NCBI RefSeq assembly: GCF_021117385.1
Contig: NZ_CP088252.1
Coordinates: forward strand, 620,001 to 684,000
DNA: 64,000 nt
Source of the DNA: Frateuria soli
Lineage (GTDB): Bacteria > Pseudomonadota > Gammaproteobacteria > Xanthomonadales > Rhodanobacteraceae
Reading direction: 5' to 3'
Part shown: positions 1 to 64,000 of the stretch, one piece after another
Position numbering within the stretch: the first letter of the stretch is position 1
Layout: every line of letters starts with the position of its first letter
The notes under the pieces: model-generated
The model's database searches: none
The model's input: only the letters and a program-made list of their open reading frames with translations
What the model was told of the DNA's origin: nothing
Made by a program: the position numbers and the translations under genes

Positions 1-556
1 CCGGTACGCCCAGGCCCAGCGCGAGATCGCGCTGGCGATCGGCGAGCCGCCGGCCACCAAGGGCTACCCGCCGTCCGTGTTCGCCATGCTGCCCGCGCTG
101 GTCGAGCGCGCCGGCAACGACGCCGAAGGGCGCGGCTCGATCACCGCGTTCTATACCGTGCTGACCGAGGGCGACGACTACCGCCACGATCCGATCGCCG
201 ACGCCGCGCGCGCGATCCTGGACGGCCACATCGTGCTCTCGCGCGACCTGGCCGAAGCCGGCCACTACCCGGCCATCGACATCGAGGCCTCGATCAGCCG
301 CGTGATGCCGGCGGTCACCGCGCGCGAACACCAGCGCGCCGCCCAGCGCTTCCGCCAGGTCTATTCGGCCTACCGCCAGCAGCGCGACCTGATCGCGGTG
401 GGCGCCTACCAGAAGGGCTCGGACCCGCAGGTCGACCAGGCCATCGTGATGTGGCCGCGCCTGCGCGCGTTCCTGCAGCAGGAAGTGGACGAACCGATGA
501 ACCTAACCGACGGCATCGCCGCGCTGAATGCCCTCGCCGCCGAGGCCACGCAGTGA
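1..556 (+). CDS. fliI: FliI, flagellar export ATPase (C-terminal part, cut by window edge)
   Basis: The frame is open from base 2 to the stop at 554-556, so only the last ~184 residues are present and the Walker A region lies outside the window. The visible part reads like the C-terminal half of the F1-beta-like ATPase that energises flagellar protein export: [50 protein letters not shown] and [15 protein letters not shown] are all typical FliI/YscN segments. The stop overlaps the GTG start of the next gene (fliJ), as expected for translational coupling of FliI with its partner FliJ. Confidence 0.97.
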
Positions 557-984
557 GCAAGCGCGCCGACCGCCTGCAGCCGGCCGCCGACCAGGCCAGG
601 GAGCGCAGCGAGGACGCCGTGCTCAAGCTCGCCGAGCAGCAGCAGCGGATGGCCAAGGCCGAGCGCCAGCTCATGGAGTTGCGCGGTTACCGGCAGGAGT
701 ATGCCAATCCGGCTGGCGTCGGTGGTTTGACGGCCACCGCGCTGATGAACCGCCAGCAATTCGTCGCCCGCATCGACCGCGCGATCGAGCAGCAGGCGGC
801 CGAGATCGAACGCCTGCGCCGGCTGCTCGACCAGGCGCGCGGCCATTGGCGCGACGCGCACGCCCGCGAGGCCGCGCTGGACAACGTGATCGACCGCTAC
901 CGCGAGCAGGACCGCAAGGCCGAGGAGCGCCGCGATCAGAACGATATCGACGAGCGCATGCAGTATCGCCGCCCGTCGCGTTAG
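553..984 (+). CDS. fliJ: FliJ, flagellar export chaperone/stalk protein
   Basis: A 143-residue protein with an almost wholly charged, alanine- and glutamine-rich helical sequence, as expected for the FliJ coiled coil that inserts into the FliI ring and passes empty chaperones to the export gate. I chose the GTG at 553 because it overlaps the fliI stop (GTGA) and gives the usual length of about 145. A longer in-frame extension to 451 would run back into fliI. Identity rests on coiled-coil character, length and position between fliI and fliK; FliJ sequences are poorly conserved. Confidence 0.93.
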
Positions 985-988
985 ACCT

Positions 989-1004
989 TGGCGCGAAGCT
1001 TGCT
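989..1004 (+). promoter_or_regulatory. Sigma-54 promoter upstream of fliK
   Basis: TGGCGCG-N4-TTGCT matches the RpoN consensus TGGCACG-N4-TTGCW at all but one position. GG lies at 990-991 and GC at 1002-1003, exactly ten bases apart. It sits in the short gap between fliJ and fliK, about 47 bases before the chosen fliK start. It implies that fliK begins a separate RpoN/FleQ-type middle-class transcription unit. FleQ itself is not in the window. Confidence 0.82.
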
Positions 1005-1050
1005 GGCTGCTGGCGACGCACGCTGTCTGAAGCCTTGAGAGGAAGTGCCC

Positions 1051-2061
1051 GTGAGCGCGACCACCGCCGCCGTGAACCCCGTCCAGCCGACCCCGCCGCC
1101 GGCGCGGCCCGCCGCCGAGCCCGCTTCGGGCGCGGACGAAGGCCGCTTCGACCGCCACCTGGATGCCGCCCGCCAGCGACACGGGCAGGCGCAGGACACG
1201 CCGGCGCAGGACGATGGCAAGCACGCGGCACCGGCTGCCAGGGATCCCGCGAAAACCGAAGCCAGCCCGCCCGCGCCGACCGAAGCATCCGCGAAGGACG
1301 AGGGCGACGCGGATGCCGCCGCGCTGGCCGCGGCCATGCTCGCGCTGATCGGCCAGGCCGCACCGGCCAAGCCGCTGGCCGCGGCCGGCATGGTGGCCCA
1401 TGCGGCGAACAAGTCCGTGGTCGCCGGCACTGGCGCCGGGACACCGGCCGCGATGGTGTTGCTCGCCAACACGGCCGCCACTGTGGCGGCGGCCAGGCCC
1501 GCGATCGCCGTCGACGCCCGCGCGCTGGGGCCGATGATCGCCAGGCCGGCCGAGCAGAAGGACGCGCCGATCGACCTTGCGCAGCTGGGCAGCCTGTCCG
1601 CCAACCCGATGCCGGCCCCCGGGGCCGCCACGACCATCGCCCCGGCGCACGCCCTCAGTGTCGCCAGTCCCGCCGGCACGCCCGCGTTCGCGCAGGAGCT
1701 CGGCCAGCAGGTGGTCTGGCTGGGCCAGCAGGACGTCAAGCAGGCGCGCATCCGGCTGCATCCGGAGGACCTGGGAGCGGTCGACGTGAAGGTCAGCATG
1801 AATCACGACCGCGTCGACGTGAGCTTCGCCGTGCAGCATCCGTCGGCCGTGCACGTCGTGCAGCAGACCCTGCCGCAGCTCGATGCCCTGCTGGCGCAGC
1901 ATGGCCTGGCGCTGGGCCAGGCGGACGTGGGGCAGCGCCAGCAGCAGGGCGAGGGTGGGCGCACTGGCGAGCCCGGGGCGATCGGCGAGGTCGAGGCCGA
2001 GCCGGCTGTGATGGCCCATACGCCGGTGGCGGCACTCGGGATGCTCGATACGTTTGCCTGA
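1051..2061 (+). CDS. fliK: FliK, flagellar hook-length control protein
   Basis: A 336-residue protein with a long Ala/Pro-rich, low-complexity N-terminal part and a compact C-terminal domain at about residues 215-310. That domain carries the family signature around QARIRLHPEDLGAVDVKVS and VDVSFAVQHPSAVHVVQQ. FliK measures the hook and switches FlhB export specificity. The GTG at 1051 is preferred over the in-frame GTG at 1045 because AGGA at 1040-1043 is correctly spaced from it. The gene follows a sigma-54 site and precedes a repeat-rich gap. A second FliK-like gene lies on the minus strand at 22434-23594. Confidence 0.93.
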   Translation: MSATTAAVNPVQPTPPPARPAAEPASGADEGRFDRHLDAARQRHGQAQDTPAQDDGKHAAPAARDPAKTEASPPAPTEASAKDEGDADAAALAAAMLALIGQAAPAKPLAAAGMVAHAANKSVVAGTGAGTPAAMVLLANTAATVAAARPAIAVDARALGPMIARPAEQKDAPIDLAQLGSLSANPMPAPGAATTIAPAHALSVASPAGTPAFAQELGQQVVWLGQQDVKQARIRLHPEDLGAVDVKVSMNHDRVDVSFAVQHPSAVHVVQQTLPQLDALLAQHGLALGQADVGQRQQQGEGGRTGEPGAIGEVEAEPAVMAHTPVAALGMLDTFA

Positions 2062-2541
2062 GGGATGGCCCTTCGACTCCGGCCTGCGGCTTACGCTCAG
2101 GGTAAACGGGATTTCCTGCCCGGGCTTCACTCCTGAGCCGCCCCTCCGTGAGACGGCTCAATCCCCGCACCTCTCCCACCCGTTCGCGCTGAGCGCAGGC
2201 GCGCAGCGCCGAAGTCGAAACGCCCTCCCTCAAGCTACCCGTTCGAACCCCTCTCCCTCCGGGAGAGGGTGCCGACAGGCGGGTGAGGGTACGGGCGGAG
2301 CCGGCTGTCCCCGCGCTAGCGGACCCTCATCCCAACCCCTCTCCCGGCGGGAGAGGGGCTCAGCCACACGCGGCCCCGATCCACCATTCGCGCTGAGCGT
2401 CGGCCGCAGGCCGAAGTCGAAACGCTCCACGCCACGCCGGCTTCCGGACACCCGTCGTGACCCCGACGCGCCCGTTCCCCGGCACGCGTCAAGAAAGCGC
2501 CACGCCTGCCGCAAACCAAGCAGGGCCAACACTTGCCGCCG
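2062..2541. repeat. Repeat-filled intergenic region between fliK and fliL
   Basis: No convincing gene. Three copies of a 35-40 base palindromic element that starts or ends with CTTCGACT/AGTCGAA and contains GCTCAGGG or GCTGAGCG occur near 2068-2110, 2184-2223 and 2388-2428. Between them are palindromes built on CCCCTCTCCC and GGGAGAGG (2251-2276 and 2336-2360). Another copy of the first element lies at 23716-23745. The pattern is that of REP-type elements. Frames read across here are low-complexity and not conserved-looking. Confidence 0.75.
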
Positions 2542-2557
2542 TGGCACGCGGATTGCA
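2542..2557 (+). promoter_or_regulatory. Sigma-54 promoter upstream of fliL
   Basis: TGGCACG-N4-TTGCA is a perfect match to the RpoN consensus, with GG (2543-2544) and GC (2555-2556) ten bases apart. It lies 62 bases before the fliL start, directly after the repeat region. It most likely drives fliLMNOP and perhaps the genes beyond. Needs an RpoN-dependent activator such as FleQ, encoded elsewhere. Confidence 0.9.
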
Positions 2558-2619
2558 ACAAGGCCCCTGCAAGCCGGCGCCCCAAGCGCCCACCAGAAAA
2601 CGACAACCGAGGTTGAGGC

Positions 2620-3126
2620 ATGGCAAGTACGGAACAGGAAGTGGTGGCGTCGACGAAGAAGAAGCGCTCGCCGCTGGTGATCGGCCTGGTGGTCGCGCTG
2701 CTGGCGGTGTCGGGCGCGTGCGCCTACCTGTTCATGTCGCGCGGAAACGAACGGCCCGCCGCCACCGCCACCAACGATGCCGGCGAGACCGTCCCGGCCA
2801 AGACCCAGCCGGAATTCTTCCTGCCGCTGGACCCCGCGTTCGTGGTCAACTTCCGCGACGACGACGCCATGCGCTACCTGCAGGTCGGCGTCACCCTGAT
2901 GTCCCACGACCAGGCCACGCTCGACACCGTCAAGGGCATCGACCCGGTCGTGCGCAACGCGCTGGTGATGCTGTTCAGCCGCCAGAGCTACTCCATCCTC
3001 AGCGACCCCGCCGGCAAACAGAAGCTGCAGGCCGAGGCGCTGGAAGCCGTGCGCAGGATCGTCGAGGCGCGGACCGGCAAGCCCGGCGTCGACGCGCTGT
3101 ACTTCACCAGCTTCGTGATGCAGTGA
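2620..3126 (+). CDS. fliL: FliL, flagellar basal-body-associated membrane protein
   Basis: A 168-residue protein with a charged N-terminus (KKKRS), one transmembrane helix at about residues 19-39 and a periplasmic FliL domain. FliL surrounds the stator units and supports their activity. The segment EFFLPLDPAFVVNFRDDD and the end DALYFTSFVMQ are typical. The ATG at 2620 follows GAGGTTGAGG. It is the first gene of the fliLMNOPQR run and is preceded by a perfect sigma-54 promoter. The next gene, fliM, starts ten bases after its stop. Confidence 0.96.
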   Translation: MASTEQEVVASTKKKRSPLVIGLVVALLAVSGACAYLFMSRGNERPAATATNDAGETVPAKTQPEFFLPLDPAFVVNFRDDDAMRYLQVGVTLMSHDQATLDTVKGIDPVVRNALVMLFSRQSYSILSDPAGKQKLQAEALEAVRRIVEARTGKPGVDALYFTSFVMQ

Positions 3127-3136
3127 GGCCGCGCCC

Positions 3137-4150
3137 ATGAGCGACCTGCTCTCCCAGGACGAAATCGACGCGCTGCTCGACGGCGTCACCGGCGGCAGCG
3201 TCGCCACCGGCGAGGACGAGCCGCCGCCGAGCGAGGCGGTGCAGTCCTACGACTTCACCCAGCAGGACCGCATCGTGCGCGGCCGCCTGCCGACGCTGGA
3301 GATGGTCAACGACCGCTTCGCGCGGTTCTTCCGGCTGGGCGTGTTCAACGTCCTGCGCAAGAGCTGCGAGGTGTCGGTGCTGGGCGTGAAGATGGTCAAG
3401 TTCGCCGAGTACGTGCACAGCCTGGCGGTGCCGAGCAACCTCAACCTGGTGAGGATCAAGCCGCTGCGCGGCACCGCGCTGGTGGTGTTCGAGCCGCGGC
3501 TGGTGTTCACCGTGATCGACAACTTCTTCGGCGGCGACGGCCGCTTCCACGCCCGCATCGAAGGCCGCGATTTCAGCGCGATCGAGAACCGCGTGATCCA
3601 GATCATGCTGACCGAGCTGTTCGCCGCCATGAGCGAGGCGTGGAACCCGGTGCTGCCGCTGGAGTTCGAGTACCTCAACTCCGAGATCAATCCGCAGTTC
3701 GCCAACATCGTCAGTCCGACGGAGACGGTGGTGATCTCGCGCTTCCACGTCGAGCTCGACGGCGGTGGCGGCGAGATCCACCTGACGCTCCCCTACGCGA
3801 TGGTCGAGCCGATCCGCACGTTGCTCGACGCCGGCGTGCAAAGTGACCTGGCCGATCGCGACGACCGTTTCACCGAGCACCTGCACGAGGAGGTGCTCGA
3901 CGCCGAGGTGGAGCTGAGCACGCTGCTGCTGGAGACCGAGCTCTCGATCGGCGATTTCCTGCGGCTGCGCCCGGGCGACGTGATCCCGGTCGCGCTGCCC
4001 GAGCATTGCACCGTCTTCGCCGAGGACGTGCCGGTGTTCCGTGGCCGCTACGGCCAGGCCAACGGCCAGACCGCGATCCAGTTCCAGACCCATGTCGGCC
4101 GCCGCGAGAGGCGTGCGTCCGGCGAGTTCACAGAGAAGAAAAGCGCATGA
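3137..4150 (+). CDS. fliM: FliM, flagellar motor switch protein
   Basis: A 337-residue C-ring protein of the expected length. Residues 1-17 hold the CheY-P docking peptide LLSQDEIDALLDGV. The middle domain (about 45-230) includes NDRFARFFRLGVFNVLRK, and a C-terminal SpoA domain follows (about 255-325). CheY-P binding at the N-terminus reverses motor rotation; the partner CheY is encoded at 13799. The stop overlaps the fliN start (ATGA). Confidence 0.98.
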   Translation: MSDLLSQDEIDALLDGVTGGSVATGEDEPPPSEAVQSYDFTQQDRIVRGRLPTLEMVNDRFARFFRLGVFNVLRKSCEVSVLGVKMVKFAEYVHSLAVPSNLNLVRIKPLRGTALVVFEPRLVFTVIDNFFGGDGRFHARIEGRDFSAIENRVIQIMLTELFAAMSEAWNPVLPLEFEYLNSEINPQFANIVSPTETVVISRFHVELDGGGGEIHLTLPYAMVEPIRTLLDAGVQSDLADRDDRFTEHLHEEVLDAEVELSTLLLETELSIGDFLRLRPGDVIPVALPEHCTVFAEDVPVFRGRYGQANGQTAIQFQTHVGRRERRASGEFTEKKSA

Positions 4151-4482
4151 TTGCCAATGACGCCGCGGTCGCCGACCGCATCGAATCCGACGCCCTGAAC
4201 GCCTTTGCCGCCGAGGGTGGCGATGTCAACCTGGACATGATCCTGGACGTGCCGGTGACGGTCGCGATGGAGGTCGGTCGCACCCGCATCAGCATCCGCA
4301 ACCTGCTGCAGCTCAACCAGGGCTCGGTGGTGGAACTGGACCGCGCCGCCGGCGAGCCGCTGGACGTGTTCGTCAACGGCACCCTGGTCGCCCACGGCGA
4401 GGTGGTGGTGATCAACGAGAAGTTCGGCATCCGCCTGACCGACGTGGTCAGCCCGGCCGAGCGCGTTCGAAAGTTGCGTTGA
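4147..4482 (+). CDS. fliN: FliN, flagellar motor switch protein
   Basis: A 111-residue protein ending in a SpoA domain (about residues 30-105): DVPVTVAMEVGRTRISIRNL, LNQGSVVELDRAAGEPLDVF and VNGTLVAHGEVVVINEKFGI. It forms the bottom of the C-ring and binds the FliH-FliI export complex. The ATG at 4147 overlaps the fliM stop, and a longer upstream extension of the frame is just fliM read out of frame. Confidence 0.98.
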   Translation: MIANDAAVADRIESDALNAFAAEGGDVNLDMILDVPVTVAMEVGRTRISIRNLLQLNQGSVVELDRAAGEPLDVFVNGTLVAHGEVVVINEKFGIRLTDVVSPAERVRKLR

Positions 4483-4485
4483 GCC

Positions 4486-4893
4486 GTGAATAGGGAATCG
4501 GGAATCGGGAATCGTTGGCTGCGGGCGCTTGCGCCCGTGGTGGCGGCACCCGAGGTAAGTGTTGGCGGCGAGCTGCTGCGGGTGCTGCTGAGCCTGGCCG
4601 CGGTGATCGCGCTGATCTTCGTGGCCGGCTGGATGAGCCGCCGCCTGCAGGCGCGCAGCCTGCCGGGTGGCCGGCGCATCCGCTGCGTGGAATCGATGGC
4701 GGTCGGCGCACGCGAGCGCGTGCTGCTGATCGATGCCGACGGCAAGCGCTTGCTGGTCGGCGTGGGGCAGGGGGGCCTGCGCACGTTGCACGTGTACGAA
4801 GGCGCGGCTCCGGCCGACGCCCATCCGCCGGCGCCGCTGCCGGCCGCTCCCAACTTCGCGCAACTGCTGTCGCGCTGGAAAGGCAAGTCGTGA
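4486..4893 (+). CDS. fliO: FliO, flagellar export apparatus assembly protein
   Basis: A 135-residue protein with one transmembrane helix at about residues 32-48 and a cytoplasmic domain carrying RIRCVESMAVGARERVLLID. FliO helps assemble the FliP ring. The GTG at 4486 lies three bases after the fliN stop. The first codons (NRESGIGN) are read straight through three copies of a 7-base repeat, GGGAATC, at 4493-4513. A later in-frame GTG at 4537 is an alternative start that would avoid the repeat-encoded part; no strong ribosome-binding site decides between them. Confidence 0.9.
   Translation: MNRESGIGNRWLRALAPVVAAPEVSVGGELLRVLLSLAAVIALIFVAGWMSRRLQARSLPGGRRIRCVESMAVGARERVLLIDADGKRLLVGVGQGGLRTLHVYEGAAPADAHPPAPLPAAPNFAQLLSRWKGKS
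4493..4513 (+). repeat. Three GGGAATC units at the 5' end of fliO
   Basis: Perfect tandem heptamer (3 copies) inside the annotated start of fliO. The same heptamer, or its complement GATTCCC, occurs at 5998-6080, 10424-10592, 13650-13674 and 13744-13785, all within flagellar genes or their gaps. Confidence 0.9.
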
Positions 4894-5720
4894 AACCGCA
4901 GGTTCTGAAAGTGATGTCGTTCCGCGGCGCGCGCTGGGTGCTCGTGCTGGTGCTGATGTTGTTGCCGTTGTTCGCCTTCGCGCAGGCGGCGCCCGCCCCG
5001 GCCACGCCGGCACTGAGCATGCCGGCGAGCCCGGCGGCGCCCGGCGGCATACCCGTGCTGACCGTGCACGACGCGCCGGGCGGCGCGAAGAACTGGACGC
5101 TGTCGCTGCAGTTGCTGGGCCTGATGACGGTCCTGACCCTGCTGCCGGCGATCCTGCTGATGATGACTTCGTTCACCCGGATCATCATCGTGCTGGGCTT
5201 CCTGCGCCAGGCGCTGGGCACGCAGTCGACGCCGCCCAACCAGGTGCTGCTGGGACTGGCGCTGTTCCTCACGCTGTTCGTCATGGGCCCGGTGTTCAAC
5301 CAGGCCTACGGCGATGGCGTCAAACCGTACATGGACGGCCAGATGACCGCCGAGCAGGCGCTGCCCGCCGCCAGTGCGCCGTTCAAGCGCTTCATGCTCG
5401 ACCAGACCCGCGACGCCGACCTGCAGCTGTTCACCCAGCTGGCCAAGGAGAAGCCCTACGCCGGCAAGGACGACGTGCCCTTCCGCGTGGCGATGCCGGC
5501 GTTCCTGACCAGCGAGCTGAAAACCGCGTTCCAGATGGGCTTCCTGCTGTTCATCCCGTTCCTGATCATCGACTTGGTGGTCGCCAGCGTGCTCATGTCG
5601 ATGGGCATGATGATGGTCTCGCCGATGATCATCTCGCTGCCGTTCAAGATCATGCTGTTCGTGCTGGTGGACGGGTGGACGCTGTTGATCGGGACGCTGG
5701 CCGGAAGTTTCTACACATGA
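4890..5720 (+). CDS. fliP: FliP, flagellar export gate membrane protein
   Basis: A 276-residue protein of the export gate (FliP5-FliQ4-FliR1). It has a signal-like first helix (about residues 14-31) and then the conserved membrane part: MTSFTRIIIVLGFLRQALGT, PPNQVLLGLALFLT, DVPFRVAMPAFLTSELKTAF and GMMMVSPMIISLPFKIMLF. The GTG at 4890 overlaps the fliO stop and follows GGAAAGG. The ATG at 4914 is an alternative with a weaker ribosome-binding site. Confidence 0.97.
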   Translation: MKPQVLKVMSFRGARWVLVLVLMLLPLFAFAQAAPAPATPALSMPASPAAPGGIPVLTVHDAPGGAKNWTLSLQLLGLMTVLTLLPAILLMMTSFTRIIIVLGFLRQALGTQSTPPNQVLLGLALFLTLFVMGPVFNQAYGDGVKPYMDGQMTAEQALPAASAPFKRFMLDQTRDADLQLFTQLAKEKPYAGKDDVPFRVAMPAFLTSELKTAFQMGFLLFIPFLIIDLVVASVLMSMGMMMVSPMIISLPFKIMLFVLVDGWTLLIGTLAGSFYT

Positions 5721-6093
5721 GCGCCAGACACGCCTCGGCCCTCAAGCTCCCTGTCCCCCGGTTTCTGCCGGGGGAGAGGGTTGGGGAGAGGGGGAGGCCT
5801 TTCGCTCGGGCTCTGGCTTTTGAAGTGCTCGTTTGCCTGTCGGCCGGATCCTGGAAGAACGACATGCCTTCCTGTGCGCGCTTTTCTGAAGGGATTGAGG
5901 CGCAGGGCAAAGGCCTCCCCCTCTCCCCAGCCCTCTCCCCCGGCGTGGCCGGGGGAGAGGGAGTTGCGTGCGGCGGCTTCTAGCTCTTCCGCTTTCCGAT
6001 TTCCCGATTTCCCGATTTCCCGATTTCCCGATTTCCCGATTTCCCGATTTCCCGATTCCCGATTCCCGCCTCCCGATTCCCAGCTCCAGAACC
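5721..6093. repeat. Repeat-rich gap between fliP and fliQ
   Basis: No gene supported. It holds CTCTCCCC/GGGGAGAGG palindromes near 5755-5790 and 5917-5965. A tandem array follows: seven perfect copies of GATTTCCC from 5998 to 6053, then GATTCCC at 6054-6060 and 6061-6067, a degenerate unit, and one more GATTCCC ending near 6080. The array ends only 13 bases before the fliQ start. A minus-strand frame through it encodes a repetitive NREIGKSG peptide and looks spurious. Confidence 0.9.
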
Positions 6094-6363
6094 ATGACCC
6101 CTGAATCCGTCATCGAATTCGGCCAGCACGCGCTCTACGTGGCCATGCTCATCGCCGCGCCGCTGCTGCTCACCGCGCTGGCCGTGGGCCTGTTGATCGG
6201 CGTGATCCAGGCGGCCACGCAGATCAACGAGATGACCCTTTCGTTCATCCCCAAGCTGATCGCGATGGCGGTGGTCGCGCTGATCACCGGCCCGTGGATG
6301 CTGCGCACGCTGGTGCAGTTCACCCGGCAACTGATCGAGGGCCTGCCCGGGGCCGTGAAGTAA
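6094..6363 (+). CDS. fliQ: FliQ, flagellar export gate membrane protein
   Basis: An 89-residue protein with two transmembrane helices (about residues 15-38 and 52-75), the length and pattern of FliQ: APLLLTALAVGLLIGVIQAA, TQINEMTLSFIPKLIAM and GPWMLRTLVQFTR. It is separated from fliP by a 373-base repeat-rich gap, unusual because fliPQR are normally tightly packed. The ATG at 6094 is preceded by CCAGA but no strong ribosome-binding site. The stop overlaps the fliR start (TAATG). Confidence 0.97.
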   Translation: MTPESVIEFGQHALYVAMLIAAPLLLTALAVGLLIGVIQAATQINEMTLSFIPKLIAMAVVALITGPWMLRTLVQFTRQLIEGLPGAVK

Positions 6364-7145
6364 TGGCCAGCGGCATCACCACGGTGGATCTTGCCCAGCT
6401 GGAAGAGTGGCTGGGTGGCCTGCTGTGGGCGATGGGGCGGGTCGGCGGCCTGTGCCTGATCGCGCCGGTGCTGGGCGCGTCGGTGATTCCGGCGCGCATC
6501 CGTGTGGGGTTGGTGGTGATGCTGACGCTGGTGCTGGCGCCGCTCGCGCCGGCGGCGGTCGACCCGTTCAGTGCCGCGGGCGTGGCGACGATGGCCAGCC
6601 AGGTGCTGGTCGGCGCCGCGGTCGGCTTCGTGCTGAAGCTGGTGTTCGAGGCGGTGGCATTCGGCGGCGAGCTGGTGGGGCAGGGCATGAGCCTGGGCTT
6701 CGCCGAGGTGGTCAACCCCGGCGGGGGCGGTACCACGCCGGTGCTCAGCCAGTTCTACACGGTGCTGGTGACGCTGCTGTTCCTGGCGCTCAACGGGCAT
6801 CTTCGTCTCGTCCAGCTCCTGGCCGACAGCTTCCACACGCTCCCGCCCGGTCCCGTCGCGATCGATGCCGAGGGGCTGCATGCCGTGGTGCTGTTCGGCA
6901 CGCACCTGTTCGCCGGCGCCGTGCGCGTTGCGCTCCCGGCAGTCACGGCGTTGCTGGTGGTGAACATCGGCTTTGCCGCGATCAGCCGCGCGGCGCCTTC
7001 GATGAACCTGTTCGCGGTGGGCTTCCCGATCACCCTGTGCCTGGGTTCGGTCGCGTTGTGGATGGGCCTGCGCGCGCTCCCCGGCGCATTCGAGACGCTG
7101 CAGGACAGCGCCTGGTCGTTGATGCACGAGCTGCTGAGGGGCTGA
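6363..7145 (+). CDS. fliR: FliR, flagellar export gate membrane protein
   Basis: A 260-residue inner-membrane protein with about six hydrophobic segments, matching FliR in length. Segments such as GGLCLIAPVLGASVIPARIRV, split as RVGGLCLIAPVLG and SVIPARIRVGL, and FEAVAFGGELVGQGMSLGFA are family-typical. FliR closes the FliP/FliQ gate. The ATG at 6363 overlaps the fliQ stop, and flhB follows after seven bases. Confidence 0.97.
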   Translation: MASGITTVDLAQLEEWLGGLLWAMGRVGGLCLIAPVLGASVIPARIRVGLVVMLTLVLAPLAPAAVDPFSAAGVATMASQVLVGAAVGFVLKLVFEAVAFGGELVGQGMSLGFAEVVNPGGGGTTPVLSQFYTVLVTLLFLALNGHLRLVQLLADSFHTLPPGPVAIDAEGLHAVVLFGTHLFAGAVRVALPAVTALLVVNIGFAAISRAAPSMNLFAVGFPITLCLGSVALWMGLRALPGAFETLQDSAWSLMHELLRG

Positions 7146-7152
7146 CCGTCCC

Positions 7153-8289
7153 ATGGCCGAGAACGACGACCAGGAACGCACGGAACAACCCTCCGAAAAA
7201 CGACTCAGGGAGGCCCGCGAAAAGGGCGACGTCCCCCGATCGCGCGACCTCTCCGGCGCCCTGGTGGTGCTCGCCGGCGTCGCGGCGTTGCTCTCGGGCA
7301 GCGAGCGGGCGATGTCCCACGCCCGCGCGATCTACGCGCTGGGTCTTTCCTATAGCCGCGAGGCGCTGTTTTCCGATGCGCTGCCGGGCCGCGTGCTCAC
7401 CCTGGCGGTGCGCGAGGCGTTGATGCTGTTCGCGCCCGTGGCGGTGGCCACGCTGCTGGCGGTCTTCGCCGCGCCCATGCTGCTGGGCGGCATCAGTTTC
7501 AGCGGACAGGCGCTGCAGCCGAAGTTCGACCGGCTCAACCCGGTGGCCGGACTGGGCCGCATCTTCGCCATGCGTGGCCTGGTGGAACTGGGCAAGGCGC
7601 TGCTCAAGCTGCTCTTCATCGGCGGCGCGCTGGCGCTGCTGCTCAAGCACTCGGTGGACGAGCTGCAGGCGCTGGGCCGTGCGGACGTGGCGCTGGGCGT
7701 GGCGCACGCGATGTCGCTGCTGGGCCGCTCGGCGTTGCTGTTCGGCGCGCTGCTGGCACTGATCGGCGGCGCCGACGCCCTCTACCAGAAGTTCGACCAC
7801 GCCAAGCGCCTGCGCATGACCCGCCAGGAGCTGAAGGACGAATCGAAGGAAACCGAGGGCAACCCCGAGCTCAAGGGCCGCATCCGCCAGGTGCAGTTCG
7901 AGATGTCGCGCCGCCGGATGATGCAGGAGCTGCCCGGCGCGGACGTGATCGTCACCAACCCGACCCATTTCGCCGTCGCGCTCAAGTACGACGAGAGCGG
8001 CGCCGGCGCGCCGCGCGTGATCGCCAAGGGCGTCGACGTTCTGGCCCAGCAGATCCGCCTGGTGGCCAGCGGCCACCGCATCCCGATGGTCGAGGCCCCG
8101 CCGCTGGCACGCGCCTTGTATGCGACCACCTCGCTGGGCCGGGAAATCCCGGTCTCGCTGTACGTGGCGGTGGCGCAGGTGCTGGCCTACGTCTACCAGC
8201 TCAAGCAGGCCACGGCACGCGGCGACGAGCCGCCGCCGGCGCCCCGGCCCGAGGTCGATCCGGATCTGATGGGCCCTTACAAGCTTTAG
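7153..8289 (+). CDS. flhB: FlhB, flagellar export specificity switch
   Basis: A 378-residue protein: charged N-terminus (ERTEQPSEKRLREAREKGDV), four transmembrane helices between about residues 30 and 210, and a cytoplasmic domain with the autocleavage site N269-P-T-H272 in VTNPTHFAVALKYD. FliK-triggered change in this domain switches export from rod/hook to filament proteins. The C-terminal tail is Pro-rich. A stand-alone FhlB-like protein that resembles this cytoplasmic domain is encoded at 22150-22437. Confidence 0.98.
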   Translation: MAENDDQERTEQPSEKRLREAREKGDVPRSRDLSGALVVLAGVAALLSGSERAMSHARAIYALGLSYSREALFSDALPGRVLTLAVREALMLFAPVAVATLLAVFAAPMLLGGISFSGQALQPKFDRLNPVAGLGRIFAMRGLVELGKALLKLLFIGGALALLLKHSVDELQALGRADVALGVAHAMSLLGRSALLFGALLALIGGADALYQKFDHAKRLRMTRQELKDESKETEGNPELKGRIRQVQFEMSRRRMMQELPGADVIVTNPTHFAVALKYDESGAGAPRVIAKGVDVLAQQIRLVASGHRIPMVEAPPLARALYATTSLGREIPVSLYVAVAQVLAYVYQLKQATARGDEPPPAPRPEVDPDLMGPYKL

Positions 8290-8316
8290 AACTTCAGGCT
8301 TTAGAAGGAACAACGC

Positions 8317-10410
8317 ATGGCCGCCGCTGGCGCAATGGAAAGTCTCAAGCAGCTCGGGCGCCGCGGCGTCGGCGCGCCGGTGGTCATGCTGGCGATGCTG
8401 GCGATGGTCATGCTGCCGATGCCGCCGTTCCTGCTGGACATGCTGTTCAGCTTCAACATCGCGCTGTCGCTCGTCATTTTGTTGGCGGTGATCTACGTGA
8501 TGCGGCCGCTGGAATTCGCCGCTTTTCCGACGGTCGTGCTGATGGCGACGCTTTTACGTCTCGCCCTGAACATCGCCTCCACCCGCGTGGTGTTGCTGCA
8601 CGGCCACGACGGCCCGGGGGCGGCCGGCAAGGTGATCGAGGCGTTCGGCGAGTTCGTGATCGGCGGCAACTTCGCGGTCGGCTTCGTGGTGTTCGCGATC
8701 CTCACCATCATCAACTTCGTGGTGGTCACCAAGGGCGCCACCCGAGTGTCGGAGGTGACCGCCCGCTTCACCCTGGACGCGATGCCCGGCAAGCAGATGG
8801 CGATCGACGCCGATCTCAACGCCGGCCTGCTGACCCAGGAACAGGCCCGCGAGCGCCGCCAGGAAGTACGCGAGGAAGCGGACTTCTACGGCTCGATGGA
8901 CGGTGCCTCCAAGTTCGTCCGTGGCGACGCCACCGCCGGCATCCTGATCCTGTTCATCAACGTCATCGGCGGCTTCTTCGTCGGCATGTTCCAGCACGGC
9001 CTGCCGGCCGGCGAATCGGCCAGGACCTATACGCTCCTCACCATCGGCGACGGCCTGGTCGCGCAGGTGCCGGCGCTGATGCTCTCGATCGCCACCGCGG
9101 TGATCGTCACCCGCGTGTCCAAGTCGCAGGACATGGGCAAGCAGGTGATCGGCCAGGTGTTCGGCCAGCCGCGCGCGCTGGCGGTGGCCGGCGCGGTGCT
9201 GGGCGTGATGGGCCTGATCCCGGGCATGCCGAACCTCGCTTTCCTGCTGCTCGGTGGCTGCTGCGGTGGCGCGGCCTACCTGATGATCAAGCGCGAGCGC
9301 GAGACCAGGGAAAAGCTCGCCGAAGCCGTAGCCGAGCCGACCGCCGCGCCCGCACTGCCGGCCGAGCGCATGGAACTGGGCTGGGACGACGTGGCCAGCG
9401 TCGATCCGCTCGGCCTCGAAGTCGGCTACCGGCTGATCCCGCTGGTGGACACCCATCAGGGCGGCGAGCTGATGGGCCGGATCAAGTCGGTGCGCCGCAA
9501 GCTCTCGCAGGAATTCGGATTCCTGGTGCCGGCGGTGCACATCCGCGACAACCTGGACCTGGGCCCCAACACCTACCGCATCACCCTGATGGGTGTGCCG
9601 ATGGGCGAGGCCGAGGTGCACCACGAGCGCCTGATGGCGATCAATCCCGGCCGCGTGCACGGCCCGCTGCAGGGCATCCAGACGCAGGACCCGGCGTTCG
9701 GCCTGGAAGCGGTCTGGATCGAGCAGGGCCAGCGCGAGATGGCGCAAAGCCTGGGCTACACCGTGGTCGACCCGGCCACCGTGGTCGCCACGCATCTGTC
9801 GCACATCCTGCAGACCCACGCGCACGAGCTGATCAGCCACCAGGACGTGCAGCAGCTGCTCGACCGCCTGGCGCAGACCGCGCCGAAGCTGGTCGAGGAC
9901 CTGGTGCCCAAGCGCATGGCGCTGGGCGTGGTGGTCAAGGTGCTGCAGAACCTGCTGGCCGAGCGCGTGCCGATCCGCAACATGCGCACCATCGTCGAAA
10001 CCTTGGCGGAGCACGCGGGGCAGAGTCAGGATCCCGGCATGCTCACCGCCGCCGCGCGCGTCGCGCTCGGCCGGCAGATCGTGCAGGAGATCACCGGCCT
10101 GGGCACCGAGGTGCCGGTCATCACGCTGGCGCCGGAGCTCGAGCAGATCCTCATGAATTCCCTTTCGGGCGGCGGCGTGGCCGGCGCGGCGGTGGAACCG
10201 GGCCTGGCCGACCGCCTGCAGCAGAGCGTCGCCGACGCCGCGCGCCGCCAGGAAATGAGCGGCGAAGCGGCCGTCCTGCTGGTCGCGCCGCAGCTTCGCC
10301 CGTGGCTCGCCCGCTTCACCCGCCACGTGGCACAGAACCTGCACGTACTGGCCTACAACGAGGTGCCGGACAACCGCAGGGTGCGGCTGGTCCAGGCGCT
10401 GGGACGGTAG
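8317..10410 (+). CDS. flhA: FlhA, flagellar export gate protein
   Basis: A 697-residue protein of normal FlhA length. The N-terminal half has about eight transmembrane helices with the FHIPEP-family stretch between them (GDATAGILILFINVIGGFFV and the TKGATRVSEVTARFTLDAMP loop). The C-terminal half is the nonameric cytoplasmic domain that receives chaperone-substrate complexes. The ATG at 8317 follows AGAAGGAA at good spacing. It ends the fliL-flhA block; a repeat-bearing gap separates it from flhF. Confidence 0.98.
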   Translation: MAAAGAMESLKQLGRRGVGAPVVMLAMLAMVMLPMPPFLLDMLFSFNIALSLVILLAVIYVMRPLEFAAFPTVVLMATLLRLALNIASTRVVLLHGHDGPGAAGKVIEAFGEFVIGGNFAVGFVVFAILTIINFVVVTKGATRVSEVTARFTLDAMPGKQMAIDADLNAGLLTQEQARERRQEVREEADFYGSMDGASKFVRGDATAGILILFINVIGGFFVGMFQHGLPAGESARTYTLLTIGDGLVAQVPALMLSIATAVIVTRVSKSQDMGKQVIGQVFGQPRALAVAGAVLGVMGLIPGMPNLAFLLLGGCCGGAAYLMIKRERETREKLAEAVAEPTAAPALPAERMELGWDDVASVDPLGLEVGYRLIPLVDTHQGGELMGRIKSVRRKLSQEFGFLVPAVHIRDNLDLGPNTYRITLMGVPMGEAEVHHERLMAINPGRVHGPLQGIQTQDPAFGLEAVWIEQGQREMAQSLGYTVVDPATVVATHLSHILQTHAHELISHQDVQQLLDRLAQTAPKLVEDLVPKRMALGVVVKVLQNLLAERVPIRNMRTIVETLAEHAGQSQDPGMLTAAARVALGRQIVQEITGLGTEVPVITLAPELEQILMNSLSGGGVAGAAVEPGLADRLQQSVADAARRQEMSGEAAVLLVAPQLRPWLARFTRHVAQNLHVLAYNEVPDNRRVRLVQALGR

Positions 10411-10608
10411 AGCCGGGATGACGGCATTCGGGATTCGAGATTCGGTGAGGCCTGGGATGAGGGGATTCGTGATGGGAGATCCGGAAAGGCGAGCGATGAC
10501 GCGAGTTTGCGACGGCTCGGCTTTTAACGAATCCCGAATCCCGAATCTCGACTCCCGACCTGCCCAATCCCGAATCCCGAATCCCGAATCCCGCTTGCGG
10601 AGCAAGCA
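10411..10608. repeat. GGGATTC/GAATCCC repeats between flhA and flhF
   Basis: The gap contains GGGATTC-type units near 10428-10445 and several GAATCCC units from 10529 to 10592, some degenerate, including three perfect copies in tandem at 10572-10592. The two sets are in opposite orientation and could pair into a long stem. No gene or clear promoter is visible. Confidence 0.8.
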
Positions 10609-11976
10609 ATGAAGATCAAACGTTTCGTGGCGCCGGACATGCGCCAGGCGATGCGCGAAGTACGCGAGGAGCAGGGGCCGGATGCGGTGATCCTGTCCAC
10701 GCGCAAGCTCGACGAAGGCATCGAGATCATCGCCGCCGTCGATTACGACGAGGCGCTGGTGCGCGAGGCCGCGCGCCATGGGGCGGCCCCTGCGCCGGCC
10801 GCCGAACCGCCGGCCTTGCCGACGCGTGCTGCCGCGCCACCTCCGCCGCCGCCGGTGCGCGAGGCGCGCGTCGAAACACTGGCGCCCGCCAATCACCCGT
10901 CGCCGGTCGACCCCGCTCTCCGTAGGAGCCCACTCGTGGGCGATGCTCTTCCCGCCAACACCAACACCAACACCAACGCCAGCGACGCGGGCCTCGACCC
11001 GCGCGCCGGGGAGCCGCCGGCCGTCCACCCGCTGATCGAACGCGCCGCGCAGGACACCGTGCGCATGCGCGCCGAGCTGTCCAGCCTGCGCGAGATGCTC
11101 GAGATGCAGCTCTCCAGCCTGGCCTGGAACGACATGGAACGCCGCCAGCCGATGCACACCCGCGTGCTGCGCGAGCTGACCCGGCTCGGCATCGACGCCG
11201 ACGTCGCCCGCGCGCTGGCCGATGAACTGCCGCCGCAGATGACGCCCGAGCAGGCGCGCTACCTGCCGCTGGGCATGTTGAGCCGGGGCATCGCGGTCAG
11301 CGGTCGCGGCCGCTCGGACGAGGCCGGCGTCACCGCGCTGGTCGGCCCGACCGGCGTGGGCAAGACCACCACGCTCGCCAAACTCGCCGCCAAGGCGGTG
11401 GTGCGCCATGGCGCCTCGCAGGTCGCGCTGGTCAGCACCGACCACTACCGCATCGGCGCCGCCGCGCAGCTGGAGCACTACGGCCGCCTGCTCGGCGTGC
11501 GCGTCTATCCGGCCTACGACGCTGACAGCCTGCGCCAGGTCCTTCAATTGCTGAAGGGGTGCCACACCGTGCTGGTCGACACCGCCGGCCTGGCCGGCAA
11601 CGACCCGCGCCTGGCCGAACAGCTGGACGCACTGCGCGCGGCAGGCGAGCTGCGCGCGTGCCTGGTGCTGGCCGCCAATGCGCAGGCGCAGTCGCTGGAG
11701 GACGCGGTGCGCGCCTACCTGCCGGTCAAGCCGCACGCGGCGATCCTGACCAAACTCGATGAGGCGCCCAGCCTCGGCGGCGCCCTGTCGGTGCTGATCC
11801 GCCACCGGCTGGCGCTGGACTACACCACCGACGGCCAGCGGGTGCCCGAGGACATTGCCGCCGCCGACGCGCGCCTGCTGGTGTGCCGCGCCGCGCGGGC
11901 GCTCAAGGGCAACGCGCCGGGCGCCGACGAGGCAGTACTGGCCGAGCGCTTCGGAACGATGGTGGCCCAGGCATGA
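10609..11976 (+). CDS. flhF: FlhF, SRP-type GTPase for flagellar placement
   Basis: A 455-residue protein. An N-terminal basic B domain starts MKIKRFVAPDMRQAMREVRE. A long Pro/Ala-rich linker follows (about 60-140), then the NG domain with P-loop VGPTGVGKTTTLAKLA, the STDHYRIGAAAQLEHY segment and VDTAGLAG. FlhF recruits early flagellar parts to the cell pole. The linker contains an in-frame REP-like element (10922-10950, read as RRSPLVGDAL) and four CCAACA/CCAACG units giving an Asn-Thr run. The stop overlaps the flhG start. Confidence 0.97.
   Translation: MKIKRFVAPDMRQAMREVREEQGPDAVILSTRKLDEGIEIIAAVDYDEALVREAARHGAAPAPAAEPPALPTRAAAPPPPPPVREARVETLAPANHPSPVDPALRRSPLVGDALPANTNTNTNASDAGLDPRAGEPPAVHPLIERAAQDTVRMRAELSSLREMLEMQLSSLAWNDMERRQPMHTRVLRELTRLGIDADVARALADELPPQMTPEQARYLPLGMLSRGIAVSGRGRSDEAGVTALVGPTGVGKTTTLAKLAAKAVVRHGASQVALVSTDHYRIGAAAQLEHYGRLLGVRVYPAYDADSLRQVLQLLKGCHTVLVDTAGLAGNDPRLAEQLDALRAAGELRACLVLAANAQAQSLEDAVRAYLPVKPHAAILTKLDEAPSLGGALSVLIRHRLALDYTTDGQRVPEDIAAADARLLVCRAARALKGNAPGADEAVLAERFGTMVAQA
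10922..10950 (+). repeat. REP-like element inside flhF coding sequence
   Basis: The 29 bases starting GTAGGAGCCCACTCGTGGGC match the REP unit at 44733-44761 in nearly all positions; the first 25 bases differ only by C/T in the palindrome centre. Here it is read in frame within the FlhF linker as RRSPLVGDAL. The palindrome is GAGCCCAC/GTGGGC. Confidence 0.9.
10955..10978 (+). repeat. CCAACA hexamer array in flhF
   Basis: Three perfect CCAACA units followed by CCAACG, directly downstream of the REP-like element. They encode Ala-Asn-Thr-Asn-Thr-Asn-Thr-Asn in the flexible FlhF linker. Unit length is a multiple of three, so copy-number change would keep the frame. Confidence 0.9.
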
Positions 11977-12917
11977 GCGGAATCCTTGCAATGAATCAGG
12001 CGTGGGGCTTGAAAGACATGTTCAACGCGATCACGGGCGAGCGTCACGACGCGCCGCCCGCACCGCACCGGCCGGACCAGGCGGCCAACGCCGGCGCGCC
12101 GCGCCGTCGCTGCCGCGCGATCGCGGTGGCCGGCGGCAAGGGTGGCGTCGGCAAGACCACCGTGGCGGTCAACCTCGGCATGAGCCTGGCCATGGCCGGT
12201 CGCGACGTCATGCTGCTGGACGCCGACATGGGCCTGGCCAACGTCGACGTGCTGCTCGGCCTGGCGCCCTCGCGCCACCTCGGCCACCTGCTCGACGGCT
12301 CGGCCACGCTGGAAGAGCTGGTACTCGATGCCCCGCACGGGCTCAAGGTGATCCCCGGCGGCTCCGGCGCGCGGCGCCTGGCGCAACTGGGCAATGGCGA
12401 GCACGCCGCGGTGATCCGCGCCTTCGACGAGCTGCCCCGGCCGCCGGACTACCTGCTGGTCGACACCGCCGCGGGCCTGTCGGACAACGTGGCGATGTTC
12501 GCTGCGGCGGCCGACGACGTGGTGCTGGTGGTCTGCGACGAGCCGGCCTCGCTCACCGACGCCTACGCACTGATCAAGGTCCTCTCCCGCGACTTCGGCG
12601 TGCGCCGCTTCCGCTTCGTCGCCAACCTGGTGCGCAACCTGGGCGAGGCCCGCGCGCTGCACCAGAAGCTGGCCAAGGTCAGCGACCGCTTCCTGGACGT
12701 GGTGCTGGACTTCATGGGTTTCGTGCCGCAGGACGAGCGGCTCAAGCAGGCCATCCGGCGCCAGAGCGCGGTGGTCGACCTGTGGCCGGCGGCGCGTTCG
12801 TCGCAGGCATTCAAGCAATTGGCAGGTGCGGTCGATAACTGGGAGGAACCCGCGCGCGCGGGCCTGGACCGCATCGCGTTCTTCGGTGGCCAGGCCGTGA
12901 CGGCGTCGGGGTGGTGA
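11973..12917 (+). CDS. flhG: FlhG (FleN), MinD-like ATPase for flagellar number
   Basis: A 314-residue P-loop ATPase. The N-terminal helix MNQAWGLKDMFN resembles the DQAxGLR-type peptide that activates FlhF GTPase. The deviant Walker A motif is AVAGGKGGVGKTT, and VMLLDADMGLANVDVLLGL is the MinD/FleN signature. It limits flagellar number, in pseudomonads also by restraining FleQ. The ATG at 11973 overlaps the flhF stop, the usual flhF-flhG-fliA order. Confidence 0.97.
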   Translation: MSGILAMNQAWGLKDMFNAITGERHDAPPAPHRPDQAANAGAPRRRCRAIAVAGGKGGVGKTTVAVNLGMSLAMAGRDVMLLDADMGLANVDVLLGLAPSRHLGHLLDGSATLEELVLDAPHGLKVIPGGSGARRLAQLGNGEHAAVIRAFDELPRPPDYLLVDTAAGLSDNVAMFAAAADDVVLVVCDEPASLTDAYALIKVLSRDFGVRRFRFVANLVRNLGEARALHQKLAKVSDRFLDVVLDFMGFVPQDERLKQAIRRQSAVVDLWPAARSSQAFKQLAGAVDNWEEPARAGLDRIAFFGGQAVTASGW

Positions 12918-12918
12918 G

Positions 12919-13734
12919 ATGAGCGTGGCATCGGAATATCTCCAGCTGCAAAAACAGAGTGCGGACGAGTTGGTGCGCCAGCACGCGCCACTGGTGCGTC
13001 GTATTGCCTATCACCTGATGGGGCGGTTGCCGCCAAGCGTGGACGTGGGCGACCTGATCCAGTCCGGCATGATCGGCCTGCTCGAAGCCGCGCGGCACTA
13101 CGCCACCGATCGCGCCGCCAGCTTCGAGACCTATGCCGGCATCCGCATCCGCGGCGCCATGCTGGACGAGCTGCGCAAGACCGACTGGACCCCGCGCTCG
13201 GTGCACCGCAAGGTGCGCGAAGTCGCCGAAGTGGTGCGCCAGATCGAGATCGAGACCGGGTCCGACGCCGGTGACGCCGAAGTCATCAAGCGCCTGGGCG
13301 TGAGCGCGGAGGAGTACCACCAGATCCTCGCGGATGCCGCCAGCGCGCGCCTGCTCAGCCTCACCGCGCCGGACGACGGCGACGGCGCACCCGCGTTCGA
13401 CGTGGTCGACCAGGCCAGCCTGGGACCGGCCGAGAACATCGAACAGGACGGGCTGCGCCAGGCGCTGATCGACGGCATCGCCGGCCTGCCCGAGCGCGAG
13501 CAGCTGGTCATGTCGCTCTACTACGAGCAGGAATTGAACCTGAAGGAAATCGGCGCCGTGCTCGGCGTGACCGAGTCGCGCGTGTGCCAGATCCACGGCC
13601 AGGCGATCGTGCGGCTGCGCGCGCGCATGGGCGATTGGCGTGAGGACGGGATTGGGGATTCGGCAGTCGGGAATCGCAAAGGCAAAGGCAAAGGCCGGCG
13701 CGCTTCCCCGCCCGATCAATCCTCTCCACGTTGA
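12919..13734 (+). CDS. fliA: FliA, flagellar sigma-28 factor
   Basis: A 271-residue sigma factor. Region 2 contains [20 protein letters not shown] and [19 protein letters not shown]; region 4 contains [20 protein letters not shown]. Normal FliA ends at about GDWR. Here about 28 extra residues follow, read through GGGATT/GGGAATC repeat bases (13650-13674), a (GGCAAA)3-type run giving KGKGKG, and a basic tail. Four sigma-28 promoter matches are present in the window (23647, 23813, 26872, 30598). The ATG at 12919 lies directly after the flhG stop. Confidence 0.96.
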
Positions 13735-13743
13735 CACCCCATT

Positions 13744-13785
13744 GAATCCCGAATCCCGAATCCCGAATCCCGAATCCCGAATCCA
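13744..13785 (+). repeat. GAATCCC tandem array before cheY
   Basis: Five perfect GAATCCC heptamers (13744-13778) and a sixth unit with one change (GAATCCA). The array ends 13 bases before the cheY start codon, a similar spacing to that of the GATTTCCC array before fliQ. Confidence 0.93.
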
Positions 13786-13798
13786 CGGCAGAGGCCCA

Positions 13799-14206
13799 AT
13801 GGACAAGAACATGAAAATCCTCGTGGTGGACGATTTTTCCACCATGCGGCGCATCGTCAGGAACCTGCTGGTGGAGCTCGGCTTCACCAACACGCTGATC
13901 CAGGAAGCCGACGACGGCAACAACGCGCTAATCATGCTCCGGAGCCAGCCGTTCGACATGGTCGTGACCGACTGGAACATGCCCAACATGACCGGCATCG
14001 ACCTGCTGCGCGCGATCCGCGCCGAGCCCTCGCTCAAGGGCCTGCCGGTGCTGATGGTCACCGCCGAGAACAACCGCGACCAGATCATCGCCGCGGCGCA
14101 GGCGGGCGTGAACGGCTACATCGTCAAGCCGTTCAACGCGGTCACGCTGAAGGAGAAGCTCACCAAGATCTTCGAGCGCCTCGCCGCCGCGGGAGCCAGC
14201 GCATGA
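13799..14206 (+). CDS. cheY: CheY, motor-control response regulator
   Basis: A 135-residue single receiver domain with acidic pair D11-D12, phospho-acceptor D58 ([12 protein letters not shown]), T88 and K110 (YIVKPF). WNMPNMTG and the [10 protein letters not shown] stretch are typical of motor-binding CheY. It is followed by cheZ (4-base overlap) and cheA, and lies downstream of fliA, the usual polar-flagellum order. The start follows AGAGGCCC. The GAATCCC array separates it from fliA. Confidence 0.97.
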
Positions 14207-14844
14207 GCGCCGTACTTGCCACCTTCGACGAGACCGCGCTGCCGCCGGAGCTGCAGAACCTCCTCAACAGCGCCGACGGCGCCGCTTTCGAGCAGGCGCT
14301 CGATGCACTGGTGCGCCAGCGCGAACAGCACCTGTTCCGCGCGCTGGGCCTGCTTGCGCGCGACCTGCATGGCGCGGTCAGCCGGCTCGGCAACGACCTG
14401 GCGCAGGAAGGCGTGCCCGGCCGCGTGGCCGACGTCCGCAAGCATCTGAACGACGTGCTGGAAATGAGCGCCCAGGCGGCCCACCGCAGCATCGATTTCG
14501 CCGAGCGCATGAGCCCGGAGGCCGACGCGCTGGCGCAGAGCGCCGAGCAGGTGCTGGCCTCGGCCGCGCCGTGCGACCCGGTCGCCAACCTGGCCCGCCA
14601 GGCCGGCACGTTCGCCGGTCATTGCCGCGAAGGTCTCAACGACATGGTGATGGCGCAGTCGTGGCAGGACCTGTCCGGCCAGCGCATCAAGAAGGTGGTC
14701 AACTTCATCGAGTCGGTGGAGTCCTCGCTGCTGGAGCTGGTCCGCCTGACCGGCGCGCTGTCCGGCCGCGAGCCGCCGCCGGTGGTGGAGAAGATCTCCG
14801 GCCAGGACGAGGCGGACCGCCTGCTCAGCGAATTCGGCTTCTGA
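14203..14844 (+). CDS. cheZ: CheZ, CheY-P phosphatase
   Basis: A 213-residue helical protein. The active-site helix reads [19 protein letters not shown], with the Asp and Gln of DLSGQ matching the E. coli pair D143/Q147. The C-terminal peptide [11 protein letters not shown] matches the CheZ tail that tethers CheY. The ATG overlaps the cheY stop (ATGA). It terminates the CheY-P signal at the motor. Confidence 0.96.
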
Positions 14845-14861
14845 GCCGGACCGGAGCGAGC

Positions 14862-16790
14862 ATGGACCCCTCACTCGACGCCGAACTGCGCGACGACTTC
14901 CTGGTCGAGGCCGGGGAGCTGGTCGAGCGCCTGTCGGAACAACTGGTCGAGCTGGAAGCCAGTCCGCGCGACGCCGAACTGCTCAACGCGGTGTTCCGCG
15001 CGTTCCACACGGTCAAGGGTGGCGCCGGCTTCCTCGCCGTCGAGCCGATGGTGCAGCTTTGCCACCATGCCGAGGATCTGCTCAACGTCGCCCGCAACGG
15101 CGCGCTGGTGCTGGACTCGGCCAGGATGGACGCGCTGCTCGAAGCGCTCGACCTGCTCAACGCGATGATGGATGCGCTGCGTGGCGGCGCGTCCATGGCG
15201 ATGCCGCCGCCGGCGCTGCTCAAGCGGCTTATGCCGGGTGCGGCGGCACCCGCACCGGCGCCGCCGCCGGTCGCCGCGCCCGTGGCGCCGCCGGCGGATG
15301 GCAGCATCGACGACAGCGAATTCGAAGCCCTGCTCGACAGCCTGTACGGCACCGCCGCGCCGGGTACCGTGCCACCGGCCGCGCCCGCGCCCGCGACCAT
15401 CAACGACGACGAGTTCGAAGCGTTGCTGGACAACCTGCACGGAACCGCGGCACCGGGTGCCAGCGCCCCGACACCCGGCAACAGCATCGCCGACGACGAG
15501 TTCGAGGCCCTGCTCGACAACCTGCACGGCAAGGGCGGTGCGCCCGGTGCCGTGCCGGCCCCGGCGCCTGCCGCTCCGGCACCCGCACCGGCGCCCGCCC
15601 GCGCGGCCGCGCCGGCCGAGACCAGCGTGCGCGTGGACACCGGCCGGCTCGACGCGCTGGTCAATCATGCCGGCGAACTGGTGCTGGTGCGCAACCGTCT
15701 GCAGAGCCTGGCGCAGAAGAGCGGCGACGAAACCCTGGCGCAGGCCGCGGCCGAACTCGACCGCGTCGCCGATGAAATGCAGGGCGCGGTGCTGGCCATG
15801 CGCATGCAGCCGGTCGGCCGGCTGTTCCAGCGCTTCCCGCGCATCGTGCGCGACCTCGCCCGCCAGCTCGGCAAGGAAGTGGACCTGGTCACCGAAGGCG
15901 AGGGCACCGACCTGGACCGCAGCCTGGTCGAGGCGCTGGCCGATCCGCTGATCCACCTGCTGCGCAACGCGCTCGACCACGGCCTGGAGATGCCGGAGGA
16001 GCGTCTGAAGGCCGGCAAGTCCCGTCGCGGCACCGTACGCCTGTCCGCCAGCCAGCGTGGCGAGCGCATCGTCATCGCGGTGAGCGACGACGGCCACGGC
16101 ATGAATCCCGAGGTGCTCAAGCGCAAGGCGGTCGAGAAGGGCGTCATCGACGAGGCCCAGGCCGCGCGCCTGACCGAGAACGAATGCTACGAACTGATCT
16201 TCCGCCCGGGGTTTTCCACCGCCGCGCAGATCTCCGACATCTCGGGCCGCGGCGTCGGCATGGACGTGGTCAAGACGCGCGTGGCCGAACTGGGTGGCAC
16301 CCTCGCGGTGCGCTCGAAGCTCGGCCATGGCAGCGAGCTGGAGCTGACCGTGCCGCTGACCCTGGCGATCCTGCGCGTGCTGATGGTGCGCGTGGGCACG
16401 CGCCTGTTCGCACTGCCGCTGTCCAACGTGGAGGAGGTGTTCGAACTGGCCGCCGGCCAGGACCGCATGCTCGATGGTCGCCTGGTCGCCAACCACCGCG
16501 GCCGCGCGCTGCCGCTGGGCGACCTGGCCGGCTGGGCCGGCGTGCTCGGCGCCGCGCCGCGCCACGTGGTGGTGCTGCACGTCGGCCACCAGCGCATGGG
16601 TTGCCTGGTACACGAGGTGCTGGGCCGCGAGGACGTGATGGCCAAGCCGCTGGGGCCGCTGTTCGAGGGCGTGCCCGGCATTGCCGGCGCCACCGTCACC
16701 GGCGACGGCGCTCTGGCGCTGGTGCTGGATCTTTCCGGCCTGGCCGACGATGGCGGGCAGTTGCTGCCGTCGCTGAGGGCGGCGGGCTGA
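14862..16790 (+). CDS. cheA: CheA histidine kinase, first copy (motor-control set)
   Basis: A 642-residue kinase. The P1 Hpt domain has phospho-acceptor H49 (RAFHTVKGGAGF). An Ala/Pro-rich linker of about 140 residues takes the place of a folded P2 domain. It carries three copies of a motif D[DS]EFEALLD[SN]L[YH]G, at about residues 148, 184 and 214. P3, the HATPase domain (LLRNALDHGLE, VSDDGHGMN, GRGVGMDVV) and a P5 CheW-like domain follow. The gene lies in cheY-cheZ-cheA-motC-motD-cheW order; no cheB follows it, unlike the Pseudomonas arrangement. Confidence 0.96.
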   Translation: MDPSLDAELRDDFLVEAGELVERLSEQLVELEASPRDAELLNAVFRAFHTVKGGAGFLAVEPMVQLCHHAEDLLNVARNGALVLDSARMDALLEALDLLNAMMDALRGGASMAMPPPALLKRLMPGAAAPAPAPPPVAAPVAPPADGSIDDSEFEALLDSLYGTAAPGTVPPAAPAPATINDDEFEALLDNLHGTAAPGASAPTPGNSIADDEFEALLDNLHGKGGAPGAVPAPAPAAPAPAPAPARAAAPAETSVRVDTGRLDALVNHAGELVLVRNRLQSLAQKSGDETLAQAAAELDRVADEMQGAVLAMRMQPVGRLFQRFPRIVRDLARQLGKEVDLVTEGEGTDLDRSLVEALADPLIHLLRNALDHGLEMPEERLKAGKSRRGTVRLSASQRGERIVIAVSDDGHGMNPEVLKRKAVEKGVIDEAQAARLTENECYELIFRPGFSTAAQISDISGRGVGMDVVKTRVAELGGTLAVRSKLGHGSELELTVPLTLAILRVLMVRVGTRLFALPLSNVEEVFELAAGQDRMLDGRLVANHRGRALPLGDLAGWAGVLGAAPRHVVVLHVGHQRMGCLVHEVLGREDVMAKPLGPLFEGVPGIAGATVTGDGALALVLDLSGLADDGGQLLPSLRAAG

Positions 16791-16791
16791 C

Positions 16792-17532
16792 ATGGACCCG
16801 ATAAGCCTCGTCGGTACGATCCTGGCCTTCCTGGTCATCATCGTGGGCACCATCCTCAAGGGCTCCACGATCGGCGCGCTGGTCAACCCGGCGGCGTTCG
16901 TGATCGTGTTTGCCGGCACCGCGGCCGCGCTGATGGTGCAGACGCCCGGCAGCGTGCTCAGGCGGGCGCTGGGCATGCTGCCGATGGTCTACCGGCCGCC
17001 GGTGTTCCAGCCCTCCGACCTGATCGAGCGGATCATCGGCTGGAGCGAGATCTCGCGCCGCCAGGGCCTGCTCGGCCTGGAAGCCAAGATCGACGAGGAA
17101 AGCGATGGCTTCGTGCGCAAGGGGCTGCAGATGCTGGTCGACGGCGGCGAGCCGGAAGCGATCCGCGGCGTGCTCGAGGTCGAGATGGAGGCGCGCGAGC
17201 ACAACGAACTGGTAGCCGCCAAGGTGTTCGAGAACGCCGGCATCTACTCGCCCACGATGGGCATCATCGGGGCGGTGATGGGCCTGATGGCCGTGATGCA
17301 GAACCTCGCCGATCCCAGCAAGCTTGGCCATGGCATCGCCGCGGCCTTCGTCGCCACCATCTACGGCGTGGCGCTGGCCAACCTGCTGATGCTGCCGATG
17401 TCCGCGCGGCTCAAGAGCCTGGTACGCAAGCAGACGCAGATGCGCGAGATCCTCGTCGAGGGGCTGGTGTCGATCGCCGAAGGGGACAACCCTCGACAGA
17501 TCGAAGCCAAGCTGCAGGGGTATCTGTCGTGA
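16792..17532 (+). CDS. motC: MotC/MotA-type flagellar stator protein
   Basis: A 246-residue MotA/PomA-family protein with four transmembrane segments (about 5-24, 30-48, 148-170 and 180-202) and a cytoplasmic loop between the second and third. GKVFENAG-like sequence AKVFENAGIYSPTMGIIGAV and IAAAFVATIYGVALANLLML are diagnostic. It forms the torque-generating stator with MotD. It starts one base after the cheA stop. Assigned motC rather than motA by its place next to cheA and motD. Confidence 0.94.
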   Translation: MDPISLVGTILAFLVIIVGTILKGSTIGALVNPAAFVIVFAGTAAALMVQTPGSVLRRALGMLPMVYRPPVFQPSDLIERIIGWSEISRRQGLLGLEAKIDEESDGFVRKGLQMLVDGGEPEAIRGVLEVEMEAREHNELVAAKVFENAGIYSPTMGIIGAVMGLMAVMQNLADPSKLGHGIAAAFVATIYGVALANLLMLPMSARLKSLVRKQTQMREILVEGLVSIAEGDNPRQIEAKLQGYLS

Positions 17533-17554
17533 GCCCCGAACGCGCAGGAAGCCC

Positions 17555-17626
17555 TGTAGGAGCGCACCCTGTGCGCGACCGCCCGTTTCACGTGCGGATG
17601 GGTCGCGCACAGGGTGCGCTCCTACA
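17555..17626. repeat. Perfect 26-bp inverted repeat between motC and motD
   Basis: Left arm 17555-17580 starts TGTAGGAGCGCACCCTGTGC and right arm 17601-17626 is its exact reverse complement, with a 20-base loop. It is a paired REP/BIME-like element related to the GTAGGAGCCCAC family at 10922 and 44733. It would form a very stable RNA hairpin ending 39 bases before motD. No T-run follows, so it is not a canonical terminator. Confidence 0.95.
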
Positions 17627-17665
17627 AGGGGGCGTGCGGCCGGGCGTGCAACACGGGACCCGCCC

Positions 17666-18694
17666 ATGAAACGCAAGCACCACGAGGACCACGTCAATCA
17701 CGAGGCCTGGGCGATTCCCTATGCCGACCTGATGACGCTGCTGCTCGCCTTCTTCGTGGTGATGTACGCGGTCTCGGTGGTCAACGAGGGCAAGTACCGC
17801 GTGATGTCCGAGTCGATCATCGAGGCGTTCAACGGTTCCAGCCACGTGATCGCGCCGATGCCGCCGACGAAGGCCAGGCCGCACAACGTCGACCCGGCGA
17901 TAGCCGCGCCGCAGAGCCAGCCCGGCGCCGCCGTCGCGCCGGTGGCGGTACCGATCCCGCTGCGCCCGGCCCCGCGGCGCATGGTCGCCGAACGCTCGGC
18001 GCACGAGACCATGCGCGACGTGCAGGCCACGCAGGAGGCGCAACGCCAGGCCAACCTCACCCGCATCCAGCAAGCGGTGGAGAAGGCGCTGCAGCCCCTG
18101 ATCGACAAACAGCAGGTGGTGGTGCGGCGCACGCCGAACTGGCTCGAGATCGAGATCCGCACCGACATCCTGTTTCCCAGCGGCGTGGCGCAGCTCTCGC
18201 ACCAGGCCGACGTGGTGCTCAGCAACCTGGGCGGCATCCTCGCGCCGTTCGGCAACCCGCTGCGGATCGAGGGATACACCGACGACAAGCCGATCAACAC
18301 GGCTGTCTTTCCGTCCAACTGGGAACTCTCTGCCGCCCGCGCCGCCAGCGTGGCGCGGCTGTTCACCGAACACGGCGTGAGTCCCGCGCGGCTCGGCATC
18401 ATCGGCTGGGGCCAGTTCCGGCCCGCGGCCGACAACGCCACCCTCGAAGGCCGCAACCGCAATCGCCGCGTGCTCGTCGTGGTGCTGAGCGACCACGCGA
18501 TGCCGACGCGTTACTCCGGCGGCGCCGACCGGGTCGGCCAGCTCGCCGACGCCGCGCCACCCGCCGATGCGGGCCACACACCGCTGCCGCCGGGCGCGGG
18601 GCTGGCCGGGGCCGGTGCGACGCAGAACACGTCCAAGGCCGCGGTGCGCGTCGTCGAAGCGCCGCTGATCGTCACGCCCGGGCTCGGCAAATGA
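17666..18694 (+). CDS. motD: MotD/MotB-type flagellar stator protein
   Basis: A 342-residue protein with one N-terminal transmembrane helix bearing the proton-binding aspartate D21 (AIPYADLMTLLLAFFVVMYA). A linker rich in Pro/Arg follows, then an OmpA-like peptidoglycan-binding domain (about residues 165-275; RIEGYTDDKPINTAVFPSNW, NRNRRVLVVV). The C-terminal tail is Ala/Gly/Pro-rich. It pairs with MotC as the second stator type known from pseudomonads. A strong hairpin separates it from motC. Confidence 0.95.
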   Translation: MKRKHHEDHVNHEAWAIPYADLMTLLLAFFVVMYAVSVVNEGKYRVMSESIIEAFNGSSHVIAPMPPTKARPHNVDPAIAAPQSQPGAAVAPVAVPIPLRPAPRRMVAERSAHETMRDVQATQEAQRQANLTRIQQAVEKALQPLIDKQQVVVRRTPNWLEIEIRTDILFPSGVAQLSHQADVVLSNLGGILAPFGNPLRIEGYTDDKPINTAVFPSNWELSAARAASVARLFTEHGVSPARLGIIGWGQFRPAADNATLEGRNRNRRVLVVVLSDHAMPTRYSGGADRVGQLADAAPPADAGHTPLPPGAGLAGAGATQNTSKAAVRVVEAPLIVTPGLGK

Positions 18695-18725
18695 GCCGCG
18701 CCGCCCACATCACGAAGTCCCGACC

Positions 18726-19187
18726 ATGAATGCTCCGGCCACCGCGAACCCCCGGCACTGGCTCACCTTCCAGCTCGATGGCCAGGCCTATGCCGCACCG
18801 CTGACCCAGGTGAGCGAGGTGATCCGTATCGGCGAGGTGACACCGGTGCCCGGTGCCGCCTCCGATCTGCTGGGCATCCGTCACCTGCGTGGGCGCGTGG
18901 TGCCGGTATTGGACGGCCGTCGCCGGCTTGGCCTGCCGCCACGGGACGGCGACACCGACGGCGTGCGCGTGGTGATGCTCAACCATGCCGGCCAGGCGGT
19001 CGGTCTTCGCGTGGATGGGGTGGGTGAGCTGCTGCTGCCCGGTGACGACGCGATCGCCCCGCCACCGCCCGGTCGCGCCGTGCGCGTGGACGATCCGGTC
19101 ATCGGCGTGCTGCCGTGGAAGGGCGGTTTCGTCGCGCTGCTGGACGTACGTCGACTCTGCCGGCTGCCGGAGGCGGACGCGGCCTGA
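18726..19187 (+). CDS. cheW: CheW adaptor, first copy
   Basis: A 153-residue CheW-domain protein: WLTFQLDGQAYAAPLTQVSE, PGAASDLLGIRHLRGRVVPV and an end in the CheW fold (GGFVALLDVRRLC). It links receptors to CheA. It closes the motC-motD-cheW unit. It is more divergent than the two CheWs at 26950 and 30673, in line with the extra CheW copies seen next to motD in related polar flagellates. No ParC or ParP-like gene is present here. Confidence 0.92.
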   Translation: MNAPATANPRHWLTFQLDGQAYAAPLTQVSEVIRIGEVTPVPGAASDLLGIRHLRGRVVPVLDGRRRLGLPPRDGDTDGVRVVMLNHAGQAVGLRVDGVGELLLPGDDAIAPPPPGRAVRVDDPVIGVLPWKGGFVALLDVRRLCRLPEADAA

Positions 19188-19362
19188 GTGGCGCTTGCCG
19201 CGAGACTTCCCCGAACGCCCTCCCCTGCGCGCAGGGGAGGGTTGGGGCGGGGTAATTTTACTTGCCGATCAAAGCCAACCCCCTCCCAGCCTCCCCTTGC
19301 AAGCAGGGGGAGGAGCTATCCGCTGCGCGCGCAGATTCCCGGGGACCCAGGCCACCGTCGGG
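19188..19362. repeat. Palindromic repeats between converging cheW and dsrE-like genes
   Basis: A perfect 24-base palindrome at 19218-19241 (CCCTCCCCTGCG/CGCAGGGGAGGG) is followed by an imperfect one at about 19280-19316 (CCCTCCCAGCCTCCCCTTGC and GCAGGGGGAGG). Placed between convergent genes, the pair may work as a two-way transcription stop. No T-run is present. Confidence 0.75.
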
Positions 19363-19992
19363 TCAATCCGGCTCCTTCGGTACCTCGCCATAGCCGGCTG
19401 CCTGCAGCTCCTCGCGCTTGGTCAATGCCGACAGCGCCAACGTCACCCCCGGGCGGATGTTGGCGGCGACGAAGTTCTGGTGCCCCAGCGCCTGCCCGCA
19501 CACGACCATGTCGACGTTGGCCTTGCGCAGCTTCCGGATCAGCTCGGCGTTCGGGTTGGGGTGGCCGAACTTCTTCAGATAGGCCGCGTCCGACAGCGCG
19601 AGATCGACTCCGCGCCCGTAGAAGAGCACGACCAGGTGCACCTTCTCGTTGGGCACGCCCGCCAGCGCATACAGGTTGAGCAGCTTCGCCGCGGTGTGCA
19701 GGCGCCGGTTGATCTCGCCGCGGGTGGGCTCGTCGCTGTCGACGTCGATGTAGAGGCGGTGCTCGGCCACGGTCGAGGGCATCAGCGCATTCGGACCCAC
19801 CGGCAGCACGCCCCCCGCGCCATGGATGCGCGGGTAGGCCAGCCGCGGGTCGGGTTGCGGGCGCGAGAAAGTGAAGGCAACGGCCGCGGCGCAGGCGACC
19901 AGCAGCAGCGCGATGCCACTCCAGGCCAGTGCTCGGCGGATCGGCGAAGGGGCGAGATCTTCGGACATGGTGGTCGCTTTGCTGTAGGACAT
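19363..19992 (-). CDS. DsrE/DsrF-like protein with an N-terminal membrane anchor
   Basis: A 209-residue protein with one hydrophobic helix near residues 23-43, then a DsrE/F-like fold: LYIDVDSDEPTRGEINRRL, VHLVVLFYGRGVDLALSD and VDMVVCGQALGHQNF. The family includes small sulfur-handling proteins, though many members have no known role. It lies downstream of tsdA on the same strand, which suggests a part in periplasmic sulfur metabolism. An ATG at 19968 is an alternative start. The exact function is not known. Confidence 0.75.
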   Translation of the reverse strand: MSYSKATTMSEDLAPSPIRRALAWSGIALLLVACAAAVAFTFSRPQPDPRLAYPRIHGAGGVLPVGPNALMPSTVAEHRLYIDVDSDEPTRGEINRRLHTAAKLLNLYALAGVPNEKVHLVVLFYGRGVDLALSDAAYLKKFGHPNPNAELIRKLRKANVDMVVCGQALGHQNFVAANIRPGVTLALSALTKREELQAAGYGEVPKEPD

Positions 19993-20129
19993 CCCTGGTG
20001 GCTCTCCTCCGGCCGGGTCACCCCGGCTCGCATGCGCTGATCAGTTTAGAAAGGCCGCGTGAAATGGCGGGCAAAAGCAGGGCCCGCGGCCTGGATCTGT
20101 GATGCCGGGCACATCGACGCGACAGGTAC

Positions 20130-21041
20130 TCATCGGGCCGGTTCCGATCCGAGCAGGCTGCCGTTGATGCGCTGGCCGTACAGCGACATCGGCGTGTCGT
20201 GGAAGGCCTTGCGCGTGGCCGCCAGGTCGCCGTTGTAGCGCGGATCCTGCGGGCGTTCGTGGGCATCCATGAACATCGCCACGTCCCACGCCTCCTGGTC
20301 GCTCAGGCTGCCGCCGCGGCTGAGCGGCATGTTGGCCTTGATGAAAGCGGACGCCTTGTCCAGCTCGTGCATGCCGGCGCCCCAGTTGAACGAATCCGGT
20401 CCCCACAGCGGCGGGAACACGTAGTCGCCGGCAACCTTCCGGCCCCGGCCATCCGCGCCGTGGCAGAGCGCGCAGTCGCGTTCGAACACCGCCTGGCCGC
20501 GCGCGTAGTCGGGCTTCTCCGCCGGCGGCCGGACCTTCGGGTAACCGGCACCCTCGAGTTTCATGCCGTGCGGCGCGCCTTGCGCCATCCACGACGAATA
20601 GGTTTCCAGCGCGAGGATCACCTTGTCGTCCAGCGGCGGCGCCTTGCCGTTCATGCTATACATGAAACAGCCCTGCAGGCGTTCGCCGTAGCCGTTCACG
20701 TGGCGGTTCTTCTTGCGGTACTGGGGATACATGCCGTACGCGGCCCACAGCGGCGCCGAGTCGGCCAGCCGACCCGCATCCAGATGACAATTGACGCACG
20801 CCAGCCCGTTGCCGACGTAGGCCGGCGCGGCCTTGCGCGTGTGCACGAAGATCTCGCGACCCAGCCGGACCATGTCGCCGTAAGGGCCTTCCGGAATGGC
20901 CGATTCGGGCGGCGGGGCGAAGGCGGGCGCCTTGGCAACCGGCGCGTGGGCCTCGGCGGCCTGTGCGTCCAGCGGCGTGTGGTCCGTGCAGGCGCCCAGG
21001 GCGAGCGTGGCGAGCAGCAGGAGGGAAAGCCGCGCGCTCAT
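20130..21041 (-). CDS. tsdA: TsdA-type thiosulfate dehydrogenase (di-haem cytochrome c lipoprotein)
   Basis: A 303-residue protein. The signal peptide ends in a lipobox (LALGAC, C18). Two haem-binding motifs are present: C82-VN-C85-H86 and a second CALCH. The stretch LACVNCHLDAGRLADSAPLW and LQGCFMYSMNGKAPP are close to thiosulfate dehydrogenase TsdA, which joins two thiosulfates to tetrathionate (or the reverse). I infer that C125 of LQGC is the unusual Cys ligand of the catalytic haem. ANMPLSRGG may give the Met ligand of haem 2. The ATG at 21041 overlaps the tsdB stop; frame further upstream overlaps tsdB. Confidence 0.9.
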   Translation of the reverse strand: MSARLSLLLLATLALGACTDHTPLDAQAAEAHAPVAKAPAFAPPPESAIPEGPYGDMVRLGREIFVHTRKAAPAYVGNGLACVNCHLDAGRLADSAPLWAAYGMYPQYRKKNRHVNGYGERLQGCFMYSMNGKAPPLDDKVILALETYSSWMAQGAPHGMKLEGAGYPKVRPPAEKPDYARGQAVFERDCALCHGADGRGRKVAGDYVFPPLWGPDSFNWGAGMHELDKASAFIKANMPLSRGGSLSDQEAWDVAMFMDAHERPQDPRYNGDLAATRKAFHDTPMSLYGQRINGSLLGSEPAR

Positions 21042-21724
21042 CGTGCGCTCCCGGCCGGCAGCGGTTGCGCGGCGAACCACTGTGCTACGGCCGCGATGTC
21101 CTGCGCGTCGAGCTTGCCGCTCAGGTGTTGCATCAGCTGCAACGGATCGTTGCGCCGCTTTCCCTGCTGCCACGCCTGCAGCTGCGCCTCGATGTACGCC
21201 GCCGGCTGTCCGGCCAGCGGCGGGAAATGCGAGCCCACGCCCACGCCGCCCGGTCCGTGGCATTGCTCGCACGCCGGCACCTGTTGCGACCAGCGCCCGC
21301 GCGTGGCGAGCATGGCGCCCAGCCCGTTCGCTGGCTTCTGCGGCGAGGGCGCAATCGCCGGCACCGGCAATTCGGAGTAGTACGCCGCGACCGCCTGCCG
21401 CTCATCGGCGGATAGTGCCCGTGCGATCGGCTGCATGATGGCATTGGCGCGCGTGCCGTTGGCATAGTCGGCCAACTGCCGGGCCAGATAGGCGGCATCC
21501 AGCCCGGCCAGCCGCGGAAAGCCCGCGGCCGCCTGGCCCTCACCGTTGGCCCCGTGGCAGGACTGGCAGGGTGGTGCACCGTGCCCGTTGCCCCGGGTGA
21601 CCAGCGCTTGCGCAGACGTGGCATGCACCACCCACGGGGATACCCCTGCAAACAGCGCGCTTCCCAGCACGCGCGCGATCGAGCGAAAGCGCACTCGCAG
21701 ACTTGCGGACATCCGAATCCTCAC
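21038..21724 (-). CDS. tsdB: TsdB-type di-haem cytochrome c, electron partner of TsdA
   Basis: A 228-residue protein with a signal peptide (about residues 1-38) and two c-type haem motifs, CQSCH and CEQCH, in two tandem cytochrome c4/c554-like halves (PRLAGLDAAYLARQLADY and PPLAGQPAAYIEAQLQAW). In TsdBA systems TsdB accepts the electrons from TsdA. The overlap with tsdA (4 bases) implies coupled translation. The start at 21724 is a choice; MSAS at 21712 is the alternative. The neighbouring genes are unrelated flagellar genes. Confidence 0.88.
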   Translation of the reverse strand: MRIRMSASLRVRFRSIARVLGSALFAGVSPWVVHATSAQALVTRGNGHGAPPCQSCHGANGEGQAAAGFPRLAGLDAAYLARQLADYANGTRANAIMQPIARALSADERQAVAAYYSELPVPAIAPSPQKPANGLGAMLATRGRWSQQVPACEQCHGPGGVGVGSHFPPLAGQPAAYIEAQLQAWQQGKRRNDPLQLMQHLSGKLDAQDIAAVAQWFAAQPLPAGSAR

Positions 21725-22149
21725 CCCCGGCAGACAGGCCCCTGCTGCCCCGACAGTTCAAGGAATAGCGAGCTCGGCGTGCATAAAACGTCCACGGCCT
21801 CGTGGCGGCGGCGTCTTCGGGGCACGCGCCAGGCCGAGTGGCGCGGACCATGGCTCCACGCCAGCAAACGTCCAGATGGCCCTTTCGAACCGAACGAGCC
21901 GCTGCAGCGTGTCGGCCGTGGTGGCCTGGTCGAGAGGCGCAGGAGTGCGATGTCCCGCCCTCGACGGCCTCCGCCCGCGGCCTTCGGGTAGGAGCGCACC
22001 TGTGCGCGACCACCATGCCACGCGGCCGCGCGCAGGCGCGCGCCGCAGGGGGTTTCGAACAAGCCGCTGATCGATGTGGCTCGGGCGAGAGGCGGGGTAT
22101 GCGGTGGCGCCTACTTCCGCTCCCTCGAGCAACCGCTGCCGCTGTCGTC
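21725..22149. other. Non-coding stretch upstream of tsdB
   Basis: No gene I can support in 425 bases. A single REP-like half element (GTAGGAGCGCACCTGTGCGC) lies at 21988-22010. Any promoter for tsdBA must lie here, but I do not see a convincing -35/-10 pair. The several open frames crossing this region have no recognisable domain. Confidence 0.6.
21988..22010 (+). repeat. REP-like half element
   Basis: GTAGGAGCGCACCTGTGCGCGAC matches the arm of the inverted repeat at 17555-17580 apart from a two-base deletion in the centre. Only one arm is present. Confidence 0.8.
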
Positions 22150-22437
22150 CTACGGAGAATTCCGAACGGCGGCCTGTTCGGGCTCGCCGCTCGCGTCGTA
22201 CACGCTCGCCAGCACCGCGGCAGCGGCGGCGTAGAGCAGCACCGGCACGTCCTCGCGCAGGCGCAGGGCGGCGAGGACCGCGGCGATCTGCGGGTCGTGG
22301 TGCAGCGGGAAGCCGAGCGCGCGGGCGCGGGCCAGCAGCAGTTCGAGTGCCTCGGGCGGCAGCGGCGCAGACGTGGTTTCCGGACCAGCCAGGCGCAGGG
22401 TGACGCGGCGCTGCGGCGGTGGCAGGGCGGCGCTCAC
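22150..22437 (-). CDS. FhlB-like protein (stand-alone FlhB cytoplasmic-domain relative)
   Basis: A 95-residue protein. Residues about 25-90 (EALELLLARARALGFPLHHD, PQIAAVLAALRLREDVPVLL, YAAAAAVLASVYD) resemble the C-terminal part of the FlhB/YscU cytoplasmic domain, after the NPTH loop. The NPTH site and the membrane helices are absent. The GTG at 22437 overlaps the stop of the FliK-like gene. Such FhlB proteins accompany a FliK-like gene in many polar flagellates and can substitute for part of FlhB. Role here is inferred. Confidence 0.8.
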   Translation of the reverse strand: MSAALPPPQRRVTLRLAGPETTSAPLPPEALELLLARARALGFPLHHDPQIAAVLAALRLREDVPVLLYAAAAAVLASVYDASGEPEQAAVRNSP

Positions 22438-23594
22438 GCGGTGGCCTTCAGCAGCAGCGCGCTGGCATGGCTGCGGCCCTGCGGCAGGCCGGTCTGGCAG
22501 CTCAGCTGCTCCAGTTGCAGGCCGCTGGCGGCCAGACGCTGGCGCAGCGGGGTGAACTGGCGTTCCAGCCGCTCGGTGGTGGCATTGCGCTCGGCCCACA
22601 GCCGCACGTTCAACCGCAGGTCGCGCAATTGCAGTTCGCCCTGCAGCGGGCCGAGCGAGGGCAGGTCGATGGCGAAACCCAGCGTCCAGGTGCCGGCGCC
22701 GGTCGCGGCGTCCTGCGCCTGTTCCAGGTGGAGCTGCAGCACGTCGCGCCCGTCAGGGCCCTGCAGCGGGATGTCGATCATCCAGGCCTGCGCACCGGCC
22801 GCATCGAGCTGGGCGATTTCCAGCCGCGCCAGCGCGGCATGCACGTCGCCGCGCAGGCGGCCGAGCAACCGGTTGACGTCCTCGTCCGCGGGCGGCTCGG
22901 GCAGTGGCACGGCCAACGGCACGCGCGGCTGCGCCTGCAGGCCGCGCTGGCGCAGCGGCGGCGGGGTGTCGGCGTTGCTGGGCGGCGCATGGGCGGGCAC
23001 GCGCGGCTGCCGGTCGAGCAGCGCGGCCAGGCGCAGCAGCGTCGCCTTGAAGTCTTCCTCGCCCAGCGACATCGGGTTGCTGCGCGGCCGCGCAAGCTGC
23101 GATTCAAGGAACAGGCCGCTGCGTGCGATCGCTTCGCGCAAGCCTTCGGCCCGGCTGATGTCCTGCGGCGTGCGCACACCCTGGTCGAGCAGCGCCAGCG
23201 CCGAGCGCACCTCAGGCGGCAGCTGCCGCAGCACCGGGCGCTGTGCCAGCGCGCCGAGCGTGGCCAGCAGCGGTGCGTAGCCGTTCTGTTGCGGCAGCCG
23301 TTCGCGCAGTGCCTGCTGCACGCGCGGATCGGCGGCCGGGCCGGCCAGGATCTCCAGCAGCGGCGGGTTGCCCGCGGCGAGCACGCGCACCTGGAACTGC
23401 GAGGGCAGCGGGATGCCCAGCGGGTCGGCCTCCACCGTGAGCGCGCCGATCTGCAACACCATCCGGCCCTGTTCGCCCATGCCCAGCGGACGCGCGGACA
23501 GCACCGTGCCCACGCGCCAGCTTTCCGACGCGGCGCCGGAGGCGGCTCCCGCCCAGGTCATCGCGGCGAGGCTGGTGGTGGGTTGGATGATCAC
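22434..23594 (-). CDS. FliK-like hook-length-control family protein, second copy
   Basis: A 386-residue Ala/Leu/Pro-rich protein. Its C-terminal third has the Flg_hook-like pattern (GPLQGELQLRDLRLNVRLWA, then ATTERLERQFTPLRQRLAAS and GLQLEQLSCQTGL). It differs from the canonical FliK at 1051 and is paired with the FhlB-like gene downstream. It starts with GTG at 23594 and has a good sigma-28 promoter 53 bases upstream on the same strand. That points to late flagellar class expression. The substrate or exact role is not known. Confidence 0.78.
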   Translation of the reverse strand: MIIQPTTSLAAMTWAGAASGAASESWRVGTVLSARPLGMGEQGRMVLQIGALTVEADPLGIPLPSQFQVRVLAAGNPPLLEILAGPAADPRVQQALRERLPQQNGYAPLLATLGALAQRPVLRQLPPEVRSALALLDQGVRTPQDISRAEGLREAIARSGLFLESQLARPRSNPMSLGEEDFKATLLRLAALLDRQPRVPAHAPPSNADTPPPLRQRGLQAQPRVPLAVPLPEPPADEDVNRLLGRLRGDVHAALARLEIAQLDAAGAQAWMIDIPLQGPDGRDVLQLHLEQAQDAATGAGTWTLGFAIDLPSLGPLQGELQLRDLRLNVRLWAERNATTERLERQFTPLRQRLAASGLQLEQLSCQTGLPQGRSHASALLLKATA

Positions 23595-23646
23595 GCGGGT
23601 CTCCTGCCTGCCGGCCGGTTTGGACGGTTCCGTGCAGTCGGTACAG

Positions 23647-23673
23647 GAATCGGCTGGGCGGACGATAACTTGA
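23647..23673 (-). promoter_or_regulatory. Sigma-28 promoter for the FliK-like/FhlB-like pair
   Basis: On the minus strand the order is TCAAGTTA, 11 bases, GCCGATTC, close to the FliA consensus TAAAGTTT-N11-GCCGATAA. The -10 is 23647-23654 and the -35 is 23666-23673. It lies 53 bases before the GTG at 23594. Confidence 0.78.
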
Positions 23674-23812
23674 ATGCCCCACTCCGGCTGGAGCAGCGGA
23701 ATTTCCCCGCCCGCTCACCCTGAGCGTAGCGCAGCGGAGTCGAAGGCCGGATGTTGCTGCCCTGGACGTGGGCCCGCGGCCTGCGCTCGGGACGAATGGG
23801 TGGTGAAACCGC

Positions 23813-23839
23813 TAAAGCCTTGGCGCCTTGCGCCGATAA
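23813..23839 (+). promoter_or_regulatory. Sigma-28 promoter for the second chemosensory operon
   Basis: TAAAGCCT-N11-GCCGATAA: the -10 is perfect and the -35 keeps TAAAG. It ends 35 bases before the ATG of the STAS gene at 23875. It should drive the STAS, CheY-like and cheA genes once FliA is free. Confidence 0.9.
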
Positions 23840-23874
23840 GCGTCGGGCAGGGGCTCGGTACGCGGGAGGTAAGC

Positions 23875-24189
23875 ATGGGCAGCAAACGAGAATTGAAACA
23901 GCCCAGGACGGTCGAGATCGGCTTGCCTGCCGATTGCCGCATGGCGGCGCAGGCCGAGCTGCTGGCCGATCTGCTGGGCGCGCTGGATGCACGAGCGACA
24001 CGGATCGACGGCAGCGCCGTCGAGCGCGTGGACACCGCCGCGCTGCAGCTGCTCACGCTGTTCCGCCGCGAGGCCCTCTCGCGCGGCCGCGAGGTGAGCT
24101 GGCGGGGCGCGAGCAATACGTTGTGCGAGGCGGCGGACACGCTCGGCCTCGTCAAGGCACTGGATCTGCCGGCAGCGGTGCCGGCTTAA
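23875..24189 (+). CDS. STAS-domain protein
   Basis: A 104-residue protein with a STAS-like fold (VEIGLPADCRMAAQAELLAD, IDGSAVERVDTAALQLLTLF). Proteins of this family bind partner proteins and are often switched by phosphorylation. The usual D-S-S/G site reads VDTAAL, so phosphorylation would have to occur on Thr. It is first in an operon with a CheY-like protein and CheA, and has a GGGAGGT ribosome-binding site. A scaffold or kinase-output role in this chemosensory set is an inference. Confidence 0.85.
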   Translation: MGSKRELKQPRTVEIGLPADCRMAAQAELLADLLGALDARATRIDGSAVERVDTAALQLLTLFRREALSRGREVSWRGASNTLCEAADTLGLVKALDLPAAVPA

Positions 24190-24207
24190 AAGAAGAGGTT
24201 GATAGAC

Positions 24208-24570
24208 ATGGCGAAGATTCTTGCGGTGGACGACTCGGCGTCGATGCGCGGCATGGTGGCCTACACCCTGCGCGGCGCGGGCCACGAGGTGACCGAGGCG
24301 GAGAACGGCCAGCTGGCGCTGGACGCGGCCGCCGCTGGCGGCTTCGACCTGGTGCTGGCCGACGTCAACATGCCGGTCATGGACGGCATCAGCATGGTGC
24401 GCGAGCTGCGCACGCGCCCGGCCTACAAGGGCGTGCCGATTCTCATGCTGACCACCGAGTCGCACACGGACAAGAAGATGGAAGGCAAGGCTGCCGGCGC
24501 CACCGGCTGGCTGGTCAAGCCGTTCGATCCGGACCAGTTGCTGGCCACGGTCAAGCGCGTGCTCGGCTGA
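24208..24570 (+). CDS. CheY-like response regulator, second copy
   Basis: A 120-residue single receiver domain: D8-D9, phospho-acceptor D52 (LVLADVNMPVMDG), T and K of the active site present (MLTTESHTDKKMEGKAAGA, WLVKPFDP). It resembles the CheY placed next to CheA in non-enteric Che clusters. The ATG at 24208 follows AAGAGG at good spacing; a TTG nine bases earlier is less likely. CheA follows after 15 bases. It may serve as a phosphate sink or signal to the motor. Confidence 0.93.
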   Translation: MAKILAVDDSASMRGMVAYTLRGAGHEVTEAENGQLALDAAAAGGFDLVLADVNMPVMDGISMVRELRTRPAYKGVPILMLTTESHTDKKMEGKAAGATGWLVKPFDPDQLLATVKRVLG

Positions 24571-24585
24571 GCGCGGAGAACCACC

Positions 24586-26559
24586 ATGAGCAACGCGGGC
24601 CTGGCGCAGTTCCAACAAGTGTTCATCGAGGAGAGCCTGGAAGGGCTCGACACGATGGAATCCTCGCTGCTCGCGCTGGACGAGGGTGGCGACGGGGAAC
24701 TGGTGCATACCATTTTCCGCGCGGCGCACTCGATCAAGGGCGGCGCGGCCACCTTCGGCTTCCCCGAGATGGCCTCGTTCACCCACGAGGCGGAGTCGCT
24801 GCTGGACGAGGTGCGTGGCGGCAAGCGGGCGATCGACAAGCCGATCGTCGAGTTGATGTTGCGCTCGGTCGACTGCCTGCGTGGCATGTTCGACCGCGCC
24901 AGGGCCGGCGAGCCGCTCAACGATGCCGTCTCCGACGGCGTGCGCGGCGAGCTGGCGGCGATGATGGGTCGCGAGGCACCCGTGCAGGCGGGCCCGGCCC
25001 GACGCGCCGGCGATCAGGCCGGGGCCTGGATGATCCAGTTCAGGCCGCACGCCGGCATGCTCGCCGGCGGCAACGATCCGCTGCGGCTGATCCGCGAACT
25101 TGCGGGGCTGGGCGAACTGCTGGTCGAGGCCGACCTCTCGCGGCTGCCGGCGCTGGACAAGCTGGACCCTTCCCAGTGCCACCTGGGCTGGACCATCGAG
25201 CTCAATGCGCCGGTCAAGCGCGAGGACATCGCCGCGGTGTTCGACTGGGTCGAGGACGAATGCGACCTTTCCATCGAACCCAGGCCGACCGCCGTCGTGA
25301 CACCCGCGCACGCACCCGCACCCGCCCCGGCGAACATCGCCGACGCGGCCGCTGCGCGCGGCACGCGCGAGCAGAGCGCCGAGTCCAGTTCGGTGCGCGT
25401 GGCGATCGACAAGATCGACAGCATGATCAACCTGGTCGGCGAGCTGGTGATCACCCAGGCCATGCTCGACACCTTCCGCGAGGAATTCGACCCGGCCCGG
25501 CTGCCCTTGCTGCAGCAGGGCCTGACCCAGCTCGCCCGCCATGCGCGCGAGCTGCAGGAAAGCGTGATGGGCATCCGCATGCTGCCCATCGCCTCGGTGT
25601 TCAACCGCTTTCCGCGCCTGGTGCGCGATCTCAGCCAGAAGCTCGGCAAGCAGGTGAAGCTGGACCTGCATGGCGAGCAGACCGAGCTGGACAAGACGGT
25701 GCTGGAAAAGATCGGCGACCCGATGGTGCACCTGGTGCGCAACGCGATCGACCACGGACTGGAAGTCCCGGACAAGCGCCGCGCCGCCGGCAAGAACGAG
25801 GTCGGTACGCTCAAGCTCGATGCGTTCCACCGCGGCGGCAACATCGTGGTGGAAGTGTCCGACGATGGCGCGGGCCTCAACCGCGAGGCGATCGTGCGCA
25901 AGGCGGTCGAGCGCGGGCTGATCAGGAGCGGCGAAGGCCTGAGCGACGAGGCGGTCGGCGACCTGATCTTCCAGCCGGGCTTCTCCACCGCCGAAGTCAC
26001 CACCGATCTCTCCGGACGTGGCGTGGGCATGGACGTGGTCCGCCGCAACGTATCCGACCTGGGCGGCAGCGTGGTCGTGCGCAGCACGCCGGGACAGGGC
26101 AGCGTGTTCACCATCACCCTGCCGCTCACCCTGGCGATCATTGACGGCCTCACTGCCGCGGTGGGCGAAGAGCGCTACATCGTGCCGCTGATCTCGATCG
26201 TCGAATCGGTGCAGCTCAAGCCCGACGCGCTCAAGACCGTGGCCGGCGGCGGCGAGCTGTTCCGCTTCCGCGGCGAGTACCTGCCGGTGCTGCGTTTGCA
26301 CGAGCTGTTCGGCTGCGACGGCGCCAAGCGCACGATCGAGGACGGGCTGCTGATCGTGGTCGAGGGCGATGGCTCCCGCGTGGGCCTGTTCGTCGATGGA
26401 CTGGTCGGCCAGCAGCAGGCCGTGGTCAAGTCGCTGGAAGCGAACTACCGCCGCGTGCAGGGCGTCTCCGGCGCGACCATCCTGGCCGATGGCTCGGTCG
26501 CGCTGATCGTCGACATCGCCGGGCTGGTGCGCCTGCATGGACGGCGCAAGGCGGCGTAA
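24586..26559 (+). CDS. cheA: CheA histidine kinase, second copy
   Basis: A 657-residue kinase: P1 with H48 (RAAHSIKGGAATFGF), a folded P2-like region (about residues 145-230; WMIQFRPHAGMLAGGNDPLR), a Pro/Ala linker, P3, HATPase (HLVRNAIDHGLEVPDKRR, VSDDGAGLNRE, GRGVGMDVVRRNV) and P5. Unlike the first CheA it has a P2 region rather than a repeat linker. It shares an operon with a STAS and a CheY-like protein, next to CheW, MCP, CheR, CheD and CheB genes. Confidence 0.97.
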   Translation: MSNAGLAQFQQVFIEESLEGLDTMESSLLALDEGGDGELVHTIFRAAHSIKGGAATFGFPEMASFTHEAESLLDEVRGGKRAIDKPIVELMLRSVDCLRGMFDRARAGEPLNDAVSDGVRGELAAMMGREAPVQAGPARRAGDQAGAWMIQFRPHAGMLAGGNDPLRLIRELAGLGELLVEADLSRLPALDKLDPSQCHLGWTIELNAPVKREDIAAVFDWVEDECDLSIEPRPTAVVTPAHAPAPAPANIADAAAARGTREQSAESSSVRVAIDKIDSMINLVGELVITQAMLDTFREEFDPARLPLLQQGLTQLARHARELQESVMGIRMLPIASVFNRFPRLVRDLSQKLGKQVKLDLHGEQTELDKTVLEKIGDPMVHLVRNAIDHGLEVPDKRRAAGKNEVGTLKLDAFHRGGNIVVEVSDDGAGLNREAIVRKAVERGLIRSGEGLSDEAVGDLIFQPGFSTAEVTTDLSGRGVGMDVVRRNVSDLGGSVVVRSTPGQGSVFTITLPLTLAIIDGLTAAVGEERYIVPLISIVESVQLKPDALKTVAGGGELFRFRGEYLPVLRLHELFGCDGAKRTIEDGLLIVVEGDGSRVGLFVDGLVGQQQAVVKSLEANYRRVQGVSGATILADGSVALIVDIAGLVRLHGRRKAA

Positions 26560-26949
26560 GGCCGCCGCCGCCGAAAGACAGGACTTCGACAGCGGGCGCC
26601 GGCTTCCGGACGTCCTCTCGCTCGTGCGCGGGGCGTCGGACAGCAGGGCAGCCGGGTATACGGCACCGGGACCGACACGATGCCCCGGCATTTTCTCTAC
26701 CCCGCGGCGACCGGATCCGCGGTAGCCGACAGCGCCGGCGTGGTCTGGTCGAGGAGGCGGACCAAGTCGATGCGCTGCGCCGGCAGGCGCGCGACATGGG
26801 CTCGGCCTCGCTGCGGCCCGCGCCGGCGGTGGGAAGCTGGTCGAACTCCTGATCTGCGCTTTCGGGGCCGCTCAAGTTGGCGGGCCCCTGGCCGATCCAC
26901 ATTGCACGGGGACGCCGCCAGGCGATTCCGACTTCGAGAGACGAAATCC
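26560..26949. other. Non-coding stretch between cheA and cheW with a sigma-28 promoter
   Basis: I see no gene in these 390 bases. The in-frame extension of the cheW frame back to 26680 has no CheW features and is Arg-rich. A sigma-28 promoter lies at 26872-26898. The end of the cheA frame and this promoter suggest that cheW starts a new transcription unit. Confidence 0.7.
26872..26898 (+). promoter_or_regulatory. Sigma-28 promoter for cheW-mcp-porin
   Basis: TCAAGTTG-N11-GCCGATCC, the same pattern as at 23647 and 30598. It ends 51 bases before the cheW ATG at 26950. Confidence 0.82.
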
Positions 26950-27423
26950 ATGTCTGACAACACCGGGAGCGAGGCGCTCCAGTCGCAATACCTGACCATC
27001 AATCTTGCGCAGGAAGAGTACGGCATCGACATCCTGTCCGTGCGCGAGATCCGGGGTCTGACTTCGGTCACGCGCATCCCGCAGTCCCCGCCGTACCTGC
27101 TGGGCGTGCTGAACCTGCGCGGTGCAATCGTGCCGGTGCTGGACCTGCGCCTGCGCTTCGGCGTGACGCGCGAGGAGTACACCTCCACCACGGTCACGGT
27201 GATCGTGGCGGTGGACGGTCGCAATTTCGGCATCGTGGTCGATGCGGTGTCCGACGTGCTCGATGCGGCGGACTCGGAAGTGCGGCCGGTGCCCGACATG
27301 GGTACGACGGTGGATACCGAATATCTCAAGGGCCTGATCGGCGTGGGCGAGCGCATGGTGCTGCTGCTCGACGTGGATCGCCTGCTGCGGTTGCACGACA
27401 GGCAGTTGGAGGCCGCTGCCTGA
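26950..27423 (+). CDS. cheW: CheW adaptor, second copy
   Basis: A 157-residue CheW: QYLTINLAQEEYGIDILSVR, TRIPQSPPYLLGVLNLRGAI and VPDMGTTVDTEYLKGLIGVG. It joins MCPs to CheA. It is close to the CheW at 30673 through most of its length; both are followed by an MCP gene, which suggests duplication of a cheW-mcp unit. It is transcribed from its own sigma-28 promoter. The ATG at 26950 follows GAGAGAC. Confidence 0.97.
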   Translation: MSDNTGSEALQSQYLTINLAQEEYGIDILSVREIRGLTSVTRIPQSPPYLLGVLNLRGAIVPVLDLRLRFGVTREEYTSTTVTVIVAVDGRNFGIVVDAVSDVLDAADSEVRPVPDMGTTVDTEYLKGLIGVGERMVLLLDVDRLLRLHDRQLEAAA

Positions 27424-27631
27424 GCTGGCCTGCGCCTGCCGTGAGGCCGGGCGCTTCCGTTTCTCCCGCATGCCTGCCGGCTATGGATGCCGCGGCGTCG
27501 AAAGTCCCCCTGGTTGACCGTATTGCCAGCGTCCGAGCCGTTACCAGGCTGGCCGCCGCGGGTGGCCAGGAACAGCAACGCAGCACAACGCGCCGCCGGT
27601 GCGCCGGCGGTCGACATCAACGAGGTACGGT

Positions 27632-29320
27632 ATGCAGTTCCCGAAACATGGGTGGTTGGCCCGTCTCAGCCTGAATGCGCGGGTGGCCCTGGTCGTGGTG
27701 GTGGTGGTGGCGGGCCTGGTCGGCCTGACCGTAATGGGTGCGTTCGAGGACCGCGCGCAGCAGATGCGCAGCCTGGAAACCCTGCTGCAGAGCGAGATCG
27801 AGTCCGCCGTTTCCGTTGCCGACCAATGGCACGAGCGCGCCACCAAGGGCGAGCTGAGCGACGAGGAGGCCAAGCGCAAGGCGCTGGAGCAGATCCTCGC
27901 CATGCGCTGGGACGGTGGCACCGGCTACATCTTCGCCTTCGATACCGACCTGGTGATGCGCATGCATCCGCTCAAGCCCGGACTGGTCGGCAAGAGCCTC
28001 GCCGACGAGACCGACTTCAAGGGCATGCCCCATTACCGGATGATGCGCGATGCCAACCTCAAGGAAGGCCACGACCTCATCCGCTACACCCAGAAAATGC
28101 CCGACGGCAGCGGCAAGGACAAGATCACCTACACGCAGCTGTTCAAGCCGTGGAACCTCAACTTCGCGGCCGGCGCCTACTTCGAGGACATCGACGCCAA
28201 CTTCCGCCACGCATTGATGGTCGACCTGGGCAAGGCCGGCGTGGTCGGCCTGCTGGTGATCCTGATCGTGTGGCTGTCGATGCGCAGCATCCGCAAGAGC
28301 ATCGGCGGCGAGCCGGCGTTCGCGGTGGCCATGGCCGCGCGCATCGCCGAGGGCAACCTGTGCGTACAGCCGGGCGAGCCCCCGGTTGCCGCGGGCAGCC
28401 TGCTCGAGGCGCTGGTGAGCATGCGCACCCGGCTGGTGACGATCGTCGGCGAAGTGCAGGGCAGCTCGCAGGCGGTGAGCATCGCGGCGCAGCAGATCGC
28501 GCGCGGCAACGACGACCTGTCCCAGCGCACGCAGGAGCAGGCCTCCAGCCTGGAGGAAACCGCCTCCTCGATGGAGGAGATGACCGCCACCGTCAAGCAG
28601 AGCGCGGACAACGCCGGCCAGGCCAGCCAGCTGGCCAACGGCGCGCGCGTGCAGGCCGAGCGCGGCGGCGAAGTGGCTTCCCGCGCCAGCGCTGCCATGC
28701 GCGAGATCGAGCAGGCCAGCCGCCAGATCACCGAGATTGTGCAGCTGATCGACGAGATCGCCTTCCAGACCAACCTGCTCTCGCTCAACGCGGCCGTGGA
28801 AGCGGCGCGTGCCGGCGAACAGGGGCGCGGCTTCGCGGTCGTCGCCAGCGAGGTGCGCAGCCTGGCCCAGCGCAGCGCCAACGCCGCCCGCGAGATCAAG
28901 TCGCTGATCGGCGACAGCGTGGAGAAGGTACGGGTGGGTTCCACGCTGGTGGCCGAGTCCGGGCAGGCGCTGTCGGGGATCATCGAGAGCGTCAAGAAGG
29001 TGACCGACGTGGTGGCCGAGATCGCCGCGGCCAGCCAGGAGCAGTCGGCCGGCATCGACCAGGTCAACCACGCGGTCACGCAGATGGACGAGGCCACCCA
29101 GCAGAATGCCGCGCTGGTCGAGGAGGCCTCGGCCGCCGCCCGCGCGATGCAGGAGCAGGCCGATGCCATGAAGCGCCAGATGACGTTCTTCCGCGTCGAC
29201 GCCGCGGTCGCCGCGGTGGCGCCGGTGCGCCCGGCCGAGACCAGGCCGCTGCCCCGTCGCGCCGTCACGCGCCCTGAGCGAGCGGTCGCCGCCGTGGCCG
29301 GTGCGTGGTCGGAGTTCTGA
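27632..29320 (+). CDS. Methyl-accepting chemotaxis protein with a periplasmic Cache domain
   Basis: A 562-residue receptor. Transmembrane helix 1 is at about residues 16-36. A single-Cache (sCache_2) sensor follows ([35 protein letters not shown]), and helix 2 is at about residues 197-216. The cytoplasmic signalling domain has the hairpin tip [20 protein letters not shown]. The last residues are AWSEF, matching the WxxF pentapeptide that docks CheR. The ATG at 27632 has a GAGG site. The gene follows cheW by about 200 bases. Ligand unknown; small carboxylates are common for this sensor class. Confidence 0.95.
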
Positions 29321-29364
29321 TTTCCTTTCGGCGCCGCCCGTGCGGCGCCCTTTACGAGTACAAC

Positions 29365-30381
29365 ATGAAACCTGTATCCAAGGCGGCCGTGCGCGTAGCG
29401 CTCGGCCTGGCGCTGGCCGCGCCGATGGCGCACGCCGGCGAGTTCAGCTTCGGCGGCAAGATCTACGCCGACGCCAGTCGGCTCCGGCAGCACGACCGCG
29501 TCACCGGCGCCCGCAGCAGCGACACCGATGCGGACCTGAAGCGGATGTACCTGGACGCCGACTACGCGTTCGATACGGTCTGGTCGGTTCATGCGACCGC
29601 CGACGTCAACTGGCTGCGCGGCGAGCGCGATCCGGACCTGTGGCTCAAGCATGCGTACCTGCAACGCAAGTTCGGCCAGTCCGCCCAGTTGCGGCTGGGC
29701 GTGGACGACATGCCGTGGATCACACTCGGCAGCCAATGGTATGGCTATCGCTATATCGACGCCCTGTCGACCTCGATGCAGAAGATCGACGACGCCGCGG
29801 ACTGGGGCGTGCACCTCAAGGGCGTGCTCGCGCCCGCACTCGACTATGCGGTGTCGGTGGTCACCGGCGCCGGGTACAAGCGCCCCTCGCACGGCCGCCG
29901 TGCCGACGTGGAAGCGTTGCTGGCCTACCATCCCGGCGCGCACACGGTGCTCGCGCTGGGCGGCTACGACGGCCAGCAGGGCGAAGACGCCGACCTGCAG
30001 CCGCTGTACCACACCGCGCGGCGGGTCGACCTGCTGGCCGCCTACGCGGACGACACCTGGCGGCTGGGCACGCGTGTCGCCTACGCCAGCAACTGGAGCG
30101 GTACCCACAAGGCTCCCAGCGAACGCGGCCTCAGCTGGTCGACCTGGGGCAGCGTGCGGGTCGCCCGGCAATGGAGCCTGTTCGCCCGCTACGACCGCAT
30201 GCAGCCGCGCCGCCTGAGGGATCCCGCCCAGCGCACCTGGTACGCCAACGCCGGCGTCGAATGGCAACCGGCCAAGCGCGTGCGCCTGGCGCTGGTCGCC
30301 AAGCGCAACGCGGTGGAGCGGCATGGCCGCGAGTTGCGCAACAGCGACGAACTGGGCGTCTGGAGCGAGATCTCCTTCTGA
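29365..30381 (+). CDS. Outer-membrane porin-like beta-barrel protein
   Basis: A 338-residue protein with a signal peptide (cleavage near AHAG, about residue 25), strand-rich sequence with alternating aromatic residues (WYGYRYIDALSTSMQ, NASNWSGT-like ASNWSGTHKAPSERG) and a terminal Phe (SEISF), as in Gram-negative outer-membrane proteins. It resembles phosphate- or anion-type porins in outline but I cannot name a family. It lies 44 bases after an MCP stop inside a chemosensory operon, so it probably shares the sigma-28 promoter. A link between uptake and sensing is an inference. Confidence 0.75.
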   Translation: MKPVSKAAVRVALGLALAAPMAHAGEFSFGGKIYADASRLRQHDRVTGARSSDTDADLKRMYLDADYAFDTVWSVHATADVNWLRGERDPDLWLKHAYLQRKFGQSAQLRLGVDDMPWITLGSQWYGYRYIDALSTSMQKIDDAADWGVHLKGVLAPALDYAVSVVTGAGYKRPSHGRRADVEALLAYHPGAHTVLALGGYDGQQGEDADLQPLYHTARRVDLLAAYADDTWRLGTRVAYASNWSGTHKAPSERGLSWSTWGSVRVARQWSLFARYDRMQPRRLRDPAQRTWYANAGVEWQPAKRVRLALVAKRNAVERHGRELRNSDELGVWSEISF

Positions 30382-30597
30382 CGCGCGCCGGCACCGAAGG
30401 CCGCTTCCTCCCGGAAGAGGCCGTAAAGCCGATGAAGTCCCTCGCGCGAGCAGCGGACGCCCGCGCCATGAAGCCCTCTCCCCAGGGGAGAGGGGGCAAA
30501 GGCGGTGACGTCTCGTGCGGGTGGCGCGCGCGCGATCCAGCCGCGAGCGATCCGTGACGTGCGGCGCGCTTCCGACCAAGGCGAACAGGAACGCGCC

Positions 30598-30624
30598 TCA
30601 AGTTCGGCGCCGGTTCGCCGAAAA
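30598..30624 (+). promoter_or_regulatory. Sigma-28 promoter for the cheW-mcp-cheR-cheD operon
   Basis: TCAAGTTC-N11-GCCGAAAA. It ends 48 bases before the cheW ATG at 30673. The -35 is identical over TCAAGTT to two other sites in the window. The 291-base gap before cheW also holds a CCCTCTCCCC palindrome near 30475. Confidence 0.76.
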
Positions 30625-30672
30625 AGCCTTGGAAGACGGAGACCCGCAGGCCTCCATCAAGGTATCCGCACG

Positions 30673-31176
30673 ATGTACGCAAGCAACTCGAATGCACCTT
30701 CGGTGCAGCAACTCACCTTCAGCCTGGCGGACGAGGAGTACGGCCTGGACATTCTCGCCGTGCGCGAGATCCGCGGCTGGACACCGGTCACCCGCATTCC
30801 GCAGGCGCCCCACTACGTGCTCGGCGTGCTCGATCTGCGCGGCACGATCGTGCCGGTGCTCGATCTGCGCCTGCGCTTCGGACTGGCCCGCAACGAGAAC
30901 GCGGCGACCACCGTCACGGTGATCGTGACGGTGGCAGGACGTCCGTTCGGCGTGGTCGTCGATGCCGTCTCGGACGTGGTCGACATCCAGGCCGGCCAGA
31001 TCAGCCCGGTGCCGGACATGGGTACCACGGTGGACACCGAGTACCTGCGGGGGCTGACCCCGGTCCAGGGCCGGATGGTGCTGTTGCTGGACGTGGAAAA
31101 GCTGCTGCATCCCGAGGATGCCCGAATGCTGGAAGCCGCCTTGCCCGCGGCCGATGAAATTGAAGCCGTGGCCTGA
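30673..31176 (+). CDS. cheW: CheW adaptor, third copy
   Basis: A 167-residue CheW: QLTFSLADEEYGLDILAVRE, RIPQAPHYVLGVLDLRGTIV and VPDMGTTVDTEYLRGLTPVQ. It is very similar to the CheW at 26950. It starts an operon with an MCP (12 bases later), cheR and cheD. The ATG at 30673 has a weak upstream site (AAGGTATCCG). It connects the following MCP to the CheA encoded upstream. Confidence 0.97.
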   Translation: MYASNSNAPSVQQLTFSLADEEYGLDILAVREIRGWTPVTRIPQAPHYVLGVLDLRGTIVPVLDLRLRFGLARNENAATTVTVIVTVAGRPFGVVVDAVSDVVDIQAGQISPVPDMGTTVDTEYLRGLTPVQGRMVLLLDVEKLLHPEDARMLEAALPAADEIEAVA

Positions 31177-31188
31177 CAGGAACCGCCG

Positions 31189-32910
31189 ATGAGACTGCCG
31201 AAGATCAAGTTCAAGATTCCCTCCCTCACCGTGCGTGGCCGGCTGCGCCTGGTGATGGGCATGCTGATGCTGATGCTGCTGGGCGGTGCCGTCATCGGCA
31301 TCGGCTCCATGCAGCTGCAGAACGAGGGCATGCGCGCGATGTACGAGGACGAGCTGGTGCCGGCGCAGACCGTCTCGCGCATGCGCGCCGACTCGCTGAT
31401 GCAGTTCATCGTGCTGGGCGAGGCGGCCAAGCTGGTCAAGCAGGCGCCGCAGCTCAAGCAGAAGATGGACGAGTACGCCGAGCTCCAGGCGAAGTTCCTG
31501 AGCCAGAAGAAGGAATTCGACGCCGCGCCCAAGAGCGAGGCCGTGGCCGCGCAGTACAAGAAGTACCTGGCCGACGAGGACGACTACCTCACCGGCCTGA
31601 AGGACATGACCGATGCGCTGAACCAGCATGACGAGGCGGCCGGCGACGTGCTCGACATGGAGGTGCGTCCGCTGATGATGATGCGCCTGGAAGTGCTGGA
31701 CAAACTCGTCTCCATGCAACGCGACGAAGCGCTCGCCGCCTATCAGGCGCAGGTCTCGCGCTTCAAGCTGATCCGCGCGATCAGCATCGGTGCGCTGACC
31801 GCCGGCCTGTTGCTGGCGATGTGGATGGCGCTGTCGCTCAGTCGCTCGATCATCGGTACGCTGACCTACGCCGGCCGCGTCGCCCGCGAGATTGCCCAGG
31901 GCAGGCTCGGCCATGCGATCGAGGTCAGGCGCGACGACGAGCTGGGCCAGCTGCTGGAGGCCTTCCGCAGCATGGACGAGCGGCTCACCGCGATCGTCGG
32001 CGAGGTGCGCCAGGGCTCCGGCGCGGTGAGCACCGCCGCGCAGCAGATCGCCCGCGGCAACGACGACCTCTCCCAGCGTACGCAGGAACAGGCCTCGAGC
32101 CTGGAGGAAACCGCTTCCTCGATGGAGGAGATGACCTCCACCGTCAAGCAGAACGCCGAGAACGCCAGCCACGCCAACCAGCTGGCCCGCGGCGCCCGCG
32201 AGCAGGCCGAGCGCGGTGGCGAGGTGGCCTCGCAGGCGGTGGTCGCGATGAAGGAGATCAACGCCTCCAGCCGCAAGATTTCCGACATCGTCAGCCTGAT
32301 CGACGAGATCGCCTTCCAGACCAACCTGCTCTCGCTCAACGCGGCCGTGGAAGCGGCGCGTGCCGGCGAGCAGGGCCGCGGCTTCGCGGTGGTCGCCACC
32401 GAGGTGCGCAACCTGGCGCAGCGCTCGGCCGGCGCGGCCAAGGAGATCAAGGCGCTGATCAACGACAGCGCGGAGAAGGTCAGGACCGGTTCGGAGCTGG
32501 TCGACCAGTCCGGCAAGGCGCTGGCCGAGATCGTCGACAGCGTCAAGAAGGTGACCGACATCGTGGCCGAGATCGCCGCGGCCAGCCAGGAACAGTCGGC
32601 CGGCATCGACCAGGTCAACAACGCCGTTTCGCAGATGGACGAGATGACCCAGCAGAACGCCGCACTGGTGGAAGAAGCCGCCGCGGCCGCCCGCGCCATG
32701 CAGGAGCAGGCCGGCGAGCTGTCGCGCCAGGTGGCGTTCTTCCATATCGAGGGCGACGCCGCGCCGACGCCGGCGAAGCCGCAGGCCTCCTCCGTGGTGG
32801 CCGAGGCCGAGGCGGTGTTCGCCGCCGTGCGCAACGCGCCGGTGCGCACCACGCGTGCGGCCGAGCCGGTCGCCGTGGCCGCCGATGCGGGCGTCTGGAA
32901 GGAGTTCTGA
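31189..32910 (+). CDS. Methyl-accepting chemotaxis protein with a four-helix sensor
   Basis: A 573-residue receptor. Helix 1 is at about residues 21-43. The periplasmic part (44-190) is wholly helical and Glu/Lys-rich, as in four-helix-bundle sensors. Helix 2 is near 192-212, then HAMP, then the signalling domain with [20 protein letters not shown]. The C-terminus is VWKEF, a CheR-docking type pentapeptide. Its signalling domain is nearly the same as that of the MCP at 27632, so the two share ancestry but have different sensors. The cheR gene starts four bases after its stop. Confidence 0.96.
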   Translation: MRLPKIKFKIPSLTVRGRLRLVMGMLMLMLLGGAVIGIGSMQLQNEGMRAMYEDELVPAQTVSRMRADSLMQFIVLGEAAKLVKQAPQLKQKMDEYAELQAKFLSQKKEFDAAPKSEAVAAQYKKYLADEDDYLTGLKDMTDALNQHDEAAGDVLDMEVRPLMMMRLEVLDKLVSMQRDEALAAYQAQVSRFKLIRAISIGALTAGLLLAMWMALSLSRSIIGTLTYAGRVAREIAQGRLGHAIEVRRDDELGQLLEAFRSMDERLTAIVGEVRQGSGAVSTAAQQIARGNDDLSQRTQEQASSLEETASSMEEMTSTVKQNAENASHANQLARGAREQAERGGEVASQAVVAMKEINASSRKISDIVSLIDEIAFQTNLLSLNAAVEAARAGEQGRGFAVVATEVRNLAQRSAGAAKEIKALINDSAEKVRTGSELVDQSGKALAEIVDSVKKVTDIVAEIAAASQEQSAGIDQVNNAVSQMDEMTQQNAALVEEAAAAARAMQEQAGELSRQVAFFHIEGDAAPTPAKPQASSVVAEAEAVFAAVRNAPVRTTRAAEPVAVAADAGVWKEF

Positions 32911-32913
32911 GCG

Positions 32914-33789
32914 ATGAGCGCGGTCGCCAGCCACGACAACATGATGGCCGGTGTCGCCGGCCCCATGCTCGGCGATGGCGAGTTCCAGTTCCTGCGCGCG
33001 TTCGTGTATGAGCACTGCGGCATCGCGCTCAGCGAGCAGAAACGCCAGCTGGTGCAGGGGCGCCTGGTGCGCCGCCTGCGCGCGCTGGGCATGAAGGGCT
33101 TCGACGCCTACTGCCAGCTCCTGCGCACCGATCCGGACAGCGAACTGGGCGAGCTGGCCAGCGCGATCAGCACCAACGTCACCTCGTTCTTCCGCGAGGT
33201 GCACCACTTCGAGGCGCTGGCCGGGGAGATGCTGCCCCGCTGGCTGGAACAGAAGCGCCGCGAGGGCGACCGCCTGCGCATCTGGTCGGCCGGTTGCTCC
33301 AGCGGCGAAGAACCCTATTCGCTGGCGATGGTGCTGGCCGAGGCGCTGGAACGCAGCGGCCGCAACGTCGACGCGAAGATCCTGGCCACCGACCTTTCGC
33401 CCGCGGCGCTGGCCGCGGCGCAGAAGGGCGTCTATCCGGTCGAACGGATGGACGGCATCGACCCCGAGCGGCGCCGGCGCTGGTTCCTGCGCGGCGAGGG
33501 CGAGTACGCCGGGCTGGCCTGCGTGCATCCGAAGCTGCGCGAGCTGGTCACCATCGCGCCGCTCAACCTGCTGCACGAGTGGCCCATGCAGGGCCCGTTC
33601 GACGCGATCTTCTGCCGCAACGTGGTGATCTACTTCGACCAGCCGACCAAGCAGAAGCTGTTCCGCCGGTTCGCGCGGCTGCTGCCCGCGGGCGGCCCGC
33701 TGTTCCTGGGCCACTCCGAGTCAATGCACGGTCTCTCCGACGAGTTCGAACTGATCGGCCGCACCATCTATCGGAAGAAGACCGCATGA
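32914..33789 (+). CDS. cheR: CheR, MCP glutamate methyltransferase
   Basis: A 291-residue protein with the N-terminal helical domain and the SAM-binding methyltransferase domain (IWSAGCSSGEEPYSLAMVLA, KILATDLSPAALAAAQKGVY, FDAIFCRNVVIYFDQPTKQK). CheR adds methyl groups to receptor glutamates. The ATG at 32914 uses GGAAGGAG, which overlaps the end of the MCP gene. The stop overlaps the cheD start. The receptor pentapeptides WSEF and WKEF fit a CheR that binds C-terminal tails. Confidence 0.97.
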   Translation: MSAVASHDNMMAGVAGPMLGDGEFQFLRAFVYEHCGIALSEQKRQLVQGRLVRRLRALGMKGFDAYCQLLRTDPDSELGELASAISTNVTSFFREVHHFEALAGEMLPRWLEQKRREGDRLRIWSAGCSSGEEPYSLAMVLAEALERSGRNVDAKILATDLSPAALAAAQKGVYPVERMDGIDPERRRRWFLRGEGEYAGLACVHPKLRELVTIAPLNLLHEWPMQGPFDAIFCRNVVIYFDQPTKQKLFRRFARLLPAGGPLFLGHSESMHGLSDEFELIGRTIYRKKTA

Positions 33790-34436
33790 CCCAGCTTGCC
33801 GCGAGCCTGCCTTTCGGCCAGGCCATCGCACCCGCGTTGCCCGGCTTCGAGCATCTGCGCAGGTTCTGGGACCCGACCCAGCAGTGCGTCACCGCCAAGG
33901 TGCTGCCGGGCCAGTTCTACGTGAGTGCGCAGGAGGAGATGATCTCCACCGTGCTGGGCTCGTGCATCGCCGCCTGCATCCGCGACCGCCGTCGCCGCGT
34001 GGGCGGCATGAACCATTTCATGCTGCCCGAGCCGGTGGGTGGGCGTGACAGCTGGTCGGCCGCGATTGGCCGCGCCGCGCGCTACGGCTCCGATGCCATG
34101 GAGCAGCTGATCAACGCGATCCTCAAGGCCGGCGGGCACCGCGAGGACCTGGAAGTGAAGGTGTTCGGCGGCGGTCGCGTGCTGGCGCAGATGACCGACG
34201 TGGGCCGGCGCAACATCGAGTTCGTCCAGCGTTACCTGGCGATGGAAAGGCTCGACGTCGCCGCCTCGGACCTGGGCGACGTGTATCCGCGCCAGATCCA
34301 GTACTTCCCGTCCAGCGGCAAGGTGCGCGTGCGCCAGTTGCGCGGCACCCGCGACGCGCAGCTGGTGGACGGCGAGCGCGTTTACCTCAAGCGTTTGGCA
34401 AACGATCCGATAAAGGGAGAGGTGGAGCTCTTCTGA
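33786..34436 (+). CDS. cheD: CheD, receptor glutamine deamidase
   Basis: A 216-residue protein with the CheD core: catalytic Cys in [13 protein letters not shown], catalytic His in GGMNHFMLP, and [20 protein letters not shown]. CheD deamidates receptor glutamines. The C-terminal residues are KGEVELF, similar to GEIELF at the end of the small MCP encoded at 35693. The ATG overlaps the cheR stop. Confidence 0.95.
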
Positions 34437-34575
34437 TCCAGTGGCGCTCGGCCGTGGGGGCGCGGGATCCGCCGTTCCGACGGTCCCGCCACCTGCGGCG
34501 CAGGCGGATCAACGCCCTCACGACCCGGCGCCACGGCTCCATCCCACTCACAGGCAAGCTTCGAGACATAACGGC

Positions 34576-35676
34576 ATGGACAAGGTGCGAGTTCTGGTAG
34601 TCGACGATTCCGCACTGGTGCGCAAGCTCCTGTCGAGCATGCTTGCCTCCGATCCGCAGATCGAAGTGGTGGGCACTGCCGCCGATCCGCTGATCGCGCG
34701 CGAGAAGATCAAGCAGCTGAATCCGGACGTGCTCACGCTCGACGTCGAGATGCCGCGCATGGACGGGCTGACCTTCCTGGAAAACCTGATGCGCCTGCGT
34801 CCAATGCCGGTGGTGATGGTGTCATCGCTGACCGAGCAGGGCGCCGACGTCACCCTGCGTGCGCTGGAGCTGGGCGCGGTGGACTTCTTCACCAAGCCTT
34901 CCAGCGACCTGGCCAGTACCTTCGCCGACAGCGCGCAGGACATCTGCACCAAGGTGAAGACCGCCGCGCGGGCCAGGCCCCGCGCGCGCACCGTCGTGCG
35001 CAAGCTGGACGTGACGCCGCGGTTGTCGGCCGATGCCGTGCTGCCGCTGTCGCAGTCGGCTGGTACGCGCGGCGGCAGCCCGATCATCGCGATCGGCGCG
35101 TCGACCGGCGGCACCGAGGCGATCCGCGCGGTGCTCGAGGTGATGCCGCCGGACGCACCGCCGGTCGTCATCACCCAGCACATCCCTGCCGCCTTCAGCG
35201 GCCCCTTCGCCGCGCGCATGGACCACTGCTCGGCGATGCGCGTCAGCGAGGCGCGCGATGGCCAGCCGATCCAGCAGGGCCACGCCTACATCGCGCCGGG
35301 CGCGCAGCACCTGCTGGTGATGTGGGACGGTGCCAAGTACGTCTGCCGGCTGCACGACGGCCCCCCGGTGAACCGCCACAAGCCCAGCGTCGACGTGCTG
35401 TTCCGCTCGATGGCCGCGAGCGTGGGCAAGGCGGCCGTCGCCGCGCTGCTCACCGGCATGGGCGACGACGGCGCGCGCGGGCTGCTGGAGCTGTCCCAGG
35501 CCGGGGCCGCCACGCTGGTGCAGGACGAGGACAGCTCGGTGGTGTGGGGCATGCCCGGCGCCGCCTGGAAGCTGGGCGCCGCCCGCGAAGCGCTCCCGCT
35601 GGACCAGATTGCCGCGCGCCTGCTCAAGCTGGCGCGCCAACCCCTCGACAGCGCCGCCCGCGCCGCCGCCCTCTGA
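34576..35676 (+). CDS. cheB: CheB, receptor methylesterase/deamidase
   Basis: A 366-residue protein: receiver domain with D10-D11, D56 and a Lys in FFTKPSSD, then a linker and the methylesterase domain with catalytic S176 (IGASTGG), H202 (ITQHIPAAF) and D298 ([10 protein letters not shown]). CheB opposes CheR. Spacing from cheD is 139 bases without a clear promoter, and a strong hairpin may form near 34470-34515. The ATG at 34576 gives the usual length; the frame upstream is non-coding in character. Confidence 0.97.
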
Positions 35677-35692
35677 TCACGGAAGAAATTCC

Positions 35693-36874
35693 ATGCATGC
35701 CATCCTCTCCTTCTTCCACACCCGCCACCTGGTCGGCTTCTCGGCCAGCGCCGTGGCCTTGCTGGTCAGCCTGGTGTGGCACCCGGCCTGGCTGGCGCCG
35801 CTGCTGGTGATCGCGCTGGCCGCCGCCTGGATCGTCGATACGCGCCGCAGCGCGTCGGCCGTCGCGATGGTGGCGCCGGACGCGCACGATCCCACGCCGG
35901 TGCGCGAAGCGCTGGAAGACGTGCGCAGCGCGCTGGTCGACGAACTCGGCCACGCCACCCGCGAGCTGCACCAGGGCCTGGACCTGCTGCGCGACGCCGT
36001 GCAGGAACTGGGCGGCGGCTTCGACGGCCTGTCGCAGAAGACCGGCCTGCAGCAGTCGCTGCTCAAGCAGATCATCGACGTGCAGAACGGCGGCGTCTCG
36101 GTGCAGGACTTCGCCGCGCGCACCAGCGACCTGCTGGAGCATTTCGTCGGCATGATCGTGCAGATGTCGCGCGAGAGCCTGCGCATCGTCTACCGCATCG
36201 ACGGCATGGCGAAGGAAATGGACGCGGTGTTCGGGCTGCTCAAGAACGTCAACACCATCGCCGAGGAGACCAACCTGCTGGCGTTGAACGCCTCGATCGA
36301 GGCGGCGCGTGCGGGCGAGGCCGGCCGTGGCTTCGCGGTGGTGGCGGGCGAGATCCGCAACCTGGCGAGCAACTCCAACCAGTTCAACGAGCAGATCGGC
36401 AGCCACGTCGAGCGCGCCCGCGCCGCGATGGAACAACTGCGGGGACTGGTCGGCACCATGGCCTCGCAGGACCTCAACGTCGCGCTGTCGGCCAAGGGCG
36501 GCATCGACGCGATGATGGCGCACGTCACCGAGTCCGATGCGCGTACCAACGCGGTCGCGGACCAGGTGGTGGAGATCAACCGCGGCCTGGGCTCGGACGT
36601 GTCGACCACGATCCGTTCGCTGCAGTTCGAGGACATCCTCAGCCAGCTGCTTCAGCAGACCCGTTCGCGCCTGGTCGAACTGCAGGAAATCACCGCCGAC
36701 TGCACCCGCGACATCGAGGAACTGGCCTGCAGCAAGATCGACGCCGAGGCGCTGGAAGCCCGCGCCCAGCGCGTGCGCTCCCGGCTGGCGGTGCAGCGCG
36801 AGAAGGCCCGCCTGCGCTCGCGCGGACCGGCGCTGCAGAGTTCCATGGACGCCGGCGAGATCGAACTGTTTTGA
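35693..36874 (+). CDS. Small MCP-like receptor with a membrane hairpin and no periplasmic sensor
   Basis: A 393-residue protein. Two hydrophobic helices (about residues 13-29 and 33-47) sit close together, so no periplasmic domain is present. The MCP signalling tip is [20 protein letters not shown]. After the tip comes [20 protein letters not shown], with an Asp and Gln spaced as in the CheZ active-site helix (DxxxQ). The C-terminus is GEIELF, close to that of CheD. It follows cheB by 16 bases and precedes a STAS gene. An intracellular or membrane-state sensor role is inferred. Confidence 0.88.
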
Positions 36875-37016
36875 ACCGTAGACCGGAAAAGTGGCCTCTG
36901 CGCCTTTCCGGTTCGCTCGAGTCCGGTACACGCCCGGACTCGGCTCCGCCTGCCGGACCCGCGTCCGACGGGCGCGCGATCCATCCGTGGATCGTGTTTT
37001 GCCTCCGGAGTAACCG

Positions 37017-37322
37017 ATGAACATCAATGTCCACCACGACAGCGACACCGACTGCCTGACCCTGCACCTGGGCGAGCACTTCGACTTCAGCATGCACCGC
37101 GACTTCCACGACGCCTGCCTGGCGTCGAACGTCAAGGCGCGCTGCTACGTGATCGACCTGGGCGAAGTCACCCGCATGGACAGTTCCGCGCTGGGCATGT
37201 TGCTGCTGCTGCGCGAGCACGCCGGCGCCGACCGCGCCGAGATCCGCATCGTCAACGCGCGCGACGAATTGCGCGGCACGTTGCGCGTGGCCGGCTTCGA
37301 CAAACTGTTCGTGCTGCACTGA
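37017..37322 (+). CDS. STAS-domain protein, second copy
   Basis: A 101-residue STAS protein: LTLHLGEHFDFSMHRDFHDA, CYVIDLGEVTRMDSSALGML. The DSS motif (S56/S57) fits the phosphorylation site of anti-sigma antagonist-type STAS proteins. It closes the second chemosensory cluster and follows the small MCP by 142 bases. The partner kinase is not seen. The STAS gene at 23875 opens the same cluster, so the set is bracketed by two. Confidence 0.9.
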   Translation: MNINVHHDSDTDCLTLHLGEHFDFSMHRDFHDACLASNVKARCYVIDLGEVTRMDSSALGMLLLLREHAGADRAEIRIVNARDELRGTLRVAGFDKLFVLH

Positions 37323-37411
37323 GCCCAGCTCCCTCGCCGCTCCGGGGAGGCGGCCGGGGCTCGGACGCTTCTGGCTCCCTCTCCCCGGAGGGGCGAGGGA
37401 GCAGAGCAGGC
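37323..37411. terminator. Possible hairpins between converging genes
   Basis: CCCTCGCCGCTCCGGGGAGG and CCCTCTCCCCGGAGGGGCGAGGGAG can form stems. They sit between the STAS gene (plus) and the minus-strand gene at 37412. No poly-T run; called only as a possible stop. Confidence 0.45.
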
Positions 37412-37738
37412 TCAGCCCAGCTTCCTGGCGATCGCGTAGAAGACCAGGTTACCCAGCCCGGTCGCGCCAGCGAGCACGGCGACCATGCCGGGATTGAGGT
37501 CCTGCCAGCCGAACGCCTGGATCAGCCCGAAGCCGGTCGCCAGCGCCACCAGCACGATGCCCCAGTGCAGCGAGGCGTGCCGGCGGCGCAGTTCGTCGCC
37601 CTGCAGCACCGAGCGCACCAGTTCCTCCGAACCGCCCACCGTGACCATCTGCCGGCGCACCCGCGCGTCGACGACTGCCTTGATGGCATAGGTGATGCAG
37701 ACGAACAGCGTGATGGGGATGAGGATGTCGAAATTCAT
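37412..37738 (-). CDS. Small inner-membrane protein, function unknown
   Basis: A 108-residue protein starting MNFDILIPITLFVCITYAIK, with a transmembrane helix near residues 5-22, a charged stretch (DARVRRQMVTVGGSEELVRS) and two hydrophobic segments in the C-terminal half (HWGIVLVALATGFGLIQAFG, VAVLAGATGLGNLVFY). It resembles small DUF6249-type membrane proteins in layout, though I am not sure of the family. It is divergent from the ECF sigma gene, sharing a 110-base gap, and may be part of its regulon. Confidence 0.7.
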   Translation of the reverse strand: MNFDILIPITLFVCITYAIKAVVDARVRRQMVTVGGSEELVRSVLQGDELRRRHASLHWGIVLVALATGFGLIQAFGWQDLNPGMVAVLAGATGLGNLVFYAIARKLG

Positions 37739-37848
37739 GGCGCGGGCTCCGGCGTGAAGGGATTCGGCACAAGAGAGACGCCGGACGCCGCGGCGGTTGC
37801 AGCCCGGCACTTGCAACCGTTCGGCCCTCGCGCGTATCCCAGCTGGCG

Positions 37849-38433
37849 ATGGATGCGCGAACCCCGACCCACCCGGACCGCGAACTGGTCGATGCCGTGC
37901 TGCGCGGCGCGCCCGGCGCGTTCGAGCGCCTGGTGCGCACCTACCAGGGCCTGTGCTGGCACATCATCTACCGCATGGTGCGCCACCCCGACGATGCGCA
38001 GGAGCTGTGCCAGGAGACCTTCCTGCGCGTGCATCAGTGCCTGCACCAGTACCGCTACGAGAGCGCACTGAAGTCCTGGATCGGCCAGATCGCCTATTCG
38101 ATCGCGCTGCGCCACCTGCAGCGCAAGCGCATCCCGCTGTTCGAGCCGGCCGCGGACGAGGAGGCCGGCTCGCCACTGGAGAACCTGGGCGGGGACTTCG
38201 ACCTGGAGCAGGCCTTTGGCGACGCGCAGGCCGCACGCCGCCTGCACGCGGCCATCGACACGTTGCCGCCGGTGCAGCGGGCGGTGCTCACGCTCTATCA
38301 CCTGGAGGAGGCCACCATTCCGGAGATCGCCACGATCACCGGCCTGGCCTCCGGCACCATCAAGAGCCACCTGTTCCGTGCGCGCCTGCGCCTTCGTGGC
38401 GTGCTGGAAGGTCCGCTGGGAGTTGCCGTATGA
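37849..38433 (+). CDS. ECF-type RNA polymerase sigma factor
   Basis: A 194-residue sigma factor: region 2 (AFERLVRTYQGLCWHIIYRM, DDAQELCQETFLRVHQCLHQ) and region 4 (TIPEIATITGLASGTIKSHL). It starts ATG at 37849. The stop overlaps the start of a membrane protein at 38430, which by position and layout could be its anti-sigma factor. The trigger is not known. Confidence 0.92.
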   Translation: MDARTPTHPDRELVDAVLRGAPGAFERLVRTYQGLCWHIIYRMVRHPDDAQELCQETFLRVHQCLHQYRYESALKSWIGQIAYSIALRHLQRKRIPLFEPAADEEAGSPLENLGGDFDLEQAFGDAQAARRLHAAIDTLPPVQRAVLTLYHLEEATIPEIATITGLASGTIKSHLFRARLRLRGVLEGPLGVAV

Positions 38434-38873
38434 ACCACGATGCCCGTTTGTCTCCCCTGGAAGAGCGCGAATGGTCACTGCAGGAGCGGGCGCTGGCCGA
38501 CCAGCGCGCGGGTCGCGCCCCACGGGCGGGCGACGCGTCGTCGGACACCTACCGGCGCATGGCGGAACTGCTTGCGCAGCCGCCGGACGAACAACTGCCC
38601 GCCGACTTCGCCCGCCGCGTGGCGCGGCGGGCGGCAACCGCCGCGCCGCCGCTCGATGGCCGCCTGGAACGAGACCTGTTCGCGCTGCTCGTCGCCGTCA
38701 TGGTCGTGGCCGGGCTGGCTGTCTTCGCCATTTACGGCGCCCGATGGTTGCCCGTGCTCGATCAGGGCGCAGTCGGCGCGTGGCTGGCCAGGCCCTGGGT
38801 CTGGGCGCTCGCGGCCTGCCTGGGATTGTCCCGCCTGTCGCGGCACTGGCTTGGCCATGACCAGCCCGCCTGA
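38430..38873 (+). CDS. Putative anti-sigma-like membrane protein
   Basis: A 147-residue protein. The N-terminal ~80 residues are charged and cytoplasmic-looking; two hydrophobic segments follow at about residues 84-103 and 115-132. It overlaps the ECF sigma gene by 4 bases (ATGA), as anti-sigma genes often do. No HxxxCxxC zinc motif is visible. Function is inferred from gene order only. Confidence 0.65.
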   Translation: MNHDARLSPLEEREWSLQERALADQRAGRAPRAGDASSDTYRRMAELLAQPPDEQLPADFARRVARRAATAAPPLDGRLERDLFALLVAVMVVAGLAVFAIYGARWLPVLDQGAVGAWLARPWVWALAACLGLSRLSRHWLGHDQPA

Positions 38874-38975
38874 CCACGCGCAACGCGCGCGCCCCGCCGA
38901 CTAGCCCACAGGTCATGCACACCCGCTTGCCGGTTCGGGGCTATCGTGGGTGTCTGTTTCGAGCGGAGCAAATCA

Positions 38976-41069
38976 ATGCAAGCGATGCGATGGATGGTGG
39001 CGACCGCGCTGTTGTGCGGTTCGGCGGTGAGCGCGGGAGCATTCGCGGCGGCGGCCCAGCAGGGCAAGGCACCGGCGGGCATTCCGGTCGGCGGAGCGAT
39101 CGGCGTGGACCTGGCCGGCATGGATCGCTCGGTCAAGCCGGGCGACGATTTCGACGACTTCGCCAACGGCACCTGGCGCAAGAACGCGGTCATCCCCGCC
39201 GACCGCGCCAGCACCGGCATCTTCCTGGAAGTGTTCCAGAAGGCGGAGAAGCGCAACGCGCAGATCGTGCGCGAGGCCGGCGCCAGCCACCCGCCCGCCG
39301 GCAGCGACCAGCGCAAGATCGCCGACTACTACGCGGCCTTCATGAACGAGGCGGCGATCGAGAAGGCGGGCCTCGCCCCGCTCAAGCCCGAACTCGACCG
39401 CATCAAGGCGATCGAAGACCGCACCGGCCTCTCGCGCGTGCTCGGCGGCCAGCTGCGTGCCGACGTCGACCCGATCAACGCCACCAACTACCACACCGAG
39501 CACCTGTTCGGCCTGTTCGTGGCGCAGGGCCTGGAAGACCCCTCGCACAACATCGCCTACCTGTTGCAGGGCGGCCTGGGAATGCCCAACCGCGACTACT
39601 ACCTGAAAGACGACGCGGAGATGGTCGGCTTCCGCGACAAGTACAAGGCGTACATCGCCGCCACCCTGCAGCGCGCCGGCGTGGCCGATGCGAAGGCCAG
39701 GGCGGATGCCATCTTCGGCCTGGAGATGAAGATCGCCAAGGCGCAGGCCAGCCTGGTCGAGACCGAGGACGTGCACAAGGCCAACAACCCGTGGCCGGTC
39801 AGCGCCTACGCGCAGAAGGCCCCGGGCATGGACTGGAACGCCTACTTCGAGGCCGCGGGACTGGCCGGCCAGCCGGTGATCGACGCGTGGCAGCCCGATG
39901 CGATCAAGGGCCTCTCCGCGCTGGTCGGCAGCGAGCCGCTCGACACCTGGAAGGACTACCTCACCTTCCACACCATCAACGAGAGCGCCGGCCTGTTGCC
40001 CAAGGCCTACGCCGACGCCAGCTTCGAGTTCTACGGCCACACGCTGACCGGCACGCCCAAGCAGCGCGACCGCTGGAAGCGGGCGATCGGCGCAGTCAAC
40101 AACGACCTCGGCGACGCGGTCGGGCAGATCTACGTCAAGAAGTACTTCCCGCCCGCATCCAAGGCCCAGGTGCAGGCGATGGTCAAGAACATCCTGGCTG
40201 CGTTTGACGAGCGCGTAGGCCAGCTTGACTGGATGACCGACGCCACCAAGGCCAAGGCCAAGGCCAAGATCGAGTCGCTCAAGGTCGGCGTGGGTTACCC
40301 GGAAACCTGGCGCGACTACAGCGCACTGGTGATCAAGCCGGACGACGCGCTGGGCAACCATCTGCGCGCGGTGGAGCAGGAGTTCCGGCACCAGAAGGCC
40401 AAGCTCGGCCAGAGCGTGGATCGTGGCGAGTGGTGGATGACGCCGCAGACCGTCAACGCGGTCAACCTGCCGCTGCAGAACGCGCTCAACTTCCCGGCCG
40501 CCATCCTGGAAGCGCCGTTCTTCGATCCGAAGGCGGACGCGGCAGCCAACTACGGCTCGATCGGCGCGGTGATCGGCCACGAGATCAGCCACAGCTTCGA
40601 CAACATGGGCGCCGAGTTCGACGCGCAGGGCCGCCTGGCCAACTGGTGGACGCCGGAAGACCTGGCCCACTTCAAGGCCGCCGGGCAGAAGCTGGTCGCC
40701 CAGTACAACGCCTACGAGCCGCTGCCCGGGCTGCACATCGACGGCCAGCAGACCCTCGGCGAGAACATCGCCGACGTCTCCGGCCTGACCGCCGCCTGGA
40801 TCGCCTACCAGAAATCGCTGGGCGGCAAGCCGGCGCCGGTGATGCACGGCCTGACCGGCGCGCAGCGCTTCTTCCTGGCCTACGCGCAGTCCTGGCGCAG
40901 CAAGACCCGTGACGCCGCACTGCGCCAGCAGGTCGTCACCGACGGCCACGCACCGGGCCGCTACCGCGCGCAGACCGTGCGCAACATCGATGCGTGGTAC
41001 CAGGCGTTCGATCCCAAGCCGGGGCAGAAGCTTTACCTGGACCCGAAGCAGCGCGTGCACATCTGGTAA
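38976..41069 (+). CDS. M13-family (neprilysin-like) zinc metallopeptidase
   Basis: A 697-residue protein with a signal peptide (about residues 1-25). It has the M13 catalytic signature H535-E-I-S-H539, third zinc ligand E596 with D600 (GENIAD), and the ends typical of the family (QKLYLDPKQRVHIW; the usual ending is a Trp motif). The substrate-binding segment reads V493-N-A-V-N497, where the family usually has NAYY/NAFY. The Asn-Ala is kept and the two aromatics are not. The ATG at 38976 follows GAGCGGAGC. Exported peptidase acting on peptides in the envelope or outside. Confidence 0.94.
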   Translation: MQAMRWMVATALLCGSAVSAGAFAAAAQQGKAPAGIPVGGAIGVDLAGMDRSVKPGDDFDDFANGTWRKNAVIPADRASTGIFLEVFQKAEKRNAQIVREAGASHPPAGSDQRKIADYYAAFMNEAAIEKAGLAPLKPELDRIKAIEDRTGLSRVLGGQLRADVDPINATNYHTEHLFGLFVAQGLEDPSHNIAYLLQGGLGMPNRDYYLKDDAEMVGFRDKYKAYIAATLQRAGVADAKARADAIFGLEMKIAKAQASLVETEDVHKANNPWPVSAYAQKAPGMDWNAYFEAAGLAGQPVIDAWQPDAIKGLSALVGSEPLDTWKDYLTFHTINESAGLLPKAYADASFEFYGHTLTGTPKQRDRWKRAIGAVNNDLGDAVGQIYVKKYFPPASKAQVQAMVKNILAAFDERVGQLDWMTDATKAKAKAKIESLKVGVGYPETWRDYSALVIKPDDALGNHLRAVEQEFRHQKAKLGQSVDRGEWWMTPQTVNAVNLPLQNALNFPAAILEAPFFDPKADAAANYGSIGAVIGHEISHSFDNMGAEFDAQGRLANWWTPEDLAHFKAAGQKLVAQYNAYEPLPGLHIDGQQTLGENIADVSGLTAAWIAYQKSLGGKPAPVMHGLTGAQRFFLAYAQSWRSKTRDAALRQQVVTDGHAPGRYRAQTVRNIDAWYQAFDPKPGQKLYLDPKQRVHIW

Positions 41070-41176
41070 GCGCCACCCACGCCCTCTCGCCCCGGGGAGA
41101 GGACCGGGGTGAGGGGCCGGGCTCGCATCGAGCGAGAAACCCGGCCTCGCGCTCCCCCCGAAGATCGCTGAAACGC

Positions 41177-41203
41177 AAAAAGGCCCCGATCGGGGCCTTT
41201 TTG
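41177..41203. terminator. Rho-independent terminator, two-way
   Basis: AAAAAGGCCCCGAT/CGGGGCCTTTTT: an 8-bp GC-rich stem with A-run before and T-run after, between the M13 peptidase gene (plus) and the small secreted protein gene (minus). Confidence 0.93.
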
Positions 41204-41224
41204 CCGGTGCATCCAGACCGATGC

Positions 41225-41575
41225 TTACCAGGTACGCACGTTGGCCACGCCAGCGGTGAAACTCTGCATGTCCGACTGGTAGCGGAACAGGCGGCCCAGG
41301 TCGAACTCGACCGACTGGCCCGGAGCGATGTTGGCGGTGCCGGCGGGCCAGCCCTTCTTGCTCGCGAGCACCTTGCCGCTGGAATCCTTGGCATCGATCG
41401 AGATCTGCGCGGCCGCGGGCTCGGCACAATGGTTGACCAGCTGGCCCTTCAGGCTCAGGCGGCCGCCGCTGGCGGCGATCTTGAAGTCCTGCACGGCGAA
41501 GTCGGTCGGCGCGCAGGCGGCTTGCGCGGCCATCGGCGCGAGCAGGAACAGGGCGGAAGCAAGCAGGATTTTCAT
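41225..41575 (-). CDS. Small exported protein, function unknown
   Basis: A 116-residue protein with a signal peptide (MKILLASALFLLAPMAAQA, cleavage near residue 19) and a beta-rich mature part (FKIAASGGRLSLKGQLVNHC, SKKGWPAGTANIAPGQSVEF). It looks like an immunoglobulin-fold FxLYD-type domain. Two Cys may form a disulfide. The start at 41575 is chosen over the 41587 one because it fits the signal peptide. Shares a terminator with the M13 gene. Confidence 0.75.
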   Translation of the reverse strand: MKILLASALFLLAPMAAQAACAPTDFAVQDFKIAASGGRLSLKGQLVNHCAEPAAAQISIDAKDSSGKVLASKKGWPAGTANIAPGQSVEFDLGRLFRYQSDMQSFTAGVANVRTW

Positions 41576-41725
41576 GGCGGATTCCATTGCAGTAGGCAGT
41601 AGGGATGTCGATAGGAGGCGACACCCACGGAATCGGCCGCTGCCGGGAAATCTTTAGTGGGTTGCGCAGGGCGGGTTTCGGCCCAAGGCCACCTGCGACC
41701 GGGCCATGCCGGGCCGAAGCCCGGC

Positions 41726-42298
41726 CTATGCCTCGTCGCCGCGCCGGCTCCCGTGTTCCAGGAACCACAGTCCGGCGAACAGCTTCGGGTCGATCGAGTA
41801 GCCCTCTGCGGCGCGGGCGAACAGCCACGCACCGGCCTCGCGCCGGGGTACCTCGTGCACCACGATGTTCTCGCTCTCGTCGCCGCCGCCGGCGCCTACC
41901 CGGACCAGGTCATGGGCACGCACGAAAGCGATCATCTCGGTGCTCATGCCCGAGGAGGACGGACCCTCGTGGATGAATTCGACATGGGCGCAGCGGTAGC
42001 CGGTTTCCTCCTCCAGCTCGCGCGCGGCGGCCAGCAACGCGCTTTCGTCGGGCTGGTCGGCGAGGTCCCCGACCAGCCCGGCCGGCATCTCGATCGTGTG
42101 CTTGAGGATCGACACGCGGTACTGCTCCACGAACAGCACGCAGTCCTGCGGCGTCACCGCGACGATGATCACCGCGCCGCCGGGGTTGTTGCGCTCGGCG
42201 TATTCCCAGCGCCCACGCTTGCGCAGGCTGAGCCAGCGGCCCTCGCAGAGGGTTTCGACCGGGGCGTGGACGTCGTCGGGAATGCGCTCGTCGTTCAT
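41726..42298 (-). CDS. Nudix hydrolase (ADP-ribose pyrophosphatase-like)
   Basis: A 190-residue protein with a Nudix box ending in AAARELEEETGYR. The first Gly is two residues further from the conserved Glu than in the textbook motif. The segment FVEQYRVSILKHTIEMPAGL is typical of the NudF/ADP-ribose type. Start at 42298. It sits downstream of mntP on the same strand, 70 bases away. Substrate not settled from sequence. Confidence 0.9.
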   Translation of the reverse strand: MNDERIPDDVHAPVETLCEGRWLSLRKRGRWEYAERNNPGGAVIIVAVTPQDCVLFVEQYRVSILKHTIEMPAGLVGDLADQPDESALLAAARELEEETGYRCAHVEFIHEGPSSSGMSTEMIAFVRAHDLVRVGAGGGDESENIVVHEVPRREAGAWLFARAAEGYSIDPKLFAGLWFLEHGSRRGDEA

Positions 42299-42368
42299 GG
42301 GGCTGCCAGGCGGAGGATGGCGGCATGGTGCCGTGCCTGGCGTGACCCGGCAATCACGGGTGGGCGGC

Positions 42369-42938
42369 TCATGCGCTCGACAGGTGTTCGTACAGGATGG
42401 CCGCACCCACCGCGATCAGGACCACCCCGCCCAGGGCCTCGGCCCACTTGCCGACGAGGCGGCCCACCAGATGCCCCAGCATGATGCCGATGCTGACCAT
42501 GACAAAGGTGCACAGGCCGATGACGCAGGCGATGATCCAGATCGGCGTATCGACGAATGCCAGGCCCACGCCCACCGCCATGGCGTCGATGCTGGTCGCC
42601 AGGCCGGTCAGGGCTAGCGCAAGAAAGCCCGTGCCGCGTGTCGGCTCGGGCTCCTCGTCGCCATTGGCCGCCCACGCCTTCCACAACATGTGCAGGCCGA
42701 GCGCGACCAGCAGGCCGAACGCGATCCAGTGATCCCATCTCTGGACGTAACGCGATGCCGCAATCCCGACCAGCCAGCCGATGACGGGCGTGAGGCCCTC
42801 CACCACGCCGAAGATCGAACCGATCCGAAGTGCGTCGGCCGGACGGGGCCTGGCCATGCCGGCGCCCTTGCCGAGCGCAGCGGCGAAGGCGTCGGTCGAC
42901 ATCGCCAGACCGAGGAACAAGATCGAGATCCAACTCAT
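42369..42938 (-). CDS. mntP: MntP, manganese efflux pump
   Basis: A 189-residue protein with six hydrophobic helices and the MntP/YebN pattern: the first half has [14 protein letters not shown] and the second has [17 protein letters not shown], with the paired Asp in each half. It exports manganese. A yybP-ykoY riboswitch lies upstream, which fits Mn2+-dependent expression. The ATG at 42938 is preferred; an upstream frame to 42983 lacks support. Confidence 0.94.
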
Positions 42939-43008
42939 GGGTGGGGCATCACTCTCGGCCAGGACACGACGAATGAACCGCACGACGCGCCTGGCCGGCT
43001 GGCGTCAT

Positions 43009-43120
43009 GTGGCCCATTGGTCTCGCCACCGGAAATGGTTGCGTCGCCATGGCCGGTTCAGGCCAAGTGTGTTGACGAACGCTGCTGCCATCGCGGCAGC
43101 CGGCTACTCCCCAAGGAGAA
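43009..43120 (-). promoter_or_regulatory. yybP-ykoY manganese riboswitch upstream of mntP
   Basis: On the minus strand the RNA reads CCTTGGGGAGTAGCC near 43118, then GTCAACACACTTGGCC, and ends with GGTGGCGAGACCAATGGG. These match the conserved GGGGAGUAG, GUCAACAYAC and GGCGAGACC blocks of the yybP-ykoY aptamer, and CCTTGG/CCAATGG could close helix P1. It lies about 70 bases before the mntP start. The class senses Mn2+ and turns on Mn export genes. Confidence 0.93.
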
Positions 43121-43218
43121 TGCGGTCCGTGGGACCGCCGTCGAAGGATAACCCAGGGCCACCCGTCCAGTCACCCGGTGCCTGCCGGAGCGATGCCGCC
43201 GCCCTCGCGCGGTGCTCG

Positions 43219-44124
43219 TCAACCGGCGGCCAGCGCCCGCAACCGCGAACGCGTGAGGGGCCCGAAGCGCAACTGTTCGCACAACGCGTCCAGTTGTCCG
43301 TTGCCGGCCTGCCGGCGCAGCGCGTCGGCGGTCGGCGCGACCGGTGCGTCCAGCGCGATGCGGGTGAGGCGCCGGTACATGAGGGCCAGTTCCGCGTGCT
43401 CGCGCAGCCGAGCGGCGCAGGCGGCGGCGCCGCGGATGCGCAGGAAGGCGATCTCGTCGACGCGCTCCAGCAGCACGTCCAGGCTGCCGAAATGGGCGAG
43501 CAGGGCGGCGGCGGTCTTGGCACCGATGCCCGGGACGCCGGGGATGTTGTCCACCGCGTCGCCACACAGCGCGAGATAGTCGGCCACCTGGTGCGGGTGC
43601 ACGCCGAGCTTCTCGTGCACGCCGGCCGGGCCCCAGCGCATGTTGCGGGCGAAGTCCCACTGTTCGTCGCGCTCGCCCAGGAGCTGGCCGAAGTCCTTGT
43701 CCGCCGAGACGATCACGCTGTCCAGGCCATGTCCGCGCAGGCTCCACAGCGAGCTGCCGATCAGGTCGTCGGCCTCGTAGCTGTGGTCGATCAATACGGT
43801 GATGCCGAGCGCCTCGGTGATCCCGCGACAAAGCACGAACTGGCGTTCCAGCTCCGGCGGCGGCAGTTCGCGGTTGGCCTTGTAGGCGGGGTAGATCGCG
43901 TTGCGGAAGGAACTGGTGAGCGAGGCGTCGAAGGCCACCGCGACGTGTTCGGCGCGGCTCTTCTCGAGCAGCTCGCAGAGGAAGCGCGTGAAGCCGTGGA
44001 CAGCGTTGACCGGGTGCCCGTCGGCGTCGTGGAACTGGTCCGGCATCGAATGCCAGGCGCGGAACACGTACAGGCTGCCGTCGACCAGGTGGACGGCGCT
44101 GGCTGCGGCGCTCACGGTGTCCAT
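43219..44124 (-). CDS. 5'-3' exonuclease / flap endonuclease family protein (Xni-like)
   Basis: A 301-residue protein like the 5'-nuclease domain of DNA polymerase I: VHLVDGSLYVFRAWHS, AVAFDASLTSSFRNAIYPAY, EADDLIG, SADKDFGQLL and a helix-hairpin-helix with DNIPGVPGIGAKTAAALLA. The metal-binding acids are visible. No polymerase domain. It resembles Xni but is not certain to be the orthologue. The start at 44124 lies 13 bases inside the nitroreductase gene end. Confidence 0.9.
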   Translation of the reverse strand: MDTVSAAASAVHLVDGSLYVFRAWHSMPDQFHDADGHPVNAVHGFTRFLCELLEKSRAEHVAVAFDASLTSSFRNAIYPAYKANRELPPPELERQFVLCRGITEALGITVLIDHSYEADDLIGSSLWSLRGHGLDSVIVSADKDFGQLLGERDEQWDFARNMRWGPAGVHEKLGVHPHQVADYLALCGDAVDNIPGVPGIGAKTAAALLAHFGSLDVLLERVDEIAFLRIRGAAACAARLREHAELALMYRRLTRIALDAPVAPTADALRRQAGNGQLDALCEQLRFGPLTRSRLRALAAG

Positions 44125-44678
44125 GTGGAGAATACTTCGTCCACGGCCGGCCGCTCGCGGTCGGGCACGTCGATCTGCGGCGTGCCCAGGTGCACGAAGC
44201 CGATCACCCGTTCGTTGCCGGCCAGGCGAAGCAGGGCGGCGATGTCCGGGTCGTAGGCCGCCCAGCCGGTCAACCATTGCGCGCCGTAGCCCAGCGCGTG
44301 TGCGCCCAGCAGCAGGTTGTAGGCGACGCAGCCGGCGGCGATCTCCTGCTCGATCGGCGGCACCTTGCTGCCGGCGGTGATCCGCGCGACCACCACCAGC
44401 ACCAACGGGGCGAATGCGTAGCGGGTGCGTTCCTTCTCGCGCTTGGATTCGGACAGCGCGGGATTGCGCGCGGCGATCGCGGCCAGCTGCTCGCCGAAAG
44501 CCAGCTTAGCCTCGCCGCGCAGCTCGATCAGCCGGAACGGGACCAGCTTGCCGTGGTCGGGGACGCGCACCGCGGCCGCAAGCAGCGCGTGCAGCTCGGC
44601 GCCCCGTGGCGCCGGCTCGCCGAGCTGCCGCGAGGGCACGGAGTGGCGTTGCATCAGGAGGTCGAGTGCTGGGGGCAT
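44112..44678 (-). CDS. Nitroreductase-family protein (YdjA-like)
   Basis: A 188-residue FMN-dependent nitroreductase-fold protein: MQRHSVPSRQLGEPAPRGAE, AVRVPDHGKLVPFRLIELRG, GYGAQWLTGWAAYDPD and GFVHLGTPQIDVPDRERP. The small size and the RVPDHGKLVPWRF-like segment place it with the YdjA subgroup. Its substrate is not known. It overlaps the exonuclease gene downstream by 13 bases. The frame upstream to 44744 reads through REP-rich sequence and was dropped. Confidence 0.88.
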   Translation of the reverse strand: MPPALDLLMQRHSVPSRQLGEPAPRGAELHALLAAAVRVPDHGKLVPFRLIELRGEAKLAFGEQLAAIAARNPALSESKREKERTRYAFAPLVLVVVARITAGSKVPPIEQEIAAGCVAYNLLLGAHALGYGAQWLTGWAAYDPDIAALLRLAGNERVIGFVHLGTPQIDVPDRERPAVDEVFSTWTP

Positions 44679-44732
44679 GGCGGCCGGGGCGCAGGCGGGC
44701 TGTCCATGATACCCGCCCTCCGCCGCAACCCC

Positions 44733-44807
44733 GTAGGAGCCCACTTGTGGGCGATGCTCTGCACTGGTGCCTCAGGGCAAGGGCATCGCCCACAAGTGGG
44801 CTCCTGC
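44733..44807. repeat. Paired REP-like element between cdd and nitroreductase
   Basis: Left arm GTAGGAGCCCACTTGTGGGC... (44733-44757) and right arm (44783-44807) are reverse complements at 24 of 25 positions, with a 25-base loop. The left arm is the same element found in the flhF coding region at 10922. Confidence 0.93.
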
Positions 44808-44821
44808 ACGGGATCGCGACT

Positions 44822-45295
<474 letters not shown>

Positions 45296-45390
45296 CTACT
45301 GCGCCAGGCGCGGCGCGGGTCAAGAAGGGGCCTGTGCTTGCGGACCGGGCCGTTGGGCTAGGATGAGGCGTCAGGTCCCAGGGGAACCGT

Positions 45391-46491
45391 ATGGCGATCA
45401 CGGTGGGCGCGTTGCGCGAGGTTGCAGGCGGCGAGCGGCGGGTGGCGATCACGCCGGAAACCGCGCGCAAGCTGCAAGGCAAGGGCGTGCGGGTGTTGCT
45501 GGAACACGGGGCCGGTGTTGCCGCGGGTTTTCCGGACGCCGCCTACGGTGGGATCGAGTTTGGCGATGCGTCGCAGGTGCTGGCGCGGGCCGGGCTGCTT
45601 GCGTGCGTGCTGCCGCCACCGGATGAAGCCCTGGGGCAGCTGCGCGAGGGCGCCGTCGTCGTCGGCCAGTTGCGTCCGCACGGCGCGGCGGCGCGCATCG
45701 TTGCGCTGGGCAAGCGCAGGCTCACCGCCTTCGCGCTGGAACTGCTGCCGCGCACCACCCGCGCGCAGGCGATGGACGTGCTGAGCTCGCAGGCGGCGGT
45801 GGCCGGCTACCGCGCCATGCTGATCGCGGCCGAGGCCTGTCCGAAGTTCTTCCCGATGCTGACTACCGCCGCCGGCACCATCCGGCCCTCGCGCGTGCTG
45901 GTCATTGGCGCGGGCGTGGCCGGCCTGCAGGCGATCGCCACGGCGCGGCGGCTCGGCGCACAGATCGAGGGCTACGACGTGCGGCCGGAGACGCGCGAAC
46001 AGGTTGAATCGCTGGGCGCGAAATTCCTGGACCTGGGCGTCAGCGCCGCCGGCAGCGGCGGTTACGCGCGCGAGCTGTCGGAGGAGGAACGACGCGCGCA
46101 GCAGCAGGCCCTGGCCGAGCATCTCAAGCTCGTCGACGTGATCGTGGCCACCGCGGCGGTGCCCGGTCGCCCGGCGCCGAAGATCCTCGGCGCGGCGATG
46201 GTCGAGGGCATGAAGCCCGGCGCGCTGATCGTGGATCTGGCCGCCGAAGCGGGCGGCAACTGCGAGCTGACCCGGCCGGGCGAGCGCGTGGAGCATGCGG
46301 GCGTCACCATCCTGGGGCCACTGAACCTGCCCGCGGGCGCACCGCTGCACGCATCGGAGATGTACGCGCGCAACGTGTACAACTTCCTCGAACTGCTGTT
46401 GCGCGATGGCGAACTGGCGCCGGACTTCGCGGACGAGCTGGTCGGCAAGACCTGCCTGACGCGGGATGGCGAACCGCGTTTCCAGCACTAG
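45391..46491 (+). CDS. pntAA: NAD(P) transhydrogenase subunit alpha, part 1 (PntAA)
   Basis: A 366-residue NAD(H)-binding domain I: VAGGERRVAITPETARKLQG, MDVLSSQAAVAGYRAMLIAA, VLVIGAGVAGLQAIATARRL and GPLNLPAGAPLHASEMYARN. In the three-gene type, PntAA works with PntAB and PntB, encoded here 1.8 kb downstream at 48258 and 48560. The gap is filled by three minus-strand genes. Confidence 0.95.
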   Translation: MAITVGALREVAGGERRVAITPETARKLQGKGVRVLLEHGAGVAAGFPDAAYGGIEFGDASQVLARAGLLACVLPPPDEALGQLREGAVVVGQLRPHGAAARIVALGKRRLTAFALELLPRTTRAQAMDVLSSQAAVAGYRAMLIAAEACPKFFPMLTTAAGTIRPSRVLVIGAGVAGLQAIATARRLGAQIEGYDVRPETREQVESLGAKFLDLGVSAAGSGGYARELSEEERRAQQQALAEHLKLVDVIVATAAVPGRPAPKILGAAMVEGMKPGALIVDLAAEAGGNCELTRPGERVEHAGVTILGPLNLPAGAPLHASEMYARNVYNFLELLLRDGELAPDFADELVGKTCLTRDGEPRFQH

Positions 46492-46569
46492 GGCCGGGCC
46501 GCTCCCCTGAAGGGAGCGCTCGAGCGTGCGGCTCTCCTTTCGAGGAGCGGCTGCGCCGCCCGGAACCGG

Positions 46570-47100
46570 TCAGTGGCCCGGTGGTTGCCGTGGCGGTGGG
46601 GGCGGCGCCGGCGTCCCCGGCGGATGATCGAGCCCCTGCAGCCGCTGCTCGATGGTCTGCGAACGCCACTGGCGCAGCAGCCGCTCGCGCTGGTCCGGCG
46701 GCATGTGCTGGAACTGCTCGTAGGCCTCGTGCAGGCGCTTGCGCTGCTCCGGCGGCAGGCGGTGGAACTTGCGCATGTTCTCGCGGGCGCGTTCGCGTTC
46801 CGCGGGCGTCATGGCCTGCCAGCGCGCGATCCGCTCGCGGATCTCCTCGCGCCGGTCCGGCGGCAGAGTGACCCAGTGTTCGGCACGCTTGAGCATGCGG
46901 GCCTGCTTGCGCGGCGACATGTCGTTCCAGTGCCCGCGCAGCGGGGCGAGCACTTCCTGCTGGGTGGGGTCCAGGCTCTGCCAGGGACGCGGGGCTGCAG
47001 GCGCGGACGACGCGCCGGGGGGCGGCGTCCCATCCTGCGCATGCAGCGGCGCCAGGCCGGCCAGGGCGAACAGCAGCGGGAGCAGGGCGAGGCGGGTCAT
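46570..47100 (-). CDS. DUF3106-type exported protein
   Basis: A 176-residue protein with a signal peptide (about residues 1-21) and a helical, Arg/Glu-rich mature part with repeated motifs such as LPPDRREEIRERIARW, MTPAERERARENMRKF, LPPEQRKRLHEAYEQF and MPPDQRERLLRQWR. That repeat is characteristic of DUF3106. Pro-rich tail. It ends the module of sigma factor, small membrane protein and this gene, all inside the pnt operon. Function unknown. Confidence 0.88.
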   Translation of the reverse strand: MTRLALLPLLFALAGLAPLHAQDGTPPPGASSAPAAPRPWQSLDPTQQEVLAPLRGHWNDMSPRKQARMLKRAEHWVTLPPDRREEIRERIARWQAMTPAERERARENMRKFHRLPPEQRKRLHEAYEQFQHMPPDQRERLLRQWRSQTIEQRLQGLDHPPGTPAPPPPPRQPPGH

Positions 47101-47103
47101 GGC

Positions 47104-47532
47104 TCAGCGGCGCACCTTCACGCGGTCGTTGGCGGCCAGCCAACCGTAGAAATCGAGGTTCTGGTAGAGCTGCGGATCGGCGCTGTCGGCGTCCGGCGGG
47201 AGATCGCTGTCGGCATCGACCGCGGCGGCGGCCGGCATCGCGTGCGAGGGCGCACGGTCGGCATGGCGCAGCGGCTGCCAGATCATCAGCGTGGCCAGCG
47301 CGAGCACGGCGAACGCACCGGCCGGCAGCAGCAGGCGCGAGGCGAGCCGCGGGGCCGGTCGTGCGGCATCCAGCGCCTGTCGCCGGGCGGCGCGCAGGCG
47401 GCCGGCGGTGGCCGGGTCGAGCTGCCGGCTGGCATCCAGGTACAGCGCGCGGGCGCGCCGGGCCAGCCTGTCGGAACCAGGCTGGCGAGGATGGCTCTCA
47501 TCGGGGCGGTACTTATCAGGATCGGGCGTCAT
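47104..47532 (-). CDS. Small membrane protein, probable anti-sigma partner (DUF3619-like)
   Basis: A 142-residue protein with a charged N-terminus (LARRARALYLDASRQLDPAT), one hydrophobic segment near residues 65-83 and an acidic, short C-terminal part (QLYQNLDFYGWLAANDRVKV). The layout fits DUF3619. It starts at 47532, overlapping the sigma gene stop. Gene order sigma / DUF3619 / DUF3106 occurs in related bacteria. An anti-sigma role is inferred, not shown. Confidence 0.75.
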   Translation of the reverse strand: MTPDPDKYRPDESHPRQPGSDRLARRARALYLDASRQLDPATAGRLRAARRQALDAARPAPRLASRLLLPAGAFAVLALATLMIWQPLRHADRAPSHAMPAAAAVDADSDLPPDADSADPQLYQNLDFYGWLAANDRVKVRR

Positions 47533-48113
47533 CGCCAGTCCTCCAGTTGGTCGCGCAGGTGGTGCATCGCGCGGGACAGATGGGTTTTCACGCTGCCTTC
47601 GGAGCAACCCATGGCTCGTGCGGTCTGTGCCACGTCCAGGCCCTCCAGCATGCGCAGCAGGAACGCTTCGCGCTGGCGTTGCGGCAGGCGCTGCACCGCG
47701 GCGGACAGGTCGGCCCAGGACTGGCTGTCATGCAGCCGCTGCAGCGGACCGGGGCCGTTGTCGGCCGGTTCCCACGGCGGCAGGTCCTCACCGTCCTCGT
47801 CGCGCCCGCCCAGCCAGCCGACCACGATCGAGCGCACCTTGCGGCGCCGCTGCAGATCGACGATGCGGCGGCGCAGGATGCCCCAGAACAGTGGCGTCCA
47901 CTCCTGCGCGGGCTTGTCGTGGTAGTGCTTGACCAGCCGCAGCATGGCGTCCTGCACCGCGTCGAGCGCGTCCTCGCGATGGCCCAGTTGCAGCTCGGCC
48001 AGGCGGAAGGCGCGCCGCTCGACGTCGGCCAGGAAGGCGTCCAGCGACGCCGGTACGGCGCGCTCCCGCGTCGCCAGCAGGTCGCCGTCGAGAGTGCCTG
48101 CAAGGCTGCTCAT
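47529..48113 (-). CDS. ECF-type RNA polymerase sigma factor, second copy
   Basis: A 194-residue sigma factor: region 2 (ALDAVQDAMLRLVKHYHDKP, WTPLFWGILRRRIVDLQRRR) and region 4 (LDVAQTARAMGCSEGSVKTHL, split as LDVAQTARAMGCSEG and SVKTHLSRAMHHL). The start at 48113 gives the usual length; the frame extends further upstream but without sigma features. It is divergent from pntAB, with 144 bases between them. It lies inside the transhydrogenase operon region. Confidence 0.9.
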   Translation of the reverse strand: MSSLAGTLDGDLLATRERAVPASLDAFLADVERRAFRLAELQLGHREDALDAVQDAMLRLVKHYHDKPAQEWTPLFWGILRRRIVDLQRRRKVRSIVVGWLGGRDEDGEDLPPWEPADNGPGPLQRLHDSQSWADLSAAVQRLPQRQREAFLLRMLEGLDVAQTARAMGCSEGSVKTHLSRAMHHLRDQLEDWR

Positions 48114-48257
48114 GGCATCGAGATCCGCGTCATCGGCACTGCGGCCCTGTTCCGGTTCGGTCGGATGCTTCAACGCGGCAGGCTCGCACGGGTTGACGCG
48201 TGACCGTATGATGCGGTCGCAACCGCTCGAAGGGGCGCGCGGACAGGGGAAGGGGTC

Positions 48258-48560
48258 ATGCTCGACGGTTTCCTGGCGCTGTATGTCTTCATGCTCGCGG
48301 CGTTCACCGGCTACGAGATCATCGCGCGGGTGCCGGTGATCCTGCATACGCCGCTGATGTCCGGTTCGAACTTCATTCACGGGATCGTGCTGGTCGGCGC
48401 CATGATCGCGCTGGGACATGCGCAGACGCCACTGGAAATCGGCATCGGGTTCGTCGGGGTGCTGCTGGGCGCCGGCAACGCGGCAGGCGGCTACGTGGTG
48501 ACCGAGCGGATGCTGGAGATGTTCAAGTCCAGCCGTCCCGGCGGCCGGGAGTCGCGCTGA
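48258..48560 (+). CDS. pntAB: NAD(P) transhydrogenase subunit alpha, part 2 (PntAB)
   Basis: A 100-residue membrane protein with three hydrophobic helices: LDGFLALYVFMLAAFTGYEI, the conserved LHTPLMSGSNFIHGIVLVGA and a third near residues 60-82. It is part of the proton channel of the transhydrogenase. The stop overlaps the pntB start (TGATG). It is separated from pntAA by the sigma-factor module. Confidence 0.93.
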   Translation: MLDGFLALYVFMLAAFTGYEIIARVPVILHTPLMSGSNFIHGIVLVGAMIALGHAQTPLEIGIGFVGVLLGAGNAAGGYVVTERMLEMFKSSRPGGRESR

Positions 48561-49987
48561 TGAGCTGGCTGCCGGGGGCGATCAAGGCCTGTTATTTCCT
48601 CGCTGCGCTGCTTTTCATCCTGGGCCTCAAGCGCATGAGCTCCCCGCGCAGCGCGCGCGGCGGCATCGTGTGGGCGGGCGTGGGCATGGCACTGGCGGTG
48701 GCGGCGACCTTCGCGCTGCCGGGACTGGCCCATCGGGGGCTGATCCTGGCTGCGCTGCTGCTGGGCACCGTGGCGGCATGGTGGTCGGGCCGACGCGTCG
48801 CGATGACGGCCATGCCGCAGATGGTCGCGCTGTACAACGGCATGGGCGGCGGTGCCGCGGCGGCGATCGGCGCGGCCGAGCTGGTGGCCTTCTCGGGTGC
48901 CGCGGTGACGCTCCTCGATGGCGGCCGGTTCACCGCCGACGGGGAGGCGCCGGGCACCATGCAGCTGGCACTGGCGGTGCTGGGTGCGCTGATCGGCGCG
49001 GTAAGCTTTTCCGGCTCGCTGGTCGCCTTCGCCAAGCTGCAGGGCTGGCTGGACCGGCGCTTCGTGTTTCCCGGCCAGCGCGCGCTGAACCTCGCCGTGC
49101 TGGCGCTGGCGATCGTGCTGGGCGTGCTGCTGGCCGCCGGCACGCTCGCGCCAGGCGTGATCGCCGGATTCTTCGCGCTGGCGCTGTTGTTCGGCCTGAT
49201 GATGACGCTCCCCATCGGCGGTGCCGACATGCCGGTGGTGATCTCGCTGTACAACGCATTCACCGGGCTGGCGGTGGCGTTCGAGGGCTTCGTGCTGGGC
49301 AACGAGGCGATGATCATCGCCGGCACGGTGGTCGGCGCGGCCGGCACCCTGCTCACCCAGCTGATGGCCAGGGCGATGAACCGCTCGCTCGGCAACGTGC
49401 TGTTCGGCAGTTTCGGTGCCGCCGCGGGTGCCGCGCAGGCGATCGGCGGCGCGCAGAAGCCGATCGAGGCGAACGACGCGGCGGTGATGATGGCCTATGC
49501 CGAGCGCGTGGTGATCGTCCCTGGTTACGGCATGGCGGTGGCGCAGGCGCAGCACAAGGTGTGGGAGTTCGCACGGCTGCTGATCGAGCGCGGGGTCAAG
49601 GTGAAGTTCGCCATCCATCCGGTCGCCGGGCGCATGCCGGGGCACATGAACGTGTTGCTGGCCGAGGCGGGCGTGCCGTACGACCTGATCGCGGACATGG
49701 ACGAGATCAACGCGGAGTTCCCGAGCACCGACGTCGCGCTGGTGATCGGCGCCAACGACGTGGTCAACCCGCTGGCCAAGACCGATCCGGCATCGCCGAT
49801 CTATGGCATGCCGATCCTGGACGTGGCCGCGGCGAAGAACGTCATCGTGGTCAAGCGCGGCAAGGGCACCGGCTTTGCCGGCATCGAGAACGCGCTGTTC
49901 TACGCCGACAACGCGCGCATGCTGTACGGCGATGGACAGGCGGTGGCGGCCGGGCTGGTGGCGGCGCTCAAGGGGCTGGACGCGTAG
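48560..49987 (+). CDS. pntB: NAD(P) transhydrogenase subunit beta (PntB)
   Basis: A 475-residue protein: about nine transmembrane helices in the first 270 residues (MPQMVALYNGMGGGAAAAIG, IGGADMPVVISLYNAFTGLA), then the NADP(H)-binding domain III with VIVPGYGMAVAQAQHKVWEF, IHPVAGRMPGHMNVLLAEAG and VIGANDVVNPLAKTDPASPI. The enzyme couples hydride transfer from NADH to NADP+ to proton flow. It follows pntAB directly. Confidence 0.97.
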   Translation: MSWLPGAIKACYFLAALLFILGLKRMSSPRSARGGIVWAGVGMALAVAATFALPGLAHRGLILAALLLGTVAAWWSGRRVAMTAMPQMVALYNGMGGGAAAAIGAAELVAFSGAAVTLLDGGRFTADGEAPGTMQLALAVLGALIGAVSFSGSLVAFAKLQGWLDRRFVFPGQRALNLAVLALAIVLGVLLAAGTLAPGVIAGFFALALLFGLMMTLPIGGADMPVVISLYNAFTGLAVAFEGFVLGNEAMIIAGTVVGAAGTLLTQLMARAMNRSLGNVLFGSFGAAAGAAQAIGGAQKPIEANDAAVMMAYAERVVIVPGYGMAVAQAQHKVWEFARLLIERGVKVKFAIHPVAGRMPGHMNVLLAEAGVPYDLIADMDEINAEFPSTDVALVIGANDVVNPLAKTDPASPIYGMPILDVAAAKNVIVVKRGKGTGFAGIENALFYADNARMLYGDGQAVAAGLVAALKGLDA

Positions 49988-50031
49988 TGCGCGCAGGGGT
50001 GGGCTTCGGCCTACCACGGCTCCCGCCCGCC

Positions 50032-50523
50032 CTACGATGCCTTCCGTGGCGGGCGGCCGGCGATCCAGGCAGCCAGCAAGGCGCCGGCCAGGGTAAACAC
50101 GAGATCGGACGGACGCACCGCCAGTTGCGCCAGGTCCAGCAGCATGGCCAGGCCGGCGCCGCGCAGCGCGTCGAGCATGCCGATGCCCATGGAGCCGGCG
50201 ATGCGGGCGGCGGCGGTAAGTACGCCCACGTAGGCCGCGGCCAGCACGGTCGCGCCGGCGGCCAGGATGCCGGCCACGCGTCCGGCCGGTCGCACCCAGC
50301 TGCGTATGGCCAGCGCCAGCAGGGCCCCGGCGACCAGCGCCAGCGCGGGCAGCGGGCGTTGCAGCGCCATCGTCGGAAGCATCCATACCGCACCGGCGGC
50401 AAGTCCGAGCATGGCCGCGCTGAAGGCGGCGGACAGCAGCGTGATCAGGCGCACGGACGGGGTCCGTGCGGCATTGGAAGGTCGAGCGGCATGCGGTTCC
50501 AGTGGATCCAGGCAAACGGACAT
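50032..50523 (-). CDS. Multi-pass membrane protein, function unknown
   Basis: A 163-residue protein with four or five hydrophobic helices (from about residue 25 on), for example LALVAGALLALAIRSW and AGILAAGATVLAAAYVGVLT. No catalytic motif I recognise. The ATG at 50523 is my choice; 50538 is an in-frame alternative. It converges with pntB and is divergent from sufT. Confidence 0.65.
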   Translation of the reverse strand: MSVCLDPLEPHAARPSNAARTPSVRLITLLSAAFSAAMLGLAAGAVWMLPTMALQRPLPALALVAGALLALAIRSWVRPAGRVAGILAAGATVLAAAYVGVLTAAARIAGSMGIGMLDALRGAGLAMLLDLAQLAVRPSDLVFTLAGALLAAWIAGRPPRKAS

Positions 50524-50682
50524 GATAACCCGTCGCATGGGTGCTGCCGGGCCCGCATGCGACGGCTCGCTTGAGATCGGCCGCGCAGGCCTGATCTTGA
50601 TCAGCGGGTCGTGCCGCCGGCGCGGCATAATAGAGCGCTTCCGCCGCGCCTGCGCGCGGCCTCGAGTATTGGCAGGATCGGC

Positions 50683-51240
50683 ATGAGTGGTTTCAGTCTT
50701 AGCAGCGAACCCTTCACCCTGGAGCGTGACTGCAATGCGGTGATGGTGCCGCAGGGGGAGGGCGTGGTGTTGCCCGCCGGACAGATCGGCTACATCACCC
50801 AGGCGCTCGGCGGCAGCTTCACCGTGTACGTGGAAGGCAACCTGTTCCGCATCGCCGGCCAGGATGCCGATGCGCTCGGCAAGGAGCCGCCGCCGCCGAT
50901 CGCGCTGGCCGCCAATGCCAGCAACGAGGATGTGGAAAAGCTCGTGTGGGAGCAGTTGCGCACGGTGTTCGATCCCGAGATCCCGATCAACGTGGTGGAG
51001 CTGGGACTGGTCTACGACGTATCGATCGACGCCGCCGTCGACGGCACGCGCAAGGTCTACGTCAAGCTCACCCTGACTGCGCCCGGCTGCGGCATGGGCG
51101 ACATCCTGGTGGATGACGTGCGCACCAAGCTGCAACTGATTCCCACCGTCGGCGAGACCGACGTCGACCTGGTGTTCGATCCGCCGTGGAACCACTCGAT
51201 GATGTCCGACGCGGCGAAGCTCGAGACCGGGATGCTCTGA
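50683..51240 (+). CDS. sufT: SufT-like iron-sulfur cluster assembly protein
   Basis: A 185-residue protein. The first ~80 residues are the SufT N-terminal part; the second half is the MIP18/DUF59 domain with RTVFDPEIPINVVELGLVYD, LTAPGCGMGDILVDDVRTKL and FDPPWNHSMMSDAAKLETGM. The Cys in APGCGMG is the conserved one. SufT supports Fe-S cluster maturation. No suf operon is next to it; a terminator follows. Confidence 0.93.
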   Translation: MSGFSLSSEPFTLERDCNAVMVPQGEGVVLPAGQIGYITQALGGSFTVYVEGNLFRIAGQDADALGKEPPPPIALAANASNEDVEKLVWEQLRTVFDPEIPINVVELGLVYDVSIDAAVDGTRKVYVKLTLTAPGCGMGDILVDDVRTKLQLIPTVGETDVDLVFDPPWNHSMMSDAAKLETGML

Positions 51241-51265
51241 AAGCCAAGCCTTCGCAAACTGTTTC

Positions 51266-51290
51266 AAAGCCCGGCGATGCCGGGCTTTTT
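51266..51290 (+). terminator. Rho-independent terminator after sufT
   Basis: AAAGCCCGGCGATGCCGGGCTTTTT: an 8-bp stem, 4-base loop and T-run, 25 bases after the sufT stop. Confidence 0.93.
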
Positions 51291-53830
<2,540 letters not shown>

Positions 53831-53877
53831 GGCAGGCCTCGGGCCGCGCCCGACCCGGCGCGGTCTCCCGGACGTCA

Positions 53878-53919
53878 GAAAAAAGGAACCCCGGCTGCGG
53901 CCGGGGTTCTTTTTTTTTG
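53878..53919. terminator. Rho-independent terminator, two-way
   Basis: AGAAAAAAGGAACCCCGGC-TGC-GGCCGGGGTTCTTTTTTTTT: long GC-rich stem flanked by an A-run and a 9-T run, between converging M4 protease and asparaginase-like genes. Confidence 0.95.
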
Positions 53920-53957
53920 GCCGATCCGGCGTCGCGGCGCTGCGGCGTGGATGCAGG

Positions 53958-54446
53958 TCAGCCGTTTTCCTCGAAGCGGTTTTCGGCGCGGTTCTTGCGC
54001 ACCTTGGCGGGGTCCCACACGCGGCCGTTCATCGTGATGTAGACGCCGTCGGGCAGGGTCTGCACCGCCGCCACGGCGCAGCCGATGTTGAACACCGCAT
54101 CGGAGCCCTGGAAACGCGCGGGATTCAGTGCGCCGGTCAGCACGATCACCTTGCCCGGGATGGTCGCAAGCTCGCGCGCGGTCTCGACCATGGTGTCGGT
54201 GCCGTGGGTGACCAGCACGTGCCGGTGTGGCTGGGCCTCGATGGTCGAGCGGATCAGCGCGCGGTCCTCGTCGCCCATGTGCAGGCTGTCCTTGCGCAGG
54301 ATCGGGATCACATCGAATTCGAACGCCACGCCGAGCTGGCCGAGGATCTCGCCGATCTGCGGCGCGCCGATCTTGTAGTCCGACTTGTCGTCGAAATAGA
54401 TCTTGTCGATGGTGCCGCCGGTAGTGACGATGGTCAGGTGCTGCAT
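53958..54446 (-). CDS. Short asparaginase-domain protein
   Basis: A 162-residue protein with the N-terminal asparaginase motif TIVTTGGTIDKIYF and HVLVTHGTDTMVETARELA, which carry the catalytic Thr and Thr-Asp-Lys-type elements of the first half. The usual enzyme has about 330 residues. The C-terminal domain is missing and the protein ends RKNRAENRFEENG without a break in frame, so it looks like a complete short family member rather than a fragment. Start at 54446. Activity is not certain. Confidence 0.85.
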   Translation of the reverse strand: MQHLTIVTTGGTIDKIYFDDKSDYKIGAPQIGEILGQLGVAFEFDVIPILRKDSLHMGDEDRALIRSTIEAQPHRHVLVTHGTDTMVETARELATIPGKVIVLTGALNPARFQGSDAVFNIGCAVAAVQTLPDGVYITMNGRVWDPAKVRKNRAENRFEENG

Positions 54447-54544
54447 GGCTTCGACGTCGATGGGGGAAAAGCGCGAGTTTAATGGGTGGTGGCCCCTTGC
54501 GCGCGTCCGCCGCGCCATGCCGGGCACGCCCGTATCGATGGCGA

Positions 54545-56179
54545 TCAGAGCAACAGTCGCGTATCGGCCGGATCCGCGGGTGCCAGGCGGTCCAGCCCGT
54601 GTGCCACGAAGCGCCGCAACGCCGCCCCGGGACGCATGTCGCACCGTCCGCGGGCGAAGGTCGACTGGCGCGCGAGCAGGGCGGCCGCGGCGCAGCGGGC
54701 CAGCGTGAGCGACAGGCCGCGAGCCGCGGCCTCCAGATCGGCGCGGTCGCTCCCGGACGCCTGCAATTGTCGTGAGGCCGCATCGAACGCAGCGTGGATG
54801 GGCGCCACTGCCTCGGGCTCATGGCAGCCATCGACCCAGCCGTCGATCGCGGTGCGCAGCGCGCCCAGGCCCTCGCCGAGCGCGCGCAGGCTATCCAGCG
54901 CGAGCACGTTGGTGGTGCCTTCCCAGATCGCGTAGACCTGCGCGTCGCGCAGCAGTTGGGGCAGCCCGGTGTCCTCGATGTAGCCGGCGCCGCCGAAGCA
55001 CTCGAGTGCCTCGGAGCACAGCGCCACCGCCACCTTGCCGGTCCACAGCTTGGCCAGCGGCGTGAGCAGGCGCAGCAGCGCACCCTCATGCGGCGCGGCC
55101 TGGCCTTGTTCCACGCGGCCAAGCAGTTGCACGACCTCGAACGCCAGCGCGAAGGCGCCTTCGAACTCGGCGCGCATGTCGGCCAGGGTGCGCGCATGCA
55201 GCGGTTGCTCGATCAAGGGGTGGCCAAACGCTTCGCGCCGCGCCGCGTAGTCGCAGGCGAGCGCCAGCGCGCGCGCCATGCTGGCCACCGCGCACACGGC
55301 GTTCCAGGTGCGGGTGACGTTGAGCATCGGCGCGACCTGACGCACGCCCTGCGCCAGCTCGCCCAGCGGCCAGGCCGGCAGGCCGTCGAGGTGGATCTCG
55401 GCGGTCGGCAGCTCGCGGGTGCCAAGTTTGTCTTTCAGGCGCTCGACCACCAGCTCCGGCTTGCGCGCCGTGCCGTCCATCGTCTCGGCGTAGAACAGGG
55501 CCAGCGCGGCGGCACCCTCGCCGGCGCCGTCCGGGCGCGCCAGCGCGAGCGCGGCCTCGCCCACCACGGCCGAACTGAACCACTTGCGTCCGTACAGGCG
55601 CCACTGGCCGGCTTCATCCTGCCGCGCGACGGTGCCGGTGCGGCCCACGTCGGATCCGCCGGCGGTCTCGGTCATCCACTGACCACTCAGCCAGAAGGTG
55701 GCCGGATCGCGGCTGAGGAAATGCGGCAGCGCGCGGTCGATCAGCACCTGGTTGCCGGACGCCTTCAGCGCTGCGATGGCGCCATCGGTCATCGCCAGCG
55801 GGCAGGTGTAGAACTCGCTGGCCAGGTGATAGAGGTAGACGCGGGCGAACTGCTCCAGTCGTGCGTGTTCGTGTGGCTCGTGACCGGCCGCCAGGATCGC
55901 GTGGCGGGTGGTCAGGCCGGCGCCTTCCTGCCAGGCGGCGGTCAGTTCGATGCGGTCCACGCGCCGGCCCCATGCATCCCAGCGCGTGAGCACCGGTGTT
56001 CGTGGCGTGCTGCGGCGGGCGCGCTCCCAGGCGAATTGTGCGTAGTCGCCCAGGGCGTCGAGGTCGGCCTCGAGCGCCGGCCGCCGGTCCGACGGAATCA
56101 CGCGGTCCAGCAAGGCCAGCAGCGTGCGGTCGTTGCGGTACGGGTGGACCAGTTGCGGCCCGGTCTGCAGGAAATCCAT
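54545..56179 (-). CDS. AidB-like acyl-CoA dehydrogenase-family protein
   Basis: A 544-residue flavoprotein of the AidB type: [60 protein letters not shown] and [17 protein letters not shown]-terminal extension typical of AidB rather than normal acyl-CoA dehydrogenases. AidB is linked to the alkylation response, and its exact chemistry is unresolved. The ATG at 56179 gives the [17 protein letters not shown] start. Confidence 0.9.
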
Positions 56180-56436
56180 GGCGCGTTCCTGTTGCGGGAT
56201 ACGCGCGAGTATAGGCGCAGGGTCGTGGGTGGGACGCGAGGCCTTTGGCTTCGGCGCTGCGCATCCGCGCTCACGGTGGAGGGTGTTTTTGGGGGCCGTC
56301 GGGTCCAGCCCGCGCCGAGCGCATGCGTGTGGCGTCGCCCCAGGCTGCACGACCGGGTCTCTCAAGGAGCTACCGGCAGGTAGTCGAGGATTCGGGCGAA
56401 GCGGTGCGCCAGCGCCCCGCTCACGGGCAAGCGGGT

Positions 56437-56769
56437 TCAGCCTTGCGGCTTTCTGCGCCTGACCCCCGCCCCCAGCGCCACGATCAGCAACAGGGTCAAC
56501 CCGATCTCCGCCAATGCCAGCCACTTCTCGGTTGGCGCACTCCACGCCTCGGCCACGCCGTGGCAGAAGTAGAACAGGCTGAGGATGCCCACCCACAACA
56601 GCGCGCGGCGCAGGTCCGGCAGTGCGGTGAACGGCAGCAGCAGCGGGACCACGGTGACCGCCAGCACCAGCCACGTCGGCAGGTGCTCCGGGCGGGCGAG
56701 CCAGCCGTGCCACGCCAGTTGCAGCACGATCAGCGCGAACCATGCGGCGCGGCCGATGCAATGGGGCAT
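56437..56769 (-). CDS. DUF2069 membrane protein
   Basis: A 110-residue protein with four transmembrane helices and the DUF2069 layout: [40 protein letters not shown] and [20 protein letters not shown]. It directly follows wrbA on the same strand, a pairing frequent in proteobacteria. A GTG at 56787 that overlaps the wrbA stop is an alternative start. Function unknown. Confidence 0.88.
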
Positions 56770-56783
56770 TGCGATCGTCCCGC

Positions 56784-58715
<1,932 letters not shown>

Positions 58716-58719
<4 letters not shown>

Positions 58720-59183
58720 AGCTCGCCCCGCTCGCCCTTGCCATCTGCCTGCTCGCCGGCGCGATCCCCGCGCATGCGGCCATGCCCGCGCAGCCGGCGC
58801 TCAAGGTGACCACCCTGGACGGCGAGCCGTTCGACCTGGCCGCGCAACGCGGGCGCTGGGTGATCGTCAACTTCTGGGCGACCTGGTGCGTGCCGTGCAT
58901 CAAGGAGATGCCCGATATCTCGCGCTTCGTGAAAGCGCACGCCAACGTGCGCGCCATTGGCCTGGCCTACGAGGACAGCGACAAGGCGGACATCCAGGCC
59001 TTCCTCGCCAAGCACCCGGTGAGCTACCCGATCGCCCAGGTCTCGCTGGACGATTCGCCGGAGGACTTCGACGAACCGCGCGGCCTGCCCACCACCTACC
59101 TGATCGCGCCCGACGGCCACGTGGCCAGGCGTTTCGTCGGCCCGGTGACCGAGCAGACGCTGCGCGCGGCGATCGGCCAGTGA
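58716..59183 (+). CDS. TlpA/ResA-like thioredoxin, exported
   Basis: A 155-residue protein with a signal peptide (about 1-22) and a thioredoxin-like fold with W-C-V-P-C (VNFWATWCVPCIKEMPDISR) and the cis-Pro segment GLPTTYLIAPDG. Probably a periplasmic disulfide reductase, for example for cytochrome c maturation or other exported proteins. The ATG overlaps the YihY stop; the acylphosphatase gene follows after one base. Confidence 0.92.
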
Positions 59184-59184
59184 C

Positions 59185-59451
59185 ATGGCGGTCGCGCGCT
59201 TCCTCGTCAGCGGCCGGGTGCAGGGCGTGTTCTATCGCGCCAGCACCCGTGACCAGGCGCGGCGGCTGGGCCTGACCGGCCACGCGTGCAACCTGCCGGA
59301 CGGCTGCGTCGAAGTGCTCGCGTACGGTCCGGCCGAGGCGCTCGATGCTCTCGAGCGCTGGTTGTGGCAGGGGCCGCCAGCGGCGGAGGTGAGGAGTGTC
59401 GAGCGCACGCCTCTGGACGGCGAGGCGCCGCCTTTCTTCACTACCGCATGA
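59185..59451 (+). CDS. acyP: Acylphosphatase
   Basis: An 88-residue protein with the signature SGRVQGVFYRASTRDQARRL, including the catalytic Arg, and GHACNLPDGCVEVLAYGP with the catalytic Asn. It hydrolyses acyl phosphates. It is the last gene of yihY, tlpA-like, acyP, and converges with the TPR glycosyltransferase gene 45 bases on. Confidence 0.95.
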   Translation: MAVARFLVSGRVQGVFYRASTRDQARRLGLTGHACNLPDGCVEVLAYGPAEALDALERWLWQGPPAAEVRSVERTPLDGEAPPFFTTA

Positions 59452-59496
59452 ATTGGCAGGCCGGTTAGGCCTGCGTTCCGAAGCCCGTGGCGAGGG

Positions 59497-61650
59497 TCAG
59501 AAGTCCAGATCGATCGGCGGCCGGCCAATGCGGTGGCGGGTACCGATCGTCTGCACCACCCGGCGGAAATCCGCGGCGAAACCCGCGATGTCGAACAGCG
59601 GCGAGTGCGGGCGAAGGTCGGCCAGTCGGGTGCGGATCATGTCGAGTGCAGCACGGTCGCGGCCCAGCCGCACGGCCGTCGCCGCGAAGGTGTCCGGATC
59701 GTCGGCCACCAGTTCGGGCAGATGGGCGTGGTGCAGCAGGCTGGCAGCCATGCGTCCCGCGAACGTGTCGCCGGCACAGGTCAGCAGCGGACAGCCGGCC
59801 GACAATGCGTCGATGGCGGTGATGCGGGCACCGCAGGGCAGGGTGTCCAGGCACAGGTCGACCAGTGCATAGCGTGCCAGGTAGTCCGCATGCGGCAGGT
59901 CGGGCAGGAAGGCCAGCCGTTCCGGCGATACCTCCAGCCCGGCAGCCCGGGCGCGCAGGCGCTGCTCCACGCCAGCGGGCCCGGCGCGCAGCCACAGCAC
60001 GCTGCCCGGTACCTCGCGCAGGATGTGCATGAAGCGGGCGAACGTCTCCGGGCCGATCGTGGCGGTGGCGTTGAAACAGGCGAACACCATGCCCGTGGCG
60101 GGCAGGCCGCATTCGCCGCGCGTGGGCGGCGGCGCCATCGCGCAGCCCTCGAGCGGCAGGAAGCAGCGCGGCAGGGAAAGCACTTTTTCGCTGTAGCCCT
60201 CGCGGTGCGATGGCGGCAGCGCGACGGTGTCGGCCAGGATGTAGTCGATCCAGGGCGCGCCGGCGGTGCCCGGGTACGCCAGCCAGCTCACCTGCACGGG
60301 TGCGGGGCGCAATGCCAGGATGTCCGCGTTGGTGTGTGCACCGTAGCCGGTGAGATCGAACAACACTTCGATGCCCTGCGCGTGGATGCGCTCGGCCACC
60401 TGCGGTGGCGGCAACGCCTCGACTGCGTGCAACGGCGCCGCCGCGGCCAGGCGCTGGCGAACCACGCTGCCGTCCTCGGCGTTGGTGGCGAACAGGTGCA
60501 ACTCCAGTCCGCCCAGGCCGGCCAGCGCATCGATCAGTCCGGCCACGGTGCGGCCGATCGGGTGGTCGCCGATGCCGTCGGAAAGCAGGCCGGCGCGAAT
60601 GGGTGCATCCGGTGCGGGCCGGGGAGGGGTGAAGGCGAGCTTCTGCCGCAAAGGCGCCAGGTGATGCTCGATGGTGCGGGTGAAGGTCTCCATCGCCTTG
60701 CGCTGGAGCACGCGGTCGAACGGCTCCAGCGGCAGCACGAAGGGCACGATGCCGGGTTGCCCGGTCTCGATCGCTTCGCGCAGGCGCGTGGTCAACGACG
60801 CCTGCTCGCGCCAGTCTGCCAGCCGTCGCCGCAGGCCGGCGAGCCGGCTGAGCGCGGCGCCGGAGTGTGGCGCCAGTCGCAATGCGCGCGCATACGCCTC
60901 GGCCGCCTCGGCCAGCCGGCCGGATATCTCGAGCATCCGTGCAGCCTGGAAGGCGTGGCGCGGTTCGCGTGGCGCCAGCCGCTCGGCCTCCAGCCAGGCA
61001 CTGGCGGCATCCGCGCTGTGGCCCTGCGCCTGCAACGCGTGCCCGAGCAGGGCGTGGGCAGCATCCAGGCGCGGCGCAAGTTTCAGCGCCTCGCGCACGT
61101 GCGCCAGGGCCTGCCCGGCGTCGCCCACCTCGAGCTCGACCTCGGCGAGGTTGAGGCGCAGGCCAGGGTGCCGTGGTGCCGCGCGCAGCGCCTGGGCGAA
61201 GGTCTCGCGCGCTTCCTCGTGGCGTGCGGCGATCCTCAGCGCCACGCCGAGCATCTGCAGAACGGCCGGGTGACCGGGCTTGCGCGCCAGGGTGGCATGC
61301 AGCCGTTCGATGGCGGCCTCGGGGCGACCGTCCTCCAGCGCCACGTTGGCAAGGTTGCACTGCACTTCGATGCTGTCCGGCGCAAGCTCCGCGGCGCGGT
61401 GCAGGGCGCTCAGGCCGTCGTTGCGGCGACCCAGTTGCAGCAGTGCGATGCCGTGCAGCCGGACCAGCTCGCCGGACAGCGGGAAGTCGCGGCGCCCGCG
61501 TGCGGCAAGCTCTTCGGCCTCCCGGCTGGCGCCCTGGCGAAGCAGATGCGTCAGGCGGTCGAGCAGGGCTTCCAGCGCGGCGCGCGCATTCGCCGGCATG
61601 GCGCTCTTGCCGTCGGCAGAGCCACCCGGAAAACCTGTCGTCATCGCCAT
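59497..61650 (-). CDS. TPR protein with O-GlcNAc-transferase-like (GT41) C-terminus
   Basis: A 717-residue protein. Residues about 25-300 form roughly seven TPR repeats (for example LNLAEVELEVGDAGQALAHV). From about 345 to 715 it matches the GT41/SPINDLY region: GLLSDGIGDHPIGRTVAGLI, VSWLAYPGTAGAPWIDYILA, VFACFNATATIGPETFARFM and DALSAGCPLLTCAGDTFAGR. Family members transfer sugars to Ser/Thr of proteins; in some flagellated bacteria a similar protein modifies flagellin. Start at 61650 (ATG 61644 alternative). Target unknown. Confidence 0.92.
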   Translation of the reverse strand: MAMTTGFPGGSADGKSAMPANARAALEALLDRLTHLLRQGASREAEELAARGRRDFPLSGELVRLHGIALLQLGRRNDGLSALHRAAELAPDSIEVQCNLANVALEDGRPEAAIERLHATLARKPGHPAVLQMLGVALRIAARHEEARETFAQALRAAPRHPGLRLNLAEVELEVGDAGQALAHVREALKLAPRLDAAHALLGHALQAQGHSADAASAWLEAERLAPREPRHAFQAARMLEISGRLAEAAEAYARALRLAPHSGAALSRLAGLRRRLADWREQASLTTRLREAIETGQPGIVPFVLPLEPFDRVLQRKAMETFTRTIEHHLAPLRQKLAFTPPRPAPDAPIRAGLLSDGIGDHPIGRTVAGLIDALAGLGGLELHLFATNAEDGSVVRQRLAAAAPLHAVEALPPPQVAERIHAQGIEVLFDLTGYGAHTNADILALRPAPVQVSWLAYPGTAGAPWIDYILADTVALPPSHREGYSEKVLSLPRCFLPLEGCAMAPPPTRGECGLPATGMVFACFNATATIGPETFARFMHILREVPGSVLWLRAGPAGVEQRLRARAAGLEVSPERLAFLPDLPHADYLARYALVDLCLDTLPCGARITAIDALSAGCPLLTCAGDTFAGRMAASLLHHAHLPELVADDPDTFAATAVRLGRDRAALDMIRTRLADLRPHSPLFDIAGFAADFRRVVQTIGTRHRIGRPPIDLDF

Positions 61651-61704
61651 CGTTTCCCCAAGCCTGCTACGCTGGCCTGCACTGCCGCTACCCGCAAGGA
61701 TGCC

Positions 61705-62445
61705 ATGGTCGCCAGTCCAATGGAAAAGCGTCCGCTCGCCTCCATTCGAGGCAACAAGCGCCTGCCGTCCGTGCCCGGCGAGGATGCGCCTCCCGACAGC
61801 TTCGCTCCCGAACCATGCAGACCCGCCGCCCGCCGCCGGGCTTCGACCGTGCGCCGCTGTGCCGCGACGATCCTGGTCGCGGGACTCGCCACTCTTCCTG
61901 CCGCCTGCTCATCGCCCATGGACGACATCAAGCTCAATCCGCATCCGGTCCAGCGCTATGAACTGATCGCCACGGTCGACGCTCCCGGCGAGTTCGATTC
62001 GGTCGAGGGCTACCTGTCCTACGACGTGACCAACGTGGAGTGCGTGCCGAAGAATCCGGTCGAAGGTGCGCGCAACGTTCCCAACACGAGCCGGTCGTTC
62101 GTGATGATCCGCGTGGATGCGCATACGTGGAAGGGAAGCTTCTACAGGGACCTGTTGCAGGACGAGGATTACTTCGGGCTGGGTGTCTGTCACTGGGACA
62201 TCGGCACCGTGAGTCCCGGGTTCGTCGTCCACGGGCAAACCTTCGGCCCGGGGCTGATGTTGCCGGCGATGCTGAGCGACCAACCTTTCAGTCGCTATTT
62301 CAGCAAAAGCGATTACCTCAATCGTTCCAACAACGATGCGAATGCCGGCGTGGCCCTGGAAAGGACTATCCATGACGAGGAAGTCAGGAAACATCCAGAG
62401 CGCTTCTTTCTGATCGAGGTCAGGATCTCGAAGGTTGCGCCATGA
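61705..62445 (+). CDS. Putative lipoprotein immunity protein (X-Tfi) for the downstream lipase effector
   Basis: A 246-residue frame. The signal peptide begins near residue 48 (RRCAATILVAGLATLPAACS, lipobox LPAAC), so the GTG at 61849 may be the true start and the preceding residues may be non-coding. The mature part (PVQRYELIATVDAPGEFDSV, LLQDEDYFGLGVCHWDIGTV) looks like lipoproteins that partner Xanthomonadales lipase effectors. It overlaps the next gene by 4 bases (ATGA). An outer-membrane-anchored periplasmic location would protect against an incoming lipase. Assignment is by gene pairing and resemblance. Confidence 0.78.
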   Translation: MVASPMEKRPLASIRGNKRLPSVPGEDAPPDSFAPEPCRPAARRRASTVRRCAATILVAGLATLPAACSSPMDDIKLNPHPVQRYELIATVDAPGEFDSVEGYLSYDVTNVECVPKNPVEGARNVPNTSRSFVMIRVDAHTWKGSFYRDLLQDEDYFGLGVCHWDIGTVSPGFVVHGQTFGPGLMLPAMLSDQPFSRYFSKSDYLNRSNNDANAGVALERTIHDEEVRKHPERFFLIEVRISKVAP

Positions 62446-63977
62446 GGCTGACCAGCGCGGACTATGCCTGGGCGGCGAAGGATTCCTACCGCAATCTTGA
62501 TCCCTCTCGCATAGGCGAGAAGGACGTTGAGCTCAACGGCCATCCGTACAAGGCGTTTGCCTATGTCGAAAGCGCCTCTGGATTCCATGCTACGGCCTAT
62601 CGCCAGCTGGAACCGCCCTATGGCGTCGTGATCGCCTATCGCGGCACCGACACGGACTTCAAGAATCACGCACTGACGGGCGTACAGGATGTCGCGGTCG
62701 ATACGATCATGGTGGGCGATCGTTTCAACCCGCAGGAAGCCGACGCACGCCACTTCACGCAAGTGGTGCTGGAAAAGGCGGCCAGGCAAGGTATCCGGCG
62801 CGACCTCATAACGGTCACCGGCCATTCCATGGGCGGCACGCTGGCGCAGATCGAGGCATGGCGCTTCGGCCTGCGCGGGGAAACCTTCAACGCCTATGGC
62901 GCGGTGGAACTGGGCATCGGCGTGCCCGAGGGCGGCAGCCAGGTGATCGACCACGTCCTTGCCGCCGATCCGGTAAGCGCCTGCAGCCGCCATTTCGGGA
63001 AGCTCCGCGTCTATGCCACGGCGGCGGATGTGCAAGGCCTGCGCGAAGCCGGCTACCTCGACGGGCAGCATGGCCTCGGACGGGCGCTTTCCGCGCTGCG
63101 TCTGGGCGACCACGGCATCGACAACTTCGCGCCCGACCGGGGCGACTCCGTGCTGACGGCCGCCAACGAAGCACGCGCCGACCGCTACGCCGGGGCCATC
63201 GCCGCTTTCCGGCGGGATGCGTGGGCGACGCGCGCCGGCCTGCATGCCTCGACCACGATGCCCTGGTCGGCGCCCTGGGGCCTGGCGCGCATGACCGAGG
63301 CGATCGAGGCCGGATCGGTGACGGTGTTGCGCACGAGGGCCGGGGTCGAGCGGCTGGGCCATGCCGTGGCGCACCAGGCCGATCGGGCATGGGACGCGGC
63401 ACGGGGACCGCGCGAGGCGGTGGCGCAGGCGGCTGCCGGCGCGCTGCGGCGACTGGATCGGGGCTGGGCCGGCCTGACGCCAGGTCACGCCAGTGTCCCG
63501 GCGCATCGGCTTGCCGCACGGGCGGCGGCTTCCGACTCGTATCCCGCCCCGGCCAGCGGCGTGGCGACACCTTGGACGCCGGCGATGCCGGTGACGCCGC
63601 TGCTCGGAGATCCCGACCATCCTGCCAGCGGCCTGTACGTCCAGGCGCTGGATGCGGTCAGGCGCATGGAAGCCCGCCACGGCCTGCCGGGCGGTCCGCA
63701 CAGCGAGCGCGTGGCCGGCGCGCTGGTGGTGGCGGCCCGGCGCGACGGCCTGCAACGGATCGACCATGCGGAGCCCTCGGCGGATCGCGCCAGGGTCATC
63801 GCCGTGCAGGGCGAGCGGCACGGCCCGTCTCGCCGGCTCGCGGCGATCGATACGGCGCTGGCGGCGGGGATGCCGCTCGAACGCAGCAGCGCCGCGGCAC
63901 TCGCGGCGCAGGAACCCGTTCCTGGCGAGGCTCCGCCGATGGCCGCCCCGGCGATCGCGCACGCCCCGGTTCGTTGA
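62442..63977 (+). CDS. Probable type IV secretion antibacterial effector: class 3 lipase-like domain plus XVIPCD
   Basis: A 511-residue protein. The N-terminal half (about 1-200) is class 3 lipase-like: VVIAYRGTDTDF and the nucleophile elbow G127-H-S129-M-G-G. No signal peptide. Residues about 390-490 match the XVIPCD domain that marks Xanthomonadales T4SS substrates: DPDHPASGLYVQALDAVRRM, GALVVAARRDGLQRIDHAEP and VIAVQGERHG. A region of Ala-rich helix links the two. A lipoprotein immunity candidate is coupled upstream. I infer a phospholipase effector delivered into rival bacteria. No T4SS gene is in the window. Confidence 0.86.
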   Translation: MRLTSADYAWAAKDSYRNLDPSRIGEKDVELNGHPYKAFAYVESASGFHATAYRQLEPPYGVVIAYRGTDTDFKNHALTGVQDVAVDTIMVGDRFNPQEADARHFTQVVLEKAARQGIRRDLITVTGHSMGGTLAQIEAWRFGLRGETFNAYGAVELGIGVPEGGSQVIDHVLAADPVSACSRHFGKLRVYATAADVQGLREAGYLDGQHGLGRALSALRLGDHGIDNFAPDRGDSVLTAANEARADRYAGAIAAFRRDAWATRAGLHASTTMPWSAPWGLARMTEAIEAGSVTVLRTRAGVERLGHAVAHQADRAWDAARGPREAVAQAAAGALRRLDRGWAGLTPGHASVPAHRLAARAAASDSYPAPASGVATPWTPAMPVTPLLGDPDHPASGLYVQALDAVRRMEARHGLPGGPHSERVAGALVVAARRDGLQRIDHAEPSADRARVIAVQGERHGPSRRLAAIDTALAAGMPLERSSAAALAAQEPVPGEAPPMAAPAIAHAPVR

Positions 63978-64000
63978 AGGGGACCTCGAATACATCCAGG

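Follow-up and report, generated by a model that had tools for sequence, protein, structure and literature searches.

The window analysed here, a 64,000-nucleotide stretch of DNA from Frateuria soli, whose genome (G000) comprises 3.49 Mb on a single contig, carries flhF on its forward strand (10609..11976). The gene encodes a protein of 455 aa made up of a conserved N-terminal part, a linker and an NG GTPase domain. Profile searches returned a match to the FlhF model TIGR03499 of 258.3 bits (cut-off 174.15) and assigned residues 241-425 to the SRP54 GTPase family (PF00448), and among 20 FlhF proteins compared, 37 of the first 54 residues were invariant. One reading frame holds both the conserved N-terminal part and the SRP-type GTPase domain, by which the protein belongs to FlhF. 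Between the two lies the linker (10780..11016, forward strand; residues 58-136), which is predicted to be disordered: in an AlphaFold2 model of the window FlhF made with 19 relatives (mean pLDDT 73.4, pTM 0.54), pLDDT was below 50 at residues 58-77 and 82-136 and both flanks were ordered. The linkers of relatives differed widely in length and sequence, and the lengths of FlhF proteins spanned 409-537 aa (reads reaching query residue 451 or beyond).

A GTAG REP core within flhF

GTAG REPs are mostly intergenic, yet in several species they lie within ORFs and are read as protein, with mis-called 5' ends a stated caution for such cases (PMC3733652, BMC Genomics 2013). In the linker-coding part of flhF, the bases at 10922..10946 (forward strand; GTAGGAGCCCACTCGTGGGCGATGC) are an exact, single-copy GTAG REP core of type A (CCCAC/GTGGG), with GTAG at its start, 0 mismatches to the 25-base pattern and all fixed bases matching. 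Codons from 10921 read it as RRSPLVGDAL, residues 105-114, just as a first-pass annotation of this DNA had described, and the annotation's report of a nearly identical REP at 44733 was borne out as well, 27 of 28 bases (GTAG to TCT) being alike in the two copies. Since the REP shares its frame with the conserved N-terminal part ahead of it and is followed by the GTPase domain, it is truly inside flhF and does not reflect a mis-called 5' end. Capture in frame would be easy, since a stop codon occurs in only one of the six frames of the REP and the other five are open. As DNA, the core is an imperfect palindrome within the 20-40 bases of GTAG REPs, with a GCCCA/TGGGC stem of -4.9 kcal/mol, at a z of only -0.93 for this single copy. 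The CCCGCTCTCC directly upstream of GTAG (10912..10921, forward strand) resembles the pyrimidine-rich run that precedes many genomic copies; in 90 sampled copies, flhF's included, the bases before GTAG were GCTCTYC in 11 and four pyrimidines in 56.

Because the linker is GC-rich and of low complexity, a coding sequence might come to look like a REP by chance. Against this, the fully matched 25-base pattern did not occur once in any of 100 shuffles of the window, close relatives lack the element at this position, and the genome holds 317 copies of the core at up to 3 mismatches, compared with one for the reversed-pattern control, so that a chance match can be ruled out for all practical purposes. 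Membership in this high-copy family, together with the variable presence of the element in relatives (see below), supports the annotation's proposal that a palindrome was here probably turned into coding sequence.

The REP might also form a hairpin in the mRNA of flhF and there affect stability, pausing or the control of folding, its reading as protein being a side effect. The F. flava (G002) insert with part of a neighbouring palindrome does give a strong RNA fold, of -37.2 kcal/mol (z -3.51). Relative to shuffles, however, neither the window REP (z 0.25) nor that of G003 (z -0.10) folded any better, and an Rfam search of window 10300-12100 at E <=1 returned a single match, a sub-threshold sul1 at 10790-10814, upstream of the REP. 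On these results a conserved RNA structure is unsupported for the window copy, and we regard a role in the mRNA as very improbable.

The resident REP family and its presence in relatives

We compared the flhF copy with an intergenic inverted REP pair (REPIN) at 44733..44807, whose two opposed copies lie at 44733-44757 (forward strand, 0 mismatches) and 44783-44807 (reverse strand, 1 mismatch) and whose DNA forms a hairpin of -39.1 kcal/mol (z -9.83). An inverted partner lay within 120 bases at 70 of the 90 sampled REP sites, while the flhF copy is single, with no inverted partner within that distance. A tandem REPIN array of six REP pairs, regularly spaced by 152-153 bases, was observed elsewhere in the genome (G000:C1, about 15208-16051). 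The genome resembles the published REPIN/RAYT system in its REP family, its inverted pairs, its associated transposase and the nearly complete confinement of REPs to extragenic DNA; the flhF copy, as a singlet, is unlike the pairs of that system (PMC3116915, PLoS Genet 2011).

Coding context was scored at 92 sites, namely the 90 sampled non-randomly (30 with listed loci and 60 hand-picked) and the flhF copies of G002 and G003; these amount to 82 distinct clusters, as sites of one array repeat each other. In a lenient test, two of the 92 sites were open and coding-like on both sides, those in flhF of G000 and G003, the G002 flhF copy being missed. A periodic Markov score gave the same frame as coding on both sides at seven of the 92, six of which had a stop between, leaving flhF, and this score missed two of the three known flhF copies. 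By a crude codon score, one of the 90 REP sites was intragenic, that of the window flhF. The family is accordingly a mainly extragenic one by tests of imperfect sensitivity, as coding scores are weak in disordered linkers and REPs in other linkers could escape them. Stop-to-stop ORFs of at least 150 aa were rejected as a coding test, since they spanned 77 of the 90 sites and are useless in this GC-rich genome. The intragenic rate among sampled sites is of the same order as in P. fluorescens SBW25, in which the commonest REP 16-mers are reported to overlap genes in 14 of 1,067 occurrences (PMC3116915).

Six genomes of the genus were compared: G000, G001, G002, G003, the MAG G004 and G005 (F. 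terrea). All six have flhF, and the flhF REP is present in three (G000, G002 and G003) and absent in G001 and G005; none was found in the readable part of the G004 gene, which is divided between two contigs, the break lying a few codons ahead of the REP's place. A clear flhF match was found in 77 genomes, 71 of them from other genera, of which four (G006, G019, G026 and G031) were left out as their gene is split over contigs. None of the 67 other-genus flhF genes read had the REP in a scan for its 8-base start, G[TC]AGGAGC, or the complement, which other REP types could escape; single 8-mers in G005 and in each of three genes from other genera had no REP core behind them. The alignment of close relatives' flhF that the first-pass annotation had suggested as a check therefore shows a variable insertion, and the pattern that would have spoken against its reading, namely identical bases in the flhF of distant genomes otherwise devoid of REPs, was not seen: none of the 67 had them, and the carriers hold 44-278 REP copies (types A and B together at up to 1 mismatch, with intermediates counted twice).

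The carriers of the flhF REP are the REP-rich genomes. At up to 1 mismatch, copies of type A and type B numbered 237/41 in G000, 178/45 in G003 and 12/32 in G002, compared with 2/1 in G001, 0/1 in G005 and 0/0 in G004, one-arm intermediates being counted under both types. They are also the sole genomes of the genus in which the model NF047646 of the REP-associated tyrosine transposase (RAYT) scored above its 80-bit cut-off (G000 126.7, G002 184.7, G003 188.6); scores were 72.5 in G001 and 79.6 in G005, and G004 gave no match. The co-occurrence of RAYT, REP abundance and flhF insert is suggestive, being a comparison of three genomes with three in which G005 falls 0.4 bit short of the cut-off and G004 is 86% complete. 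In G000, REP copies flank the RAYT gene (about G000:C1:3474410-3474925) on either side, as is typical of GTAG REPs, which is not so for the RAYTs of G002 and G003, where no such REP lies within 1.5 kb. A second RAYT-like gene of G000 (G000:C1:841025-841434) is split across two frames and apparently broken.

G000 and G003 both encode RRSPLVGDAL, and G002 encodes a version with one residue changed (V to A). Such near-identity, and retention in frame across three species, might point to a function of the insert, in which RRSPLVGDAL or the spacing that it provides tunes FlhF, e.g., its polar targeting or the binding of a partner. We consider this hardly credible, since the peptide is missing from G001, G005 and the readable part of G004 as well as from all 67 flhF genes read in other genera and lies in a stretch predicted to be disordered, and since its near-identity is equally expected of a young or converted repeat. 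That the linker would simply tolerate the insert, as first proposed, fits its predicted disorder and the length spread of FlhF.

Other repeats in and around the linker

The REP is adjoined, in agreement with the first-pass annotation, by a CCAACA hexamer array that encodes an Asn-Thr run (10955..10981, forward strand; TRF period 6, 4.5 copies) and is one of three period-6 arrays in the window with a TRF score of at least 40. At the same place in flhF, a hexamer array is absent in G003, while F. flava has a GCCAAC array that exceeds the window's in length; in the F. flava linker this array is preceded by the REP, and the REP by a CCCTCTCCC/GGGAGAGGG palindrome of 43 bases. The palindrome recurs in longer form, with no REP in the readable part, in the G004 linker and, apparently decayed, in that of G003 (by eye). 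Its core is itself a genomic repeat, with 33-212 copies per genome in the six genomes and 0-3 for the reversed control, and a copy outside flhF (5919..5961, forward strand) differs from the F. flava flhF element in 3 of 43 bases (by eye). The palindrome in F. flava and G004 has the same core as the intrastrand-triplex CCCTCTCCC/GGGAGAGGG repeats, which in E. coli MG1655 are reported to be intergenic without exception (PMC4666352, NAR 2015). The likeness is one of motif: the E. coli triplex motif has an extra repeat arm and is intergenic (PMC4666352), whereas the flhF palindrome is shorter and intragenic. When plasmids were searched for copies with a 91-base query, only short matches to the hexamer part were found, in nine records, none of which covered more than 40% of the query.

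Further repeats were observed nearby. Close behind the palindrome at 5919-5961 stands a nine-copy CCGATTTC array (5996-6068), followed by a frame that we take to be fliQ-like. A 93-base repeat of 2.5 copies (15302-15529) encodes repeated DDEFEALLDNLHG-like units within a presumably cheA-like gene and is perhaps another repeat-grown linker near flhF. A protein that we assume to be sigma-factor-like contains GKGKG close to its C-terminus, encoded by an array of the hexamer GCAAAG (13676-13695). Heptamer arrays (GAATCCC/GGGATTC) occur upstream of flhF at 10422-10593 and at 13744-13779, the latter ahead of a presumably response-regulator-like gene; with up to 1 mismatch allowed, a 15-mer of these arrays matched the window 12 times, including at 13647, against a mean of 0.01 in 100 shuffles.

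Origin of the insert

Taken together, these results make it highly probable that the insert in flhF derives from the GTAG REP family resident in these bacteria, having entered the part of the gene that encodes the linker, and that it was kept since it does little harm. Movement of the REP would presumably have been driven by the RAYT. The insert would then have been retained as near-neutral, the linker being predicted to be disordered and variable in length and the frame into the GTPase domain being open, while the adjoining hexamer array may grow and shrink through slippage in units of two codons. Spread among lineages would have occurred by recombination or by repeated insertion. No target-site footprint was seen at the flhF REP. 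Mobile insertion is also counted against by the single REP in flhF, since the inverted pair is the mobile unit proposed in PMC3116915, and it is weakened by the lack of a REP within 1.5 kb of the RAYTs of G002 and G003.

Whether one insertion or several took place bears on how the three copies are related. The cores of G002 and G003 differ at two of 25 bases, and these are exactly the two paired positions of the stem by which types A and B are told apart. This pair, noticed post hoc, is one given of 300 possible pairs (calculated by hand), so that chance is an unlikely source of it. The flhF REP is of type B in G002 and of type A in G000 and G003, in each case the commoner subtype of its genome. 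The two-base difference could possibly reflect conversion by another REP, or else a pair of substitutions or the separate insertion of two REPs; one-arm-changed intermediates occur in the genomes, where types A and B are both common families. If different REPs had been inserted separately at one linker spot in different species, and no single insert had spread, the match between each copy and its genome's commoner subtype would follow. The CCCGCTCTTC shared before GTAG proves little against this, since it precedes other REPs as well (L161 in G002; 82005 and 1954376 in G000), and the recB genes of X. campestris and X. oryzae are reported to hold different REPs at roughly one position (PMC3733652). 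G002 and G003 are, however, also alike further out, in GCAG and in a similar upstream palindrome and spacer (by eye), and they have in common a 24-base junction, GCAGCCCGCTCTTCGTAGGAGCCC, of which, with up to 3 mismatches allowed, each of the two genomes has one occurrence, that in flhF. Sharing of this junction would speak for one event, within limits: it weighs less because the last 20 of its 24 bases also precede another G002 REP (L161). At 2-3 mismatches, junctions like GCAGCCCGCTCTTCGTAGGAGCCC numbered five in G000 and one in G001, and the window flhF junction, at 4 bases off, falls outside the search at up to 3 mismatches. On balance we judge separate insertions to be unlikely, if by no means negligible.

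The distribution of the insert also departs from the local gene tree. In a tree of the flhF 3' part and flhG, G001 groups with G000 and G002 (100/99); by piece, flhG supported the grouping at 91/93 and the 3' part of flhF at 84/91, and the poorly resolved flhA piece did not recover it. The G001 linker is without the insert, and its residues KPVR resemble those of the REP-less G005 (by eye). Since G001 groups with two carriers yet lacks the insert, a single insertion followed by simple descent with loss is awkward, and the pattern calls for recombination between lineages or for repeated insertion. Over the whole linker, REP included, identity was 81.9% for G002-G003, 78.6% for G000-G002 and 76.6% for G000-G003, other pairs reaching 63.3-72.8%. 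Ahead of the insert, it was highest for G000-G001 (86.4%), followed by G002-G003 (85.2%) and G001-G002 (82.6%), a pattern that favours neither one insertion nor several.

More doubtful still than separate insertions, although worth stating, is the proposal that the flhF REP continues to be converted by other REPs, such that the two arms of the stem change in concert and the amino acid encoded there (V in type A, A in type B) tracks the commoner subtype of the host, unlike the drifting linker. It would draw on the two-base stem difference between the F. flava and G003 cores, which seem to occupy one and the same insertion point.

The flhF REP is like the published intragenic GTAG REPs in being a GTAG-tagged palindrome read as protein (PMC3733652). 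It differs in its host gene, flhF encoding a flagellar-placement GTPase while that paper stresses genes of DNA synthesis and repair, and flhF is not named in its section on intragenic REPs (section 15); presence and absence among relatives and predicted disorder are what the present analysis adds to it. Rickettsia palindromic elements likewise place a palindromic repeat in frame in protein genes (as cited in PMC3733652); compared by description, RPE-1 is a longer palindromic insertion than the single REP in flhF, which measures about 25-39 bases. Within the open-licence literature, we found no paper that joins flhF with intragenic palindromic repeats. The flhF insert is a clear case of a genomic repeat becoming protein, although not an unprecedented one, the kind of event having been published (PMC3733652). 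The disordered FlhF linker collects three kinds of repeat, namely the REP, the CCCTCTCCC palindrome and the hexamer array, which helps to explain the differences between the linkers of different species. It also provides a small, clean system in which the presence, absence and subtype of an intragenic palindrome can be traced across six related genomes, and if the arm-by-arm switch between G002 and G003 is conversion, concerted evolution of a selfish repeat would here be acting on protein sequence.
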